Assembly: GCF_039535475.1 (NCBI RefSeq)
Contig: NZ_BAAAXG010000026.1
Span: 992,001-1,056,000, forward strand
DNA from: Streptomyces showdoensis
Lineage (GTDB): Bacteria > Actinomycetota > Actinomycetes > Streptomycetales > Streptomycetaceae
Direction: 5' to 3'
Length of the DNA: 64,000 nt
Shown here: piece by piece, positions 1-64,000 of the stretch
How the letters are laid out: each line of letters opens with the position of its first letter
Position numbering within the stretch: position 1 is the stretch's first letter
Made by a program: the position numbers and the translations under genes
The notes under the pieces: model-generated
Databases searched by the model: none
What the model saw: the letters and a program-made list of their open reading frames with translations, nothing else
Told to the model about the DNA's origin: nothing

Positions 1-1061
1 CGTACGCCGCGCTGCTCGCCCAGCCGAGCCTGAACCCGCTGCTCGCCGCCGGCCGCACCGCCTGGCGCGACGTGCGCCGCGCGCTCACCGGCTGGCTGAC
101 CGTCCCCGCGCACCGGCCGGTCGTCGAGCCGCTGCTGCACCCGCTGGACGCGGTCACCCTGCACCTGCCGTACGAGGTCGCCGACTACGTCGACTTCTAC
201 GCGAGCGAGCACCACGCCACCAACGTCGGCCACATCTTCCGCCCCGACGGCGAGCCGCTCACCCCGAACTGGAAGCACCTGCCGATCGGCTACCACGGCC
301 GCTCCGGCACCGTCGTGGTCTCCGGCACCGACGTCGTCCGTCCGGCCGGCCAGCGCAAGGCGCCCACGGATCCGGCGCCGGTCTTCGGCCCCTCGGTCAA
401 GCTGGACATCGAGGCGGAGGTCGGCTTCCTCGTCGGCACCCCGTCCGCGATGGGCCGCCCGGTCGGCCTCGGCGACTTCCGCGAGCACGTCTTCGGCCTG
501 ACCCTGCTCAACGACTGGTCGGCCCGCGACATCCAGGCCTGGGAGTACGTGCCGCTGGGCCCGTTCCTCGGCAAGTCCTTCCAGACCTCCGTCTCCGCCT
601 GGGTGACGCCCCTGGAGGCCCTGGACGCCGCCCGGGTCGCGCCGCCGGCCCGCGACTTCGCCCTGCTGCCGTACCTGGACGACGCCGCCGAGGAGGAGCC
701 CGGCGGCTTCGACCTGCGCATCACGGTGACGATCAACGGCGAGGTGGTGGCCGAGCCGCCGTTCTCCACCATGTACTGGACCGCCGCCCAGCAGCTGGCC
801 CACATGACGGTGAACGGCGCCTCCCTGCGCACCGGCGACCTCTACGGCTCCGGCACGGTCTCCGGCCCCGAGGTCGGCCAGCGCGGCTCGCTGCTCGAAC
901 TCACCTGGAACGGCCGCGACGCCCTCGAACTGGCCGACGGCAAGCGGACGTTCCTGGAGGACGGCGACGAGGTCACGCTGACCGCCTGGGCCCCGGGCCC
1001 GGACGGCACCCGGGTCGCGCTCGGCGAGGTCACCGGCCGGATCGCGCCGAACGCGGGCTGA
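1..1061 (+). CDS. fahA: fumarylacetoacetase, 5' truncated by window edge
   Basis: Last enzyme of homogentisate/tyrosine catabolism; hydrolyses fumarylacetoacetate to fumarate and acetoacetate in the cytoplasm. The frame is open from base 3, giving 352 visible residues; the family is about 400-420, so roughly the first 60 residues lie outside the window. Visible family landmarks are YVDFYASEHHATNVG (metal aspartate), PIGYHGRSGT with the catalytic histidine, the LDIEAEVGF glutamate pair, and LLNDWSARD followed by a GKSF lysine. No neighbour from the tyrosine pathway is visible downstream; the next gene is on the opposite strand. Identification from these motifs is firm; the true start cannot be seen. 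Confidence 0.93.
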   Translation, partial: YAALLAQPSLNPLLAAGRTAWRDVRRALTGWLTVPAHRPVVEPLLHPLDAVTLHLPYEVADYVDFYASEHHATNVGHIFRPDGEPLTPNWKHLPIGYHGRSGTVVVSGTDVVRPAGQRKAPTDPAPVFGPSVKLDIEAEVGFLVGTPSAMGRPVGLGDFREHVFGLTLLNDWSARDIQAWEYVPLGPFLGKSFQTSVSAWVTPLEALDAARVAPPARDFALLPYLDDAAEEEPGGFDLRITVTINGEVVAEPPFSTMYWTAAQQLAHMTVNGASLRTGDLYGSGTVSGPEVGQRGSLLELTWNGRDALELADGKRTFLEDGDEVTLTAWAPGPDGTRVALGEVTGRIAPNAG

Positions 1062-1099
1062 CCCCCTCGGGCTCCCTCAGCCGCCCCGGAGCCGCCGGC

Positions 1100-1927
1100 T
1101 CAGACCGCCCGCCACAGGGCGGGCACCGTCGGCGGCTCCCAGCCGGGCTGGGCCGTGTGCGCCTGGAGGCACACGTAGCCCCGCCCGGCGTAGGTGACCG
1201 CGTCCCCCGCCCGGTACGCGGTCCCCACCGCCCAGCTGCCCCCGGGCCCCGGAGTCGGGGTCGGGGTCGGCGTGGGATTCGGGCCGGGGGTCTGCGGCAC
1301 GTCCAGGACGAAGTCGAACGCCGCCTCCCTGGCCCCGCCCGCGTCCCGCACGGTCATGAGCAGCCGCGCGTCGAAGATCGAGTCCGTGTTGTTGCGCGGC
1401 TCCCCCGGGAAGTACAGCTGGGTGGTCAGGATCGGCCGGCCGGGGGCCTGGACCTTGACGTGGAGGTGCCGGGTCCGGCCCGGGTAGAGCCCCGGCACGA
1501 TCGTGGTCAGCCTGAAGGCGCCGTCCGCGCCGGTGAACTGGTGCCCCCGGAAGCGGAAGCCCGTGTTGTCGTAGGCGCCGTTGGTGTCGGCCTGCCAGAA
1601 GTCGAGCAGCGCCCCGGACACCGGCAGACAGGCCCGCCCGAAGACGTAGCCGCTGACGGTGAGCCGCACCCCGGGCGTGCCCGCCTCCAACAGGCTGGAC
1701 CGCAGGGGCGAGTTGGGCTTGAAGTAGGGGCCTTCGATCTGCGCGACGGTGGGGTGGTCGCCGTCGTCGCACTCCGGCGTGAGCGCGGGCTCCGTCACGC
1801 CCGGGTCGAGCGTGCGGGCGAGCGCGGGGACGCCCATGAGCACCGTGGGGACGGCCATGCCGGCCGCGACCGCCGCGCGTAACACGGCCTTGCGGGTGAC
1901 GTGCCCGGTACTGGTCTCGCTGTCCAT
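1100..1927 (-). CDS. secreted intradiol dioxygenase with C-terminal CBM5/12
   Basis: Predicted Fe(III) ring-cleaving dioxygenase (protocatechuate/catechol type) acting outside the cell. The 275-residue protein begins with a signal peptide (TRKAVLRAAVAAGMA, cleavage near ALA-RT, residue 38; possibly Tat). The intradiol core holds the four expected iron ligands: Tyr119, Tyr148, His154 and His156. A Pro-Thr repeat linker (about 213-229) leads to a 45-residue CBM5/12-like chitin-binding domain (YRAGDAVTYAGRGYVC, then W263 and W272). The same fusion is known in Streptomyces sp. SirexAA-E, where the module binds lignin-like polymer. GAGGAG five bases before the ATG supports the start. It lies 42 bases behind the AraC gene on the same strand, so it is likely co-transcribed and controlled with it. 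Confidence 0.9.
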   Translation of the reverse strand: MDSETSTGHVTRKAVLRAAVAAGMAVPTVLMGVPALARTLDPGVTEPALTPECDDGDHPTVAQIEGPYFKPNSPLRSSLLEAGTPGVRLTVSGYVFGRACLPVSGALLDFWQADTNGAYDNTGFRFRGHQFTGADGAFRLTTIVPGLYPGRTRHLHVKVQAPGRPILTTQLYFPGEPRNNTDSIFDARLLMTVRDAGGAREAAFDFVLDVPQTPGPNPTPTPTPTPGPGGSWAVGTAYRAGDAVTYAGRGYVCLQAHTAQPGWEPPTVPALWRAV

Positions 1928-1969
1928 GCCTGCTCCTCGGGTGGGGGGCTTGAACGATCGAGCAGAAAC

Positions 1970-2911
1970 CTAGGCCGCGCCGGGGCCCGCTTCGATGGAC
2001 GGAACCCGGCGGTCATGGTGCTTTCGGAAGTCCCCCGGGCTCATCCCGACCTCCCGGCGGAAGAAGCGGCAGAAGTACGCGGGGTCCTCGAAGCCGGTCC
2101 GGGCCGCGACCTGCCGCACCGACAGGTCGGTCCGGGCGAGCAGCCGCTGGGCCTCCTGGGCGCGGGCCTCCCGCAGCAGCTCGGCCGGGGTGCGGCCCAG
2201 GGCCGTCCGGACGGCCTCCGTGAGGTAGCCGGGGGTGACCCCGATCCGCTCCGCGCACTCCCGTACGGACCGGGCGGCGTCCGCTCCGGTACGGGCGGCC
2301 AGCCGGGCGAACTCCTCGGCGACGGCCGCGTGCCGCCCGGGCGGCGGGGGCCGGCGCCGTCCCCCCGTGCGGTCGCCGAGGCGGGCGGTACGCACCAGCA
2401 GGACGTGCAGCAGCGAGCGGAGCACGGTGGCGAAGCCGGCGTCCACCCGGCCGTACTCCTCGGTGAGTTCGGCCATCAGCCGGGCGGTGCGGGCGTGTTC
2501 GTCCGGGTCGAGGCGGAGCCAGGGGTGTTCGCCGAGGCGGCGCAGCAGCTCCCGGTCGCCGGGGTGGTCGAGCAGGAACTCGGGGGTGAACAGGACGACG
2601 GTGCCGTCCAGGTCCCGGGTGTCCTCCCAGTGGTGGACCTGCCCGGGCAGGATCAGGCCCAGATGCGGCGGGCGCAGTTCCCAGCGGGCCAGGTCGACGA
2701 CGTGGGTGCCGGTGCCCCGGGTGACGTGGACGAACTCGTAGAAGGTGTGGCGGTGCGGGAAGGCGGCCCGGGACATCGGGCCGATGCTGTCGAAGCTGCC
2801 GACGGCGAACGGCACGCCGTCGGGGAGCCGGACCTCCAGCCGGTGCACCGGCAGCGCGCCGCGCGGGGGCTCGGCGTGGGGGGTGTCGGGCGACGCGGTG
2901 GTCCCGCGCAT
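1970..2911 (-). CDS. AraC-family transcriptional regulator (cupin + HTH)
   Basis: Predicted ligand-responsive DNA-binding protein of 313 residues. The N-terminal half is a cupin-like sensor (FPHRHTFYEFVHV, then LGLILPGQVHHW). The C-terminal third is the double helix-turn-helix of the AraC family (GVTPGYLTEAVRTALG, then QVAARTGFEDPAYFCRFFRR and SPGDFR). The frame stays open far upstream into nuoN territory, but the ATG chosen has GGGAGG seven bases ahead and starts just before the conserved cupin. Its position directly upstream of the secreted dioxygenase suggests it regulates that gene in response to an aromatic or chitin/lignin-derived signal. The inducer is unknown. Confidence 0.88.
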   Translation of the reverse strand: MRGTTASPDTPHAEPPRGALPVHRLEVRLPDGVPFAVGSFDSIGPMSRAAFPHRHTFYEFVHVTRGTGTHVVDLARWELRPPHLGLILPGQVHHWEDTRDLDGTVVLFTPEFLLDHPGDRELLRRLGEHPWLRLDPDEHARTARLMAELTEEYGRVDAGFATVLRSLLHVLLVRTARLGDRTGGRRRPPPPGRHAAVAEEFARLAARTGADAARSVRECAERIGVTPGYLTEAVRTALGRTPAELLREARAQEAQRLLARTDLSVRQVAARTGFEDPAYFCRFFRREVGMSPGDFRKHHDRRVPSIEAGPGAA

Positions 2912-2927
2912 CGTGCGGCCTCCCTCG

Positions 2928-2943
2928 ACTGGTCGAGACCAAT
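2928..2943 (-). promoter_or_regulatory. DasR-like operator (dre) upstream of AraC gene
   Basis: Read on the minus strand the site is ATTGGTCTCGACCAGT. Compared from memory with the DasR consensus A(C/G)TGGTCTAGACCA(C/G)T it matches 14 of 16 positions and has the intact TGGTCT-N-GACCA core. It overlaps a perfect inverted repeat CTCGAC-TG-GTCGAG (2924-2937). It lies 17-32 bases before the AraC start codon, a position suited to repression. DasR is the GlcNAc-responsive GntR regulator of chitin and aminosugar genes in Streptomyces, which fits the chitin-binding-type module on the downstream enzyme. Binding itself is inference. Confidence 0.55.
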
Positions 2944-3018
2944 CCAGCCCCTCACGATGACACAACCCCCCGCGATGGGCGACCCGGTGGGCGAACCGGT
3001 GGCCGAAGGCGTACGCGA

Positions 3019-3054
3019 AAGGGCCCGGCCACCCGTGTCGGGCGGCCGGGCCCT
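3019..3054 (-). terminator. terminator of nuo operon
   Basis: Perfect 12-base stem AAGGGCCCGGCC / GGCCGGGCCCTT with a 12-base loop, 51 bases past the nuoN stop codon. There is no long T tract, as usual for actinobacterial hairpin terminators. Confidence 0.75.
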
Positions 3055-3105
3055 TCCCCGGCGTACGGCGTCGGCGGACGGTGCCGGTCGACGCGTCGGT
3101 GACGG

Positions 3106-4767
3106 CTAGCGCACGAACACGCTCGCCTGGTTCGCCAGGTCCAGGAAGTACTGCGGCGCGAAGCCGAGCACCAGCGTGACCACCACACCGGCGGTGATCG
3201 CCACCGAGGTGAGCCCCGAGGGCACGGCGACCGTGGGGCCGTCCGCCTTCGGCTCGCTGAAGAACATCAGCACGATCACCCGGATGTAGAAGAACGCGGC
3301 GATCGCCGACGAGATCACGCCGACCACGACCAGCGCGCCCGCGCCGCCGTCCGCCGCCGCCTTGAAGACCGCGAACTTCCCGGAGAACCCGGAGGTCAGC
3401 GGGATGCCGGCGAAGGCGAGCAGGAAGACCGCGAAGACCGCCGCGACCAGCGGCGAACGACGGCCCAGACCGGCCCACTTGGAGAGGTGGGTGGCCTCGC
3501 CGCCCGCGTCCCGCACCAGCGTGACCACGGCGAAGGCGCCGATCGTCACGAAGGAGTAGGCGCCCAGGTAGAACAGGACCGAGGAGACGCCGCTGGGCGT
3601 GGCCGCGATGACACCGGCCAGGATGAACCCGGCGTGGGCGATCGAGGAGTACGCGAGCAGCCGCTTGATGTCGGTCTGGGTGATGGCGACGATCGCGCCG
3701 CCCAGCATGGTGACGATCGCGACGCCCCACATGACCGGCCGCCAGTCCCAGGTGAGCCCGGGCAGCACCACGTACAGCAGGCGCAGCATCGCGCCGAAGG
3801 CGGCGACCTTCGTCGCGGCGGCCATGAAGCCGGTGACGGGGGTCGGGGCGCCCTGGTAGACGTCCGGGGTCCACATGTGGAACGGGACGGCGCCGACCTT
3901 GAACAGCAGGCCCATCAGCACCATGGCGAAGCCGATGAGCAGCAGCACGTCGTTGCCCATGGTGTCGGCGAGCGCCGGGTCGATCCCCGGGACGGCGCCG
4001 TCGACGACGTCGGCGATCGCGGCGTACGAGACGGAGCCCGCGTAGCCGTAGAGCAGGGCGATCCCGAAGAGCAGGAACGCCGAGGAGAACGCGCCGAGCA
4101 GGAAGTACTTGACCGCGGCCTCCTGCGAGAGCAGGCGCTTGCGGCGGGCGACCGCGCACAGCAGGTAGAGCGGGAGGGAGAAGACCTCCAGCGCGATGAA
4201 CAGGGTCAGCAGGTCGTTGGCCGCCGGGAAGACCAGCATGCCGGCGACCGCGAACAGGGCGAGCGGGAAGACCTCGGTGGTGGTGAAGCCGGCCTTGACG
4301 GCCGCCCGCTCCTGCTCGCTGCCGGGGACCGCGGCGGCCTCGGCGGCGAAGGAGTCGACCCGGTGGCCGTGGTCGGCCGGGTCGAGCCTGCGCTCGGCGA
4401 AGGTGAGGACCGCGACGACCGAGGCGAGCAGGATCGTGCCCTGGAGGAACAGCGCGGGGCCGTCGACGGCGATGGCGCCCATCGCCGCGAGGTGCGCCTT
4501 GGTGGTGCCGTAGCCGCCGGCGGCGAGGCCGACGACCGCGGCGAACGCGACGACGAGGGCGAGGACGCTGAGGAAGACCTGCGCGTAGTGGCGGCCCCTG
4601 CGCGGCACGAAGGCCTCGACGAGGACACTGAGGACGGCCGCGCCCACCACGATGAGCACGGGCGAGAGCTGGGTGTACTCGATGTGCGGTGCCGGGATCT
4701 TGTTGATCGGCTCGGCGGCCGTCGTCCACAGGCTGTGGACAGCGGGTGCGACGGCGTACGGGCTCAC
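3106..4767 (-). CDS. nuoN: NADH-quinone oxidoreductase subunit N
   Basis: Antiporter-like proton-pumping membrane subunit of respiratory complex I, 553 residues. Many hydrophobic segments are visible, with the hallmark PFHMWTPDVYQGAPTPVTGF near residue 292 and the lysine-bearing DIKRLLAYSSIAHAGF helix near residue 365 that takes part in proton transfer. Its ATG overlaps the nuoM stop in an ATGA, so translation is probably coupled. It is the last gene of the 14-gene operon and is followed by a strong hairpin. Length and motifs are normal for actinobacteria. Confidence 0.97.
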   Translation of the reverse strand: MSPYAVAPAVHSLWTTAAEPINKIPAPHIEYTQLSPVLIVVGAAVLSVLVEAFVPRRGRHYAQVFLSVLALVVAFAAVVGLAAGGYGTTKAHLAAMGAIAVDGPALFLQGTILLASVVAVLTFAERRLDPADHGHRVDSFAAEAAAVPGSEQERAAVKAGFTTTEVFPLALFAVAGMLVFPAANDLLTLFIALEVFSLPLYLLCAVARRKRLLSQEAAVKYFLLGAFSSAFLLFGIALLYGYAGSVSYAAIADVVDGAVPGIDPALADTMGNDVLLLIGFAMVLMGLLFKVGAVPFHMWTPDVYQGAPTPVTGFMAAATKVAAFGAMLRLLYVVLPGLTWDWRPVMWGVAIVTMLGGAIVAITQTDIKRLLAYSSIAHAGFILAGVIAATPSGVSSVLFYLGAYSFVTIGAFAVVTLVRDAGGEATHLSKWAGLGRRSPLVAAVFAVFLLAFAGIPLTSGFSGKFAVFKAAADGGAGALVVVGVISSAIAAFFYIRVIVLMFFSEPKADGPTVAVPSGLTSVAITAGVVVTLVLGFAPQYFLDLANQASVFVR

Positions 4768-6335
4768 TTGGCCGCCTCCACTTCCGGGCTCGGGTCCTTC
4801 TGCTGGACATCGGACATGGTGTGCTGGACCGCCGGGTTGACGACGTCCGTCAGCGGCTTAGGGAAGACCCCGAGGAAGATCAGCACCGCGATCAGCGGGA
4901 CGACCACGGCGAGCTCGCGCGCCCGCAGGTCCGGCAGCTCGCGCACCTCCTCCTTCACCGGGCCCGTCATCGTCCGCTGATAGAGGACGAGGACGTACAG
5001 CGCGGCGAGGACGATGCCGGTGGTGGCGATGATCCCGGCCACCGGGTAGCGCGCGAAGGTGCCGACGAGGACCAGGAACTCGCTGACGAACGGGGCGAGT
5101 CCGGGCAGCGACAGGGTGGCAAGGCCGCCGATCAGGAAGGTCCCGGCGAGCACCGGGGCCACCTTCTGCACACCGCCGTAGTCGGCGATGAGCCGCGAGC
5201 CGCGCCGGGAGATCAGGAAGCCGGCGACCAGCATCAGGGCGGCCGTCGAGATGCCGTGGTTGACCATGTAGAGCGTGGCGCCGGACTGGCCCTGGCTGGT
5301 CATCGCGAAGATGCCCATGATGATGAAGCCGAAGTGCGAGATCGACGCGTAGGCGACCAGGCGCTTGATGTCCCGCTGGCCGACGGCGAGCAGCGCCCCG
5401 TACACGATGCTGATCAGCGCGAGGGCGATGATCACCGGGGTGGCCCACTTCGACGCCTCCGGGAAGAGCCCGAGGCAGAAGCGGAGCATCGCGAAGGTGC
5501 CGACCTTGTCGACGACGGCGGTGATGAGGACGGCGACGGGGGCGGTGGCCTCCCCCATCGCGTTCGGCAGCCAGGTGTGCAGCGGCCACAGCGGGGCCTT
5601 CACCGCGAAGGCGAAGAAGAAGCCGAGGAACAGCCACCGCTCGGTGCCGGTCGCCATCTCCAGCGAGCCGTTGGCCCGCGCCTCGGCGATCTCCGTGAGG
5701 GAGAAGTTCCCCGCGACCACGTACAGCCCGATGACCGCGGCCAGCATGATCAGGCCGCCGACCAGGTTGTAGAGCAGGAACTTGACCGCCGCGTAGGAGC
5801 GCTGGGCGGCCGCGTTCTCGTCGGAGCCCGCGTGGGCGCGGTCGCCGAAGCCGCCGATGAGGAAGTACATCGGGATGAGCATGGCTTCGAACAGGATGTA
5901 GAAGAGGAAGACGTCGGTGGCCTCGAAGGAGAGGATCACCATCGCCTCGACCATGAGGATCAGGGCGAAGAAGCCCTGGGTGGGCCGCCACCGCGTGGAG
6001 GAGGTCTCCAGGGGGTCGGCGTCGTGCCAGCCGGCGAGGACGATGAAGGGGATCAGCAGCGCGGTGAGCGCGATGAGCGCCACCCCGATGCCGTCCACGC
6101 CGAGCTCGTAGCGGACGCCGAAGTCCTTGATCCAGGAGTGCGATTCGACGAGCTGGTAGCGGTCGCCGCCGGGCTCGAACCGCACGAAGACGACGGCGGC
6201 GAGCACGAGCGTGACGAGCGAGACCAGCAGAGCGAACCACTTGGCCGCGGTGCGCCGGGCCGCGGGCACGGCGGCGGTGAGGATCGCACCGACCGCCGGG
6301 ACCGCCGCCGTCGCCGTAAGGAGCGGGAAGGACAT
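4764..6335 (-). CDS. nuoM: NADH-quinone oxidoreductase subunit M
   Basis: Second antiporter-like subunit of the complex I membrane arm; 523 residues starting MSFPLLTATAAVPAVG. The family motif LHTWLPNAMGEATAPVAVL lies around residue 250 and is followed by DIKRLVAYASISHFGF. A conserved glutamate sits in ILMVEAMVILSF near residue 125. A longer open frame continues upstream, but this ATG is only 5 bases after the nuoL stop and begins with a normal first transmembrane helix. The gene ends in an ATGA overlap with nuoN. Confidence 0.97.
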   Translation of the reverse strand: MSFPLLTATAAVPAVGAILTAAVPAARRTAAKWFALLVSLVTLVLAAVVFVRFEPGGDRYQLVESHSWIKDFGVRYELGVDGIGVALIALTALLIPFIVLAGWHDADPLETSSTRWRPTQGFFALILMVEAMVILSFEATDVFLFYILFEAMLIPMYFLIGGFGDRAHAGSDENAAAQRSYAAVKFLLYNLVGGLIMLAAVIGLYVVAGNFSLTEIAEARANGSLEMATGTERWLFLGFFFAFAVKAPLWPLHTWLPNAMGEATAPVAVLITAVVDKVGTFAMLRFCLGLFPEASKWATPVIIALALISIVYGALLAVGQRDIKRLVAYASISHFGFIIMGIFAMTSQGQSGATLYMVNHGISTAALMLVAGFLISRRGSRLIADYGGVQKVAPVLAGTFLIGGLATLSLPGLAPFVSEFLVLVGTFARYPVAGIIATTGIVLAALYVLVLYQRTMTGPVKEEVRELPDLRARELAVVVPLIAVLIFLGVFPKPLTDVVNPAVQHTMSDVQQKDPSPEVEAAK

Positions 6336-6340
6336 GGGAG

Positions 6341-8236
6341 TTACACCGCCCTCATCAGCAGGGTCGCGGCGATGAGCACCGCCGCACCTCCGAACATGGA
6401 GACCGCGTACGACCGGGCGTAGCCGTTCTGGAGCTTGCGGAGCCGGCCGGACAGTCCGCCGACCGAGGCCGCGGTGCCGTTGACGACCCCGTCGACGAGG
6501 CTGTGGTCGACGTAGACCAGGGAGCGCGTGAGGTGCGTGCCGCCCCGGACGAAGACGACGTGGTTGAAGTCGTCCTGGAGGAGGTCGCGGCGGGCGGCCC
6601 GGGTGAGCAGCGAGCCGCGCGGGGCGACGACCGGGACCGGCCGGCGCCCGTACTGGAGGTAGGCGAGGCCGACGCCCAGGACCATCACGGCGACGGTGGC
6701 GGTGGTGATCGCCCCGGCGCTGATCGGCGGGTGCCCGTGCTCGAAAGAGGTCACCGGCTCCAGCCACGTCACGAAGCGGTCGCCGATGCCGAAGATTCCG
6801 CCGGCGAAGACCGAGCCGAAGGCGAGCAGGACCATCGGGACCGTCATGGACTTGGGCGACTCGTGCGGGTGCGGCAGCTCGCCCTTCTCGTCGGGCTGCC
6901 AGCGCTTCTCGCCGAAGAAGGTCATGAACATCACGCGGGTCATGTAGTACGCGGTGATCGCGGCGCCCAGCAGGGTGACCGCGCCGAGGATCCAGCCCTC
7001 GGTGCCGCCCTTGGCGAAGGCCGCCTCGATGATCTTGTCCTTGGAGAAGAAGCCGGACAGGCCGGGGAAGCCGATGATCGCCAGGTAGCCGAGGCCGAAG
7101 GTGACGAAGGTGACCGGCATGTACTTCCGCAGCCCGCCGTAGCGGCGCATGTCGACCTCGTCGTTCATGCCGTGCATGACCGAACCGGCGCCGAGGAAGA
7201 GCCCGGCCTTGAAGAAGCCGTGGGTCACCAGGTGCATGATCGCGAAGGCGTAGCCGATGGGGCCGAGGCCGGCCGCCAGGATCATGTAGCCGATCTGCGA
7301 CATCGTCGAGCCGGCCAGCGCCTTCTTGATGTCGTCCTTCGCGCAACCGACGATCGCACCGAAGAGGAGCGTGACGGCGCCGACCACGGTGACGACCAGC
7401 TGGGCGTCGGGGGCCGCGTTGAAGATGTCGGCGGAGCGGACGATCAGGTAGACGCCGGCGGTGACCATGGTGGCGGCGTGGATGAGGGCCGAGACCGGGG
7501 TCGGGCCCTCCATCGCGTCACCGAGCCAGGACTGCAGCGGCACCTGGGCGGACTTGCCGCAGGCGGCCAGGAGCAGCATCAGGCCGATCGCCGTGAGCTT
7601 GCCCTCGGAGGCCTCGCCGGCCGACTCCAGGACCGGCCCGAAGGCGAAGCTCCCGAAGGTGGTGAACATCAGCATGATCGCGATCGACAGGCCCATGTCG
7701 CCGACCCGGTTGACCAGGAAGGCCTTCTTGGCGGCGGTGGCCGCGCTGGGCTTGTGCTGCCAGAAGCCGATCAGGAGGTAGGAGGCGAGGCCGACGCCCT
7801 CCCAGCCGAAGTACAGCAGCAGGTAGTTGTCGGCGAGGACCAGCAGCAGCATCGCCGCGACGAACAGGTTGAGGTAGCCGAAGAAGCGGCGGCGCCGCTC
7901 GTCGTGCTCCATGTACCCGATCGAGTAGACGTGGATGAGGGTGCCGACCCCGGTGATGAGGAGCACGAAGGTCATCGACAGCTGGTCGAGCTGGAAGGCG
8001 ATGTCCGCCTGGAAGCCCTCGACCGGGATCCAGGTGTACAGCGTCTGGTGCAGGGCCCGGTCGTCGGCGCTCTTGGAGAGCATGTCGGCGAAGAGCGCCA
8101 GGCCGATCCCGAAGGAGACGGCGGCGAGCAGGGTGCCGAGCCAGTGCCCGGCCCTGTCGAGCCGCCGGCCGCCGCACAGCAGGACGACGGCTCCGAGCAG
8201 GGGCGCCGCGACGAGCAGCGCAATGAGGTTGTCCAC
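6341..8236 (-). CDS. nuoL: NADH-quinone oxidoreductase subunit L
   Basis: Distal antiporter-like subunit of complex I, 631 residues, carrying the long lateral helix that spans the membrane arm. Visible markers are [20 protein letters not shown], the lysine/histidine region [15 protein letters not shown] near residue 250, and [18 protein letters not shown]. The C-terminal region with several hydrophobic segments ends at the normal family length. It starts 10 bases after nuoK and ends 5 bases before nuoM, so it belongs to the same transcript. Confidence 0.97.
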
Positions 8237-8246
8237 GGTCAGCCCC

Positions 8247-8546
8247 TCACAGCTTCATCAGGCTGGCGTCGTCGACCGAGGCCGAATGGCGGGCACGGAA
8301 GACGGACACGATGATCGCGAGTCCGACGACGACCTCCGCGGCGGCCACGACCATCGTGAAGAAGGCGATGATCTGGCCGTCGAGGTTGCCGTGCATGCGG
8401 GAGAAGGTGACGAACGCGAGGTTGCAGGCGTTGAGCATCAGCTCGACGCACATGAAGAGCACGATCGCGTTGCGCCGGATGAGCACGCCCACCGCGCCGA
8501 TGGTGAACAACAGCGCGGAGAGATAGAGATAGTTGACGGGATTCAC
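8247..8546 (-). CDS. nuoK: NADH-quinone oxidoreductase subunit K
   Basis: Small three-helix membrane subunit of complex I that contributes to proton channels; 99 residues from a GTG start. The second helix carries the conserved glutamate in [15 protein letters not shown], with a further glutamate in the third helix ([14 protein letters not shown]). The start is fixed by a GTGA overlap with the end of nuoJ and by the conserved [13 protein letters not shown] opening. Length equals the usual family length. Confidence 0.97.
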
Positions 8547-9364
8547 CGCGAAGCCTCCTCTGCGTCCCGGCCCAGCCGCTCCTCGGAGCGCTGTTCGAGG
8601 GCCTTGAGGTCGGCGAGCGCCTCGCTGGACACGTCCCGGATCTGGCCCCGCTTGCGCAGGGTCTGCATCACGCTCAGCTCGGCCGGGGTGCCGTCGGGCA
8701 GCAGGCCCGCGACGTCCACCGCGTTGTGCCGGGCGTAGACGCCGGGGGCGGGCAGCGGCGGGAGGTGCTTGCCCTCGCGCACGCGCTGCTCGGCCAGCTC
8801 GCGCTGGGTGCGGGCGCGTTCGGTGCGCTCGCGGTGGGTGAGGACCATCGCGCCGATGGCGGCGGTGATGAGCAGCGCGCCGGTGATCTCGAAGGCGAAC
8901 ACGTACTTGGTGAAGATGAGGGCGGCGAGGCCCTCCACGTTGCCGCCGGAGGCGGTGTTGGCGGTGCCCAGCCCGTTGAACTCGGTCAGCGAGGCGTGGC
9001 CGATGCCGGCGAACAGCAGGACGCCGAAGCCGAGTCCGCACAGGGCGGCCCACCAGCGCTGTCCCTTGATGGTCTCCTTCAGCGAGTCCGCGGCGGTGAC
9101 ACCGACCAGCATGACGACGAAGAGGAAGAGCATCATGATCGCGCCGGTGTAGACGACGATCTGGACGATGCCGAGGAAGTAGGCGCCGTTGGCGAGGTAG
9201 AACACGGCCAGGACGATCATGGTGCCGGCGAGACAGAGCGCGGAGTGCACGGCCTTCCTCATGAGGATCGTGCACAGCGCGCCGACGACGGCGACGGTGC
9301 CGAGGACCCAGAACTGGAAGGCCTCGCCCGTGGACGTCGTGTAGGCGGCGAGTGTCGTGCTCAT
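8543..9364 (-). CDS. nuoJ: NADH-quinone oxidoreductase subunit J
   Basis: Five-helix membrane subunit of complex I; 273 residues beginning [19 protein letters not shown]. Helices include [21 protein letters not shown] and the pi-bulge-type segment [20 protein letters not shown]. It is about 90 residues longer than the E. coli protein because of a charged cytoplasmic tail after helix five ([18 protein letters not shown] and an E/R-rich end), an actinobacterial feature. The start is set by an ATGA overlap with nuoI, and the end overlaps the nuoK GTG. Confidence 0.96.
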
Positions 9365-9939
9365 GCGTCCGCCCCCTCCGGCTCGCCCTTCTCCCCCTTG
9401 GACACGGCGACCTGCTGGACGGTGCCGGGGGCGGCCTCGGTGACCATGCCCCGGTAGTAGTCCTGCTCGTCCATGCCCGGGTAGATGGCGTGCGGGGTGT
9501 CGACCATGGTGTCCTCGAGGCCCGCGAGCAGCTGCTCCTTGGTGTAGATCAGGTTCTCGCGGGAGGAGTCGGCCAGTTCGAACTCGTTGGTCATCGTCAG
9601 CGCCCGCGTGGGGCACGCCTCGATGCACAGCCCGCACAGGATGCAGCGGGCGTAGTTGATCTGGTAGACGCGGCCGTAGCGCTCGCCCGGGGAGTAGCGC
9701 TCCTCCTCCGTGTTGTCCGCGCCCTCCACGTAGATGGCGTCGGCGGGGCAGGCCCAGGCGCACAGCTCGCAGCCGACGCACTTCTCCAGACCGTCGGGGT
9801 GACGGTTGAGCTGGTGCCGGCCGTGGAAGCGGGGCGCCGTCGTCTTCTGCTGCTCCGGGTACTGCTCGGTCAGCCGCTTCTTGAACATGGCCTTGAAGGT
9901 CACGCCGAAGCCGGCCACCGGATTCTGGAAATCAGACAC
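9361..9939 (-). CDS. nuoI: NADH-quinone oxidoreductase subunit I (two 4Fe-4S clusters)
   Basis: Ferredoxin-like subunit passing electrons through clusters N6a and N6b to subunit B; 192 residues. Two CxxCxxCxxxCP motifs are clear: [12 protein letters not shown] and [12 protein letters not shown]. An ATG exists 18 bases further upstream inside nuoH, but the GTG used here has AAGGAG seven to eight bases before it and gives the usual start [15 protein letters not shown]. The gene overlaps the nuoH stop by 8 bases, indicating coupled translation. Confidence 0.95.
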
Positions 9940-11296
9940 CGTCCGTCTCCTTTCCATCAGTCGCCGTAGCGGAATCGGGGCCACCGCTGACGATCAGCTC
10001 CCGCTCGTGGCGGGGCCGACGCCGCGGTACGGGCGGCAGGGACTGTCCGGGCCGGGGCGGTACGGGGAAGCCTCCGGCCATCGGGTCGAACGGGCGGGTG
10101 TCCGCCTCCTCCGAGGCGGCGGCCGCCTTGCCCTTGCGGTCGCGGAAGACGTCGACCACGAAGGAGATCAGCAGCACGCCGAGGACGGCCCCGGCGACGT
10201 ACAGCACGATCGACTGGAAGTCGTAGTTCTCGTTGCGCAGCGCCCGGACGGTGGCGACCAGCATCAGCCAGACCACGGAGACCGGCAGCAGCACCTTCCA
10301 GCCCAGCTTCATCAGCTGGTCGTAGCGGACGCGGGGGAGCGTGCCGCGCAGCCAGATGAAGAAGAAGAGGAGCAGCTGGACCTTGAGGACGAACCAGAGC
10401 ATCGGCCACCAGCCGTGGTTGGCGCCCTCCCAGAAGCCGGAGATCGGCCAGGGGGCGCGCCAGCCGCCCAGGAACAGGGTCACGGAGACCGCCGAGACGG
10501 TCACCATGTTCACGTACTCGGCGAGCATGAACAGCGCGAACTTGATGGACGAGTACTCGGTGTTGAAGCCGCCGACCAGGTCGCCCTCGGACTCCGGCAT
10601 GTCGAAGGGGGCGCGGTTGGTCTCGCCCACCATGGTGACGATGTAGATGATGAAGGAGACCGGCAGCAGCACGACGTACCAGCGGTCGGCCTGCGCCTCC
10701 ACGATCGTCGAGGTCGACATCGACCCGGAGTAGAGGAAGACCGAGGCGAACGCGGCGCCCATGGCGATCTCGTACGAGATCATCTGCGCGGCCGAGCGGA
10801 GTCCGCCGAGGAGCGGGTACGTCGAGCCGGAGGACCAGCCGGCGAGCACGATGCCGTAGATGCCGACGGAGGCGACCGCGAGGATGTACAGCATCGCGAT
10901 CGGCAGGTCGGTCAGCTGCATCGTGGTGCGCTGGCCGAAGATCGACACCTCGTTGCCGGCCGGGCCGAAGGGGATGACGGCGATGGCCATGAAGGCGGGG
11001 ATGGCGGCGATGACCGGAGCGAGGACGTAGACGACCTTGTCGGCCCGCTTGACGATCAGGTCCTCTTTGAGCATCAGCTTCACGCCGTCGGCGAGCGACT
11101 GGAGCATGCCCCAGGGGCCGTGCCGGTTGGGGCCGATGCGCAGCTGCATCCAGGCGACGACCTTGCGCTCCCACACGATGGAGAAGAGCACCGTCACCAT
11201 CAGGAACGCGAAGCAGAAGACCGCCTTGACGAGGACGAGCCACCAGGGGTCGCGTCCGAACATGGACAGGTCTTCGGCGGCGAGCAGCGTGTTCAT
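9932..11296 (-). CDS. nuoH: NADH-quinone oxidoreductase subunit H
   Basis: Heel subunit of complex I that forms much of the quinone chamber; 454 residues with about eight membrane helices. Signature loops are [16 protein letters not shown] near residue 55 and the acidic quinone-site loop [20 protein letters not shown] near residue 230. A roughly 60-residue Arg/Pro-rich cytoplasmic tail follows the last helix. The start is fixed by ATGA overlap with nuoG. The open frame runs on through nuoG out of phase, which is a shadow. Confidence 0.96.
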
Positions 11297-13772
11297 GCCT
11301 CCACCTCCGTGAGGGTGGCCGGGCCGATGCGGACCAGGTCGCCGGGGCGGGCGCCGGTGCCGGCGAGGACGCCGCGGCCGGCCGAGTTCAGCGGGAGCCA
11401 GACCACCCGGTCGGGCATCTCGGTGACCTGGAGGGGGAAGCGGACCGCGCCCGCGGGCCCGGTCACTTCGAGCGTGTCGCCGTCCTTGACGCCGGTCGCG
11501 GCGGCGGTGCCGGCGGAGAGCCGGGCGACGGCCGCGTGCCGGGTGCCGGCCAGCGCCGTGTCGCCCTCCTGGAGGCGGCCGAGGTCGAGCAGCAGCCGGT
11601 GCCCGGCGAGGACGGCCTCGCCGTCGGCCGGCCGCGCCGCGGCCTGTCCGGGCTCGGCGGGCTCGCCGGCCCGCTCGCCGGTCCAGCCGCCGAGCCGGTC
11701 CAGCTCGCGCCGGACGGCCCGCAGGTCGGGCAGGGCGAGGTGGGCGTCCATGGCGTCGGCCAGCATGTGCAGCACGCGGGCGTCGGCGGGCGGCAGCGTC
11801 CGGGTCATCTGCTCCGGCTTCAGCGCGGCCTCGAACATCCGGGCGCGGCCTTCCCAGTTGAGGAAGGTGCCGGACTTCTCGGCGACCGCGGCGACCGGCA
11901 GGACCACGTCGGCGCGCTCGGTGACCGCGCCGGGCCGCAGCTCCAGCGAGACCACGAAGGCGGCGTCGAGGGCCTCGCGGGCGCGGGCCGGGTCGGGCAG
12001 GTCGTCCACGTCGACGCCGCCGACGAGCAGCGCGCCGAGTTCGCCGGTGGCGGCGGCCTCGACGATCTGGCCGGTGTCGCGGCCGTAGCCGTGCGGGAGT
12101 TCGCGGACGCCCCAGACGGCGGCGACCTCCTCCCGGGCGCGCGGGTCGGTGGTGGGCCGGCCGCCGGGCAGCAGCGCCGGGACGGCGCCCGCCTCGATCG
12201 CGCCGCGCTCTCCGGCCCGGCGCGGGATCCACACCAGCTTGGCGCCGGTGGCGGTGGCGGCCCGCAGCGCGGCCGTGAGCGCTCCGGGGACCCCGGCGAG
12301 CCGCTCGCCGACGGCGATGACGGAGCCGTCCTGGCGCAGCGCCTCGGCCGCGGCGAGACCGTCCGCGGAGAGCCCGACCCGGGAGGTGAGGGCGTCGAGC
12401 CACTCGGTCTCGGTGCCGGGGGCGGCGGCGAGCAGGGTGCCGCCGGTCTTCTCCAGGCCTCGGGTGGCGTACGCGGCGACCGCGAAGGTCCGCTGTCCGT
12501 GCTTGCGCCAGGCCTTGCGCAGCCGCAGGAAGACGCCGGGCGCCTCCTCCTCGGACTCCAGGCCGACGAGCAGCACGGCGGGCGCGGCTTCGAGGGAGGT
12601 GTACGTGACCCCCGCGCCGTCCAGGTCGCGGCCCCGGCCGGCGACGGCGGAGGCGAGGAAGTCGGCCTCCTCGCCGGAGTGGACGCGGGCCCGGAAGTCG
12701 ACGTCGTTGGTGTCGAGGGCGACCCGGGCGAACTTGGCGTACGCGTAGGCGTCCTCGACGGTCAGCCGCCCGCCGGCCAGGACTCCGGTGCGGCCGCGGA
12801 CGAGCCCGCGGGCCGCGGCTTCGAGCGCCTCGGGCCAGGAGCTCTCCTCCAGGACGCCGGTCTCCGGGTTGCGGACCAGGGGGGTGGCCAGCCGGTCGCG
12901 CTGCTGCGCGTACCGGAAGCCGAACCGCCCCTTGTCGCAGATCCACTCCTCGTTGACCTCGGGGTCCTCGGCGGCGAGCCGTCGCACGACCTTGCCGCGG
13001 CGGTGGTCGGTGCGGGTCGCGCAGCCGCCCGCGCAGTGCTCGCAGACGCTCGGCGAGGACACCAGGTCGAAGGGGCGGGAGCGGAAGCGGTAGGCGGCCG
13101 AGGTCAGCGCGCCGACCGGGCAGATCTGGATGGTGTTGCCGGAGAAGTACGACTCGAAGGGGTCGCCCTCGCCGGTGCCGACCTGCTGGAGCGCGCCGCG
13201 CTCGACCAGCTCGATCATCGGGTCGCCGGCGACCTGGTTGGAGAAGCGGGTGCAGCGCGCGCAGAGCACGCAGCGCTCGCGGTCGAGCAGCACCTGGGTG
13301 GAGATGGCGACCGGCTTCTCGTACGTCCGCTTCCTCCCCTCGAAGCGGGACTCGGCCTGCCCGTGGGACATGGCCTGGTTCTGCAGCGGGCACTCGCCGC
13401 CCTTGTCGCAGACCGGGCAGTCCAGCGGGTGGTTGATGAGCAGCAGCTCCATCACGCCGTGCTGGGCCTTCTCGGCGACCGGCGAGGTCAGCTGGGAGCG
13501 GACCACCATGCCGTCGGTGCAGGTGATGGTGCAGGAGGCCATCGGCTTGCGCTGGCCCTCGACCTCGACGATGCACTGGCGGCAGGCGCCGGCCGGGTCG
13601 AGGAGCGGGTGGTCGCAGAAGCGGGGGATCTCGATGCCGAGCTGCTCGGCCGCCCGGATCACCAGGGTCCCCTTGGGGACGGAGATCTCGATGCCGTCGA
13701 TGGTCAGCGTGACGAGGTCCTCCGGCGGCACGGCCGCGGCCCCGCCCCCTCCCGGGGCGGACGTGGTGACTG

Positions 13773-13776
<4 letters not shown>
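11293..13776 (-). CDS. nuoG: NADH-quinone oxidoreductase subunit G
   Basis: Large iron-sulfur subunit of the peripheral arm, 827 residues. In order: a 2Fe-2S ferredoxin domain ([19 protein letters not shown], then C84), the histidine-ligated cluster region [18 protein letters not shown], a CxxCxxC 4Fe-4S set (CVLCARC), and the N7-type cluster CEHCAGGC with a later CDKGRFGF. A molybdopterin-oxidoreductase-like domain follows. It keeps the N7 cysteines, as E. coli and Thermus enzymes do. It overlaps nuoF upstream and nuoH downstream by 4 bases each. Confidence 0.96.
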
Positions 13777-15121
<1,345 letters not shown>

Positions 15122-15122
<1 letters not shown>

Positions 15123-15861
15123 CACTCCCCCTCCTCACGGGCCGCCTCGCCCCGCGGGTGGACGATCCGGTGCTGGGGGGTCTCCCCCTTGGCCAGGCGC
15201 AGGCCGACGAGCGAGGCGGGGCCCGCTCCGCCTGTGGCCCCGACGGCGCCCTCGCGCTCGTCGGGGAAGCCCGCGAGGATGCGGGCGGTCTCCTTGAAGG
15301 TGCACAGCGGTGCGCCGCGGGTGGGGGCGACGGGACGGCCGGCCACCAGGTCGTCGACGAGCCGCTTGGCGGAGTCGGGCGTCTGGTTGTCGAAGAACTC
15401 CCAGTTCACCATCACGACGGGCGCGAAGTCGCAGGCCGCGTTGCACTCGATGTGTTCGAGGGTGACCTTGCCGTCGGGGGTGGTCTCGTCGTTGCCGACG
15501 CCGAGGTGCTCCTTGAGCTCCTCGAAGATGGCGTCGCCGCCCATGACCGCGCAGAGCGTGTTGGTGCAGACGCCGACCTGGTAGTCGCCGGAGGGCTTGC
15601 GCCGGTACATCGTGTAGAAGGTGGCGACGGCGGTGACCTCGGCGGTGGTCAGGCCGAGCATCTCGGCGCAGAACCGCATGCCGGTGCGGGTGACGTGGCC
15701 CTCCTCCGACTGCACGAGGTGCAGCATCGGCAGGAGCGCGGAGCGGGACCCCGGGTAGCGGTCGATGATCGCCTTCGCGTCCTCCTCCAGCCGGGCGCGG
15801 ACCTCGGCGGGGTAGTCGGGCGCGGGCAGTTGGGGCATCCCGAGACTGGTGTGTCCGTCCG

Positions 15862-15865
<4 letters not shown>
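15122..15865 (-). CDS. nuoE: NADH-quinone oxidoreductase subunit E (2Fe-2S)
   Basis: Thioredoxin-fold subunit carrying the off-pathway N1a 2Fe-2S cluster; 247 residues. The four ligands appear as [13 protein letters not shown] and [14 protein letters not shown]-terminal extension of about 70 residues rich in Gly/Ala follows the core, so the protein is longer than E. coli NuoE (166), a common actinobacterial trait. The start overlaps the nuoD stop in an ATGA, and the gene runs into nuoF. Confidence 0.96.
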
Positions 15866-17180
<1,315 letters not shown>

Positions 17181-17184
<4 letters not shown>

Positions 17185-17912
17185 GAGTACGACCTCCGCT
17201 GGTCCGGAGCCGGAATCTGGGCGCCCTTGTACTCGACGGCGATGCCGCCGAGGGGGTAGTCCTTGCGCTGCGGGTGGCCCGGCCAGTCGTCCGGCATCAT
17301 GATCCGGGTGAGGGCGGGGTGCCCGTCGAAGACGATGCCGAAGAAGTCGTACGTCTCGCGCTCGTGCCAGTCGTTGGTCGGGTAGACCGGGACCAGCGAC
17401 GGGATGCGCGGGTCGCCCTCGGGGGCCGAGACCTCCAGGCGCAGCAGCCGGCCGTGGGTGAGCGAGCGCAGGTGGTAGACGGCGTGCAGCTCGCGGCCCT
17501 TGTCGCCCGGGTAGTGGACGCCGGAGACGCCGGTGCACAGCTCGAAGCGCAGGGCGGGGTCGTCGCGCAGGGTGCGGGCGACCCGGACCAGGTGTTCGCG
17601 CTCGATGTGGAAGGTGAGCTCGCCGCGGTCGACGACCGTCTTCCCGATCGCGTTCTCCGGGACCAGGCCCTGCTCCTCCAGGGCGCCCTCCAGCTCGTCG
17701 GCGACCTCGTCGAACCAGCCGCCGTACGGGCGGGAGGCCGGTCCGGGCAGCCGCACCGAGCGGACCAGGCCGCCGTAGCCGGAGGTGTCGCCGCCGTTGT
17801 TCGCGCCGAACATGCCGCGCTGGACGCGGACCTCCTCCCCGTGCTCGCCGCGCTGTCCCGGGAGGTTCTGCTCGCTGAGCTCCTTCTCGGGGTTCGGGGT
17901 TTCGTCGCTCAC
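17181..17912 (-). CDS. nuoC: NADH-quinone oxidoreductase subunit C
   Basis: Peripheral 30-kDa-type subunit that packs against subunit D; 243 residues from GTG. The conserved C-terminal region is present: [21 protein letters not shown] followed by [14 protein letters not shown]. The N-terminal 60 residues are polar and poorly conserved ([20 protein letters not shown]). AAGGG is seen nine bases ahead of the GTG, which overlaps the nuoB stop in a GTGA. Confidence 0.96.
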
Positions 17913-18463
17913 CGGAGCAGACCCTTCATCTCGATGGTGGGCAGCGCCTTGAGCGCCGCCTCCTCCGCCTCGCGGGCCGCCTCCTGGGCGTTCACGCCGA
18001 GCTTGGAGCCCTGGATCTTCTGGTGGAGCTTGAGAATCGCGTCCATCAGCATCTCGGGGCGCGGCGGGCAACCCGGCAAATAGATGTCAACCGGAACAAT
18101 GTGGTCAACGCCCTGCACAATCGCGTAATTGTTGAACATTCCGCCAGAAGACGCGCAAACCCCCATGGAGATGACCCACTTGGGGTTCGGCATCTGGTCG
18201 TAGACCTGCCGCAGGACGGGCGCCATCTTCTGGCTGACGCGGCCGGCCACGATCATCAGGTCGGCCTGGCGCGGCGAGCCGCGGAAGACCTCCATGCCGA
18301 AGCGGGCCAGGTCGTAGCGGCCGGCGCCGGTCGTCATCATCTCGATGGCGCAGCAGGCGAGGCCGAAGGTCGCGGGGAAGACGGAGGCCTTCCGGACCCA
18401 GCCCGCGGCCTGCTCGACGGTCGTCAGCAGAAAACCGCTGGGCAGCTTCTCTTCGAGTCCCAT
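17909..18463 (-). CDS. nuoB: NADH-quinone oxidoreductase subunit B (cluster N2)
   Basis: Holds the terminal 4Fe-4S cluster N2 that reduces menaquinone; 184 residues. The tandem cysteines Cys37-Cys38 ([10 protein letters not shown]), Cys103 (GVCASSGG) and Cys132 (LPGCPPRPE) give the full ligand set. GAGGAG lies five bases before the ATG. The gene is 17 bases downstream of nuoA, the only non-overlapping junction in the first half of the operon. Confidence 0.97.
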
Positions 18464-18480
18464 GGGTGCTCCTCAGCCCC

Positions 18481-18840
18481 TCAGTCCCATTCCAGGCCGC
18501 CGCGCCGCCACACGTAGGCGTAGGCGACGAAGACGGTGAGCACGAAGAGCAGCATCTCCACGAGCCCGAAAAGCCCCAGGGCGTCGAAGGTGACGGCCCA
18601 GGGGTAGAGGAAGACGATCTCGATGTCGAAGACGATGAAGAGCATCGCCGTCAGGTAGTACTTGATCGGGAAGCGGCCGCCTCCGGCCGGAGTGGGCGTC
18701 GGCTCGATGCCGCACTCGTAGGCCTCAAGTTTTGCCCTGTTGTACCGCTTTGGCCCGATTAGCGTGGCCATGACCACGGAGAAGATCGCAAACCCCGCAC
18801 CCAGGGCACCGAGCACGAGGACGGGCGCGTACGCATTCAC
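18481..18840 (-). CDS. nuoA: NADH-quinone oxidoreductase subunit A
   Basis: First gene of the complex I operon; a three-helix membrane subunit of 119 residues. The conserved loop KLEAYECGIEPT with its cysteine is followed by FPIKYYLTAMLFIVFDIEIVF, the signature of the family. The GTG start has a purine-rich GGAAGGAGCGAGGAGC leader. The long upstream region carries a Rex-like operator, a Crp-like site and a plausible -10 box, so operon expression is likely tuned to redox state. Confidence 0.96.
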   Translation of the reverse strand: MNAYAPVLVLGALGAGFAIFSVVMATLIGPKRYNRAKLEAYECGIEPTPTPAGGGRFPIKYYLTAMLFIVFDIEIVFLYPWAVTFDALGLFGLVEMLLFVLTVFVAYAYVWRRGGLEWD

Positions 18841-18917
18841 GCTCCTCGCTCCTTCCAGTCGTCCTTGACCGTTGGACCGCACTGCCGGCCTGCGCCTCCC
18901 CGTGGAAGATCGCTCCC

Positions 18918-18935
18918 ATGTGAGGCAGTTCACAA
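18918..18935 (-). promoter_or_regulatory. Rex-like redox operator upstream of nuoA
   Basis: Minus-strand TTGTGAACTGCCTCACAT contains the dyad TGTGA-N6-TCACA; its left half matches the Streptomyces Rex operator (TTGTGAA-N4-TTCACAA) 7/7 and the right half 5/7. It starts 78 bases before nuoA and lies just downstream of a possible -10 (TAAGAT, 18956-18951), a repressing position. Rex control of nuo is known in S. coelicolor; occupancy here is inferred. Confidence 0.65.
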
Positions 18936-18969
18936 GCCTGACTGCCCCGCATCTTAAGCCCGCCCCTCT

Positions 18970-18983
18970 GTGATCTGCGACAC
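18970..18983. promoter_or_regulatory. Crp-like site, nuoA-proximal
   Basis: GTGATCTGCGACAC fits GTG-N6-GNCAC, the Streptomyces Crp consensus as I recall it. A near-identical partner lies 275 bases away on the hydrolase side of the same divergent region. Confidence 0.45.
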
Positions 18984-19156
18984 GGGGTACAGCAACGACT
19001 TTGTGATCTCCACCACCTGACGAAGGATCATGAAGTCGGATGAGCGGTGATCTTGCCACTCGAAGCGCCCAGGTGATCACCAGATGTGACATCCGGACCG
19101 GAAAACGCTGGTCGGAGGGGGTGGCGCACTATCAAGAGTTGGGCCCTACAAGCAAA

Positions 19157-19185
19157 TTGGCAGTGGGACGCGTACGGGTGATAAG
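19157..19185 (+). promoter_or_regulatory. candidate promoter for the NlpC/P60 gene
   Basis: TTGGCA, a 17-base spacer and GATAAG resemble a sigma-HrdB promoter. If used, it would give a leader of about 320 bases. A second, weaker possibility (TTGAAG at 19474, GATAGC at 19496) would give a leaderless mRNA, so the real start is open. Confidence 0.35.
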
Positions 19186-19258
19186 GGATCCGGCCATCGC
19201 CCGGTCGGGGGGTCCGGCGTACCGCGGTGGACGTGTGCACGCGTTCACGAGCCTTGAT

Positions 19259-19272
19259 GTGACCTGCGTCAC
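19259..19272. promoter_or_regulatory. Crp-like site, hydrolase-proximal
   Basis: GTGACCTGCGTCAC fits GTG-N6-GNCAC and differs from the nuoA-side site at two positions only. It forms TGTGA-N6-TCACA with its flanks, so a Rex-type or other CRP/FNR-type protein could also read it. Confidence 0.45.
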
Positions 19273-19330
19273 ACAAGGAACCGGCCTGGAAGAACGGGGC
19301 TTGGCCATCGAGGTGAAGAGGTGGTAAGTG

Positions 19331-19400
19331 ACGGGCAATTCGGACGTTTCATTGAAAACCCGTGATCAAGCCCGCATGGGGCCATGCCCGATTTGCCCGT
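19331..19400 (+). promoter_or_regulatory. possible structured leader of the NlpC/P60 gene
   Basis: Segments ACGGGCAATTCGG and CCGATTTGCCCGT pair over 12 of 13 positions and enclose two smaller hairpins: GTTTC-ATT-GAAAAC and the palindrome GCATGG-GG-CCATGC. Together they could make a three-way junction. Nearer the ATG, GGAACCGC (19480-19487) can pair either with GCGGTTCC (19437-19444) or with GCGGTT (19500-19505). Folding is inferred by eye; chance pairing in GC-rich DNA is a real alternative. Confidence 0.3.
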
Positions 19401-19511
19401 TACGGCGTCAATAAGGGCGCCAAGGAAGCGGATTCAGCGGTTCCGAACGTAACTGTGGCGCAACCCACGTTTCTTGAAGGGAACCGCGAAGCCCTGATAG
19501 CGGTTGTACCC

Positions 19512-20357
19512 ATGTCCCACACCGCTCACATACCCAGCCACCGGAAGCCCCGCCGCAGCGCTTCGAAGCTCGCGTTCCGAGCCGGAGTTGCCGGTGGCGT
19601 CTTCAGCACGATCGCCGTGGCCGGCGCCGCCGCCCCGGCGAACGCCGAGCCGGTGACCGAGACGACCCTCGAGATGCCCACCCTGGGCTCGCTCGACGCC
19701 GACCTCGCCAGCGCCGTCTCCGCCTCCGCCGAGGCGAGCCAGCAGGAGGCCCTCGACCAGAGCCTCGCCGCCCAGGAGGACGCCGCCCTCAAGAAGGCCG
19801 CCTCCGAGGCCAAGAAGGCCAAGGCCGAGGCCGACCGCAAGGCCGAGGCGGAGAAGGCCGAGAAGGCCCGCGCCGAGGCCCGCGAGCGCGCCTCCCGCAC
19901 CGCGGAGCGCACCTCGCTCTCCACGAAGTCCTCCTCGTCGTCCGGCTCCTCCGGCGCCGTCGGCGGCAACTCCGCCTCCAGCAGCGACCAGCAGGTCGCC
20001 ACCGGCTCCGCCGCCGCGATCGTGGCCTTCGCCAAGGCCCAGGTCGGCGACGCCTACGTCATGGGCGGCACCGGCCCCAACTCCTGGGACTGCTCCGGCC
20101 TCGTCCAGGCCGCCTACCGCGCCGCCGGCATCGACCTGCCGCGCATCTCCGGCGACCAGTCGAGCCGCGGCACCTCCGTCTCGCTGAGCAACCTCCAGCC
20201 GGGCGACATCCTGTACTGGGGCAGCCGCAGCGGCTCGTACCACGTCGCCATCTACGTCGGCGGCGGCAAGTACGTCGGCGCGCAGAACCCCTCGACCGGT
20301 GTCGTCGAGCGCTCGCTCGACTGGGACACCCCCTCGGGCGCCGTGCGCATCCTCTGA
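19512..20357 (+). CDS. secreted NlpC/P60 cell-wall peptidase
   Basis: Predicted DL-endopeptidase that cuts peptidoglycan stem peptides; such enzymes act in Streptomyces growth and spore germination. The 281-residue protein has a signal peptide with a basic start and cleavage near ANA-EP (residue 45). An Ala/Lys/Glu-rich coiled coil (about 70-135) and a serine-rich linker follow, then the C-terminal NlpC/P60 domain. Catalytic Cys194 is in NSWDCSGLVQ and His244 in SYHVAIY; the third position is Asn259. An in-frame upstream ATG exists, but it would put the signal peptide far inside the protein. No Shine-Dalgarno precedes the chosen ATG. A strong hairpin ends the unit. Confidence 0.93.
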   Translation: MSHTAHIPSHRKPRRSASKLAFRAGVAGGVFSTIAVAGAAAPANAEPVTETTLEMPTLGSLDADLASAVSASAEASQQEALDQSLAAQEDAALKKAASEAKKAKAEADRKAEAEKAEKARAEARERASRTAERTSLSTKSSSSSGSSGAVGGNSASSSDQQVATGSAAAIVAFAKAQVGDAYVMGGTGPNSWDCSGLVQAAYRAAGIDLPRISGDQSSRGTSVSLSNLQPGDILYWGSRSGSYHVAIYVGGGKYVGAQNPSTGVVERSLDWDTPSGAVRIL

Positions 20358-20376
20358 TCGCACCACCTGCACGTGT

Positions 20377-20413
20377 GAAGGGCCGTCACTCCTCGGGGGA
20401 GCGACGGCCCTTC
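20377..20413 (+). terminator. bidirectional terminator
   Basis: Perfect 11-base stem GAAGGGCCGTC / GACGGCCCTTC with an extra CTCC/GGAG pairing in the loop, followed by TCTCTTT. It lies between two convergent genes and can serve both. Confidence 0.8.
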
Positions 20414-20433
20414 TCTTTGCGGCCTTTCGGGTG

Positions 20434-21303
20434 TTACTCCCGGAATGCCTCGATGATCCGGGCGTAGCTGTCCCCGCCGTGTCCGGCCGCCACGGCCTGC
20501 TCCATCAGCGCCAGGTGCAGCTGCGGCAGCCGGCCGTCGACGCCCCGCGCCTCCCCCGCGTGCAGCAGATGGCCGATGCTCGCGACCTGGACGTCGATCG
20601 TGGCGTCGTCGCCCGGGTACTCCCCCGCGTCGATCTGCTCGGCGTACGTGGTCATGAACCAGGACACCGTGCGCAGCCAGCGCACGGCGAGCGCCGTGAA
20701 CTCCTTCGCCGGCACCCCGTCGGCCCCGGTGAGCGCCGTCGCGTGCAGCCAGCCGCCGAACACCGACCACATCAGGCCGAGCAGACCGGCGTCGTACAGC
20801 GAGGCGAGGCCCGCGTCCGCGCCCAGGTCCACCGGGTCGCCGAGGACGGCGAGCGTCGGGCGGTGCGCGGCGAGCAGCCCGGCGTCACCGGCGTACAGGA
20901 TCATGTTGGCGCTGTCGCCGACCCCGGGCGGGGTGGTCATGATGCCGCCGTCGAGGTAGCCGATGCCGTGCCCCGCGGCCCACTCGGCCTCGGCACGGGC
21001 CTGTTCGGGCGAGCCGGAGGTCAGGTTGACCAGCACCCGGCCCCGCAGCTCCGCGGCGACGGGTTGGAGGAGGGCGCGGACGGCCGGGTAGTCGAGGACG
21101 CAGACCACGACGAGTTCGCCCGCCGCGGCCGCCTCGGCGACGGTGGCGGCGTGCCGGGCGCCGCGGGCGACGAGCGGACCGGCCTTCTCGGGGCTGCGGT
21201 TGAAGACGGTGGTGGGGTGGCCGGCGTCGAGGAAGGCGCCCGCGAGGGCGGCGCCCATCTGCCCGAGGCCGATGACGGTCACTGGAGTGCGCTGCGTGCT
21301 CAT
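20434..21303 (-). CDS. imine-reductase-like NADP-dependent oxidoreductase
   Basis: Member of the beta-hydroxyacid dehydrogenase/imine reductase superfamily, 289 residues. The N-terminal Rossmann motif is GLGQMG (12-17), followed by VFNRSPEKA for NADP. The C-terminal helical domain carries LASLYDAGLLGLMW with Tyr170-Asp171, the place where imine reductases keep their catalytic Tyr or Asp, and GGWLHATALTGADG, typical of that group. The natural substrate is unknown; a 3-hydroxyisobutyrate-type dehydrogenase is less likely because its catalytic lysine motif is absent. It is divergent from a GlxA-type regulator with 102 bases between starts, which suggests direct control. Confidence 0.8.
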   Translation of the reverse strand: MSTQRTPVTVIGLGQMGAALAGAFLDAGHPTTVFNRSPEKAGPLVARGARHAATVAEAAAAGELVVVCVLDYPAVRALLQPVAAELRGRVLVNLTSGSPEQARAEAEWAAGHGIGYLDGGIMTTPPGVGDSANMILYAGDAGLLAAHRPTLAVLGDPVDLGADAGLASLYDAGLLGLMWSVFGGWLHATALTGADGVPAKEFTALAVRWLRTVSWFMTTYAEQIDAGEYPGDDATIDVQVASIGHLLHAGEARGVDGRLPQLHLALMEQAVAAGHGGDSYARIIEAFRE

Positions 21304-21326
21304 GGCTCCACGCTCGCAGCGCGGCG

Positions 21327-21355
21327 ACCGCCCCGACAGCGGCGGAACCGCCCCG
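21327..21355. promoter_or_regulatory. direct repeats in divergent IRED/GlxA promoter
   Basis: ACCGCCCCG occurs twice with starts 20 bases apart, that is, two helical turns. The second copy overlaps a perfect inverted repeat GGCGG-AA-CCGCC (21341-21352). AraC-type proteins bind direct repeats with such spacing, so this is a plausible operator for the adjacent regulator. Confidence 0.4.
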
Positions 21356-21405
21356 CGGCGCACGATTCCTGCCACGGTGTCGGTCGCCTCCCGTACGGTC
21401 GTGGC

Positions 21406-22380
21406 ATGAGCGCTGGAACGGTCGCCGTCGTCCTGGTCCCCGACGAGCAGGGAGGCCTCTCGCCCTGGGACATGTACGAGCTGTCCACGGTCTCGATGGT
21501 GTTCGGGGTCCCGCACACCGACCTGGCCGACCCCTGGTACACCCTGCGGGTGTGCGGCCCGGCCCCGCACGCCGCCCACGGCCTCGGCGGTCTGGCGGGC
21601 GCGGACACCGTCGTCGTCCCCTCGGTGCCGGACGCGGTGGCCGAGGGGCGCCGGGAACTGCCCGCCGAACTCCTCGCGGCCCTGCGGGAGGCGCACGCGG
21701 CGGGCGCGCGCATGGTCTCGATGTGCACGGGCGCCTTCGCGCTCGCGGCGGCCGGGGTGCTGGACGGCCACCGGGCGGTGCTCCACCGGGCCTACGCGCC
21801 CGCGCTGGCCGCCCGTCACCCGCGGGTCACCGTCGACGCCTCGGTGCTCTACACCGACGGGGGACGCGTGCTCACCAGCGCGGGCGCGGCGGCCGGCCTG
21901 GACCTGTGCCTGCACCTGGTGCGCAAGGACCTCGGCGCGGCCGTCGCGGGCGCGCTCGCCGACCGGCTGCTCGTCGCGCCGCACCGCCCCGGCGACCGGC
22001 CGCAGTCCCTCGGGGCGCCGCTCCCGGCCGGCGGGGCCGACACGCTGGGCCCGGCCCTGGACTGGGCCCTGGAGCGGCTGGGCGAGCCGCTGACGGTGGA
22101 GCTGCTGGCGCGTCGGGCGCGGATGAGCCCGCGCACCTTCCACCGCCGGGTGCGCGAGGTGCACGGCACCACCCCGCTGCAGTGGCTGCTGGAGCAGCGG
22201 GTGGCGCGCGCGCAGACGCTCCTGGAGTCGACGGACCTTCCGGTGGAGCGGATCGGCGAGGAGAGCGGGCTGGGCTCGGCGGCGAACCTGCGCCGCCACT
22301 TCACCCGGGCGGTCGGACTCTCCCCGACCGCCTACCGGCGCTCGTTCACGCCTTCGGGGCCACCTTCGAGAGGCCGTTGA
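21406..22380 (+). CDS. GlxA-family transcriptional regulator (DJ-1/PfpI + AraC HTH)
   Basis: Predicted DNA-binding regulator of 324 residues. An N-terminal DJ-1/PfpI-like domain contains VSMCTGAFALAAAGVL at the usual nucleophile-elbow position. The C-terminal AraC-type helix-turn-helix pair follows (LARRARMSPRTFHRRVRE, then GEESGLGSAANLRRHFTR and SPTAYRRSF). It is transcribed away from the imine-reductase-like gene and is its likely regulator. The 3' end overlaps the convergent menJ-like gene by 35 bases. The ATG chosen opens with the conserved beta strand TVAVVLVPD; a long upstream extension of the frame is antisense shadow. Confidence 0.88.
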   Translation: MSAGTVAVVLVPDEQGGLSPWDMYELSTVSMVFGVPHTDLADPWYTLRVCGPAPHAAHGLGGLAGADTVVVPSVPDAVAEGRRELPAELLAALREAHAAGARMVSMCTGAFALAAAGVLDGHRAVLHRAYAPALAARHPRVTVDASVLYTDGGRVLTSAGAAAGLDLCLHLVRKDLGAAVAGALADRLLVAPHRPGDRPQSLGAPLPAGGADTLGPALDWALERLGEPLTVELLARRARMSPRTFHRRVREVHGTTPLQWLLEQRVARAQTLLESTDLPVERIGEESGLGSAANLRRHFTRAVGLSPTAYRRSFTPSGPPSRGR

Positions 22381-23632
22381 TGATGCGGTCCATCGCGTCG
22401 CCGCCGGTCGGGTCGGTGAGGTTGGCCAGCATCTTCAGCGTGAACTTCATCAGCAGCGGGTGGGTCAGGCCGCGCTGGGTCGCGATCTTCATGACCTTCG
22501 GGTTGCCGATGAGCTTCACGAAGGCGCGGCCCAGCGTGTAGTAGCCGCCGTAGGTGTCCTTGAGGATCTTCGGGTAGTTGTGCAGGGCCAGTTCGCGCTG
22601 GGCGGGGGTGGCGCGGGCGTGCGCCTGGACGATGACGTCGGCCGCGATCTGGCCGGACTCCATGGCGTACGCGATGCCCTCGCCGTTGAACGGGTTGACC
22701 AGGCCGCCGGCGTCGCCGACGAGCAGCAGGCCCTTGGTGTAGTGCGGCTGGCGGTTGAAGGCCATCGGCAGGGCGGCGCCGCGGATCGGGGTGGTCATGT
22801 TGTCCGGGGTGAAGCCCCAGTCCTCGGGCATGGAGGCGCACCAGGCCTTGAGGACCTCGCGCCAGTCCAGCTCCTTGAAGGCGGAGGAGGAGTCGAGGAT
22901 GCCGAGGCCGACGTTGGAGGTGCCGTCGCCCATGCCGAAGATCCAGCCGTAGCCGGGCAGCAGCCGGTCCTGCGGGCCGCGCCGGTCCCACAGTTCCAGC
23001 CAGGACTCCAGGTAGTCGTCCTCGTGCCGGGGGGTCGTGAAGTAGGTGCGCACGGCGACGCCCATCGGCCGGTCCTCGCGCCGGTGCAGGCCCATCGCGA
23101 GGGAGAGCCGGGTGGAGTTGCCGTCGGCGGCGACCACCAGCGGGGCGTGGAAGGTGACCTCGCGCTTCTCCTCGCCGAGCTTGGCGTGGACGCCGGTGAT
23201 CCGGCCGGTGCGGTCGTCGACGATCGGGGCGCCGACGTTGCAGCGCTCGTACAGCCGGGCGCCGGCCTTCTGGGCCTGGCGGGCGAGCTGCTCGTCGAAG
23301 TCGTCGCGCTTGCGGACCAGTCCGTAGTCCGGGTAGGAGGCGAGATCGGGCCAGTCGAGCTGGAGCCGGACGCCGCCGCCGATGATCCGCAGGCCCTTGT
23401 TGCGGAGCCAGCCGGCCTCTTCGGAGATGTCGATGCCCATGGCGACGAGCTGCTTGGTGGCGCGCGGGGTGAGGCCGTCGCCGCAGACCTTCTCGCGCGG
23501 GAACGCGGTCTTCTCCAGGAGCAGGACGTCCAGTCCGGCCTTGGCGAGGTAGTACGCGGTGGTCGAGCCGGCCGGGCCCGCCCCGACGACGATCACGTCT
23601 GCGCTGTGCTCGGAGAGGGGCTGCTCGGTCAC
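22346..23632 (-). CDS. menJ: geranylgeranyl-reductase-family FAD enzyme, probable menaquinone isoprene reductase
   Basis: FAD-dependent enzyme saturating isoprenoid double bonds; 428 residues. Visible are the dinucleotide motif GAGPAG near residue 15, the family block PREKVCGDGLTPRA, a WIFGMGD-type segment, and the FAD C-terminal motif LLVGDAGGLVNPFNGEGI. The GTG start has GGGAG eight bases ahead and begins just before the FAD motif; longer in-frame starts lack support. In Mycobacterium the homologue MenJ hydrogenates one unit of the menaquinone tail and lies near menG; here menG is 2.4 kb away and nuo close by. The menaquinone assignment rests on family and context. Confidence 0.8.
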   Translation of the reverse strand: MTEQPLSEHSADVIVVGAGPAGSTTAYYLAKAGLDVLLLEKTAFPREKVCGDGLTPRATKQLVAMGIDISEEAGWLRNKGLRIIGGGVRLQLDWPDLASYPDYGLVRKRDDFDEQLARQAQKAGARLYERCNVGAPIVDDRTGRITGVHAKLGEEKREVTFHAPLVVAADGNSTRLSLAMGLHRREDRPMGVAVRTYFTTPRHEDDYLESWLELWDRRGPQDRLLPGYGWIFGMGDGTSNVGLGILDSSSAFKELDWREVLKAWCASMPEDWGFTPDNMTTPIRGAALPMAFNRQPHYTKGLLLVGDAGGLVNPFNGEGIAYAMESGQIAADVIVQAHARATPAQRELALHNYPKILKDTYGGYYTLGRAFVKLIGNPKVMKIATQRGLTHPLLMKFTLKMLANLTDPTGGDAMDRIINGLSKVAPKA

Positions 23633-23768
23633 GGCGGATTCTCCCGAAGACTCGACGGTAGGGGGCGGTACGGACGTACCGGGGCAGTCTATGGGGACCG
23701 GGAATGGAGTAGCCGGAGGGCCACCCCTCCATGCAAGATCACCAGCCGTGACCCTTAATCGCACACAC

Positions 23769-24464
23769 ATGCGGAGAGGCATGCTGCTCGCTGCCCTCCT
23801 CGCCCTGCTCTGTTCCGCGTTCCTCGGACTGCCCGGGAAGGCCGGCGCCGCCTCCTTCCCCGACTGCCCGGCCGGACAGTTCTGCCTCTACGACGGCAGC
23901 GGGGGCACCGGCACCCGCGTGGACCTCGCCGAAGGCGCCAAGGCCGAGCGGGACGCCGGCACCATCCTGTCCGTCCAGAACAACACCGGCATGTGGGCCT
24001 GCGTGTACGGCAGGCCCGAGTACGGCGGCGGCCTCCAGACCGTCAAGCCGGGCAACGGCGACGAGTACGTCACCGACGGCACCCGCTGGCTCGTCGGCTC
24101 GTACAAGCTGGTGCCCACCCGCGCCCTCTGCTTCACCGGCTACGAGCGCTGCGCGAACGGCGAGGTCTGCACCTTCGCCGAGAAGAACGGGCGCGGGGCG
24201 ATGACCGTCCACCGGCCGGCCCTCGACACCGCGACCCGGAACTACGGCAACAGCTACGGCCCCGAGGTCGCCCCCGCCTCCGTGTTCAACCGGACGGCCA
24301 AGCACCTCTGCTTCTACCCGAACGCCGACTACACCGGCACCTGGGACAAGGACACGTACGGCGCCTACGTCGTGCTGCGCGGCCAGAGCGTCACCGTCCC
24401 CTCGCCCTTCACGGGCACCTTCCGCTCCCACGAGCTCGTCGACGGAACCTCGGAGTGCCAGTGA
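23769..24464 (+). CDS. secreted peptidase-inhibitor family I36-like protein
   Basis: Predicted extracellular small protein, 231 residues. The signal peptide (MRRGMLLAALLALLCSAFLG, cleavage near AGA-AS) leads to an I36 motif, CPAGQFCLYDGSGGTGTRV, followed by two further cysteine-bearing segments (RCANGEVCTFAEKNGRG and KHLCFYPNADYTG). These look like beta/gamma-crystallin-type repeats, as in the Streptomyces metalloproteinase inhibitor family. A GTG 21 bases upstream or an ATG 12 bases downstream are alternative starts; this one keeps the basic n-region. It is translationally coupled (GTGA) to the next secreted protein. Whether it inhibits a protease is inference. Confidence 0.75.
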   Translation: MRRGMLLAALLALLCSAFLGLPGKAGAASFPDCPAGQFCLYDGSGGTGTRVDLAEGAKAERDAGTILSVQNNTGMWACVYGRPEYGGGLQTVKPGNGDEYVTDGTRWLVGSYKLVPTRALCFTGYERCANGEVCTFAEKNGRGAMTVHRPALDTATRNYGNSYGPEVAPASVFNRTAKHLCFYPNADYTGTWDKDTYGAYVVLRGQSVTVPSPFTGTFRSHELVDGTSECQ

Positions 24465-25954
24465 CCACGCCCCCGCGCCCGGCCCTCGCCGTCGCCGCCG
24501 CCCTCGTCGCGACCCTCGCCCTGACCACCTCCCACGCCCCCGCCTCCACCGCGGTGGACGGCGTGGAGAGCCCGCTCGCCGCCTCCTGGCAGCAGACTCC
24601 GGTACCAGGCGCCGCCGAGCTCCCCGCCGGCATCACGGTCACCCACTGGACCGAGAAGGATCCGGGCAAGGACAACCGGAGCAGACCCCGTCTCCTCCAG
24701 GTCGTCGAGATCGACCCCACCGCCGCCCCGCTCGACCTGCAGAGCACCGTCGGCACGGGCGACGGCCTCGCCGAGACGGTCGCCGAACAGCTCGCCGCCG
24801 TCAGCCCGAAGTCCCCCTCCAGGCACCCCCTGGCGGGCGTCAACGGCAGCCTGTTCAAGTCGGAGAAGCCGCACCCGGACCTGGCGTCCGCCGGCCCCGT
24901 CACCCTCCAGCACATGGGCGTCTCGGTCACCGACGGCGTCCTGCATGGCTCCAGCTGCTGGGGCGGCGGCCAGGGCACCTCGGGCGCCGTGATCCAGTAC
25001 GGCGTCCCGTACATCACCAAGCTGCGCACGGACCTCACCCTGACCGCGTCCGACGGGTCCGCCCCCATGCGCCTCGACGACATCAACCGGGACCCGGGCC
25101 GGGCCCGCGGCTGCGCCCGCGACAACGAGGACAGGCTCATCCCCCAGGAGCAGGCCGGCGATCAGAAGGGCGTCTTCGTGGACGCCGACGAGATCGTCCT
25201 GTTCACCTCGGACTACAAGTACCCGGTGCCCAAGCCCGGCCTCGACCCGTACGTCACCACGGACGACGACGAGGGCTACGAGGTCGTCCTCGACGCCACG
25301 GGCAAGGTGACGGCCGCCCGCGCGAGCCGCGGCGGCGGCAAGGGCAACACCGCCCAGGTCACGGTGCCTTCCGGCGGCCGCATCCTGCAGGGCGTCGGCA
25401 CCGGTGCCACCTGGCTGCGCGACCACGCCCCGCTGAACAGCACCCTCGCGGTCTCCCAGAAGCTCACCGACACCCGGTTCAAGCGCGAGATCCCGCTGGA
25501 CCCGTCGCTCGACGTCGTGAGCTCCTTCCACCAGCTCCTGCGCAACGGCGACGTCCCGGCCGAACTGCCCGACACCTGCGGCGACACGGACACCGGCGTC
25601 GACGGCACCGAGATCTGCACCGACTCCCGGGTGGCCCTCGGCACGAACGTGCGCGGCCGCACGGTCCTCGTCACCCTGACCGGGCAGCCCCAGGCGAGCA
25701 CCGCCACCACCCACGAGGACGGCGCCTGGCTGCGGGACTTCGCCGAACTCCTGCACTCCGGGGAGCTCGGCCTGATCGACGCCCTCAACCTCGACGGCGG
25801 CGGCTCGGCGACCCTGATCACCGCCACCACCACACCCGGCACCACCACCGTGCGCACCCCGCCGACGGACCGGGTCAACGGCACGTACGTGCACCGGGCC
25901 GTCTCCGACGCCGTGTACGCCGGGATCAGCGGCTACGGCATGTACAAGAAGTAG
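24461..25954 (+). CDS. secreted phosphodiester glycosidase family (NAGPA-like) protein
   Basis: Predicted exported hydrolase, 497 residues, with a signal peptide ending near ASTAVDG. The NAGPA-type domain is recognised by the early LAGVNGSLF block and the late hallmark ALNLDGGGSATLI near residue 443. Enzymes of this family remove GlcNAc from phosphodiesters or trim envelope glycopolymers; the substrate here is not known. The central region is long and acidic. The GTG start overlaps the I36-like gene by 4 bases, so the two secreted proteins are made together and may work on the same wall or extracellular target. Confidence 0.78.
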   Translation: MTTPPRPALAVAAALVATLALTTSHAPASTAVDGVESPLAASWQQTPVPGAAELPAGITVTHWTEKDPGKDNRSRPRLLQVVEIDPTAAPLDLQSTVGTGDGLAETVAEQLAAVSPKSPSRHPLAGVNGSLFKSEKPHPDLASAGPVTLQHMGVSVTDGVLHGSSCWGGGQGTSGAVIQYGVPYITKLRTDLTLTASDGSAPMRLDDINRDPGRARGCARDNEDRLIPQEQAGDQKGVFVDADEIVLFTSDYKYPVPKPGLDPYVTTDDDEGYEVVLDATGKVTAARASRGGGKGNTAQVTVPSGGRILQGVGTGATWLRDHAPLNSTLAVSQKLTDTRFKREIPLDPSLDVVSSFHQLLRNGDVPAELPDTCGDTDTGVDGTEICTDSRVALGTNVRGRTVLVTLTGQPQASTATTHEDGAWLRDFAELLHSGELGLIDALNLDGGGSATLITATTTPGTTTVRTPPTDRVNGTYVHRAVSDAVYAGISGYGMYKK

Positions 25955-25986
25955 CCCCGGGCGGCCCCGCTCCGCCCCGCGCGGCC

Positions 25987-26682
25987 CTACTCGGCCTTGA
26001 AGCCGCGGTGCAGGGCCACGATCCCGCCGGTCAGGTTCCGCCAGGCCACCTTCGACCAGCCGGCCTTCTGCATCATCTGCGCGAGGGTCGGCTGGTCCGG
26101 CCAGGACTGGATGGACTCGGCGAGGTACACGTACGCGTCGGGGTTGGAGGAGACGGCCCGCGCCACCGGCGGCAGCGCGCGCATCAGGTACTCCTCGTAC
26201 ACCGTGCGGAACGGCGCCCAGGTGGCGTGCGAGAACTCGCAGATGACGACCCGGCCGCCGGGCTTCGTCACCCGGTACAGCTCGCGCAGCGCCTGGTCGG
26301 TGTCCTGGATGTTGCGCAGCCCGAAGGAGATGGTGACGGCGTCGAAGACGTCGTCACGGAAGGGCAGCCGGGTGCCGTCGCCCGCGGTGAACGGCATCCA
26401 CGGGTGGTTCCTCTTGCCGACCCGCAGCATCCCCAGCGAGAAGTCGCAGGGCACGACGTACGCCCCGGCGCGCACGAAGGGCTGCGAGGAGGTCGCGGTG
26501 CCGGCGGCCAGGTCCAGGACCTTCTGGGCCGGGCGCGCGTCGACCGCCTTGGCGACCTCCTTGCGCCAGCGCCGGTCCTGGCCCAGCGACAGGACGTCGT
26601 TGGTGAGGTCGTAGTTCTCCGCCACGTCGTCGAACATCGAGGCGACTTCGTGCGGCTGCTTGTCCAGGGTGGCGCGGGTCAC
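25987..26682 (-). CDS. menG: demethylmenaquinone methyltransferase
   Basis: SAM-dependent C-methylation of demethylmenaquinone, the last step in making menaquinone. The 231-residue protein shows [17 protein letters not shown] at the N-terminus, the SAM-binding motif [12 protein letters not shown], and [21 protein letters not shown] followed by CEFSH, all typical of UbiE/MenG. A GTG 15 bases further upstream is possible, but GAGG stands nine bases before this GTG and none before the other. It follows mqnC and the amidohydrolase-like gene on the same strand and probably shares their transcript. Confidence 0.93.
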
Positions 26683-26771
26683 CGGCGTTCGCCTCACTTG
26701 GTTCGGTGCGGGTCTGGGGCTACGGGCTGACGTTACGCCCGCATTGTCGCAGGGCCGCCCGGCCCCCGCCG

Positions 26772-27371
26772 TCAGCGGGCCCGGTAGACCAGCCGGCCGC
26801 CGATGACCGTGGCCACGCAGGTGGCGGGCCCCCGGCGCACCAGCTCCGCCCGGTCGGACACGTCGAAGACGGCGAACCGGGCCGGCGCGCCCGCAGCCAG
26901 GGGGGGCAGCAGCACGAGCGGCGCCGGCGTCAGGGACGGCGGCCCCGGCAGGTTCGGCGGGCGCCGGCCCACGGCGAGTCCGGCCCGGCGCACCGCGTCC
27001 GCGGCGGCCCGGCCCCGCAGCTCCCCGCCGACGGCGACCGTGCCGTGCGCGAGCAGCCGCTGCACACCGCGGCGCGCGGAGGCGCCCCGGCGGGCGGGGT
27101 CGGCCTCGAAGATGTCCTGCGCCCGCTCCCCCGTGACCGGCTCGGTACCGAACTCGGCGGCCTCCCGGGGGTCCGGGTGGTAGGTCGCCTCCAGCAGCTC
27201 GGGGCCGTACGGGTTGATCAGCCCGGGGGTGAGGATGCCGGGCCAGCGGCGCAGCCGCGCGTCCTGGTGGGCGTCGGCCAGCTCCTCGTACGGGCCGACG
27301 GCCGCGACGAGCGGGCCGTCGACCAGGACCGCGAGCTCGGGCGAGGCCTCGGCGGCGTGCAGGGTCAGCAT
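26772..27371 (-). CDS. imidazolonepropionase-like protein with degenerate metal site
   Basis: A 199-residue protein resembling an amidohydrolase reduced to its ends. The N-terminal composite-domain strands ([16 protein letters not shown]) lead to [14 protein letters not shown], where true amidohydrolases have a zinc-binding H-x-H after PG-hyd-hyd-N. The C-terminal strands ([11 protein letters not shown]) are typical of the family. Most of the TIM barrel and all metal histidine pairs are missing, so hydrolase activity is unlikely. It sits 11 bases after mqnC and before menG, so a role linked to futalosine/menaquinone metabolism is plausible but unproven. Confidence 0.7.
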
Positions 27372-27382
27372 CGGAGCCGTTC

Positions 27383-28582
27383 TCAGTTGGCGTCGAGGAG
27401 CTTCAGCTCGGGGTGGGCCGTGCCGCCCTCGATCGCGATGGACGAGATGTGGGAGGCCACGCGCTCGTCGACCGGGTCGTTCGCCGGGTCGTCGTGGACG
27501 ACCAGGTGCTCGTAGGTGGTCGAGCGCTGCGCGGGGACGCGGTCCGCGGTGCGGATCATGTCGATCATCTCGCGCAGGTTGGAGCGGTGCTTGGCGCCGG
27601 CCGAGGAGACCACGTTCTCCTCCAGCATGATCGAGCCGAGGTCGTCGGCGCCGTAGTGCAGGGTGAGCTGGCCGATCTCCTTGCCCGTGGTGAGCCACGA
27701 GCCCTGGATGTGCGCCACGTTGTCGAGGAAGAGCCGCGCGATGGAGATCATCCGCAGGTACTCGAAGAGGGTCGCCTGGGTACGGCCCTTCAGGTGGTTG
27801 TTCTCGGGCTGGTAGGTGTACGGGATGAAGGCCCGGAAGCCACCCGTCCGGTCCTGCACGTCACGGATCATCCGCAGGTGCTCGATCCGCTCGGCGTTGG
27901 TCTCGCCGGTGCCCATGAGCATGGTGGAGGTGGACTCGACGCCCAGCTTGTGGGCGATCTCCATGATCTCCAGCCAGCGCTCGCCGCTCTCCTTCAGCGG
28001 GGCGATCGCCTTGCGCGGCCGCTCCGGGAGGAGCTCGGCGCCGGCGCCCGCGAAGGAGTCCAGGCCGGCCGCGTGGATGCGGGTGATGGCCTCCTCGACG
28101 GAGACCTTGGAGATCCGGGCCATGTGCTCGACCTCGGAGGCGCCGAGGGAGTGGATGACCAGCTGCGGGAAGTCCTTCTTGATGGCGGAGAAGTGCTGCT
28201 CGTAGTACTCGACGCCGAAGTCGGGGTGGTGGCCGCCCTGGAACATGATCTGGGTGCCGCCGAGCTCCACGGTCTCCGCGCAGCGGCGCAGGATGTCGTC
28301 GAGGTCGCGGGTCCAGCCCTTCTTGGTGTCCTTCGGGGCCGCGTAGAACGCGCAGAACTTGCACGCCGTCACACAGACGTTCGTGTAGTTGATGTTGCGC
28401 TCGATGATGTACGTCGCGATGTGCTCGGTCCCCGCGTAGCGGCGGCGGCGCACGGCGTCGGCGGCGGCGCCGAGGGCGTGCAGCGGCGCCGAGCGGTACA
28501 GGTCGAGCGCCTCCTCGGGGGTGATCCGGCCACCGGCGGCGGCGCGGTCGAGAACGGACTGGAGTGCGGCCTTCTCGGTCAC
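27383..28582 (-). CDS. mqnC: cyclic dehypoxanthinyl futalosine synthase (radical SAM)
   Basis: Radical-SAM enzyme of the futalosine route to menaquinone; cyclises dehypoxanthine futalosine. The 399-residue protein has the cluster motif Cys70-x3-Cys74-x2-Cys77 in [12 protein letters not shown], followed by MFQGGHHPD and the C-terminal block [24 protein letters not shown]. The GTG start has AAGGGA seven bases upstream. It heads a probable operon mqnC - amidohydrolase-like - menG and is divergent from a lipoprotein esterase. With mqnA nearby it shows that menaquinone is made by the futalosine pathway rather than classical Men enzymes. Confidence 0.96.
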
Positions 28583-28762
28583 CGGGTGTCCCTTTCGGAG
28601 GCTGCGTACGCACGGGCGGGCGCGTACTGGACGGACCGCGCCAGCCTACGCCAGCGCCCCCGGACGGATTCGTGCCGGTCCCGAGCCAACCGAACGGTCA
28701 CCGGATCCCTCTCCCTATCCGGAATCCGCCGTATGACCCGAAACGCACTCGGAGACCCCGCC

Positions 28763-29845
28763 ATGACACGTCGCCGCCGCCTCCACCGCACCCTCGCGGC
28801 CACCCTCGCCCTCGGGACCACGCTGGCCGTGGTCGCCGGCTGCTCGTCGGACGGCAAGGGCGACCCGGTCTCCTTCGACACGCCGCGGAGCGACAAGCCC
28901 CAGCAGACCGTCGTGCACAAGCCGGGCGGGAAGGGCACCGGGACCAAGGGGGGCCACGTCCCCGAGACCGTCTTCCCCACCGGGCCCAGGGCCGAGTTCA
29001 CCGACGCCAACACCGTCGAGGACGGCACGAAGATCGGCGTCACCGAACTCCACGGGGCGAAGTCGGGCTTCACCGGCAAGGTGTGGGTGTGGGCCCCGAA
29101 GCAGTATTTCGACCCGAAGTACGCGAACAGCGGCTTCCCGGTCCTGATCTCCCTGCCGGGCGGCGTCGGCTATCCGACGAATTACTGGATGGGCGTCGAC
29201 CTCAAACTCCAGTCGAGCATCGCCCGGTGGTCCGAGGAGGGAAAGAGCCTCCCGTTCATCGTCGTGATGCCCGTCCTCAACCCGGACGACAAGCACTATT
29301 ACGACGGCAGCGATATCCCGGGCCAGCCGCGAATGGGCACCTGGCTGACCGAGGACGTCCCGGATTTCGTCCGGGCGAATTTCCGCACGTTCAAGTCGCG
29401 GGACGGCTGGGCGTTCATGGGCTCGTCCTCGGGCGGCTTCGTGGGCCTCAAGTCCGTGCTCCAGAAGCCGGACAGGTTCAAGGGCGTCATCGCCTCCGGG
29501 CCGGACCTCGTCCCGGACTCGCCGCTGTGGAAGGGGCACGCCCGGGAGCAGCGGGCGAACGACCCGCGCCTCCTGGCCCGGGCGCTCGGCGCGAAGCCGG
29601 ACAGGAAGGGCGACGAGCTCTTCCTGGCGTTCCAGCTGGGCACCAAGGAGACCCGGCTGGCCCCGCAGCTGAAGGCCTTCATCAAGACCTACACCAAGGG
29701 CCCGATCAAGTCCCACCTGCAGATCATCCAGAACGGCGGGCACAACGCGCTGAGCTACATCAAGGGCATGGACGAGGGATCGATCGCCTGGCTGAGCCGC
29801 CAGATGCAGGGACCGGTCCCCTCCTCCTCGGAGTCCTCCTCCTAG
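28763..29845 (+). CDS. lipoprotein esterase (alpha/beta hydrolase, PF00756-like)
   Basis: Predicted surface lipoprotein of 360 residues. An Arg-rich start and hydrophobic helix end in the lipobox VVAGCSS (Cys near residue 23). After a polar linker, the esterase D/antigen-85-like fold is seen in FPVLISLPGGVGYPTNYW and the nucleophile elbow WAFMGSSSGGFVG; a late ...NGGHNALSY gives the catalytic histidine. An upstream in-frame ATG (28733) exists, but GGAG eight bases before this ATG and the signal sequence favour it. It is divergent from mqnC. Substrate unknown; mycolyltransfer is unlikely in Streptomyces. Confidence 0.85.
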   Translation: MTRRRRLHRTLAATLALGTTLAVVAGCSSDGKGDPVSFDTPRSDKPQQTVVHKPGGKGTGTKGGHVPETVFPTGPRAEFTDANTVEDGTKIGVTELHGAKSGFTGKVWVWAPKQYFDPKYANSGFPVLISLPGGVGYPTNYWMGVDLKLQSSIARWSEEGKSLPFIVVMPVLNPDDKHYYDGSDIPGQPRMGTWLTEDVPDFVRANFRTFKSRDGWAFMGSSSGGFVGLKSVLQKPDRFKGVIASGPDLVPDSPLWKGHAREQRANDPRLLARALGAKPDRKGDELFLAFQLGTKETRLAPQLKAFIKTYTKGPIKSHLQIIQNGGHNALSYIKGMDEGSIAWLSRQMQGPVPSSSESSS

Positions 29846-29873
29846 GCCGGCACGGCCCGGCCCCCGGCGGGCG

Positions 29874-31059
<1,186 letters not shown>

Positions 31060-31263
31060 ATGGCTACCGGAACCGTGAAGTGGTTCAACGCTGAAAAGGG
31101 CTTTGGCTTCATTGCCCAGGAAGGCGGCGGCCCGGATGTCTTCGTCCACTACTCCGCGATCAACGCCTCTGGCTTCCGCTCCCTCGAGGAGAACCAGCAG
31201 GTGAACTTCGACGTCACGCAGGGCCCGAAGGGTCCGCAGGCGGAGAACGTCACCCCGGTCTAA
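31060..31263 (+). CDS. CspA-family cold-shock protein
   Basis: Small RNA chaperone of 67 residues with a single cold-shock fold. RNP1 is KGFGFI (13-18) and RNP2 is VFVHY (27-31). The length is exactly that of the family and the ATG has AGGAGGG six bases ahead, one of the best ribosome sites in the window. In-frame sequence upstream is the leader. The gene is monocistronic, bounded by a hairpin leader and a strong terminator. It probably unwinds mRNA during cold or growth transitions. Confidence 0.97.
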
Positions 31264-31305
31264 GTGACCCGGGTCGACGATCGCGATCTCTAGAGCTGTA
31301 CCCAA

Positions 31306-31347
31306 GGAGCCCCGCTCCGTACGTGACGAGCGTACGAGCGGGGCTCC
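31306..31347 (+). terminator. terminator after cold-shock gene
   Basis: Stem GGAGCCCCGCT / AGCGGGGCTCC (11 pairs), extended after one bulged C by CGTAC / GTACG, with an 9-base loop. It is 42 bases past the stop and also lies just before the end of the convergent small gene. Confidence 0.8.
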
Positions 31348-31356
31348 TGCCGTTCC

Positions 31357-31602
31357 TCAGCGGTCCCGGATCACGTCCCCGCCGTTGTCCCGGGCCTCGC
31401 CGTCGCCCCACCGCGACAGGTGGTACGCGGACACGTACGCCCCGCGACCGTTCTTGCCGGAGTAGACGGTGTCGCTGGTCGGGCACGACGGCACCGACAG
31501 GGGTCGACGCGCGTTGAACGCGCACAGCGTGCCCGAATTCCGCCCTCCGCAGAAGCCCGCCGCACCCACATGTACGGCCCGGCGGGTACGTACGCTGGAC
31601 AC
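31357..31602 (-). CDS. small hypothetical protein
   Basis: An 81-codon frame from GTG. No family recognised. Evidence for coding is base composition: by eye about 88 percent G/C at third positions against roughly 65 and 55 percent at first and second, the normal pattern for this genome, whereas the overlapping plus-strand frame lacks it. It has three cysteines (GFCGG, TLCAF, PSCPT) and a polar C-terminus (RWGDGEARDNGGD). A second GTG at 31569 would give 70 residues. Its first start abuts the ATG of the divergent DUF1992 gene without any gap, which makes one of the two starts doubtful. Confidence 0.45.
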   Translation of the reverse strand: MSSVRTRRAVHVGAAGFCGGRNSGTLCAFNARRPLSVPSCPTSDTVYSGKNGRGAYVSAYHLSRWGDGEARDNGGDVIRDR

Positions 31603-32012
31603 ATGACCGAACGCAAACCGCCCGGCGTCAGCTTCGAGTCGTTCGTGGACAAGCAGATCCGCGAGCCGCGGAGCGCGGGGAGTTCAGCCGCCTGAAGGGC
31701 TTCGGCAGACCGCTGGAGAACGACACCGCGCCGTACGACGAGCTGTGGTGGATCAAGCAGAAGATGCACCGCGAGGGCGCCTCGGTGCTGCCCCCGTCGC
31801 TGACCCTGCGCAAGCAGGCCGAGGACGCGGCGGAGGCCGCCCGCGCGGCCGTCTCGGAGTCGCAGCTGCGCCGGATCCTGGGCGAGATCAACACGAAGAT
31901 CGCCGCCGCCCTGGCCCGGCCGCCCGCGGGGCCGCCGCTGAACCTGAAGCCGTTCGACGTGGAGGCGATGGCGGCGGAGTGGCGGGCGGGACGCCCGCCG
32001 GCGGACTCCTGA
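31603..32012 (+). pseudogene. DUF1992 (DnaJ-homologue C28-like) gene with -1 frameshift
   Basis: Reads MTERKPPGVSFESFVDKQIRE in the first frame, then EFSRLKGFGRPLEND and KQKMHREGASVLPPSLTLRK in the next. Together these make a normal DUF1992 protein of about 136 residues. One base is missing after 31665, where GAG-CCG should read GAG-GCC-GCG. In the database frame the first part stops within 31 codons. The cause may be a real inactivating mutation or a sequencing error in a GC-rich run. No Shine-Dalgarno precedes the ATG. Function of the family is unknown. Confidence 0.8.
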
Positions 32013-32194
32013 ACGCTTTCGATCATGATCACCCGACTGGGGGGTGACCGGGGGCTCGGGGCGACGCGGTCGCGGATCGGTGCCCCCGGAAACCAAGTGG
32101 GCGTCCGAGGCGTCCACTTGACGCGTACTCATCTAATCTGAGCGCGTTCGGCCGACCGCGGGGCACCGTCACGACCAGGGGGAGTCAGACCGGC

Positions 32195-34210
32195 ATGAGC
32201 GAGAACGGCAAGCGCGACAAGGGCGGCAGCGGCATGGAGCCGCTCGCCGCCGGCGATCCGCGGCTGATCGGGCCGTACCGGCTGCTCGGACGGCTCGGCT
32301 CCGGCGGCATGGGGCGGGTGTTCCTGGCCCGGTCCGAGGGCGGGCGGACCGTGGCCGTGAAGGTCGTGCACGAGGAGCACGCGCAGGACCCGCAGTTCCG
32401 GGCCCGCTTCCGGCGCGAGATCGAGGCGGTGCGGAAGGTCGGCGAGCACTACACCGCGCCGGTCCTCGACGCCGACCCCGAGGCCGAACGGCCCTGGGTG
32501 GCCACCGGGTTCGTCCCCGGCCCCTCCCTGGAGCAGGTCGTACGGGAGCACGGGCCGCTGCCCGCCGACTCGGTGCTGGCCCTCGCGCTCGGCCTGCTGC
32601 GGGCGCTCCAGGGCATCCACGGGGCCGGGATCCTGCACCGGGACCTCAAACCGTCCAACGTCATGCTCACCGTCGAGGGCCCCCGGGTCATCGACTTCGG
32701 CATCGCGCGCGCCCTGGAGCCCTCCGTCGAGTCGCTGCTCACCAGCACCGGCATGGTGGTGGGCTCCCCCGGCTTCATGGCCCCCGAGCAGGTCCGGGGC
32801 GAGTCCCTGGGGCCCGCGGCGGACGTCTTCGCGCTCGGCTGCGTCCTCATGTACGCGGCCACCGGGCGGCTGCCGTTCGGCCACGGGGCCAGCAACCAGC
32901 ACGCGATCATGTTCCAGATCGTCGAGGCCGAGCCGGAGCTCGACCGGATCGAGTCCGAGCCGCTGCGCGCCCTCCTGGCCCGCTGCCTGACCAAGGACCC
33001 CGCCGAGCGGCCCGGCGTCGACCTGCTGCTCGCCGATCCCGCCCTGCCGGGCGAGGAGGCGGGCCGCGGGGCGGCCGCCTCCGGTGCCTGGCTGCCGCCC
33101 GCGCTCGTCGCCCGGCTCGCCCGCCAGGCCGCCCGGCTGCTCGACGTGGAGGCCCTGTCGGTGGAGCTGGCCGAGGAGGCCCGCCAGGCCCGGGACGCCG
33201 AGGCCGCCGCCGGGGCCTCCGGGACCACGGGGGCCTCCGGCACCGGCACCCTGGGCCTGCGCCCGCAGGCCGACGGCGCCGCGACCACCGGAGGCGCGGC
33301 GGGCGGCGGGACCGCAGGCGCCGCCGGTAGCACCGGCACCGCCGCCAGGGAGCCGCGCCGGGCCTCACGGGTCTGGGCCGTCGTGGCCGCCGTCTTCGTC
33401 GTCCTCGGCATCAGCGGCACCGTGGTCCGCCTCATCGACGACAGCGCACGGCAGCGCGACCTCCAGGGCGCACCCGGTACGAACAGCAGCGCGCCCCCGG
33501 CGACGGCGGGCGGCCCGTCGACCGGGACCCCGTCGGCCGGCACCACGTCGGCCGGTCCGAGCACGGGCCCGGCCCCGACGAAGGCCGTACCGCCACCGGG
33601 CGTTCCCACCACGGCGGGCGGCGCGGGAGCGGCGGGCGGGGCGGGCGGCGGCGGGGCCGGGGGCGCCTCGGTCTCGGGCGGGGCCTCGGGCGGCGCCGTC
33701 GGCGGCGCCTCGGGCGGCGGGTCCTCGACCAGCGCGTCCGGCGGATCCTCGGCCGGCACCTCCGGCGGCTCGACCGGGGGCTCCGCCACGAGCGGCTCCG
33801 GCGGTACGACGACCCGGCCGCCCGCCACCACCGCCCCCAAGCCCAAGCCCCCGGCCACCACGGACAACCGCGTCCCGTCGGCCTTCGTCGGCACCTGGAA
33901 GTACACGGCGCAGTTCAACATCAACCAGCCGGGCACCGTGTACATCTACCGGGTCGCCCCGGGCCAGATCGCGGCCAAGCTGGTCACCGACATGCAGAGC
34001 GGACTGCACTGCGAGCAGGTGGCCAGGCTGGTCTCCGTCAGCGACGGCGGCCGCCGGATCAACCTCGGGACCGCCGTCACGGACCGGGCCCGCTCCGACA
34101 GCCTCTGCCAGGACGGCGATCCCACCTACTTCGCACTCGCCACGCCGACCGGACTGCGCCATGACGTGGGGCCCTCCCACGGAGAGGGCTATCACTACGA
34201 GAGGGCCTGA
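32195..34210 (+). CDS. membrane Ser/Thr protein kinase with extracellular C-terminal domain
   Basis: Hanks-type kinase, 671 residues. The catalytic domain (about 27-285) is complete: glycine loop GSGGMGRV, Lys56, catalytic Asp150 in HRDLKPSN, DFG at 167-169, and APEQ in the activation segment. One transmembrane helix follows near 391-410. The outside part is a roughly 150-residue Gly/Ser/Thr/Pro-rich linker and then a compact domain (about 560-671, FVGTWKYTAQFN, two cysteines) that does not look like PASTA repeats. It may sense a ligand. The kinase is followed 97 bases later by three coupled genes encoding a WXG-like protein, a DUF6571-like protein and a lipoprotein. Confidence 0.9.
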   Translation: MSENGKRDKGGSGMEPLAAGDPRLIGPYRLLGRLGSGGMGRVFLARSEGGRTVAVKVVHEEHAQDPQFRARFRREIEAVRKVGEHYTAPVLDADPEAERPWVATGFVPGPSLEQVVREHGPLPADSVLALALGLLRALQGIHGAGILHRDLKPSNVMLTVEGPRVIDFGIARALEPSVESLLTSTGMVVGSPGFMAPEQVRGESLGPAADVFALGCVLMYAATGRLPFGHGASNQHAIMFQIVEAEPELDRIESEPLRALLARCLTKDPAERPGVDLLLADPALPGEEAGRGAAASGAWLPPALVARLARQAARLLDVEALSVELAEEARQARDAEAAAGASGTTGASGTGTLGLRPQADGAATTGGAAGGGTAGAAGSTGTAAREPRRASRVWAVVAAVFVVLGISGTVVRLIDDSARQRDLQGAPGTNSSAPPATAGGPSTGTPSAGTTSAGPSTGPAPTKAVPPPGVPTTAGGAGAAGGAGGGGAGGASVSGGASGGAVGGASGGGSSTSASGGSSAGTSGGSTGGSATSGSGGTTTRPPATTAPKPKPPATTDNRVPSAFVGTWKYTAQFNINQPGTVYIYRVAPGQIAAKLVTDMQSGLHCEQVARLVSVSDGGRRINLGTAVTDRARSDSLCQDGDPTYFALATPTGLRHDVGPSHGEGYHYERA

Positions 34211-34252
34211 TACGGCGTTCCCGATAGCAATATGCTGATTGCGCTCACGTCG

Positions 34253-34278
34253 GTGCGCCGTACATCTGTCCGGCGCAC
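34253..34278 (+). promoter_or_regulatory. hairpin between kinase and downstream operon
   Basis: Perfect 8-base stem GTGCGCCG / CGGCGCAC around a 10-base loop, 29 bases before the next start codon. An AT-richer stretch just upstream holds GCAAT-N6-ATTGC and a TATGCT box. Either a weak terminator behind the kinase or part of an internal promoter. Confidence 0.4.
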
Positions 34279-34307
34279 GAAGGTACTTGGAACCACACGG
34301 GGGTCTC

Positions 34308-34751
34308 GTGTCATTCGACGACGAATGGGCCGGCATCAGGTCGGCCACGCAGGACGACCGGGCGGCGATGCAGCTCGCCCACGTCGACATCGACGGCGAC
34401 GGCGGTTCCGCCCAGGGCGGCGATCTGCGGGTCGGGCAGACGGACCTGGCGGCCGTCGGCGACGCCGCCTTCAAGCTCCACACCCGGCTCGGCACCGAGG
34501 GCGACCACGCGAAGGCCAGCACGCAGGAGGCCGGCACCGCGATGAAGCAGGACTTCGCGCTCGGGCCGGCCCTCACCACCGTGGCCGAGAAGTGGAACGA
34601 GCAGGTCAACACGCTGCTCGACGCCTGTGCCCACATCTCCAACCACCTCGAGTACACGCAGCGGACGCACGCGGAGGACGAGCACTGGATCGCCACCCGC
34701 TTCAAGTACGAGCAGCTCGACAAGGGCTTCGAGGAGAGGGCGGGCCACTGA
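34308..34751 (+). CDS. small helical WXG100-like hypothetical protein
   Basis: A 147-residue protein, polar and predicted mostly helical, with no signal peptide. It opens SFDDEWAGIRSATQ and has KWNEQVNTLLDACAHISNHLEY near residue 95, reminiscent of the W-x-G/W-x-x-x-V helices of WXG100 proteins, although a strict WXG turn is absent. The GTG start follows a GGGGG run at six bases. Its stop shares one base with the next ATG. Position and size suggest a partner or substrate of type VII secretion; this is inference from architecture only. Confidence 0.65.
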   Translation: MSFDDEWAGIRSATQDDRAAMQLAHVDIDGDGGSAQGGDLRVGQTDLAAVGDAAFKLHTRLGTEGDHAKASTQEAGTAMKQDFALGPALTTVAEKWNEQVNTLLDACAHISNHLEYTQRTHAEDEHWIATRFKYEQLDKGFEERAGH

Positions 34752-36814
34752 TGGACCTCGACGCACTCAGGTTCGCCGACTTCTCGAAGCTGGGCACGGC
34801 CGCCGGCGACTGGGACGCCATGGCGAAGAAGCTGTGGGAGCTGGAGTCGGACGCCCGCGACAACCTCGGCGGCACGGCGCGGAAGGCCGACTGGAAGGGC
34901 GTGAACGCCACCGTCACGCGGGAGTTCATAGGCAAGACGGCCAAGGAGTTCGCCGACGCCGCCACCCAGGCGACCAGCATCGCGAACATCCTCCGCGACA
35001 CCCACGGCGAACTCGACGGCTACAAGAAGCAGCTCAACGAGACGATCACGCAGGCCCTCACCCGCAACCTGACGGTGGTGGGGACGAGCGGCGGCGGCTT
35101 CACCGTCACCATGAACATCCACCCCGACCGGGCCGCCAAGGGCACCACCGTCCCGGAGCACACCGAGGCCGACGCGATCAGCCTGCGCAACGAGGTCCAG
35201 AAGATCCTCCAGCAGGCCACCGAGAGCGACGGCACCGCCGCCCAGGCGCTGACCATGCTGGTCTCCCGGACCCCGTACGGCTTCTCGGACGCCGCCTACT
35301 ACGACCGGGACCGCGCGGCGCAGGCCATGCAGGACGCGGAGCGGATCGCGAACCTGCTCAAGACCAAGGGCGACGACCTCTCCCCCGAGGAGTTCGACCG
35401 GCTCAACAAGGACCTGGCCGCCTACAAGGACGACCGGCTCTTCCAGGAGAAGCTGGCCACCACCCTCGGCCCGCGCGGGGTCCTCGACTTCTGGGCGGAC
35501 CTCTCCGACCCGTCCGACGGCGGCACCCTCCAGCGCGCCCGCCTCAAGGAGCTCGGCGACTTCCAGCAGAACCTCTCCCTGGTCCTGGCCGGCGCGACCC
35601 AGTCGGACAGCCCCGCCATGCGCACCTGGGAGAACGACATGGTGAAGCTGGGCGAGGAGCGCATCCAGACCCGTGGCGCCCACGTCTACGGCTACCAGCT
35701 GATGAGCAACCTGATGCGCACCGGCGACTGGGACGACCGCTTCCTCAACGACTACGGCAACGCGCTCGTCGCGACCGAGAAGAAGATGAAGCTGCCCGAC
35801 CACTACTGGAACGCGGGCGCCCCGCCGATGCCGAAGATGAACTTCATCGGCGAGGACTTCGGCCGCGACCCGATGACCGGCTTCATGAAGGGCCTGGCCG
35901 CCAGCCCGGACGCGGCCACCGAGTTCTTCAACGCCACCCGGCCCGACGACAACGCCCGGTACGTCCTCGGCGACCGGCACACCTTCGACGACACCCCGCT
36001 GAACCGCAAGGACGGCAACTCGGCCTTCGACGCCACCGGCCAGGCCCTGGCCGCCGCCGCCACCGGCATGAACCCGAACGACCCGAACGCCCCCCAGGTC
36101 GACCTCACCCCGGACCACCGCCGGGTCCTGGACCGCTCCCTGGAGTACCTGTCCGGGCGCGGCGACGACTTCCCGCCGGAGATGCGCGACGACATGGCGA
36201 AGGTCCTGTCCCGCCACAGCGACGTCGTCCACCACTCGGCGAGCTCGCTCTCGGACGACGCCCAGGACCCGCGCCAGCTGGACCGCAAGCAGCTCCTGGA
36301 GGTCACGAAGCAGATCTCCCGCGACCAGGACGCCTACGGCATGCTCAACGAGGCGATGAACCGGGAGATCCTCAACGACATCCACGGCGACCACCCGAGC
36401 GACCCGAAGGAGACCCTCCAGCGCGGCGGCGCCACCGTCGGCTTCCTCGAAGAGGCCCGTTACCAGGCGCTGAAGACGGACAAGGAGGACCCGTCCTGGA
36501 ACGCCAAGTGGCTGTACCACGGCTTCGGCGGGGCGGTGAACTTCATCCCGGTGGTCGGTGACGCCGCCCAGCGCGGCGTGGACGCCCTCGCCTACCAGTG
36601 GCAGCTCGACGAGCAGGCCCGCATCGAGAAGGGGATCCAGGAGCAGAACGGCAAGACCTTCGACTTCCGGGAGAACCAGCTGCGGGCCCTGTCGCAGGAG
36701 TGGGCGAAGGCCAACCCGGGCGGCACCAACAACGCGTACACCCTGGAGAACGAGATCAACCTCGCCGCCCTGAACGGCAACAGCCGCGCCAAGGGCCTGG
36801 CGGGCGACCAGTGA
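34751..36814 (+). CDS. large DUF6571-like hypothetical protein
   Basis: A 687-residue soluble-looking protein. The N-terminal 110 residues (DFSKLGTAAGDWDAMAKKLWEL onwards) look like a WXG100-type helical hairpin; the central part is alpha-rich and highly charged. Near residue 595 is the segment GGAVNFIPVVGDAAQRGVDA, a hydrophobic motif often seen at the end of actinobacterial secreted/toxin-associated proteins. No catalytic motif was recognised. I associate it with the Streptomyces DUF6571 group from memory. It is coupled to the preceding small gene (TGATG) and to the following lipoprotein (GTGA), so the three products are probably made in fixed ratio. Confidence 0.75.
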   Translation: MDLDALRFADFSKLGTAAGDWDAMAKKLWELESDARDNLGGTARKADWKGVNATVTREFIGKTAKEFADAATQATSIANILRDTHGELDGYKKQLNETITQALTRNLTVVGTSGGGFTVTMNIHPDRAAKGTTVPEHTEADAISLRNEVQKILQQATESDGTAAQALTMLVSRTPYGFSDAAYYDRDRAAQAMQDAERIANLLKTKGDDLSPEEFDRLNKDLAAYKDDRLFQEKLATTLGPRGVLDFWADLSDPSDGGTLQRARLKELGDFQQNLSLVLAGATQSDSPAMRTWENDMVKLGEERIQTRGAHVYGYQLMSNLMRTGDWDDRFLNDYGNALVATEKKMKLPDHYWNAGAPPMPKMNFIGEDFGRDPMTGFMKGLAASPDAATEFFNATRPDDNARYVLGDRHTFDDTPLNRKDGNSAFDATGQALAAAATGMNPNDPNAPQVDLTPDHRRVLDRSLEYLSGRGDDFPPEMRDDMAKVLSRHSDVVHHSASSLSDDAQDPRQLDRKQLLEVTKQISRDQDAYGMLNEAMNREILNDIHGDHPSDPKETLQRGGATVGFLEEARYQALKTDKEDPSWNAKWLYHGFGGAVNFIPVVGDAAQRGVDALAYQWQLDEQARIEKGIQEQNGKTFDFRENQLRALSQEWAKANPGGTNNAYTLENEINLAALNGNSRAKGLAGDQ

Positions 36815-37335
36815 GGCGCGGCGCGCCGGCGGTGCTGGCGGCGGTCGCGGTGCTCGCGGCGGCGGGCTGCTCCAAGGGGGCGGATCCGAAGCCACCGGAG
36901 CTTCCGACGGCGCTGTGCGGGGTCTCCGTGGACCCGGAGGTCCTCAAGCCCCTGCTCGTCCCGGGCGAGGAGGTCGCCGTCTCCCTCGCCGGCGCGGCCT
37001 CCGGCGGGGCCGGCTGCGCGGTGTCGGTGGACGGCAAGCGGATCCTGGCCCTGGAGAACACGACGGGCCCCGCGACCCTGGACTACCGGTCCACCTGGAA
37101 GTGGCAGATGGCGAACGGAACCGCGGTGGAGATCGGCGACGCGGGCCGTGCCACGGACACCCTCGTCAGCGCGGCGCGCGCGTGCGCGGTCGGCTCGCGG
37201 AAGGCCGTCTTCGTCTCCCGCGCCGAGCGCTTCAGCACCGCGGGCGGCGACGCCGCCGCCCGCAAGGAGGCCCTGACCCGCTTCATGGCCGCCTACTTCC
37301 CGGCGGCGCAGAAGGCCGCGGGCTGCACGGCCTGA
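36811..37335 (+). CDS. putative lipoprotein
   Basis: A 174-residue protein with an Arg-rich start, a hydrophobic helix and the lipobox LAAAGCSKG (Cys at about residue 20), so it should be anchored outside the membrane. The mature part has four cysteines (ALCGV, AGCAV, RACAV, AGCTA) that may form two disulfides. No family recognised. Its GTG start overlaps the DUF6571-like gene by 4 bases, completing a three-gene unit behind the kinase. It could be a surface partner or immunity-type protein for the cluster, but nothing in the sequence shows this directly. Confidence 0.8.
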   Translation: MRRGAPAVLAAVAVLAAAGCSKGADPKPPELPTALCGVSVDPEVLKPLLVPGEEVAVSLAGAASGGAGCAVSVDGKRILALENTTGPATLDYRSTWKWQMANGTAVEIGDAGRATDTLVSAARACAVGSRKAVFVSRAERFSTAGGDAAARKEALTRFMAAYFPAAQKAAGCTA

Positions 37336-37426
37336 GCCGCCCGGCCGGACGCCGTTCGGGTGAAATCCGCCCGTACGGCGCCGGTCGGGGCCGGGCCGTG
37401 CGCCGCCGGACCGGAAGGCTGGCCCC

Positions 37427-37933
37427 ATGAAAAGCTCCGACCTGCTGCTCGACGCGTTCGCCCGGATCCAGGAGACCGTGCACGAGGCCGTCGAGGGCCT
37501 GTCGGAGGACGACCTGACGGTACGGGTCGACGCCGACGCCAACTCGATCGCGTGGCTCGTGTGGCACCTGACCCGCATCCAGGACGACCACATCGCCGAC
37601 GCCTTCGGCACGGAACAGATCTGGCACACCGAGGGCTGGGCCGCCCGCTTCGGCCTGCCCTTCCCCGAGCCGGACACCGGCTACGGCCACTCCCGCGAGC
37701 AGGTCGCCGCCGTCCGCGCCCCCGCGCACCTGCTCCTCGCCTACTACGACGCGGTCCACACCCACACCCTCGCCCACGTCGGCTCCGTCACCGCCGCGGA
37801 CCTCGACCGGATCGTCGACACCCGCTGGGACCCGCCGGTGACCCTGGGCGTCCGGCTGGTCAGCGTGCTCACCGACGACAACCAGCACGCGGGGCAGGCC
37901 TCGTACGTACGGGGCGTGGTCGAGCGGCGCTGA
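37427..37933 (+). CDS. DinB/DUF664-family metal-dependent protein
   Basis: Four-helix DinB-like protein of 168 residues. Metal-ligand histidines are visible in AWLVWHLTRIQDDH near residue 46 and TDDNQHAGQASYVRG near residue 152. Actinobacterial members of this family include mycothiol-dependent transferases, so thiol transfer or detoxification is a fair guess. The ATG follows GGAAGG at eight bases. It is separated by 91 bases from the lipoprotein gene and seems to be its own unit. Confidence 0.85.
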   Translation: MKSSDLLLDAFARIQETVHEAVEGLSEDDLTVRVDADANSIAWLVWHLTRIQDDHIADAFGTEQIWHTEGWAARFGLPFPEPDTGYGHSREQVAAVRAPAHLLLAYYDAVHTHTLAHVGSVTAADLDRIVDTRWDPPVTLGVRLVSVLTDDNQHAGQASYVRGVVERR

Positions 37934-37972
37934 GGGCGCCCGCGCCCCCGCCGCGCGCCCCTCCCTCTCCCG

Positions 37973-37989
37973 GGTCACTGTCCGTGACC
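37973..37989. promoter_or_regulatory. inverted repeat before small secreted gene
   Basis: Perfect arms GGTCAC / GTGACC with a 5-base spacer, 29 bases before the next start codon. A candidate operator; no regulator is assigned. Confidence 0.3.
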
Positions 37990-38017
37990 TGCGGGAACAC
38001 CGGACCGTTGGCCGGGC

Positions 38018-38212
38018 ATGAACCTCACCACCCTCCCCCGTGTGCTCGTCTCCGCCCTGGCCCTGACCGGCGCGGCGCTCGGCTTCGCCGCGCAGACGGC
38101 CCAGGCCACCGCCCCCGAGTCCGCCGACGCCTCCGTCACGCACCGCGTCGCGGAGGACCCGGAGCCGGTCGAGGTGGGCGAGGACGGCAGGGCCGACCTG
38201 TCGGAGGACTGA
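38018..38212 (+). CDS. small secreted hypothetical protein
   Basis: Sixty-four residues. A signal peptide (VLVSALALTGAALGFAAQTA, cleavage near AQA-TA) is followed by a short acidic mature part ending GEDGRADLSED. Nearly every codon ends in G or C, strong support for a real gene. No Shine-Dalgarno is evident. No family recognised. A strong terminator follows directly. Confidence 0.65.
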   Translation: MNLTTLPRVLVSALALTGAALGFAAQTAQATAPESADASVTHRVAEDPEPVEVGEDGRADLSED

Positions 38213-38240
38213 TCCCCGGGCACCGCACGACGTGACGGAA

Positions 38241-38272
38241 CGGCCGGACACCACGAGGGCGGTGTCCGGCCG
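38241..38272 (+). terminator. bidirectional terminator
   Basis: Perfect 12-base stem CGGCCGGACACC / GGTGTCCGGCCG with an 8-base loop between convergent genes. Confidence 0.8.
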
Positions 38273-38283
38273 CTCGTCGTTCC

Positions 38284-38547
38284 TCAGTCCTCGTGCCCGG
38301 CCCCGACGGACCCCATCAGCGCCTGGATCGCGTCGACCGCGCTGCCGTCCTGGTCGCTGCCGACGACGCCGCTGCCGCCGTGCTGGAGGTTGGCGGACCG
38401 GTCGACCTCCAGCACCGAGTCGGCGTGGGAGTTGTCGATGACGGTGACCAGGCTGCCGCCCGCGGCGGCGGGCGCGGCGCCCGCCGCGAGCAGGACGGCG
38501 GCCAGCCCGAGCGCCTTGGGGAGCGCCCTTCGCGGCCGGGGGATCAC
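38284..38547 (-). CDS. small secreted hypothetical protein
   Basis: Eighty-seven residues from GTG. A signal peptide (PKALGLAAVLLAAGAAPAAA) precedes a polar mature part with SLVTVIDNSHADSVLEVDRS and a glycine-rich stretch. No family recognised; the length and the Asn/Asp-rich beta-like character recall small actinobacterial surface proteins, but no chaplin or rodlin motif is present. The start overlaps the stop of the PEP-mutase-like gene in a GTGA, so expression is coupled to an enzyme with no obvious link to secretion. Confidence 0.65.
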   Translation of the reverse strand: MIPRPRRALPKALGLAAVLLAAGAAPAAAGGSLVTVIDNSHADSVLEVDRSANLQHGGSGVVGSDQDGSAVDAIQALMGSVGAGHED

Positions 38548-39464
38548 ACCCCCACCCGCTCGGGGGCGTCGTGGTGGCGGGCGATGTTCCGCTCCAGGAG
38601 CCGGGTCGAGGCCGCGACGCCGACCCCGTCGGCCGGGTCGAAGGACGGCAGTCGCCCGTCGGCCCGCTTCAGCTCGGAGAGCGCCGAGTCCATGGCCTGG
38701 TGCGCGGCGAAGAGGCACGGGGTGCTGTAGATCGCCACGTCGACGCCGAGCTCGGAGAGCTCGCCGAGCGAGAGCCGCGGGGACTTTCCGCCGGCGATCT
38801 GGTTGAAGAGCAGCGGCTTGCCGTTCACGACCTCCCGGATGCGCCGGATCCACTCCACGCTCCGCACCCCGTCCACGAGCACGACGTCGGCGTCGGTCGC
38901 GGCGAGGGTCTCGGCCCGGTGCAGGATGTCCGCCTCGTCCGTGGCGTCCGTACGCGCCACGACGACCATGTCCCGCCGGGTCGCGAGCACCATCTCCAGC
39001 TTGGCCAGGTACTCGTCCAGCGGCAGCACCTGCTTGCCGTCCGCGTGCCCGCACCGGCGCGGCCGCTTCTGGTCCTCCAGGATGACCCCCGAGGCCCCGA
39101 TCCGCTCCAGGCCCTGGACGACGTGGCAGGCCACCTCGGGGTCGACGTAGCCGTCGTCGATGTCCACGAGCAGGTGCTGCTTCGGGAACGCGCCGCGCAG
39201 CCGCTGCACGAACGCGACCATGTCGGGCCAGGCGATGAACCCGATGTCCGGCAGCCCGTAGTACGAGGCGGCGAAGCCGAACCCGGAGACGAACATGCCG
39301 TCGTAGTGGTCGGCCGCGACCGACGCCGAGTACATGTCGTACACGCCGATGAGGGGCGTGGTCCCGGGTGCGGCGATCTGTTCGCGCAGCAGGTTTCCGT
39401 AACTGGTCAACGCCTGACTCCTGGTCATCTCGGGGAAATCGGAAGAGGCAGGGGGCCGCAACAC
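38544..39464 (-). CDS. isocitrate lyase/PEP mutase superfamily protein
   Basis: Predicted carbon-carbon lyase of 306 residues with the PEP-mutase/2-methylisocitrate-lyase TIM barrel. Seen are VYDMYSASVA, GFGFAASYYGLPD, the Mg-binding DIDDGY (101-106), EDQ at 130-132, and Cys138 in RRCGH, matching the catalytic cysteine of lyases. The phosphonate-type PepM motif EDK-x5-NS is absent, so phosphonate synthesis is unlikely. The start may be this GTG (AAAGGG five bases ahead) or ATG 39428. It is coupled to a small secreted protein. True substrate unknown. Confidence 0.8.
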   Translation of the reverse strand: MLRPPASSDFPEMTRSQALTSYGNLLREQIAAPGTTPLIGVYDMYSASVAADHYDGMFVSGFGFAASYYGLPDIGFIAWPDMVAFVQRLRGAFPKQHLLVDIDDGYVDPEVACHVVQGLERIGASGVILEDQKRPRRCGHADGKQVLPLDEYLAKLEMVLATRRDMVVVARTDATDEADILHRAETLAATDADVVLVDGVRSVEWIRRIREVVNGKPLLFNQIAGGKSPRLSLGELSELGVDVAIYSTPCLFAAHQAMDSALSELKRADGRLPSFDPADGVGVAASTRLLERNIARHHDAPERVGV

Positions 39465-39568
39465 GACGGCCCTTTACCAAAACCTGATGATTTCCTGAGA
39501 GATCCGAGAAGTTTCCGATACGCCTGCTTTACTCACTCTCCAGGCGTAGCGCATTCACCAGAGAAACG

Positions 39569-40111
39569 TCACTGGACCCGCGTCCCGCCGTCCGGCGTGA
39601 GCGCGTGGAGCTGCCACGCGACCATGCCGGTCGCTCCGCCCACCGCGGTGATGTCGAGCCTCAGCTCCTCCGGCGCGTTCCGGACCGACTCACCCACGGG
39701 CCGCCCGTCGCAGGCCGCGGTCCTCGGCGCCTGGCCGGCCAGGACGATCTTGACGGTCCCCTTGCCCACGCAGGCCACGAAGACCTGGTAGTCCTTGCCC
39801 GCCTTGAGCCGGGAGAGGTGGTGCACGCCCTCCACGACCCGGTCCAGCCCGGACTCGACGAAGCGCGGCCCATTCGGTTCGAGCATCTCGTCCGGATCGA
39901 GCGGCTCCAGCGCGGCCTTGGCCCGCTGCCCCTGCTCCTGCTCGCTCTCGACCCCGGCCGCCTTCGCCGGAGCCGAGGCCTTCGCCGACGCCTTCCCCGA
40001 CGGGGCGGCCCCCTTCGCCGCACCCTCCGTGCACCCGGTCGCAGAGAGCGCCAGGAGCGCCAGGGCCGCGGCCGCCACGAAGATCTTGGTACGCCGATCG
40101 GTCGTCTTCAC
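39569..40111 (-). CDS. putative lipoprotein
   Basis: A 180-residue protein from a GTG with GGGGGAAC just ahead. The N-terminal helix ends in LLALSATGCTEG, a good lipobox (Cys near residue 24). An Ala/Lys/Ser-rich linker and a folded C-terminal part with two cysteines (FVACVGKG, TAACDGR) follow. No family recognised. In-frame sequence upstream lacks coding character, so the GTG is preferred. It lies between the PEP-mutase-like gene and the HATPase gene on the same strand but with gaps of about 105 bases. Confidence 0.75.
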   Translation of the reverse strand: MKTTDRRTKIFVAAAALALLALSATGCTEGAAKGAAPSGKASAKASAPAKAAGVESEQEQGQRAKAALEPLDPDEMLEPNGPRFVESGLDRVVEGVHHLSRLKAGKDYQVFVACVGKGTVKIVLAGQAPRTAACDGRPVGESVRNAPEELRLDITAVGGATGMVAWQLHALTPDGGTRVQ

Positions 40112-40218
40112 AGTTCCCCCCGAAACAAGATCGATGAGCAGAAGGTAACCGCGCCCGTCGGACCGGTCGAGGAAACCCTCGATCCTCAGAGGAAGAATTG
40201 AGGTAGCCGCCGCGCACC

Positions 40219-40635
40219 TCAGATGCGGACCGTCGCCCACACCGTCTTGCCGACGCTCCGGCCCTTCACGCCCCACGCCGTGGCGAGCGCGCCGACCAGC
40301 AGCAGCCCGTAGCCGTGCTCGTCGGGGTACGGGTCGGGCGCCGGCTCGCGCTCGGCGCGGGCGTCCGAGACCTCGATCCGGACGTGGTCGCCCGCGAGCA
40401 CCAGCCGTAACTCGAAGTCCCGCCCCCGCACCCGCCCGTGCGTCACCGCGTTGCTCGCCAGCTCGGCCACCACCAGCTCCGCCGCGTCCGTCGCCGTCAC
40501 CCCCCAGTCGCGCAACTGCTGCACCGCGAGCAGCCGCGCCAGACGCGCGCCCCGGTGCGTGGCGGAGAAGCGTTGCGCGAACTCGCCACCCGACTCACCG
40601 GTTGGGGTGGCGGAGGAGGTCATTTCCGTCGTCAT
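40219..40635 (-). CDS. HATPase-domain regulatory protein (RsbW/anti-sigma-like)
   Basis: A 138-residue stand-alone GHKL ATPase domain, as in the anti-sigma kinases SpoIIAB/RsbW. The N box is AAELVVAELASNAVTHGR near residue 55 and the glycine box DEHGYGLLLV near residue 110. Streptomyces genomes hold many such copies next to XRE and DUF397 genes. Here it is divergent from exactly that pair, with 91 bases between starts. A regulatory kinase or binding role is likely; partners are unproven. Confidence 0.85.
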   Translation of the reverse strand: MTTEMTSSATPTGESGGEFAQRFSATHRGARLARLLAVQQLRDWGVTATDAAELVVAELASNAVTHGRVRGRDFELRLVLAGDHVRIEVSDARAEREPAPDPYPDEHGYGLLLVGALATAWGVKGRSVGKTVWATVRI

Positions 40636-40695
40636 GACCCCGAGCCTGGACGCCCGCCCCTACCCTGACCAGGGGCGACACCACGACGCTGAGTA

Positions 40696-40725
40696 GCGGT
40701 ACGAGCACGCCAAGAGGGCGGTACG
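40696..40725 (+). promoter_or_regulatory. direct repeats before XRE gene
   Basis: GCGGTACG occurs twice, starts 22 bases apart, the second copy ending one base before the ATG. Two helical turns of spacing suit a dimeric XRE regulator acting on its own promoter. Confidence 0.35.
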
Positions 40726-40726
40726 G

Positions 40727-41590
40727 ATGTCGGTGAACGAGGAGGAGCGGCCGGAAAGGCCCTCCGAAGTCGACGGTACGGCGCACCTGTTCAGGGCGCT
40801 GGGCAAAATCATCAAGGTGCTGCGCCGCAACGCGGGCCTGAGCCAGGCGGAGCTCGCGGAGGCGACGCACTGTAGCGAGGACCTGGTGTCGTCGGTGGAG
40901 CGGGGGGTGCGGACGCCGCAGCCGGACTTCCTGGTGCGGGCGGATCCGGTGCTGGGGGCGGACGGGGTGCTGATCGCGGCCGTGGACGACGTGCGGGAGG
41001 CGTTGGCGCGGGCGAGGGTGCGGCACCCGGACTGGTTCCAGGACTTCGCCAAGGCGGAGGCGGAGGCAGTGGCTCTGCACTACTACGAGGTGCAGGCAGT
41101 CCCGGGCGTCCTGCAGACACCGTCGTACTCGCGCTTCCTGTTCGAGAACCGGCGCCCCATGCTGGACGAGGAGACAATCGAGAAGCGCGTCGCCGACCGG
41201 ATTTCCCGCCAAGCGATCCTGGACAAGTGGCCCACCCCGACGATCAGCTTCGTCCTGGAGGCCGCCGTCCTGCTTCGCCCGTTCGGCGGGCCGGACGTCC
41301 ACCGCGAACAGCTCCGCCGCATCCTGGACGTGGCTCGACGACGGACCGTCGAGCTGCAGATCATGCCCTTAGATGGCCAGGAACACCCTTACCTGGACGG
41401 AGCGTTCACCCTTCTTACTCCCAGAGGTCGGCGAGAGGTCGCGTACACCGAGATCTACGGTCACGCCCGGCTGATCACCGACCCCGAACTCGTGCGCCAG
41501 TACGCGGAGCGCTATGGGATCATCCGGGCGCGGGCTCTCCCTCCTCGGGAGTCCATCGACTGGATCGAAAAACTGCTGGGAGAACTATGA
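40727..41590 (+). CDS. XRE-family regulator with DUF5753 domain
   Basis: Predicted DNA-binding regulator of 287 residues. A helix-turn-helix (LRRNAGLSQAELAEATHCSEDLVSSVERG, about 24-52) is followed by the DUF5753 ligand-type domain (ALHYYEVQAVPGVLQTPSYSR, then LQIMPLDGQEHP). This is the WhiJ-like architecture common in Streptomyces, where such regulators work with DUF397 proteins in development or antibiotic control. The next gene, overlapping by an ATGA, is a DUF397 protein; the divergent neighbour is an HATPase. Confidence 0.9.
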   Translation: MSVNEEERPERPSEVDGTAHLFRALGKIIKVLRRNAGLSQAELAEATHCSEDLVSSVERGVRTPQPDFLVRADPVLGADGVLIAAVDDVREALARARVRHPDWFQDFAKAEAEAVALHYYEVQAVPGVLQTPSYSRFLFENRRPMLDEETIEKRVADRISRQAILDKWPTPTISFVLEAAVLLRPFGGPDVHREQLRRILDVARRRTVELQIMPLDGQEHPYLDGAFTLLTPRGRREVAYTEIYGHARLITDPELVRQYAERYGIIRARALPPRESIDWIEKLLGEL

Positions 41591-41832
41591 ACACCAAGGG
41601 TCTGGCCTGGTTCAAGAGCAGCTACAGCAGCTCCGAGGGCGGGAACTGCGTCGAGGTCGCCTACGACTGGCGCAAGTCCAGTTACAGCGGCGGCGAGGGC
41701 GGCAACTGCGTCGAGGTCGCCGCCCACCCCACCGCCGTCCACATCCGCGACTCCAAGGACCCCCACGGCCCTCAGCTCGCCGTGACCCCCGCGTCCTGGG
41801 CCGCGTTCGTGGTCGTAGCATCGGGCGCGTGA
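41587..41832 (+). CDS. DUF397 protein with tandem duplicated core
   Basis: Eighty-one residues. The DUF397 signature KSSYS-x4-GGNCVEVA occurs twice in a row (about residues 10-26 and 29-46), followed by the usual VHIRDSKDP and a closing WAAFV. Most DUF397 proteins have one copy, so this looks like an internal duplication. It is translationally coupled to the XRE regulator upstream and to a HAD phosphatase downstream (GTGA). Members of the family act as small partners of WhiJ-type regulators. Confidence 0.9.
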   Translation: MNTKGLAWFKSSYSSSEGGNCVEVAYDWRKSSYSGGEGGNCVEVAAHPTAVHIRDSKDPHGPQLAVTPASWAAFVVVASGA

Positions 41833-42461
41833 CCAGCAAGGACTCCATCCTCTTCGACGTGGACGGCACCCTCATGGACGCCGTCGCCAACCAGCGGCGC
41901 GTCTGGCACGAGTGGGCCGGTCGGTATGGGCTCGACGGGGACGAGGTGTACGCGGTGGCGCTGCGGACGCGGCCCGTCGAGACCTTCGCCGCCGTCGTGC
42001 CCGGGGCGGATCCGGCCGAGTGCCTGGCGCTGCTGCACGCACTGGAGGACGAGGACGTGCGGACGGGCACGTACGCGGCCTTCGACGGCGCCGCCGAGCT
42101 CCTCGCCGCGCTGCCGACCGGGCGCTGGGCGCTCGTCACGTCGAACTACGAGCACCGGGTGCGGGGCCGGTTCGAGCGGACCGGGCTTCCGCTGCCGGAG
42201 CTGATCGTGGACGCGGCTTCGGTGAGCGAGGGGAAGCCGTCGCCCGTGCCGTACCTGCGGGCCGCCGAGATCCTGGGCGCGGACCCGGCCGAGTGCCTGG
42301 TGATCGAGGACGCGCCGTCGGGTGTGCGGTCGGGGCGGGCGGCCGGGATGACGGTCTGGACCGTCAACACCCCGACGCCCGCCGAGGGTTCGCAGCGCCA
42401 CTTCGGGACGCTCGCGGAGGCCGCGCCGGAGATCCTGGCGCGGGCCGGCGTCAGACCCTGA
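41829..42461 (+). CDS. HAD-family hydrolase
   Basis: Haloacid-dehalogenase-type phosphatase, 210 residues, probably acting on a phosphorylated sugar or small metabolite. Motif I is DVDGTL (nucleophile Asp10, acid Asp12), motif II LVTSNYEHR, motif III the lysine in SEGKPSP, and motif IV IEDAPSG. The helical cap lies between motifs I and II. The GTG overlaps the DUF397 stop; whether this reflects function or compaction is unclear. Its end overlaps the convergent MerR gene by 11 bases. Confidence 0.9.
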   Translation: MTSKDSILFDVDGTLMDAVANQRRVWHEWAGRYGLDGDEVYAVALRTRPVETFAAVVPGADPAECLALLHALEDEDVRTGTYAAFDGAAELLAALPTGRWALVTSNYEHRVRGRFERTGLPLPELIVDAASVSEGKPSPVPYLRAAEILGADPAECLVIEDAPSGVRSGRAAGMTVWTVNTPTPAEGSQRHFGTLAEAAPEILARAGVRP

Positions 42462-42813
42462 CGGTCGCCGCGTCGATGACCTCGTCCAGGACGTCACGGG
42501 ACCGGACGAGGTCGAGGATCATGCGGTCGATGCGGTCGCGCTCGACGATGAGCTCGTCGACGAGTTCGCCGGTGGTGTGCTCGGTCGGGCCGCCGTCGGC
42601 GTCGCGCATGCAGGGGAGGAGGACGGCGATCTTCTTGCTGCTGAGGCCGGCCGCGTACAGGGCCTGGACGCGGATGACGCGGTCCACCGCCCACTCGCCG
42701 TAGGCGCGGTGGCCGCCGGGGGTGCGCTCGGAGCGGAGCAGGCCCTGCTGCTCGTAGTAGCGCAGGGAGCGCTCGCTCACGCCGGCCCGCCGTGCGAGTT
42801 CACCGATCCTCAT
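42451..42813 (-). CDS. MerR-family regulator
   Basis: A 120-residue one-domain MerR protein: winged helix ELARRAGVSERSLRYYEQQGLL, wing GGHRAYGEWAVDRV, and a C-terminal dimerisation helix. One cysteine (LLPCMRDAD) lies beyond the DNA-binding part. It is divergent from an old-yellow-enzyme gene whose promoter has the long spacer and dyad expected of a MerR target, so it very likely activates that gene in response to an electrophile or similar stress. Confidence 0.9.
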   Translation of the reverse strand: MRIGELARRAGVSERSLRYYEQQGLLRSERTPGGHRAYGEWAVDRVIRVQALYAAGLSSKKIAVLLPCMRDADGGPTEHTTGELVDELIVERDRIDRMILDLVRSRDVLDEVIDAATVRV

Positions 42814-42841
42814 GTGCCGCCCCCGTACGCCTCGTTCACGC

Positions 42842-42873
42842 TTGAATCTGACATTGATGTCAGGATCTACGGT
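42842..42873 (+). promoter_or_regulatory. MerR-type promoter of the old-yellow-enzyme gene
   Basis: TTGAAT (-35), a 20-base spacer and TACGGT (-10). Within the spacer is a perfect dyad CTGACAT-TG-ATGTCAG (42848-42863). Overlong spacers with a central dyad are the mark of MerR targets. The expected transcription start coincides with the ATG of the gene, implying a leaderless mRNA. Confidence 0.65.
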
Positions 42874-42879
42874 ACCGGC

Positions 42880-43983
42880 ATGACGCAGAACACGAGCGGA
42901 TCCCGCCTCTTCGAAGCCACCCGCCTCGGCCCCCTCCCCCTCGCCAACCGGCTGGTCATGGCGCCGTTGACGCGGAACCGCGCGGCGGCCGACGGGGTAC
43001 CGACGCCGCTGATGGCCACGTACTACGCGCAGCGCGCGACGGCCGGTCTGATCATCGCGGAGGCGACGACGCCGAACGCCGTCGGCCGGACGTACGCGAA
43101 CATCCCCGCCCTCTACACGGACGCCCATGTGGCGGGGTGGCGGCGGGTGACGGACGCGGTACGGGACGCGGGCGGGCGGATGTTCGTACAGCTCCAGCAC
43201 GGCGGGCGGGTCGGCCACCCCGACACGAGCGGGGCCGTGCCCGTCGCGCCCTCGGAGGTGGCGCTGCCGGAGCACATCCACACCGCCGAGGGGCCGCGGG
43301 AGGCAGTCGCGCCGCGCGAGCTGACCGTCGACGAGATCCGGGCGACCGTGGCCGACTTCGCCGCCGCCGCGCGTCGGGCGGTCGACGCGGGCTTCGAGGG
43401 GGTGGAGGTGCACGCGGCCAACGGGTACCTGATCCACCAGTTCCTGGCGAAGAACACGAACCTGCGGACGGACGGGTACGGCGGCACGGTCGAGAACCGC
43501 GTCCGCTTCGCGGTGGAGGTCGTGACGGCGGTCGCGGAGGCGATCGGGCCGGAGCGGGTCGGGGTGCGCGTCTCCCCCGGGGTCGGCGTGAACGGCATCG
43601 AGGAGGGCGACACCGAGGCGATCTACCCGGCCCTCGTCGCCGCCCTGGCCGACCGGGGGCTCGCGTACCTGCACGTCGTCTTCGCCGACCCGGAGCAGCC
43701 GCTGTTCCAGGAGATCCGGAAGGCCTGGCCGGGCGCGCTGATCGCCAACCCGGTCCTCGGCTGGGGCGGCCCGCTGCCCGCCGACGGCGGTCGCGCGGCG
43801 GCCGAACGCCTCCTGGCCGCCGGCGCCGACCTGATCTCCCTCGGCCGCTCCTTCCTCGCCAACCCGGACCTGGTGACCCGCCTGCGCACGGGCGCCCCGA
43901 TCAACGCGGTACGGGACGGTGGCCTGATGTACACGGGCGGGGCGGCGGGCTACACCGACTACCCGACACTGGACGCGGCCTAG
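42880..43983 (+). CDS. old yellow enzyme family ene-reductase
   Basis: FMN-dependent reductase of activated C=C bonds, 367 residues. The fold is complete: LVMAPLTRNR near residue 30, QLQHGGRVGH, the substrate-anchoring His178 and Asn181 with Tyr183 in HAANGYLIHQF, then RTDGYGGTVENR and a C-terminal phosphate site SLGRSFLANPDL. These enzymes detoxify electrophiles such as enones or nitrate esters. There is no Shine-Dalgarno before the ATG, consistent with leaderless expression from the MerR-type promoter. Confidence 0.95.
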   Translation: MTQNTSGSRLFEATRLGPLPLANRLVMAPLTRNRAAADGVPTPLMATYYAQRATAGLIIAEATTPNAVGRTYANIPALYTDAHVAGWRRVTDAVRDAGGRMFVQLQHGGRVGHPDTSGAVPVAPSEVALPEHIHTAEGPREAVAPRELTVDEIRATVADFAAAARRAVDAGFEGVEVHAANGYLIHQFLAKNTNLRTDGYGGTVENRVRFAVEVVTAVAEAIGPERVGVRVSPGVGVNGIEEGDTEAIYPALVAALADRGLAYLHVVFADPEQPLFQEIRKAWPGALIANPVLGWGGPLPADGGRAAAERLLAAGADLISLGRSFLANPDLVTRLRTGAPINAVRDGGLMYTGGAAGYTDYPTLDAA

Positions 43984-44048
43984 AAGAGGACGCCGGGGGT
44001 CCGTGCCCGCCCGGGCTCCCGTCCGCACGGGTCGAAGCGAGTGGTCAG

Positions 44049-45137
44049 GTGCTGTACGCCGTCTTCAAAGGGCACGGGATGTTCATCGCCCTGGCGACCC
44101 TGCTGTCGGCAACGGTCGGCTTCGTCGTCTACAAGCAGTCCCCGCGTGAAGCCGGGCACCGTGCCCTCAAGGGCTTGTTCGGGGCGTCCGTGGCCGCCGT
44201 GACCAGTCTGACGCTCTGGTCGACCGGCTCGCCTGTCCATCAGCCGCGGATGTGCGTCGTCAACCGCGACCTCATCGAGCCCTTCACCACCGACCAGAGC
44301 CTCCTCAACGCCGGGCTGTTCCTCCCGGTCGGGCTGCTGGGCGTGCTCGCGACCCGGAAGGTCCTCGGCACCCTCGCGTTCGGCATCCTGCTCACCTTCT
44401 CGATCGAGACCCTGCAGGGCTCGCTCACCTTCCTGGGGCGGGGCTGCGATTCGAGCGACCTGCTGATGAACTCCCTGGGCGTGGTCGTCGGCGCATGCGT
44501 CGGCTGGGGCATCACTGCCCTGGAAAGGCCGCGTGCCGGGTTCCTCCACGTCTGGCGCACTCGGAACACCTGGGCGGCCGTCTCCCTGGTCGCCGGGCTC
44601 GCCCTGGTCTGGGGCCTCGCCATCGAGCCGCAGGTCGTGGACCGGACTCTCGGGATCGGGCGGGCGGACGCCGCGCAGGAAGCGGCGATCCGTGCGGCCG
44701 TGGACGAGTCCTTCGACGGGTACTACGAGGTCAGCCGCGTCGACTTCGCGGCCGGACCGGACGGCACCGGCACGGTCATGGCCCAGTTCGTCGGGGGCGG
44801 CTCCGCCGAGCTCCGCTGGCCCGGCCGGGATACGTTCCAGGCCTATCTCGACATGTCGAGCACGGGCGAGCCGAGCGGCTACCCGCTCCCCGGCGTCAAC
44901 GTCTCCCCCTCCGGCGGGCAGCAGGCGCAGGAGGTCGCCAGGACGTACGCCGCTCGCCACGCCGCATGGGGACTGCGCGGTGCTCGGCCGAGGACCACGA
45001 AGGTCGACGAGAAGGCGGAACTCGGCTGGACGACCAGCCGGCGCCGCCACGACGCGAACGGCGTTCTCCTGCCCATGAGGCTCGACGTCCAGGTCGACCG
45101 GGCCGGACGCGTGACGGGGGTCGTCTTCGTGCCGTGA
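44049..45137 (+). CDS. VanZ-like membrane protein with C-terminal extracellular region
   Basis: A 362-residue membrane protein. The N-terminal half has about five hydrophobic segments and the VanZ-type pattern NAGLFLPVGLLGVLA followed by SIETLQGSLTFLGRGCDSSDLLMNSLGVVVG. After a last helix near residue 180 comes a roughly 170-residue soluble domain (VDESFDGYYEVSRVDF and TRRRHDANGVLLP), not recognised. VanZ is linked to teicoplanin resistance, but most homologues have unknown function. The start is GTG; an ATG ten codons later is possible. Confidence 0.75.
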   Translation: MLYAVFKGHGMFIALATLLSATVGFVVYKQSPREAGHRALKGLFGASVAAVTSLTLWSTGSPVHQPRMCVVNRDLIEPFTTDQSLLNAGLFLPVGLLGVLATRKVLGTLAFGILLTFSIETLQGSLTFLGRGCDSSDLLMNSLGVVVGACVGWGITALERPRAGFLHVWRTRNTWAAVSLVAGLALVWGLAIEPQVVDRTLGIGRADAAQEAAIRAAVDESFDGYYEVSRVDFAAGPDGTGTVMAQFVGGGSAELRWPGRDTFQAYLDMSSTGEPSGYPLPGVNVSPSGGQQAQEVARTYAARHAAWGLRGARPRTTKVDEKAELGWTTSRRRHDANGVLLPMRLDVQVDRAGRVTGVVFVP

Positions 45138-45166
45138 ACGCGGTGCCGGTCGGTCGCAGGTCCGGC

Positions 45167-46396
45167 TCAGGCCGCCCGCCCGATGTGGGACAGGACCGCC
45201 CCCGCGCCGTCCTCCGTCGCGATGCCCTGGGCGAGTTGTGTCGCGCGGGTGCGGTACGTCGGGTCGGTGAGGCAGGTCGTGATCGCGTCGGCCAGGTTCT
45301 CGGCGGTGAGTTCCGCGTACGGGAGGGGGCGGGGGGCGACACCGCGGGCGTGGAGCAGGTCCGCCCAGAAGGGCTGGTCGGCCATGACGGGGACCGGGAC
45401 GGCGGGGACGCCGGCGCGCAGGGCGGCGCCGGTGGTGCCCGCGCCCGCGTGGTGCACGACGGCGGCGGTGCGCGGGAACAGCCAGTCGTGCGGGACGTCG
45501 CCGATGGGCAGGACGTCGGGGCCGAGGGCGTGCAGCCCGGCCCAGCCCGCCTGGACGACCGCGCGGACGCCCGCGCGGCGGACCGCCGCGGTGACCAGGT
45601 CGCCGAGCCGTTCCCCCTCGCCCGGCGCCATGCTGCCGAAGCCGAGGAAGACCGGGGGCGGGCCCGCCTGGAGGAAGTCGGCCAGCTCGGCCGGGGGCCG
45701 CCAGCCGTCGGGGCGGGCGGGCCACCAGTAGCCCGACACCCCGACACCGGTGGGCCAGTCGTCGGGGCGGGGCAGTACGAGGGGGCTGTAGCCGTGGAAG
45801 ACGGGCGGCCGGAGGCCCCCGGTGTCCGCCCAGGCCCCGGTCCCCGCCCCGGTCGCGGTTCCGGGCCCCGTCGGCAGGCCGAGGCGGGTGCGGAGCCGGG
45901 TCACCGCCCCCGCGAACGCCCCCTCCGCGCGCCGCACCACGTCCTGCCCGGCCGCGAGGTTGCCCCGGGAGAGGTCGCGGGCGTTGGGCAGCGGGAAGCG
46001 GGCGGTGGCGAAGGACGGGGTGAGGTAGGTGCCGAGGACCGGGACGCCGTGCGCCTCGCCGGCCGCGCGGGCGAGCGGCGCCGGGCCGAAGGGGGTGAGC
46101 AGCAGGTCGGCCCCGCCCGACACGGCGTCCGCCACCCCGTCGGCGATCCCGTCCGCGTACGCCCTGGTCAGCGCCTGGACCTCGGCCCGCGAGGCGGCCT
46201 GCGACCAGTCGCGGATGAGCTGCTGCGCGTCGCCGGGGACGGGACGGAAGTCGAGCCCGCAGCCGCCGATGAGCGGGGCGAAGGACCCGTGCGCGGCGAC
46301 GGCGACCTGGTGGCCGGCGTCCCGGAGGCGTCGGCCGAGGCCGGTGAAGGGGGCGACGTCGCCCCGGGAACCGGCGGTGATGATGACGATGCGCAT
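45167..46396 (-). CDS. GT1-family glycosyltransferase
   Basis: UGT/macrolide- or sterol-glucosyltransferase type enzyme, 409 residues, GT-B fold. The N-terminal IVIITAGSRGDVAPFTGLGRRL is the usual acceptor-domain start. The donor-site signature is VVHHAGAGTTGAALRAGVPAVPVPVMADQPFWA near residue 330, ending with the D-Q pair that binds the sugar nucleotide. It may glycosylate an endogenous or foreign small molecule, including antibiotics. It follows a TipA-type MerR gene on the same strand with 52 bases between, so it could be part of a drug-response unit. Confidence 0.9.
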   Translation of the reverse strand: MRIVIITAGSRGDVAPFTGLGRRLRDAGHQVAVAAHGSFAPLIGGCGLDFRPVPGDAQQLIRDWSQAASRAEVQALTRAYADGIADGVADAVSGGADLLLTPFGPAPLARAAGEAHGVPVLGTYLTPSFATARFPLPNARDLSRGNLAAGQDVVRRAEGAFAGAVTRLRTRLGLPTGPGTATGAGTGAWADTGGLRPPVFHGYSPLVLPRPDDWPTGVGVSGYWWPARPDGWRPPAELADFLQAGPPPVFLGFGSMAPGEGERLGDLVTAAVRRAGVRAVVQAGWAGLHALGPDVLPIGDVPHDWLFPRTAAVVHHAGAGTTGAALRAGVPAVPVPVMADQPFWADLLHARGVAPRPLPYAELTAENLADAITTCLTDPTYRTRATQLAQGIATEDGAGAVLSHIGRAA

Positions 46397-46448
46397 GGCG
46401 GCGATTCTGCCCGGGGCGCCCCGGGGCCGTGCCGCCCCCGTCGCCGGC

Positions 46449-47204
46449 TCAGCTCAGCCGGGTGTCCGCGTAGACAGCCATCGCATCGCGCTGATACTCG
46501 GCAAGACCGGCCGCGATCCGCTCGTAGTTCCGGCGAAAGCGCGGGTCCTCCACGTACATCAGGGCCAGGCCCTTGTACGCCTCCGCGTTCGGCGTCCAGA
46601 ACCGGCTCACGTTGCGGTAGTGGGCGTCGATCTCGGCCTGGACGGCCGGGTCGTCGACGGGCGTGCCGGCGGTCATGAACTCCGCGAGGCGGATCATCTG
46701 GGCCGTGACCTCGCGCTGCCAGTGCTCCATGTCCGCGGGGGTCATGCCCGCCGTCGCCTGCCGGGACTGCTCGTAGGCCGCGGGCCAGCGCTCCTGTACC
46801 TCGGCCTCCATCTCGGGGTCCGGCTCGAAGCCCTCGAAGAGGTTCTCGGGTCGGTTGATCTGCGCCATGGGGGCGTCCTCCTCCAGTTCGGTGATGGTGC
46901 GGGCGACCGTCCGGGCGAGCGTCCCGAGGCGTTCGCGTTCCGCGAGCAGCCGCTCGTGGTGCTCGCGGAGGACGGCCACCCGGTCGACCTGGCTGTCCAG
47001 GACCGCGCGGATCTCCTTGAGGCCCAGGCCTAGCTCCCGCATGAGCAGGATCTGCTGCAGCCGCAGCAGGTCGTCCCGCTCGTACATGCGGTGCCCGTTG
47101 GAGCCGGTCCACGCGGGGGGCAGCAGGCCGATCTCGTCGTAGTGGCGCAGGGTCCGGGAGGTCACCCCGGACATCCGGGCCACGTCCGCGATCGACCAGG
47201 CCAT
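46449..47204 (-). CDS. MerR-family regulator with TipAS-like domain
   Basis: A 251-residue TipAL-type regulator. The winged helix is IADVARMSGVTSRTLRHYDEIGLL, followed by a long coiled-coil helix (LREHHERLLAERERLG) and a C-terminal TipAS-like antibiotic-recognition domain (YEQSRQATAGMTPADMEHWQ and FWTPNAEAYKGLALMY). TipA proteins bind thiopeptides and activate their own promoter. A fitting promoter with a 19-base spacer and dyad is directly upstream. As in tipA, an internal start could yield the short TipAS form (Met near residue 115 in DAPMAQINR). Confidence 0.9.
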   Translation of the reverse strand: MAWSIADVARMSGVTSRTLRHYDEIGLLPPAWTGSNGHRMYERDDLLRLQQILLMRELGLGLKEIRAVLDSQVDRVAVLREHHERLLAERERLGTLARTVARTITELEEDAPMAQINRPENLFEGFEPDPEMEAEVQERWPAAYEQSRQATAGMTPADMEHWQREVTAQMIRLAEFMTAGTPVDDPAVQAEIDAHYRNVSRFWTPNAEAYKGLALMYVEDPRFRRNYERIAAGLAEYQRDAMAVYADTRLS

Positions 47205-47254
47205 GGTGGTGTCCTTCCGTCGCCGGGGCCGGTGTCTCCGGCCCCCACACCACG

Positions 47255-47285
47255 ACCGTAGGAGTTGACGCTGCGGCAAGCGCAA
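47255..47285 (-). promoter_or_regulatory. MerR/TipA-type autoregulated promoter
   Basis: On the minus strand TTGCGC, exactly 19 bases, then TACGGT. The spacer contains TTGCCGCAGCGTCAA, a 15-base dyad pairing 6 of 7 positions around its centre. The -10 is identical to that of the MerR-type promoter of the old-yellow-enzyme gene. Transcription would start about 45 bases before the regulator ATG. Confidence 0.6.
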
Positions 47286-47300
47286 GCGCGGCGCCGGCGG

Positions 47301-48284
47301 CTACTCCTCCGGGTCGGAGTCCGGCTCGGCGTCCGTGCCCGAGAGGTCGGGGTCGTTGTCCGAGTATCCGAGGGCGCCCCGGCGGGTCTGCCGCAGCACG
47401 GCGTGCAGTTGGTTCGCGGTCGTCACCATCTCCCGGAAGAGGTTCGTCATGAGGGTGGACGTGTCGGTCACCCACCGGTCGAAGGCCTGCTGGTCGGCGG
47501 TGTTCGTCCGCTTCTTCCCGACGCTGCTGCCCTTCGTCCCGCCGACCAGGTCCTCGTTCCTGAGAACGTCGGCCGCGGCGCCGTCGTAGATGGTGTCCAT
47601 CAGCCGGTCCTGCAGGGCCCTGAGCTCGGCGGCGTCGCGCCATTCCCGCGTACCGCAGGTCCCCAGGGCGGCCATGACGTCCCTCTTGTACTGCCCGTAG
47701 TCCTGCGAGTTCTGGTCGCCGTCCTTGCCCTTGGGGCCGCCGTGCGAGGCGGAGCGGAACCGGGCGTGGTCACGGGACGTGCCGGCCTCGGTGGCGGACG
47801 TCCTCAGGTGGTTGATCGCGTCCTTGACCGTGCCGATCCCCGCCGACCTGGTGCGCTGGGTCTCCGAGAGCGACTTGCGGTTGCCCTGGATGAACCCCGC
47901 GCGCTCGCCGAGGGCCTTCATCATCGCGCCCGCGAACTCCTTCGCGAGGTCGTCCAGCGCGTTGAACACGTGCTCGCCCTGCGCGGACGCCGACTCTTCC
48001 TCCTCCCCCTTGCCGTTGTCCTTCTTCACCGCCTTCCCCTTCCGGTCGCCGCCCGAGGACCCCTCGCCGTTGTCCTTGTCCTTGCCGCCCGCGCGCTGCA
48101 CGACGACGGGCTCCTGGGCCTCCGCGTGGCCCGCCTGGCGGAGGAACTGGACGACGGCGGCGTTCCCCGCGCTGCGCTGGAGGGCCAGCAGGGGCTGGGG
48201 CGCGGCTCCGGTGCGGCGGGGCGGGGTGCGGTCGGGGGCGGCGGGGTGGGCCGCTCGGGAGTCCCGGGTGTCTCGGGCGGACAT
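47301..48284 (-). CDS. orphan protein with eCIS-cargo-like N-terminal signature
   Basis: A 327-residue hydrophilic protein with no signal peptide. Residues 31-49 (PLLALQRSAGNAAVVQFLR) plus VQR at 62-64 match the LQR-x-x-GN-x-A signature often seen at the start of extracellular contractile injection system cargo and DUF4157-linked proteins in Streptomyces. A Gly/Lys/Glu-rich unstructured linker follows (66-110). The C-terminal two thirds are helical and unrecognised (EWRDAAELRALQDRLMDTIYD, FREMVTTANQLHAVL). No injection-system structural gene is in the window. A delivered effector is a hypothesis, not shown. Confidence 0.6.
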   Translation of the reverse strand: MSARDTRDSRAAHPAAPDRTPPRRTGAAPQPLLALQRSAGNAAVVQFLRQAGHAEAQEPVVVQRAGGKDKDNGEGSSGGDRKGKAVKKDNGKGEEEESASAQGEHVFNALDDLAKEFAGAMMKALGERAGFIQGNRKSLSETQRTRSAGIGTVKDAINHLRTSATEAGTSRDHARFRSASHGGPKGKDGDQNSQDYGQYKRDVMAALGTCGTREWRDAAELRALQDRLMDTIYDGAAADVLRNEDLVGGTKGSSVGKKRTNTADQQAFDRWVTDTSTLMTNLFREMVTTANQLHAVLRQTRRGALGYSDNDPDLSGTDAEPDSDPEE

Positions 48285-48391
48285 GAGGTGTCTCGATTCT
48301 GCGGGGCGGGGCTGACGGGTGGCCCCTCCTGCTTACCGGCCGGGCCCCGGCCGGCGTCAGGTGCGCGGGGGCACACTTCGCTGCCCCGGCC

Positions 48392-48427
48392 CCCTCCCGG
48401 CCCTCCCGGCCCTCCCGGCCCTCCCGA
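48392..48427. repeat. 9-base tandem repeat CCCTCCCGG
   Basis: Three exact copies and one imperfect copy in a row, inside the 223-base gap between the eCIS-cargo-like gene and the AraC-GyrI gene. A very asymmetric C-rich strand; possible slippage site. Confidence 0.85.
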
Positions 48428-48507
48428 CCTTTCCGGGCACGGTTCGTCGGGTCCTGGGAGGGTGGTGATTCCTACGGTGGAGGCATCAGAGGGAAGGACA
48501 CCCACCC

Positions 48508-49377
48508 GTGCTGGACGACCTGAACCGGGCTCTCGAATACGTCGAGGCGCACCTCGACCGCGAGCTCGACGTCGCCGAGGCGGCCCGGATCGCGATGACC
48601 TCGGAGTACCACTTCCGGCGCCTGTTCTCGGCGCTCGCCGGGATGCCGCTCTCCGTGTACGTGCGGCGCCGGCGGATGACGCTGGCCGGGGCCGAGGTGA
48701 TCGGCGGGGAGCGCACGCTGCTCGACGTGGCGGTGCGCTACGGCTACGGCTCCGGGGAGGCGTTCGCGCGGGCGTTCCGCGCGGTGCACGGGGTGGGGCC
48801 CGGGGAGGCGCGGCGCACCGGCGCGGTGCTCACGGCGCAGCCGCGGATGTCCTTCCGGGTCGTCATCGAAGGGAGCAGCACCATGCGGTACCGCATCGTC
48901 GAGAAGGAAGCGTTCCGGTTCCTCGGCAGGAAGGCGCGGATCCCCCTGGTCCACGAGGGGGTGAACCCGGCCGGGGCGGCGCTCGTGGCGAGCCTGGACG
49001 AGCGGGCGATCGGCGCGATGAAGGGGGTGGCCGACGGGGAGCCGGCGGGCGTGCTGTCGGCGGCGGTCCACCTGTCCGACAGCCGCGAGGAGGGCACCGA
49101 GCTGGACTACTGGATCGGTGTGGTGGCGGGCCCGGGGGCGGCCGCCGAGGGGCTCGAAGCCCTCGACGTGCCGGCGGGGACCTGGGCGGTCTTCGACGAC
49201 CACGGGCCCTACCCGAGCGCACTCCAGGAGCTGTGGCGGGCCGTGTTCACCCAGTGGTTCCCCTCCAACCCGTACGCGAGCCGCCCGGGCCCGGAACTGC
49301 TGCGGACCGTGCCGGTGGAGATCGGCACGGACACGGACTCCCAGCTGTGGGTGCCGGTGGAGCGGATCCGACCCTGA
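48508..49377 (+). CDS. AraC-family regulator with GyrI-like effector domain
   Basis: A 289-residue regulator of the Rob/SoxS-GyrI kind. The HTH comes first (AARIAMTSEYHFRRLFSAL, about 25-43, and VAVRYGYGSGEAFARAFRAVHG). The GyrI-like small-molecule domain starts near RYRIVEKEAFRFLGRKARI (about 130) and ends VGTDTDSQLWVPV-like. GGAAGGA stands nine bases before the GTG. It probably responds to a drug or hydrophobic ligand. No obvious target gene is adjacent; the next genes are a toxin-antitoxin pair. Confidence 0.9.
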   Translation: MLDDLNRALEYVEAHLDRELDVAEAARIAMTSEYHFRRLFSALAGMPLSVYVRRRRMTLAGAEVIGGERTLLDVAVRYGYGSGEAFARAFRAVHGVGPGEARRTGAVLTAQPRMSFRVVIEGSSTMRYRIVEKEAFRFLGRKARIPLVHEGVNPAGAALVASLDERAIGAMKGVADGEPAGVLSAAVHLSDSREEGTELDYWIGVVAGPGAAAEGLEALDVPAGTWAVFDDHGPYPSALQELWRAVFTQWFPSNPYASRPGPELLRTVPVEIGTDTDSQLWVPVERIRP

Positions 49378-49378
49378 A

Positions 49379-49399
49379 TTGCCACTCGCTTTGCCACTC
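49379..49399 (+). promoter_or_regulatory. direct repeats before antitoxin gene
   Basis: TTGCCACTC occurs twice, starts 12 bases apart, ending 7 bases before the antitoxin ATG. Likely binding sites for the ribbon-helix-helix antitoxin. No Shine-Dalgarno is visible, so the mRNA may be leaderless or nearly so. Confidence 0.5.
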
Positions 49400-49406
49400 T
49401 CGCTCC

Positions 49407-49703
49407 ATGGAGTCTCAGGCGGAGTACGGGCCGGATGAGGGCCCCGCCCAGAAGGTCAGCGTTTCCATGCCGGCAGGTCGCGTCGCGGCGGTGAAGGCGC
49501 GCGTGGGCGCGCGCGGCTTCTCCGCCTACGTCAGCGCGGCGGTCGAACGGCAGATACAACGGGACCTGCTGGAGGAGTCGCTCCGGGCCAAGGAGGCCGA
49601 GATCGGCCCTCCCACCCAGGAGATCCAGGACTGGGCCGCGGCGATCTTCCGCGAAGCCGAGGAGCAGGCCGCCCGGCTGGAGCCCGGGGAGGAGAAGCGG
49701 TGA
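49407..49703 (+). CDS. ribbon-helix-helix antitoxin
   Basis: A 98-residue VapB-like antitoxin. The DNA-binding beta strand and helices are in AQKVSVSMPAGRVAAVKARV and GFSAYVSAAVERQIQRD; the acidic C-terminal tail (EIQDWAAAIFREAEEQAARLE) would wrap the toxin. The ATG is placed just after two direct repeats that probably serve as its operator. Its stop overlaps the GTG of the PIN-domain gene by 4 bases, the usual antitoxin-first order. Confidence 0.85.
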   Translation: MESQAEYGPDEGPAQKVSVSMPAGRVAAVKARVGARGFSAYVSAAVERQIQRDLLEESLRAKEAEIGPPTQEIQDWAAAIFREAEEQAARLEPGEEKR

Positions 49704-50116
49704 CACGCACGCGAAGCCAGTTGGCCCACGGCGTTCTCCTGCTGGACTCCCGGGGGCTGGGCAAGTACCTCTCGAACGACCCCAAGGTGGTCGGCCTGGT
49801 GCGGACCGCCCAGTCGAAGGACACACTCGTCGCCCTCAGCAACCTGACCCTGCTCGAGGCCTGGAACCCGCGGACGCGCATGGACCGATTCCGATGGGAG
49901 GTCTCCCGCCTGGAGGTCGTCCCCGTCACCGACGAGATCTCGTGGCGGGCGCTCGATCTCCTGCGCAACGCGCATCTGCACGGCCACAAGTACGCGATCG
50001 ACTCCGTCGTCGCCGCCACCGCCCTCGGCTACCCCGGCCCGAGGATCGTCGTGACCTCGGACGTCGACGACATGGTCAAGCTCTGCGGACAGCGGGTCAC
50101 GACCGTCGGGGTGTGA
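49700..50116 (+). CDS. PIN-domain toxin (VapC-like RNase)
   Basis: A 138-residue PIN-domain ribonuclease. Metal ligands are visible at Asp16 (LLLDSRGL), Glu53 (LLEAWN), Asp101 (YAIDSVVAA) and the acidic cluster Asp121-Asp124 (TSDVDD). All four positions are intact, so the toxin should be active. It is coupled to the upstream RHH antitoxin. The 3' end overlaps the convergent DUF35 gene by 20 bases. Confidence 0.87.
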   Translation: MTRTRSQLAHGVLLLDSRGLGKYLSNDPKVVGLVRTAQSKDTLVALSNLTLLEAWNPRTRMDRFRWEVSRLEVVPVTDEISWRALDLLRNAHLHGHKYAIDSVVAATALGYPGPRIVVTSDVDDMVKLCGQRVTTVGV

Positions 50117-50495
50117 ACACCGGCACCCGGACGTCGCCCTCCGGGCGGAAGGCGACGTCCAGGTCCATGCCGATGCGCAGGTCCGCCTCCGGGCAGTCGA
50201 CCACCTCGGTCATCATCCGGGGGCCCTCGGCGAGGTCGACGACCGCCGCCACGTACGGCACGCGCTCGCCGAAGGGCGGGAGGTCGTTGCGGTGGACGAC
50301 GGACCAGGTGTAGAGGGTGGCGCGGCCGCTCGCCGGGCGCCAGGCGACGGACTCGCCCCAGCAGTACGGGCAGAACTCGCGCGGGTAGTGGTGGGCGCGG
50401 TCGCAGCCGGCGCAGTGGCGGAGCAGCAGGCGGCCTTCGGCGGCGGCGTCCCAGTAGGTGCGGGTGAAGGCGTCGACATCCGGGGTGGCCGTCAT
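50097..50495 (-). CDS. DUF35 OB-fold protein with zinc ribbon
   Basis: A 132-residue acyl-CoA-associated OB-fold protein of the DUF35/ChsH2 type. The rubredoxin-like zinc ribbon is CAGC...CPYC (about 28-45), followed by the OB fold (ATLYTWSVVHRND, then VVDLAEGPRMMTEVV). In other actinobacteria such proteins partner thiolase-like or MaoC-like enzymes in steroid and acyl-CoA degradation. No such partner is adjacent, but CoA enzymes lie 2.5 kb away. Its ATG shares one base with the DoxX stop, so both form one transcript behind a CTGAC-N4-CGTCAG operator. Confidence 0.85.
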   Translation of the reverse strand: MTATPDVDAFTRTYWDAAAEGRLLLRHCAGCDRAHHYPREFCPYCWGESVAWRPASGRATLYTWSVVHRNDLPPFGERVPYVAAVVDLAEGPRMMTEVVDCPEADLRIGMDLDVAFRPEGDVRVPVFTPRRS

Positions 50496-50944
50496 CAGAA
50501 GAGTCCGATCGCGTGGTCGAGGGACCAGGTCTGCCAGGACACGGCGAAGAGGGCGACCAGGGAGATCAGCGCCATCATCGCGTTCTGCCCCTGCTCGGCC
50601 CAGTCGTGGATCATCAGGGTGAGGTACAGGAGGTTGAGGAGCAGCCCCCCGACCAGGGCGACGGGGGTGAGCAGGCCGGAGATCAGGCCGAGGCCGAGGG
50701 CGAGTTCGGCGTAGACGACGACGTACGCCATGAGCCTGGGGCGCGGGGCGACGACGGCGTCGAAGCCCTTCTTCACCGGCGGCCACTTGTGCCTGCCCGC
50801 CACGTCCGCGGCCCAGGCGATGCCCGTGCCCCGCTCGAACCAGCCCTTCTTGTCCTTGTGCCGCCAGCTCTCCAGCCACCACAGGCCGAGGCCGATACGG
50901 AGGACGGCGAGCCATTCGGCGCCCGTGAGCCAGATCGTCCGCAT
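50495..50944 (-). CDS. DoxX-family membrane protein
   Basis: A 149-residue protein with about four hydrophobic helices: LAVLRIGLGLWWLESW at the start, YVVVYAELALGLGLISGLL, VALVGGLLLNLLYLTLMI and MALISLVALFAVSW. DoxX relatives include the quinone-reducing membrane subunit of thiosulfate dehydrogenases and mycobacterial redox complexes, so a quinone- or redox-linked role is possible. It is first in a two-gene operon with the DUF35 protein, and its promoter carries one of the four shared palindromes. Confidence 0.85.
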   Translation of the reverse strand: MRTIWLTGAEWLAVLRIGLGLWWLESWRHKDKKGWFERGTGIAWAADVAGRHKWPPVKKGFDAVVAPRPRLMAYVVVYAELALGLGLISGLLTPVALVGGLLLNLLYLTLMIHDWAEQGQNAMMALISLVALFAVSWQTWSLDHAIGLF

Positions 50945-50973
50945 GTGCCCCGCCGCCCTTCGGGTGATGAAAT

Positions 50974-50988
50974 CTGACAGGCCGTCAG
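50974..50988. promoter_or_regulatory. shared palindrome, site 1 (CTGAC-N4-CGTCAG)
   Basis: CTGACAGGCCGTCAG, 30 bases before the DoxX start and 114 before the divergent FAD enzyme. One of four such sites in the window, all in promoters of this catabolic island. Confidence 0.75.
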
Positions 50989-51101
50989 TTCAGCGGATGG
51001 CGCCGGTTCTCCGCAAGACCTCTGCACGCGTGATCGATTCGCAACCGAACCCCCTCTTGACCGAGACCCATCGCGTGTACGCGTCATTACGCTCAGCGGT
51101 C

Positions 51102-52340
51102 ATGACCACCCCCCAGACCCACCCCGTCTACGTCATCGGCGGCGGCCCCGGCGGACTCGCCGTCGCCGCCACCCTGCGCGAGCAGGGCGTGCGGGCCGTC
51201 GTCCTGGAGAAGTCGGACGCCGTCGGCGCCTCCTGGCGCCGCCACTACGACCGGCTGCGGCTGCACACCACCCGCCGCCTCTCCGCGCTCCCCGGACTGA
51301 AGATCCCCCGCTCCTTCGGACGCTGGGTCGCCCGCGCGGACGTGGTGCGCTACCTGGAGAAGTACGCCGAGGTCCACGACCTGGAGATCGTGACGGGGGT
51401 CGAGGTCACCCGGATCGAGCGGGAGGAGGCCCGGGCGCGCGCGGGCGGGGACGGGGACCCGGGCGCGGGCGGCCGCAAGCGGTCGCGCAAGCGCCCGGAC
51501 GCCGACGCCGACGGGCACTGGGTGCTGCACGCGACCGGCGGGCGCCGGCTCGTCGGCAGCGCCGTGGTCGTCGCCACCGGCTACAACCACACGCCCCGGG
51601 TGCCCGACTGGCCCGGCCTGGACGCCTACGCCGGCACCCCCGGCCGCGAGTTCGTCCACGCGAGCGCCTACCGCGACCCCCGGCCGTACGAGGGCCGGGA
51701 CGTCCTCGTCGTCGGCGTCGGCAACACCGGCGCCGAGATAGCCGCGGACCTCGCGGAGGGCGGCGCCGCCCGGGTGCGGCTGGCCGTGCGCACCGCCCCG
51801 TACATCGTCCGCCGCTCCACGGCCGGCTGGCCCAGCCAGCGCACCGGCATCCTCGTGCGGCGGCTCCCGGCGGGCCTGGTGGACCGGGCCACGGGGCTGC
51901 TCGGCCGGTTCATCACGGCCGACCTCTCGGCGTACGGGCTGCCCCGCCCCGAGGGAGGCCTCTACTCCCGGGTGCGCCAGGGCGCGATCCCGGTGCAGGA
52001 CGTGGGCCTGGTCGCGGCCGTGCGGGCCGGGAAGGTGGAGCCGGTGGCCGCCGTGACCTCCTTCGACGGCGACGGGGTCGTCCTCGCCGACGGCTCCCGG
52101 ATCACTCCCGACGCGGTGGTCGCCGCCACCGGCTACGAGCGCGCCCTCGAGCCCCTGCTCGGCCACCTCGGGGTGCTCGACGAGCGCGGCCGTCCGGTGG
52201 CGCGGGGGGCGCGGTGCCCGGACGGGGTGCCGGGGCTCTACTTCACGGGGTTCACGAATCCGATCAGCGGGATGTTCCGGGAGATGGCGCTCGACGCGGA
52301 GCGGATCGCCCGGCGGATCGCCCGGCAGCGGGCCCGGTAG
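51102..52340 (+). CDS. FAD/NADPH flavin-containing monooxygenase-like protein
   Basis: A 412-residue flavoprotein. The FAD motif GGGPGG is at residues 13-18 (VYVIGGGPGGLAVAATLRE), the FMO-type linker FVHASAYRDP is near 190, and the NADPH motif GVGNTG is near 208. An ATG-type domain motif VVATGYN follows the first half, and DAVVAATGYE the second. An Arg/Lys/Gly/Asp-rich insertion (about 110-140) interrupts the first domain and differs from most relatives. Likely an N- or S-oxygenase or Baeyer-Villiger-type enzyme. It shares a divergent promoter region with the DoxX operon. Confidence 0.85.
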   Translation: MTTPQTHPVYVIGGGPGGLAVAATLREQGVRAVVLEKSDAVGASWRRHYDRLRLHTTRRLSALPGLKIPRSFGRWVARADVVRYLEKYAEVHDLEIVTGVEVTRIEREEARARAGGDGDPGAGGRKRSRKRPDADADGHWVLHATGGRRLVGSAVVVATGYNHTPRVPDWPGLDAYAGTPGREFVHASAYRDPRPYEGRDVLVVGVGNTGAEIAADLAEGGAARVRLAVRTAPYIVRRSTAGWPSQRTGILVRRLPAGLVDRATGLLGRFITADLSAYGLPRPEGGLYSRVRQGAIPVQDVGLVAAVRAGKVEPVAAVTSFDGDGVVLADGSRITPDAVVAATGYERALEPLLGHLGVLDERGRPVARGARCPDGVPGLYFTGFTNPISGMFREMALDAERIARRIARQRAR

Positions 52341-52508
52341 CGGGCCCGCCCTCGATCCCGGTAGCAGGCGCGGCGGCGCGGCGGGGCGCCAGGGGACGGA
52401 CTCGGCGGGCTCCGCGGTGCGGGAGGCGCCCCCGCGAGAGGCGCCCGACGGCACCTCCCGCACCGCGAAGATCCCCCTTCCCCACGACAGTTCGCTGCAC
52501 GGCCATTC

Positions 52509-52547
52509 CTGACTTACCGTCAGTTCTGTAATCTGACTGTGCGTCAG
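52509..52547. promoter_or_regulatory. shared palindrome, tandem sites 2 and 3 around a -10 box
   Basis: CTGACTTACCGTCAG (52509-52523) and CTGACTGTGCGTCAG (52533-52547), centres 24 bases apart. Between them is TGTAAT (52527-52532), a good -10 element. A repressor on both sites would enclose the promoter. The acyl-CoA ligase ATG is 61 bases further on. Confidence 0.8.
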
Positions 52548-52608
52548 AGAAGGGAACGGCCGGAAACAGCACACGCGGACGAGCGGACGGACGGGCGGAG
52601 CTACCACG

Positions 52609-54843
52609 ATGCTTGGATCGACTCACGGCACCTTCACCACAGACCTCCGCGCTCGCGTCGTCGCCTGCGGCGAGCAGCCCACCCGGGTCGCCGTGCACGG
52701 CGTCACCGCCGTCGAGGGCGATACGGACGTCAGCGGGCGCCCGCTGCACGCGTCCGTGCCCGAGCTCGACCGGTTCTTCCGGCCCGAGGTGGTGGCCGTC
52801 GTCGGCGCCTCCGACGCCGAGGGCCGGCCCAACACCGGGATCACCCGCCAGCTCCTCGACTGGGCCGGGCGGGTCGGGGCACGGGTGGTGCCGGTGCACC
52901 CGACCCGCACCTCGGTCTTCGGCATCGACTGCGTCGCGTCCGTCGGCGAACTCGGCGCGCTCGGCGTGAACGTCGACCTCGCCGTGCTCCTGGTGGCCGA
53001 CCCGCTGCCCGTGATCGAGCAACTGGCCGAGGCCAAGGTGCGGTTCGCCGTCGCCTTCGCGTCCGGCTTCGCCGAGACCGGCGAGGAGGGTGCCGCCGCG
53101 CAGGAGCGCCTGGCGGCCGCGGTGGGCCGCTCGGGGCTGCGGCTGCTCGGCCCCAACACCAACCTCAACGCCTTCGAGCGCTTCCGCGAGGACCTCGACG
53201 GACCCGCCGTCGCCCTCATCACCCAGTCCGGGCACCAGGGCCGGCCCGTCTTCACCATGCAGGAGCTGGGTGTCCGGCTCTCGCACTGGGCGCCCACCGG
53301 CAACGAGGCCGACCTGGAGACCGCCGACTTCCTCTCGTACTTCGCGCACCGGCCCGAGGTCGGCGCCATCGCCTGTTACGTGGAGGGGCTCAAGGACGGA
53401 CGCTCCTTCCTGCTCGCCGCCGACCAGGCCGCCCGGCGCGGGGTGCCGGTCGTCGCGGTGAAGGTGGGCCGCACGGAGGCCGGGGCCCGGATGGCCGCCT
53501 CGCACACCGGCAAGCTGACCGGGGCGGACCAGGTCGTCGACGCGGCCATGCGGCAGTTCGGGGTGATCCGGGTCGACGGGCTCGACCAGCTCCAGGACAC
53601 CGCCGCGCTGCTGGCCCGGGCCCGCAAGCCGGTCGCGGACGGGGTGGTCGTCTACTCGATCTCCGGCGGCACCGGCGCGCACTTCTCGGACCTGGCCACG
53701 GCGGCGGGGCTCAAGCTGCCCACCCTCTCCCAGGCCCGGCAGGACGAGCTGCACCAGTGGATCCCCCCGTACCTGAGCGTGGCCAACCCGGTCGACAACG
53801 GCGGGCACCCGGTGGGCGACTGGCGCGGCCGGAAGATCATCGACTCGATCCTCGCCGACCCGGAGGTGGGGGTGCTGATCTGTCCGATCACCGGCCCCTT
53901 CCCCCCGATGAGCGACAAGCTGGCGCAGGACCTGGTGGACGCGGCCGAGGCGACGGACAAGCTGGTCTGCGTGGTGTGGGGCTCGCCGGTCGGCACCGAG
54001 GAGGCCTACCGCACCACGCTGCTCGGCTCCTCGCGGGTCGCCACCTTCCGCACCTTCGGCAACTGCATCGGCGCGGTGAAGGCCTACCTCGACCACCACC
54101 GCTTCACCGCCGGCTACCGCTCCCCCTTCGACGAGGCCCCGCGCACCCCGTCCCCCTCCTTCCGCAAGGCGCAGGCCCTGATGCGGCCCGGCCACCGGCT
54201 GAGCGAGCACGCGGCGAAGCAGCTGCTGCGGGCGTACGGGATCAGGGTGCCGCGCGAGCAGCTGGTCACCAGCGCGGCGGCGGCCGTGCGGGCGGCGGGC
54301 CTGGTCGGCTACCCGGTGGTCATGAAGGCCTCGGGCGCGCAGCTGGCCCACAAGACGGAGCTGGGCCTGGTGAAGGTCGGGCTGACCTCGGCGAGCCAGA
54401 TCCGCGACACGTACCGCGAACTGACCGACATCGCCCGCTACGAGGGCATCGACCTGGACGGCGTCCTGGTCTGCCAGATGGTCGGGCGCGGGGTGGAGAT
54501 GGTGGTCGGGGTGACCCACGACTCGCTCTTCGGGCCGACGGTCACGGTCGGGCTCGGCGGCGTCCTGGTGGAGGTGCTGAACGACGCGGCGGTACGGGTG
54601 CCGCCGTTCGGCGAGCGGGAGGCCCGGGACATGCTGGGCGAACTGCGCGGCCGGGCCCTGCTCGACGGGGTGCGGGGGGCGCCGCCGGCGGACGTGGACG
54701 CGCTGGTGGAGGTGGTGCTGCGGGTGCAGCGCATGGCGCTCGAACTGGACGGCGATCTGGCCGAGTTGGACATCAACCCGCTGATGGTGCTGCCGCGGGG
54801 ACAGGGCGCGGTGGCCCTGGACGCGCTCGCGGTGTGCCGGTAG
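52609..54843 (+). CDS. NDP-forming acyl-CoA ligase (fused alpha-beta)
   Basis: A 744-residue acyl-CoA synthetase of the ADP-forming superfamily, with domains fused in one chain. In order: CoA-binding Rossmann domain (VVAVVGASDAEGRPN near 60), ligase domains with the phospho-histidine candidate in AASHTGKLTGADQV near 300, SISGGTGAHFSDLA, and a C-terminal ATP-grasp domain (YPVVMKASGAQLAHKTELGLV, ending LAELDINPLMVLP). The upstream 40 residues are unlike relatives. Bacterial members include acetate- and aromatic-acid (feruloyl-type) CoA ligases. The enoyl-CoA hydratase 21 bases downstream suggests activation of an unsaturated or aromatic acid. Confidence 0.9.
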   Translation: MLGSTHGTFTTDLRARVVACGEQPTRVAVHGVTAVEGDTDVSGRPLHASVPELDRFFRPEVVAVVGASDAEGRPNTGITRQLLDWAGRVGARVVPVHPTRTSVFGIDCVASVGELGALGVNVDLAVLLVADPLPVIEQLAEAKVRFAVAFASGFAETGEEGAAAQERLAAAVGRSGLRLLGPNTNLNAFERFREDLDGPAVALITQSGHQGRPVFTMQELGVRLSHWAPTGNEADLETADFLSYFAHRPEVGAIACYVEGLKDGRSFLLAADQAARRGVPVVAVKVGRTEAGARMAASHTGKLTGADQVVDAAMRQFGVIRVDGLDQLQDTAALLARARKPVADGVVVYSISGGTGAHFSDLATAAGLKLPTLSQARQDELHQWIPPYLSVANPVDNGGHPVGDWRGRKIIDSILADPEVGVLICPITGPFPPMSDKLAQDLVDAAEATDKLVCVVWGSPVGTEEAYRTTLLGSSRVATFRTFGNCIGAVKAYLDHHRFTAGYRSPFDEAPRTPSPSFRKAQALMRPGHRLSEHAAKQLLRAYGIRVPREQLVTSAAAAVRAAGLVGYPVVMKASGAQLAHKTELGLVKVGLTSASQIRDTYRELTDIARYEGIDLDGVLVCQMVGRGVEMVVGVTHDSLFGPTVTVGLGGVLVEVLNDAAVRVPPFGEREARDMLGELRGRALLDGVRGAPPADVDALVEVVLRVQRMALELDGDLAELDINPLMVLPRGQGAVALDALAVCR

Positions 54844-54864
54844 GCGGCAGGCGAAGGGGAACCC

Positions 54865-55665
54865 ATGTCGGAGGACGTCCTGCACGCCGTCGAGAACGGC
54901 GTCGCGTGGATCACGCTCAACCGGCCCGAGGCGATGAACGCGGTCACCTGGGACCAGCGGGAGCGGATCATCGCGCTCCTCGCGGACGCCTCGGCCGACC
55001 CGGAGGTCCGGGCGGTGGTGATCACGGCGACCGGGCGCGGTTTCTGCGCGGGCGCGGACCTGCGGGGAGGCCCGCCGGCCTCCCCGGCCGACGGGGAGCG
55101 GGTGGCCGGGGACGTGGCCCGGATGATCCGCCGGGGCGCCCAGCGCTTCGTCGGGGCGGTGCTGGACTGCGAGAAGCCGGTGATCGCGGCGGTGAACGGG
55201 ACGGCGGCGGGGATCGGGGCGCACCTGGCCTTCGCGTGCGACCTGGTGCTGGCGGCGGAGCCGGCGAAGTTCGTGGAGGTGTTCGTGCGGCGCGGGATCG
55301 TGCCGGACGGGGGCGGGGCGTATCTGCTGCCGCGACTGGTGGGCCCGCAGCGGGCGAAGGAGCTGATGTTCTTCGGCGACGCGGTGCCGGCGGCGGAGGC
55401 GCGGGCGATGGGCCTGGTGAACCGGGTGGTGCCGGCGGAGGAGCTGGAGAAGACCGCCCGCGAGTGGGCGGAGCGGCTGGCCCAGGGCCCGACCCGGGCC
55501 CTGGCCCTCACCAAGCAGCTGGTGAACGCGTCCCTGGACACCGACCGGGCGTCCGCCTTCACGGCGGAGGCGAACGCCCAGGAGCTGTGCATGACGACGC
55601 GGGACGCGCAGGAGGGGGTGGCGGCGTTCGTGGAACGCCGGACCCCTACGTACGGGGGGCGCTGA
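54865..55665 (+). CDS. enoyl-CoA hydratase/isomerase family protein
   Basis: Crotonase-fold enzyme of 266 residues. The oxyanion-hole segments are GRGFCAGADLRGG near 57 and VNGTAAGIGAHLAFACDL near 110. Candidate acid/base residues are the glutamate in KFVEVFVRRG and the aspartate in VPDGGGAYLLPRLVG; this PDGG version is typical of PaaG/aromatic or branched-substrate members rather than fatty-acid hydratases. AAGGGGA lies four bases before the ATG. It follows the acyl-CoA ligase and should act on its product. Confidence 0.92.
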   Translation: MSEDVLHAVENGVAWITLNRPEAMNAVTWDQRERIIALLADASADPEVRAVVITATGRGFCAGADLRGGPPASPADGERVAGDVARMIRRGAQRFVGAVLDCEKPVIAAVNGTAAGIGAHLAFACDLVLAAEPAKFVEVFVRRGIVPDGGGAYLLPRLVGPQRAKELMFFGDAVPAAEARAMGLVNRVVPAEELEKTAREWAERLAQGPTRALALTKQLVNASLDTDRASAFTAEANAQELCMTTRDAQEGVAAFVERRTPTYGGR

Positions 55666-55681
55666 GGGGGGCTGGCGGCCC

Positions 55682-56065
55682 CTACGCCACTGCGCCCGCC
55701 ACGCCCGTACGCCCGTCCGGCACGCCCGCGACGGTGACGATCACCTGACCGCGCACGCCCTCGCCGAGCACGCCGGCGAGGGCGTCGGTCGTAGCGGCGA
55801 CGAGCCGTGCGGGGGCGTCGGGGACCTCCGGGAGGTGGTAGGCGGCCTCGCGCATGCTGAGCGTGACGAGCGGGCCGTGGGTTTCGGTCGGGACGCCGCC
55901 GAGGCCCCGGCGGTGCTGGGGGACGCCGATCAGGTCGACGCCGACGAGACGGGCGAAGCCGTCGCCGAAGACGGCGCCGACGGCGTCGGTGAGGGCGCGG
56001 ATCAGAGGGGCTTCGACGGTGCCGTCGAGGGTCTCCTCGCGGATGTGCACGGTGAAGTGGGGCAT
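55682..56065 (-). CDS. tautomerase-superfamily protein
   Basis: A 127-residue protein beginning MPHFTVHI, so Pro1 becomes the catalytic N-terminus after Met removal. It is about twice the size of a 4-oxalocrotonate tautomerase and resembles CHMI/MSAD-like members (a second half with LVTLSMREAAYHLP). Such enzymes shift double bonds in ring-cleavage products or dehalogenate acrylates. It is divergent from a MarR gene, and a clear palindrome between them suggests direct control. Confidence 0.8.
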   Translation of the reverse strand: MPHFTVHIREETLDGTVEAPLIRALTDAVGAVFGDGFARLVGVDLIGVPQHRRGLGGVPTETHGPLVTLSMREAAYHLPEVPDAPARLVAATTDALAGVLGEGVRGQVIVTVAGVPDGRTGVAGAVA

Positions 56066-56114
56066 AGCGGACCGACCTCCGTACGATGAGGGGGTTTAGC
56101 TTTGCCAGTAAAAC

Positions 56115-56132
56115 ACCTTTGTACTCAAAGGT
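56115..56132. promoter_or_regulatory. MarR-type operator
   Basis: Perfect inverted repeat ACCTTTG-TACT-CAAAGGT in unusually AT-rich DNA between the divergent tautomerase and MarR genes. It is 22 bases before the MarR start and 50 before the tautomerase start. It differs from the CTGAC-N4-CGTCAG palindrome, so two regulators operate in this island. Confidence 0.7.
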
Positions 56133-56154
56133 AAATGAGGGAGGCCGCCGCCGC

Positions 56155-56601
56155 ATGTCCGGGAACGCCGACGACACCGTCCGCGAGCTGCTGCTGCTCA
56201 TGCCCCGCCTGATCGGCCGGGCCAAGCGGATCCCCGTCCCCGAACCGCTCCGCCCCCTCGACCTGGCCCCGCGCCACCTCTCCCTCCTCGCCCTCCTGCT
56301 CTTCGACGGGGACATGTCCGTCAACGAGCTCGCCGCCCGCCTGGAGGTCGCACCGACCACGGTCAGCCTGCTCGTGGGCGACCTGAGCCGGAAGGGCGTG
56401 CTGGAGCGGCGCGAGGACGAGCGGGACCGGCGCCGCCGGATCGTCCGGATCGCCGAGGCCCACGCACCGGCCATCACTGCCTGGCTGGCCCCGGGCGCCG
56501 CCGCCTGGCGCACGGCCCTCGCCCCACTGACGGCGGAGCAGCGGCGCCTGTTCGTGGACACCCTGCTCGCCTACGAGACGGCCGTGGGCGAGGCCGACTG
56601 A
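56155..56601 (+). CDS. MarR-family regulator
   Basis: A 148-residue winged-helix regulator: LAPRHLSLLALLLFDGDMSVNELAARLEV, recognition helix TTVSLLVGDLSRKGVLERR, wing DERDRRRRIVRI. The ATG has GAGGGAGG ten bases ahead; 23 codons of upstream in-frame sequence cross the operator and are unlikely to be translated. MarR proteins often respond to phenolic acids or their CoA esters, which fits the neighbouring CoA ligase and hydratase. It presumably represses itself and the tautomerase. Confidence 0.9.
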   Translation: MSGNADDTVRELLLLMPRLIGRAKRIPVPEPLRPLDLAPRHLSLLALLLFDGDMSVNELAARLEVAPTTVSLLVGDLSRKGVLERREDERDRRRRIVRIAEAHAPAITAWLAPGAAAWRTALAPLTAEQRRLFVDTLLAYETAVGEAD

Positions 56602-56618
56602 GCCGCGGGGCTTCTCAT

Positions 56619-56633
56619 CTGACGCTCCGTCAG
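56619..56633. promoter_or_regulatory. shared palindrome, site 4 (CTGAC-N4-CGTCAG)
   Basis: CTGACGCTCCGTCAG, 14 bases before the flavin reductase start codon. Same arms and same fifth-base C as sites 1-3. Its position over the start region suggests repression. Confidence 0.75.
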
Positions 56634-56647
56634 CTTCACTGGTCGGC

Positions 56648-57250
56648 ATGATGGGACACGCTGGGATGGCGGCCACCGCCGTCCGATACCTCAGGTCGGC
56701 CGGGGCGCCCACGGCCGTGGAACCCCTGCCCCGCCCCGCGCTGCGCGCCGTACGGGACGACGAGCGGCTGCCGGTCGACCCCGCCGAGTTCCGGCGCGTG
56801 CTCGGGCACTTCGCGAGCGGGGTCACGATCGTGACGGCCCTGGACGCCGAAGGCCCGGCGGGCTTCGCCTGCCAGTCCTTCGCCTCGCTCTCCCTCGACC
56901 CGCCGCTGATCGCCTTCATGGTCGCCCGCACCTCCACGACCTGGCCCCGGATCGCCCGCGCGGGCACCTTCTGCGTCAACATCCTCGGCGCCGACCAGGG
57001 CGGACTGTGCCGTTCCTTCGCGGTGAGCGGCGCCGACAAGTTCGCGGGCGTGGAGTGGACCCCGGCCCCGAGCACCGGCTCCCCCCGCCTCCCGGACGCC
57101 CCGGCCTGGCTCGACTGCACGATCACGACGGTCCACACGGGCGGCGACCACCTCATCGTGGTGGGCCGCGTGGACTCCCTCGGCGCCACGGACGGCACGG
57201 CGGACCCGCTGCTGTTCCACCGGGGGCGGTTCGGGCGGTTCAGCGAGTAG
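56648..57250 (+). CDS. HsaB-like flavin reductase
   Basis: A 200-residue flavin reductase of the two-component monooxygenase type. Typical segments are FRRVLGHFASGVTIVTA, GFACQSFASLSLDPPLIAFM, FCVNILGADQ and the closing PLLFHRGRFG; these closely resemble HsaB, which supplies reduced FMN to a steroid-ring hydroxylase in Mycobacterium. The first 35 residues are an unusual Arg/Ala/Pro-rich extension, and a start at a later codon is possible. No oxygenase partner is adjacent. Palindrome site 4 puts it in the same regulon as the CoA ligase. Confidence 0.88.
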   Translation: MMGHAGMAATAVRYLRSAGAPTAVEPLPRPALRAVRDDERLPVDPAEFRRVLGHFASGVTIVTALDAEGPAGFACQSFASLSLDPPLIAFMVARTSTTWPRIARAGTFCVNILGADQGGLCRSFAVSGADKFAGVEWTPAPSTGSPRLPDAPAWLDCTITTVHTGGDHLIVVGRVDSLGATDGTADPLLFHRGRFGRFSE

Positions 57251-57327
57251 CACCAAAAGCCCCCCAGGCGCCGACTCACCCGTTCGGATGCTCCTGGGCA
57301 ACCGACGCCCCGCACGGCTACGCTGGC

Positions 57328-57344
57328 TATAACGTCCGCGTTAT
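57328..57344 (+). promoter_or_regulatory. operator/-10 overlapping the toxin start codon
   Basis: TATAAC (-10) lies within the perfect inverted repeat ATAACG-TCCG-CGTTAT (57329-57344), whose last two bases are the first two of the toxin ATG. Transcription from this box would begin within a few bases of the ATG, giving a leaderless mRNA, and a bound antitoxin would block it. Confidence 0.6.
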
Positions 57345-57686
57345 GTCGTGGGGAAGCGTCGAAGTCGAGCCGGAGGTGGAAAAGTGGTTCCTCGGGCTCA
57401 GTCCGGGCCATCGCGGTACCGCCGCGTTCTACATCGACCTCCTGGCCGACCAGGGTGTGCACCTCGGCGAGCCGTACACGCGCCAGCTGTCCGGGAAGGT
57501 CAGGGAACGCGCTTCCACCTGGACGGCGACGCGATGCGCATCACGTACTGGATCGCGCCCGAGCGACGGATCATTCTCCTGACCGCCTTCCGCAAGACGC
57601 GACAGCGGGAGCCGGCCGAGATCGCTCGGGCCGTGCGGGCCTGGGCTCACTGCGTCGGGCAGGAACACACCGTCGACGAGGGGTGA
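57343..57686 (+). pseudogene. HigB/RelE-type toxin gene with -1 frameshift
   Basis: The first frame gives MSWGSVEVEPEVEKWFLGL and RQLSGKVRE; the second gives RFHLDGDAMRITYWIAPERR and ILLTAFRKTRQREPAEIARA. Joined, they form a normal phage-derived Gp49/HigB toxin of about 114 residues. One base is missing near 57508 (GAA-CGC-G where GAA-CTG-CGC is expected). As written the toxin core is lost after about 55 residues. A sequencing error in GC-rich DNA or a real loss of toxicity would look the same. Confidence 0.8.
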
Positions 57687-57690
57687 CCCG

Positions 57691-57993
57691 ATGACCAGCC
57701 GAGAAGACTGGGCCGACCTGCGGCAGGACGCGCTGCGCGACCCCGAGGCGGTCGCCTCGTACGAGGCGACCCGCATCCGGTACGAGCTGGGGGTCGCCGT
57801 TCGGGCGAGGCGGGAGGAGCTGGGTATGACGCAGAGCCAGCTCGCGCTGGCGAGCGGGCTCCAGCAGCCCGCCGTCGCCCGGTTCGAGGCCGGCGGCACG
57901 ATGCCCACGCTGCCCGTGCTCGAACGGCTCGCCGCGGCGCTGGACCTGCGCCTGCACGTCGGGTTCGAGCCCTTGGACCGCGCCGCCGGATGA
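57691..57993 (+). CDS. HigA-type XRE antitoxin
   Basis: A 100-residue helix-turn-helix protein: VRARREELGMTQSQLALASGLQQPAVARFEAGG is the XRE motif, about residues 37-69. The toxin-first order and a 4-base gap are typical of HigBA. The gene is intact although its toxin is frameshifted, a common end state for such pairs. GAGGGG precedes the ATG. It likely binds the palindrome at the toxin start. Confidence 0.9.
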   Translation: MTSREDWADLRQDALRDPEAVASYEATRIRYELGVAVRARREELGMTQSQLALASGLQQPAVARFEAGGTMPTLPVLERLAAALDLRLHVGFEPLDRAAG

Positions 57994-58003
57994 CCGCGCC
58001 GCC

Positions 58004-59314
58004 CTACGCCGCCACCACCCCGCCCCGGGGCCGCCGGATGACCAGGGCCATCAGTGCCGCCGCCGCGCACAGGGCGCCGGAGGCGTACCAGACGGGGTCG
58101 TAGGAGCCGAAGACGTCGCGGGCCAGGCCGCCGGCGAAGGCGACGGCGGCGGCGCCGACCTGGTGGGAGGCGAGGACCCAGCCGAAGACGATGGCGCTGT
58201 CCTCGCCGTAGTGCTCGCGGCACAGGGCGATGGTCGGCGGGACCGTGGCGACCCAGTCGAGGCCGTAGAAGACGATGAAGAAGAGCATCGGCGGGTGGAC
58301 CGCGGGAGCCAGCAGCATCGGCAGGAAGAGCAGCGAGACGCCGCGCAGGGCGTAGTAGACGGCGAGCAGGCGGCGGGCCTCGAAGCGGTCGGTGAACCAG
58401 CCGGAGGCGATCGTGCCGACCACGTCGAAGACGCCGATCACGGCGAGGAGTCCGGCCGCCGCCGTCACCGGCATGCCGTGGTCGTGGGCGGCGGGCACGA
58501 AGTGGGTCTTCACCAGGCCGTTGGTGGAGGCGCCACAGATCGCGAAGGTGCCGGCGAGCAGCCAGAAGGGGCCCGTGCGGGCCGCCTTGAAGAGGACCGT
58601 GACCGCGCGGCGGGCGGCGCCGGTGACGGGGGCGGGCTTGTCGGCGTACTCCCCGCCGTACGGGGCCAGGCCCACGTCCGCCGGGTGGTCGCGCAGCAGC
58701 AGCCAGACGAAGGGCACGACGGCGAGGGCGGCCAGCGCGACCGTGACGGCGGCGGGGCGCCAGCCGTGGTGCTCGACCAGCCAGGAGAGCAGCGGCAGGA
58801 AGATCAGCTGCCCGGAGGCGCCGGCCGCGGTCAGGATGCCCGTGACCAGGCCGCGCCGCGCGACGAACCAGCGGTTGGTGACCGTCGCCGCGAAGGCCAG
58901 CGCCATCGAGCCGCTGCCGAGGCCGACCAGGACGCCCCAGAACAGGATCAGCTGCCAGGCCGCCGTCATCCAGACGGTGAGCAGGGAGCCGGCCGCGATG
59001 ACCGTGAGGGCCAGCGCCACGACCCTGCGGATGCCGAAGCGGTCCATCAGCGCGGCCGCGAACGGTGCCGTCAGGCCGTACAGCGCGAGGTTCACGGAGA
59101 CCGCGAAGCCGATCGTGCCGCGCGACCACGCGAACTCGCCGTGCAGCGGCTCGATCAGCAGGCCGGGCAGCGAGGCGAAGGCCGCCGCCCCGATGATCGT
59201 GACGAAGGTGACGGCCGCGACGAACCAGGCGCGGTGCACGCGGGGGGTGCGGGCGGACGGGCGGGAGGCGGCGGGCGGCGCGGGCCGCGCGGGGGGCTCG
59301 GTTGTCTGGGTCAC
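58004..59314 (-). CDS. MFS transporter (monocarboxylate/oxalate-formate type)
   Basis: A 436-residue, roughly twelve-helix transporter. The loop-2/3 motif is LMDRFGIRRVVALA near residue 95 and the equivalent loop in the second half is GWFTDRFEARRLLAVY. The segment RRGLVTGILTAAGASGQLIFLP is typical of OFA/MCT-like members that move organic acids. An ATG upstream at 59374 would add 20 residues with poor coding character; the GTG used has no clear Shine-Dalgarno. The substrate is unknown; nearby organic-acid catabolism makes uptake of an acid possible. Confidence 0.85.
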   Translation of the reverse strand: MTQTTEPPARPAPPAASRPSARTPRVHRAWFVAAVTFVTIIGAAAFASLPGLLIEPLHGEFAWSRGTIGFAVSVNLALYGLTAPFAAALMDRFGIRRVVALALTVIAAGSLLTVWMTAAWQLILFWGVLVGLGSGSMALAFAATVTNRWFVARRGLVTGILTAAGASGQLIFLPLLSWLVEHHGWRPAAVTVALAALAVVPFVWLLLRDHPADVGLAPYGGEYADKPAPVTGAARRAVTVLFKAARTGPFWLLAGTFAICGASTNGLVKTHFVPAAHDHGMPVTAAAGLLAVIGVFDVVGTIASGWFTDRFEARRLLAVYYALRGVSLLFLPMLLAPAVHPPMLFFIVFYGLDWVATVPPTIALCREHYGEDSAIVFGWVLASHQVGAAAVAFAGGLARDVFGSYDPVWYASGALCAAAALMALVIRRPRGGVVAA

Positions 59315-59464
59315 GTCATACAGAATCCGGCCATCGGAGCCCCGCCACCATTGGCCCGAGGGACGGGTTTGCAACGGATCGGGCCAGGCGGGCCGACCCG
59401 CCGACCCGCCGGCCGGACTCCGAACCCGCCCGGCGCACCCGGCACGCCCGTGCGCCCACCCCGC

Positions 59465-60757
59465 CTACGCCCTCGGCAAGGTCCTGATCGGCCGCACCAC
59501 CAGCAGTGCCGTCACCACCAGCACCGCGATCCCCGCCCCGGCCAGCAGCACCTGCTCCGCGCCCACCACCGCCGCGACCGGGCCCGACAGGGTGCGGCCG
59601 ACGCCCATCATCAGCAGCGATCCGGCCACGTCGTACGCGTGCATCCGGTTCAGCGCGTCCTGCGGGACGTGGGTCTGGACCGCCGTCGACCACATCACCA
59701 GCCAGAAGGCGAAGGCCGCCCCGCCGGTGAACTGGCCCGCGTACAGCAGCGGCACCGCCGCGTCCGTGCCGAGCAGCAGCAGGTTCACCGGCAGGCCGAG
59801 CAGGGCGACCGCCCCGGCGGCCAGCGGGCGGACCGGGCGCAGCCGCAGGGCGAGCAGGCCGCCGACGGCGCTGCCCGCTCCGTTGACGGCCATCAGCACG
59901 CCGTACGTCGCCGAGCCGTGCTGCTCGGTCACCAGGCTCGCGGTGAGCGGCACCATCGGGCCCGCCACCGTCAGGCCGTACACCGTCCAGATGGAGATGA
60001 CCCCCCACAGCCAGCTCCGGGCCCGGAACTCACGCCATCCGAGAGCGAGTTCGGAGGCCATAGAGCCGCGCCGGATCCCGTCCGAGGGGACCGGAGCGAG
60101 CCGCATCAGGGTGAAGCAGAGGGCGCTGACGGCGAAGGCGGCGCCGTTGACGCCGAAGGCCGCGCCGGCGTTCCACAGGGCGACGAGCAGACCGGCGGCG
60201 GCCGGGCCGGCCATCGTCATGAGCGCCTCGACGACCCTGAGCACCGCGTTGGCCCGCTGCACGTCCGGGGCGATGCGCGGGATCGTGGACGCGACGCCCG
60301 GCTGGAAGAGGGCGGCGCCGATGCCGCTGACGGCGGACAGCACGTACACGGCCCACAGCGGCGGGCTGCCGAGCGCGAAGGTCACCCCGAGCAGCACCGC
60401 GCCCGGCAGCCGGAGGAGGTCGGCGAGGATCATCATGCGCCGCGCGGTGAAGCGGTCGGCGAGCACGCCCCCGAAGAGCACGAAGACGGCGAAGGAAGCG
60501 GTCCACAGACCGAGCGCGTAGCCGACGGTGGAGCCGGAGTGACCCGCGCCGATGAGCCCGGCGGCGAAGGCGACCGGGACCATGCCCTCGCCGAACACGG
60601 CGACCGCGCGGGCGACGAAGAAGAGCCGGAAGTTACGGTTCCAGAGGGCGGGAGCGGGCGGCTCGGTGGGGGCGGGGATCCCCTCGACGGGTGCGGGCGG
60701 CTCCACGGGGGCGGGAATCCGTCCGTCGGCCTCAGACTTGTACGTGTTGTCCGTCAC
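59465..60757 (-). CDS. MFS transporter (multidrug-efflux-like)
   Basis: A 430-residue transporter with twelve likely helices. The N-terminal 35 residues are Pro/Ala repeats (EPPAPVEGIPAPTEPPAP), unusual for the family. The conserved loop is LFGGVLADRFTARRMMILADLL near residue 95, and FFVARAVAVFGEGMVPVAF opens helix one, as in the DHA3 efflux group. GTG 60763 is an alternative start two codons earlier. It is divergent from a GlxA-type regulator, with a DasR-like palindrome between them. Confidence 0.85.
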   Translation of the reverse strand: MTDNTYKSEADGRIPAPVEPPAPVEGIPAPTEPPAPALWNRNFRLFFVARAVAVFGEGMVPVAFAAGLIGAGHSGSTVGYALGLWTASFAVFVLFGGVLADRFTARRMMILADLLRLPGAVLLGVTFALGSPPLWAVYVLSAVSGIGAALFQPGVASTIPRIAPDVQRANAVLRVVEALMTMAGPAAAGLLVALWNAGAAFGVNGAAFAVSALCFTLMRLAPVPSDGIRRGSMASELALGWREFRARSWLWGVISIWTVYGLTVAGPMVPLTASLVTEQHGSATYGVLMAVNGAGSAVGGLLALRLRPVRPLAAGAVALLGLPVNLLLLGTDAAVPLLYAGQFTGGAAFAFWLVMWSTAVQTHVPQDALNRMHAYDVAGSLLMMGVGRTLSGPVAAVVGAEQVLLAGAGIAVLVVTALLVVRPIRTLPRA

Positions 60758-60778
60758 GAGCACACAGAGGTATCAGTG

Positions 60779-60794
60779 ACTGGTCTGGACCACC
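60779..60794. promoter_or_regulatory. DasR-like operator between MFS and GlxA genes
   Basis: ACTGGTCTGGACCACC matches the DasR consensus A(C/G)TGGTCTAGACCA(C/G)T at 14 of 16 positions and has the intact TGGTCT-N-GACCA core. It is 22 bases before the MFS start and 26 before the regulator start. A wider imperfect dyad spans 60774-60798, so the local GlxA regulator could be the actual binder. Confidence 0.5.
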
Positions 60795-60819
60795 ACTGGA
60801 TTTCAAGGAGCGAGCAGGA

Positions 60820-61806
60820 GTGAGCAGCATCCGTCCGCACCGGGTCGCCGTCCTCGCCCTGCCCGGCCTGCTCCCCTTCGAACTCGGCATCCCGCACCGG
60901 ATCTTCGGCCGCGCCAAGGACCCCGGCGGACGGTCCCTGTACGAGATCGTCACCTGCGCTCCGGTCCCGGGGCCGGTCCCGACGGACGCCGACTTCTCCG
61001 TGCACGTCGAGCACGGACCCGAGGTCCTCGCCACCGCCGACACGGTGGTCGTCCCCGCCTCGTACGAGCTCGGCCCCGTCTACGAGGAGGGACGGCTGAC
61101 CCCGGAACTGGCGGCGGCGCTCGCGCACGTCCGGCCCGGCACCCGGCTCGTCTCCATCTGCACCGGCGGGTACGTGCTGGCCGCCGCGGGCTACCTCGAC
61201 GGGCGCCCGGCCACCACCCACTGGGCCTCCGCCGACCACTTCCAGCGGCTCTTCCCCCGGGTGCGGGTGGACGCGGACGTCCTGTTCGTGGACGACGGGG
61301 ACGTGCTGACCTCGGCGGGGGTCGCCGCCGGGATCGACCTGTGCCTGCACATCGTGCGCCGCGACCACGGCACGGGCGTCGCCAACGAGGTGGCGCGTCG
61401 CACGGTCGTGCCCCCGCACCGGGACGGCGGCCAGGCCCAGTACATCGCGCGCCCGGTGCCCGAGGCGGGCAGCTCGACCACGACCGCGGCCCGCGCCTGG
61501 GCCCTCGCCCACCTGCACGAGCCGATCCAGCTGCGGGACCTGGCGGTGCGCGAGTCGATGAGCGTGCGGACCTTCACCCGCCGTTTCCGCGAGGAGGCCG
61601 GCGTCAGCCCGGGCCAGTGGCTCACCCGGCAGCGGGTGGAACGCGCCCGTCACCTCCTGGAGTCCACCGACCTCCCGGTCGACCAGATCGCCCACGACGC
61701 GGGCTTCGGCACCGCCCAGTCGCTGCGGGTGCACCTCCAGGCGGCGATCGGGGTGACCCCCACGGCCTACCGGCGCACCTTCCGGGCGGCGGGGGCCGTG
61801 GGCTGA
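60820..61806 (+). CDS. GlxA-family transcriptional regulator
   Basis: A 328-residue regulator with an N-terminal DJ-1/PfpI-like domain (VAVLALPGLLPFELGIPHRIF at the start, nucleophile region RLVSICTGGYVLAAAGYL near 115) and a C-terminal AraC-type HTH (LAVRESMSVRTFTRRFRE; AHDAGFGTAQSLRVHLQ; TPTAYRRTF). AAGGAG is nine bases before the GTG. It resembles the regulator of the imine-reductase-like gene, so two paralogues of this type are in the window. It probably controls the divergent MFS transporter. Confidence 0.9.
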   Translation: MSSIRPHRVAVLALPGLLPFELGIPHRIFGRAKDPGGRSLYEIVTCAPVPGPVPTDADFSVHVEHGPEVLATADTVVVPASYELGPVYEEGRLTPELAAALAHVRPGTRLVSICTGGYVLAAAGYLDGRPATTHWASADHFQRLFPRVRVDADVLFVDDGDVLTSAGVAAGIDLCLHIVRRDHGTGVANEVARRTVVPPHRDGGQAQYIARPVPEAGSSTTTAARAWALAHLHEPIQLRDLAVRESMSVRTFTRRFREEAGVSPGQWLTRQRVERARHLLESTDLPVDQIAHDAGFGTAQSLRVHLQAAIGVTPTAYRRTFRAAGAVG

Positions 61807-63044
61807 GCGACCGCGCCGGGTGCCGCCCCGGCCGCCCGGTCCCCGGCCTCCTCCGCCTCCTCCGCCCCGTCCGCCCTCCGCGCCACCGGCATCCGGCGCT
61901 CGCCCCACACCCCCACCGCCGTCAGGACCAGCGTCAGGACCACCCCGCACAGGATCGCCGTCGACGGGGCCACGACCCCGAGCAGCGCGCCCGCGAGGGT
62001 GCCGCTGACCGCGTATCCGGCGCCGACCGCCGCGTACATCACCGAATAGCCGGCGGCGAGGGCGCCGGGCGGCAGGATCTGGCGCAGGGCGAGGTTGCGG
62101 GTGAGCATGGCCGGGGCCTGGAGGAGTCCGGCCGCGATCAGGGCGGCGCCGACGGCGGCGGTCCAGGGCAGGACGGCGACGAGCGCGACGCCCGCGGAGA
62201 CGGCGACGATCAGGACGGCGGACTGGACGGGCAGCCGCCCCGGCCAGGAGTCGCGCAGGCCGTAGAGGAAGGCGCCGACGGCCGAGCCGATCGAGAAGCC
62301 GGCGAGCAGCGGCCCGGCCCAGCCGATGGCGGCCCCGCGCTGTTCCAGCAGGGCGGGCAGGACCAGCTCCGCGAGGGCGAGCAGGGTGAGGCTCGCCGCG
62401 CCCGTGACGTACACCGGCCAGGCCCGGGCGAGGACCCGGCCCATCGCTGCGCCGGTCTCCTTCGCCTCGGCGGACCAGCCCGCGGGGAGCAGCCACAGGC
62501 CCGCCACGGACAGGGCCATGAGCCCGGCCTGGAGCAGCGGTGGTACGGCGGGCCCGGCGCCGAGCGCGAGTCCGGTGGCGAGCGCGGGGGCGGCGGCCCA
62601 GATCCCGAAGGTCAGGACCGACTCCATGCTCATCGCCTGGGTGACCGCCCGCTCCGGGACCAGGCTGGTGAGCAGCGCCCGCTGCCCGCCGGGGACGGCG
62701 GCCGGGCCCGCGCCGGCGCAGAAGGCGAGGGTGCCGAGGAGGACGGGGTGGGCGCCGCCGCCCGCGAGCCCGAGCCCCGCGAAGCCGGTGGCGCCGACCG
62801 CGAGCCCGGCCGCGAGCTGCGGCCGGGCCCGCTCCGCGTTCATCCGCATGCCGAGCACGGGCGCGGCGATGATCTCGCCGAGGACGTACGCGGCGGCGAG
62901 CACGGCCCCGAGGGCGTACCCGCCGGGCTCCTCCCGTACCAGGAAGACCAGCGCGAGCGGCGCCATCGCGACGGGCAGCCGGGCGGCGACGGTGACCGCC
63001 GACCAGGCGAGGACGGGGCGGGTGACGAGCTCGCGGTAGGACAT
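61767..63044 (-). CDS. MFS transporter
   Basis: A 425-residue membrane protein with about twelve hydrophobic stretches, starting MSYRELVTRPVLAWSAVTVA. The second cytoplasmic loop is AAPVLGMRMNAERARPQL, lacking the full acidic MFS signature, and the protein resembles actinobacterial efflux or sugar-type MFS members with few defining residues. The tail is Ala/Glu/Pro-rich. The last 40 bases overlap the convergent GlxA gene. A longer in-frame start exists but lies in the next gene. Substrate unknown. Confidence 0.8.
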   Translation of the reverse strand: MSYRELVTRPVLAWSAVTVAARLPVAMAPLALVFLVREEPGGYALGAVLAAAYVLGEIIAAPVLGMRMNAERARPQLAAGLAVGATGFAGLGLAGGGAHPVLLGTLAFCAGAGPAAVPGGQRALLTSLVPERAVTQAMSMESVLTFGIWAAAPALATGLALGAGPAVPPLLQAGLMALSVAGLWLLPAGWSAEAKETGAAMGRVLARAWPVYVTGAASLTLLALAELVLPALLEQRGAAIGWAGPLLAGFSIGSAVGAFLYGLRDSWPGRLPVQSAVLIVAVSAGVALVAVLPWTAAVGAALIAAGLLQAPAMLTRNLALRQILPPGALAAGYSVMYAAVGAGYAVSGTLAGALLGVVAPSTAILCGVVLTLVLTAVGVWGERRMPVARRADGAEEAEEAGDRAAGAAPGAVAQPTAPAARKVRR

Positions 63045-63147
63045 GGACAGGACCGTAACGAGGTACGGCCCTGCTGCCCAGGCACTTTCGGCGGCCTCGT
63101 CGGCCGGGGGCGCCCGGGCCGGGCCGGCGCGATCCGGCGGACAGCGC

Positions 63148-64000
63148 CTAGAAGGTGAGCACCCCCCCGCGCCACCTTCCCCTGTTCCGCGTCCTCCACG
63201 GCCCGCTCGAACTCCTCCACCGGGTAGGTGGCGGTGACCAGTTCGTCGAGCAGGAGCCGGCCGGAGAGGTAGAGCTCGGCGTAGAGGGCGATGTCCTTCT
63301 GGGGGCGTGAGGAGCCGTAGCGGCAGCCCAGGATCGACTTGTCCAGGAACATCGCGGCGGGCGGGAAGCTCGCCTCGGCCTTGGGGGCGGTCATGCCGAG
63401 CAGGATGGCCTGGCCGTGCCGGTCGAGCAGGTCGATCGCGGTGCGGACGAGGCCGGTGTGGCCCACGCATTCGAAGACGTGGTCCGCGCCGGTGGGCAGG
63501 ATCTCCCGTACCGCGTCCGTCGAGGCGAGGAAGTGGGTCGCGCCGAAGTCGCGGGCCACCGTCTCCTTCGCCGGGTTGGTGTCGACGGCGACGATCGTCG
63601 TCGCGCCCGCGATCCGGGCGCCCTGGAGGACGTTGAGGCCGATGCCGCCGGTGCCGATGACGACGACGGTCTCGCCGCGGTCGACCCGGGCCCGGTTGAG
63701 GACGGCCCCGACGCCGGTGAGGACGCCGCAGCCCATGAGGGCGGCCGAGGTCAGCGGGATGTCCGTCGGGATCTTCACGGCCTGGACGGCCTTGACGACG
63801 GTCTTCTCCGCGAAGGAGGAGTTCGAGGCGAACTGGAACAGCGGCTGCCCGTCGCGGGAGAACGGCCGGCCGGGCATCCCGATCGCCTTGCGGCACATCG
63901 TCGGGCGCCCGCGGTCGCAGTCGGCGCAGGCCCCGCAGTTGGCGAGGGTGGACAGGGCCACGTGGTCGGCCGGCACGACGTGCGTGACGCCGGGGCCGAC
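63148..64000 (-). CDS. zinc-dependent alcohol dehydrogenase, 5' truncated, C-terminal frameshift
   Basis: Medium-chain dehydrogenase cut by the window edge; about 283 codons seen. The structural zinc loop CGACADCDRGRPTMC is complete, the Rossmann motif is GTGGIG with AVDTNPAKETVARDFGATH, and CRYGSSRPQKDI matches class-III-like members. The C-terminus should read EQGKVARGVLTF and stop at 63148, but a run of seven G (six expected) near 63165-63171 shifts the frame so that the strict reading runs on over the next gene. A homopolymer error or slippage is likely. Catalytic zinc residues lie outside the window. Confidence 0.8.

Follow-up and report, generated by a model that had tools for sequence, protein, structure and literature searches.

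A palindromic site at dispersed catabolic promoters of Streptomyces showdoensis and a candidate autoregulated TetR-family repressor

Background

TetR-controlled CoA-thioester catabolic regulons are already known as a kind. Regulators of the KstR2 type, for instance, which carry a TetR_C_24 domain, exert CoA-thioester-responsive control over ring-acid catabolism. KstR, a TetR-family regulator of Mycobacterium, has a box that overlaps the -10 region (PMC1995591). The motif of Rv0158 (PMC10501769) differs from the CTGAC palindrome reported here. The present member of the kind appears to be undescribed in the one open-access library that was searched: no paper there mentions the exact motif, six variants of it or PF19352 / TetR_C_38, and among the titles and abstracts listed for combinations of topics none deals with this motif or regulator.

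The palindrome was noticed in a window of Streptomyces showdoensis DNA, that is, the whole stretch of 64,000 nucleotides that was analysed. Our analysis suggests that it is most likely a piece of a genome-wide on/off switch for scattered acid-degradation genes, common to related soil bacteria. As judged from sequence, there is a high probability that the palindrome is the operator of an autoregulated repressor (TetR_N + PF19352), encoded outside the window, that would control dispersed operons for the catabolism of bulky acids.

Results and discussion

Four sites in the window

Exact copies of CTGACNNNNCGTCAG occur at 50974, 52509, 52533 and 56619 and nowhere else when the whole 64-kb window is scanned (five strand-matches, corresponding to four distinct places), which reproduces the count made by eye in the initial annotation. 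The estimate given there of fewer than 0.1 chance copies per 64 kb also holds, as shuffled versions of the window contain 0.06 copies on average and the observed count is reached in 0 of 100 shuffles. Matches with up to two mismatches show no excess in the window (25 versus 36 expected). All four sites lie between genes, each upstream of a called start, in agreement with their earlier placement in promoter regions.

The first predicted operator site, CTGACAGGCCGTCAG (50974..50988; this and the other three sites are given without strand), is flanked by genes that are both downstream of it. On the minus strand, 30 bp away, is the gene for a DoxX-type small protein (50495..50944; PF07681 with an E-value of 4e-5, barely above the cut-off), followed by that for an OB-fold / zinc ribbon protein of the ChsH2 type (50097..50495, minus strand; PF01796 and PF12172). 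On the plus strand, 113-114 bp away, is the gene for an FMO-like FAD monooxygenase (51102..52340; PF13738 and PF00743). Two further exact matches, the distal CTGACTTACCGTCAG (52509..52523) and the proximal CTGACTGTGCGTCAG (52533..52547), are predicted operator sites of an acyl-CoA synthetase operon. The synthetase (52609..54843, plus strand; 744 aa), earlier described simply as a CoA ligase, can be refined to an ADP-forming enzyme of the ATP-grasp type (Pfam CoA_binding_2, Succ_CoA_lig and ATP-grasp_5), and an enoyl-CoA hydratase/isomerase gene that follows after a 21-bp gap (54865..55665, plus strand; PF00378) presumably belongs to the same operon. The fourth predicted site, CTGACGCTCCGTCAG (56619..56633, also an exact match), belongs to a flavin reductase gene (56666..57250, plus strand). 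The reductase assignment stands by PF01613; the label 'HsaB-like' that was first attached to it is loose, the protein scoring 198 bits against the NCBIfam HsaB model NF045630, for which the cut-off is 230. The MarR gene of the window was thought to have a different operator, and a distinct palindrome can indeed be read at 56115-56132.

Promoters of the synthetase and reductase genes in relatives

Homologues of the acyl-CoA synthetase are found in 62 of 81 same-genus genomes. Among the 30 best-matching loci, which were read, all 30 have a site upstream of the gene and 28 have a second site at the 24-bp spacing seen in the window; the exceptions are L257, where the two sites are 35 bp apart, and L240, which has a single site. 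DNA downstream in the same loci contains 9 matches above 14 bits in 105 kb. When 28 of these promoters are aligned, the central bases of the two sites have mean column identities of 0.61 and 0.64 (the constancy of the arms is partly imposed by the aligning pattern), and the linker between the paired sites, TTCNGTAAY, is conserved at a mean of 0.94. Because this is the conserved stretch between the sites, the -10 element is more likely to be TAAYCT (52529-52534) than the TGTAAT proposed at first, as far as an alignment can tell; the idea that the pair brackets a -10-like element is retained. In the window the presumptive element reads TAATCT (52529..52534, plus strand), beginning in the conserved linker and running into the proximal site. 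Identical arms and a shared C at the tenth base were likewise pointed out early on and are true of the window copies, but the C is only a preference: the tenth base is T in some sites of the same-genus synthetase promoters, where the five central bases are variable.

The flavin reductase has homologues in 62 of 81 genomes, and of the 30 best loci read 28 have a site, mostly 32-33 bp before the start; the site is absent upstream of the reductase in L269 and L275. Promoter conservation in close relatives, proposed earlier as a check, is thus found for the synthetase and the reductase, the two window promoters that were read in relatives. Genomes without the synthetase have a median of 22 motif matches (n=18) versus 46 in those with it (n=59; Mann-Whitney p 1.6e-5), in a comparison that does not control for relatedness and in which the sites of the synthetase promoter are counted too. 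G043, with 89 motif matches and no synthetase, is an exception to the lower count.

Genome-wide distribution of the sites

The initial annotation had described a local, four-copy regulon, a description that does not survive a wider search. The 8.5-Mb genome of the strain contains 44 strand-matches at 31 distinct exact places (0 for a reversed-pattern control), and the motif occurs in all 150 same-genus genomes searched, with forward counts of 2-44 and control counts of 0-4. A relaxed pattern is found at 131 places in the strain's own genome versus 14 for the control. According to gene calls from a home-made codon-usage caller, 25 of the 31 exact places are outside genes with a called start no more than 200 bp downstream, and the remaining six are inside genes (L033, L037 and L038), at gene ends (L029 and L039) or where there are no called genes (L036). 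With upstream non-coding DNA making up 9.1% of bases in a 224-kb sample, the binomial P for 25 of 31 is 4e-21, a value that refers to a sample rich in site clusters. Random scatter inside genes, against which a genome scan had been suggested, is not observed, only three of the 31 places being inside called genes. One of the upstream places, L031, shares a few bases with the end of a called frame.

Most other sites of the genome stand 3-115 bp before a start codon. A profile built from the 28 sites that are not inside genes has a consensus of about ATCTGACGnnnCGTCAGAT, in which the search pattern dictates the arms and the five-base centre is nearly free. In three regions of the genome (243 kb), none of the 22 profile matches above 15 bits falls in a called gene, and each has a facing start no more than 300 bp away. 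The distance between half-sites is the same as in the boxes of BldD, an XRE-family developmental regulator, which have the geometry TnAC-N5-GTnA and a C-W-G centre. That the sites are boxes of this type is nevertheless highly improbable: the centre here is g-W-c, the neighbouring genes are mainly catabolic, and the sites linked to a TetR gene (see below) would be left unexplained.

Genes that adjoin the sites elsewhere in the genome code, by Pfam, for AMP-forming CoA ligases, acyl-CoA dehydrogenases (one of them a fusion), thiolases with OB-fold partners, ECH and MaoC hydratases, short-chain dehydrogenases, amidohydrolases, ferredoxin reductase, a P450 and a metallo-beta-lactamase-fold protein. 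In addition, four luciferase-like monooxygenases stand beside sites, and one of these (L026:15753) passes the F420-dependent model TIGR03619. Some neighbours do not fit a catabolic regulon, namely peptide-transporter genes (L040) and a DUF2690 pair with a SARP-type activator (L026); TauE and an ABC protein, also misfits, stand on the far side of shared promoters. From its domain content, the target set resembles a CoA-dependent pathway for degrading bulky acids, sterol side chains for example, and a site 31 bp before a cholesterol oxidase gene in the Frankiaceae family (L116) points in the same direction. As had been proposed from the window, the sites look regulatory and stand at acyl-CoA and oxygenation genes.

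Occurrence beyond Streptomyces

The motif TCTGACNNNNNGTCAGA is present in 70 of 296 class-wide genomes and is concentrated in the strain's own genus (22 of 31) and in families f14 (6 of 8) and f13 (5 of 5). In f14 (Frankiaceae MAGs), the sites precede the same gene families as in the strain's own genome, at about 43-71% identity. All 15 profile sites on the 194-kb contig C11 of G180 fall in the stretch from 1.7 to 107.6 kb; one of them touches a called start, and the other 14 separate called genes. Some Acidimicrobiia-type records also have a site beside related genes. The f14 and f16 genomes correspond to records named Frankiales/Frankiaceae MAGs and Pseudofrankia/Frankia.

G217 (f13), which has 56 copies, was considered as a giant regulon and rejected: since 4 of the 15 loci read are between convergent gene ends and 4 are inside open frames, this genome is not counted as support. 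These loci, together with the two places at gene ends in the strain's own genome (L029 and L039), are what one might expect of a non-regulatory palindromic repeat or an RNA stem-loop such as a terminator. Such an origin is hard to credit for sites of which 25 of 31 are upstream of starts and which, when paired, flank a -10-like element in 28 of 30 loci of relatives.

A candidate TetR-family regulator

The candidate regulator was first met in the G180 island, where a TetR gene has a site 45 bp upstream. The strain's own genome encodes a protein that is 50% identical to it, 215 aa long, at 2213316-2213963 of contig C26 (G000; minus strand), outside the window. This protein has a TetR_N domain (28.4 bits, over the cut-off) and matches PF19352 at an E-value of 7e-74, and the model of a homologue, P0001 (96% identical; pLDDT 91), has the TetR fold; an N-terminal TetR HTH is thus combined with an all-helical ligand domain, as in the TetR family. 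The gene lies between sites at 2211.3-2211.5 and 2221.4 kb, beside the largest site cluster. Comparing lists of sites and TetR genes by eye, we found no TetR gene that adjoins a strict site in the strain's own genome.

Homologues of the candidate are found in 39 of 40 genomes of a panel hand-picked for motif-rich and motif-poor members, and homologues in records named Streptomyces are 89-97% identical. In G181, the one genome examined from the families without the motif, neither the TetR (at E 1e-8) nor the site was found. The suggestion that a TetR gene might carry the site in its own promoter is borne out in that all 30 loci read have a palindrome at the start or the promoter of the TetR gene, although it is weak in the 20 Streptomyces loci. 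The ten loci outside Streptomyces, all absent from the training set of the profile, score 16-22 bits: 19.5-22.0 in five f14 loci, 16.0-18.9 in four f16 loci and 16.4 in one f12 locus, where the palindrome is inside the called start. For comparison, 180 kb of related DNA contains 23 matches above 14 bits and 33 above 9 bits, counting the real sites. The 20 same-genus loci score 10.3-12.0 bits versus 16-31 for most regulon sites. Their sequence, AAGCTGACGGCATGACAGGAC (17 identical, three with one change), contains the start codon, has one arm altered and overlaps coding sequence in conserved DNA, and by common descent the 20 copies count as a single site. The AAGCTGACGGCATGACAGGAC block is 99% conserved versus 85-95% for neighbouring coding blocks, a modest contrast.

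Six distant relatives of the TetR (L222-L227; 29-33% identical), found by name, have a site above 18 bits within 3.3 kb, a count that includes three sites of L224 and two of L222. In L224 a 32-bit site heads an acyl-CoA dehydrogenase operon whose fourth gene is that of the TetR, and in L222, too, an acyl-CoA dehydrogenase stands behind the site. L222, L223 and L225 have the same site sequence and are therefore not independent. Two weak TetR matches from other phyla (L228 and L229) have no site. Of the records L222-L227, four are titled Acidimicrobiaceae, Ferrithrix, Acidimicrobiales or Ilumatobacteraceae, and two only Actinomycetes/Actinobacteria.

Residues S52 and A54-F60 are invariant in 22 TetR sequences; the predicted recognition helix, residues 53-59 of the P0001 model, contains or adjoins them. 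Plasmid-borne paralogues, for which 29 records matched, keep the stretch TSPATFYQYF, and the five loci read have no site above 9 bits in about 8.5 kb; the stretch alone is thus no proof of specificity. As for synteny, the synthetase is 14-17 kb from the TetR gene in three (G005, G006 and G008) of the six genomes that are in both panels and carry the synthetase; the two are on different contigs in two of the six and 1.17 Mb apart in the strain's own genome.

The sites might instead be operators of another regulator, which would then have the PF19352 TetR among its targets. Motif number is not tracked by the presence of the TetR, which all 15 motif-poor same-genus genomes of the hand-picked panel carry as well; the site at its same-genus start is imperfect; and a KstR2-like TetR (L109) and a GntR-FCD gene (L124) each stand behind a site in single genomes. 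We nevertheless regard this reading as unlikely. Of the regulators met, the PF19352 TetR is the only one for which no locus read lacked a site at the start, and its association with the site spans three families, with linked sites in the six distant records. At E 1e-10 the strain's own genome has nothing that matches the L109 TetR, which was rejected on that ground as the reader of the sites.

Another possible reader is the KstR homologue of a second cluster (C26:3315868-3316491), which matches KstR in the PDB at E 8e-41 and lies within the region of cluster C; the targets found here, moreover, resemble those of KstR. Its presence in motif-poor genomes is not used against it, the favoured TetR showing the same. 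The KstR-like loci, however, have a box of their own, T..AAC..GTT..A, in 29 of 29 cases and a CTGAC site above 14 bits in 0 of 29, and G043, which has the joint-highest motif count, has no match to the homologue at E 1e-20. Unless it binds both motifs, we take these two observations to rule it out as the site reader, the chance that the sites belong to it being negligible.

The PF19352 protein thus stands as the probable single TetR-family regulator that was predicted to be encoded outside the window, with a site at its own start. A shared operator is seen at dispersed promoters including the regulator's own, as in a single-regulator catabolic regulon, albeit weakly at the same-genus TetR start.

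Proposed mechanism and significance

The site positions, the promoter enrichment and conservation, the sites at the regulator's own start and the partial synteny are directly established; we infer binding, repression, ligand and substrate class. In the proposed mechanism, a TetR dimer would bind each palindrome over a promoter or start region. At the synthetase the core promoter would be enclosed by the two sites 24 bp apart, with TAAYCT running into the proximal one, and at the same-genus TetR gene the site would cover the gene's own start codon. Such placement over promoters and start codons is compatible with TetR dimers repressing sterically, as KstR is reported to do. The repressor would thereby silence scattered operons for CoA activation, dehydrogenation, hydration, thiolase or retro-aldol cleavage and flavin- or F420-dependent oxygenation, whose substrates may be bulky acids (cyclic, branched, sterol- or terpenoid-like). 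It would most likely be released on binding an acid of the pathway or its CoA thioester, as suggested by the targets and by structural matches that include acyl-CoA-responsive TetRs.

If this is correct, one TetR gene and one 15-bp site would offer a way into dozens of catabolic genes that are loosely annotated in Streptomyces and in uncultured Frankiaceae. It would also mean that ChsH2- or HsaB-like genes in these genomes should not be assigned to KstR by default.

Comparison with known TetR systems

The closest solved fold to the P0001 model is that of EthR from Mycobacterium tuberculosis (TM-score 0.76-0.81, depending on the query), which also has a flavin monooxygenase among its targets. 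EthR and the candidate differ in that identity over the modelled fold is 16-18% and the sequence match is weak (E about 5e-5) and mainly N-terminal, a partial match that does not indicate orthology. The size of the EthR regulon and its operator also differ from those of the candidate TetR. DesT, FadR of Bacillus halodurans and SaFadR, TetR-fold proteins that regulate acyl-CoA genes, are among the structural matches to the model, at a lower similarity (TM 0.65-0.69, 14-16% identity). A TetR_C_24 protein of the KstR2 type stands beside a CTGAC site in G362 and has no match in the strain's own genome.

The KstR regulon (PMC1995591) is similar in several respects: a TetR that regulates its own gene, a single palindrome upstream of numerous scattered lipid-degradation operons, a box overlapping the -10 element, and targets of the ChsH2, acyl-CoA dehydrogenase and thiolase types. 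The KstR box given there is a 14-bp palindrome with an even centre, TnnAACnnGTTnnA, whereas the site here is CTGAC-N5-GTCAG. The strain's own genome has, in addition, a separate KstR homologue with its own canonical KstR box. The promoter of the candidate TetR has CTGAC-type sites and no KstR box, and no KstR chain is among the candidate's 10 PDB sequence matches. On balance, and with less confidence than we place in the operator assignment itself, we favour an undescribed system apart from KstR, common to Actinomycetes and Acidimicrobiia-type lineages, in which the PF19352 TetR may sense a CoA thioester and control a dispersed flavin/F420-oxygenase pathway for sterol-, terpenoid- or alicyclic-type acids, the main operon cluster being broken up in this strain.

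Additional CTGAC sites

In the S. showdoensis genome itself, a weaker CTGAC site (19.8 bits against the profile built from this genome's own sites) occurs at G000:C26:3303276, between divergent P450 and thiolase genes. In the main cluster, the gene for a SARP-type activator (L026:9900-13007), which contains BTAD, NB-ARC and TPR domains, starts 209 bp away from a CTGAC site, and a regulatory cascade via this activator is possible. CTGAC sites are also found beside other genes in Frankia-type genomes: a cholesterol oxidase gene (PF09129) starts 31 bp after the site at L116:6143-6157 in one genome of family f16 (G426); and the site at L109:7385-7399 in G362 lies 108 bp upstream of a KstR2-like TetR gene, with possible cross-talk at this site. 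The single 5.1 Mb genome G217 contains 56 exact copies of TCTGACNNNNNGTCAGA. Convergent gene ends flank the palindrome in 4 of the 15 G217 loci read (L074-L088), and these copies look like a terminator or repeat.

Other regulators

Large Streptomyces plasmids (L290-L294) encode paralogues, at 39-49% identity, of the PF19352 TetR-family protein proposed to read the CTGAC sites; ligA and HU genes adjoin the paralogue in three of these five loci, and no CTGAC site was found near it in any of the five. The perfect palindrome ACCTTTG-TACT-CAAAGGT (window 56115-56132), about 23 bp upstream of the MarR start (56155), is probably the operator of the MarR gene itself. The KstR homologue (L023:10866-11492, corresponding to G000:C26:3315868-3316491) is preceded by a canonical KstR-type box. 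The conservation of this box in all 29 same-genus loci read suggests a small, distinct KstR regulon.
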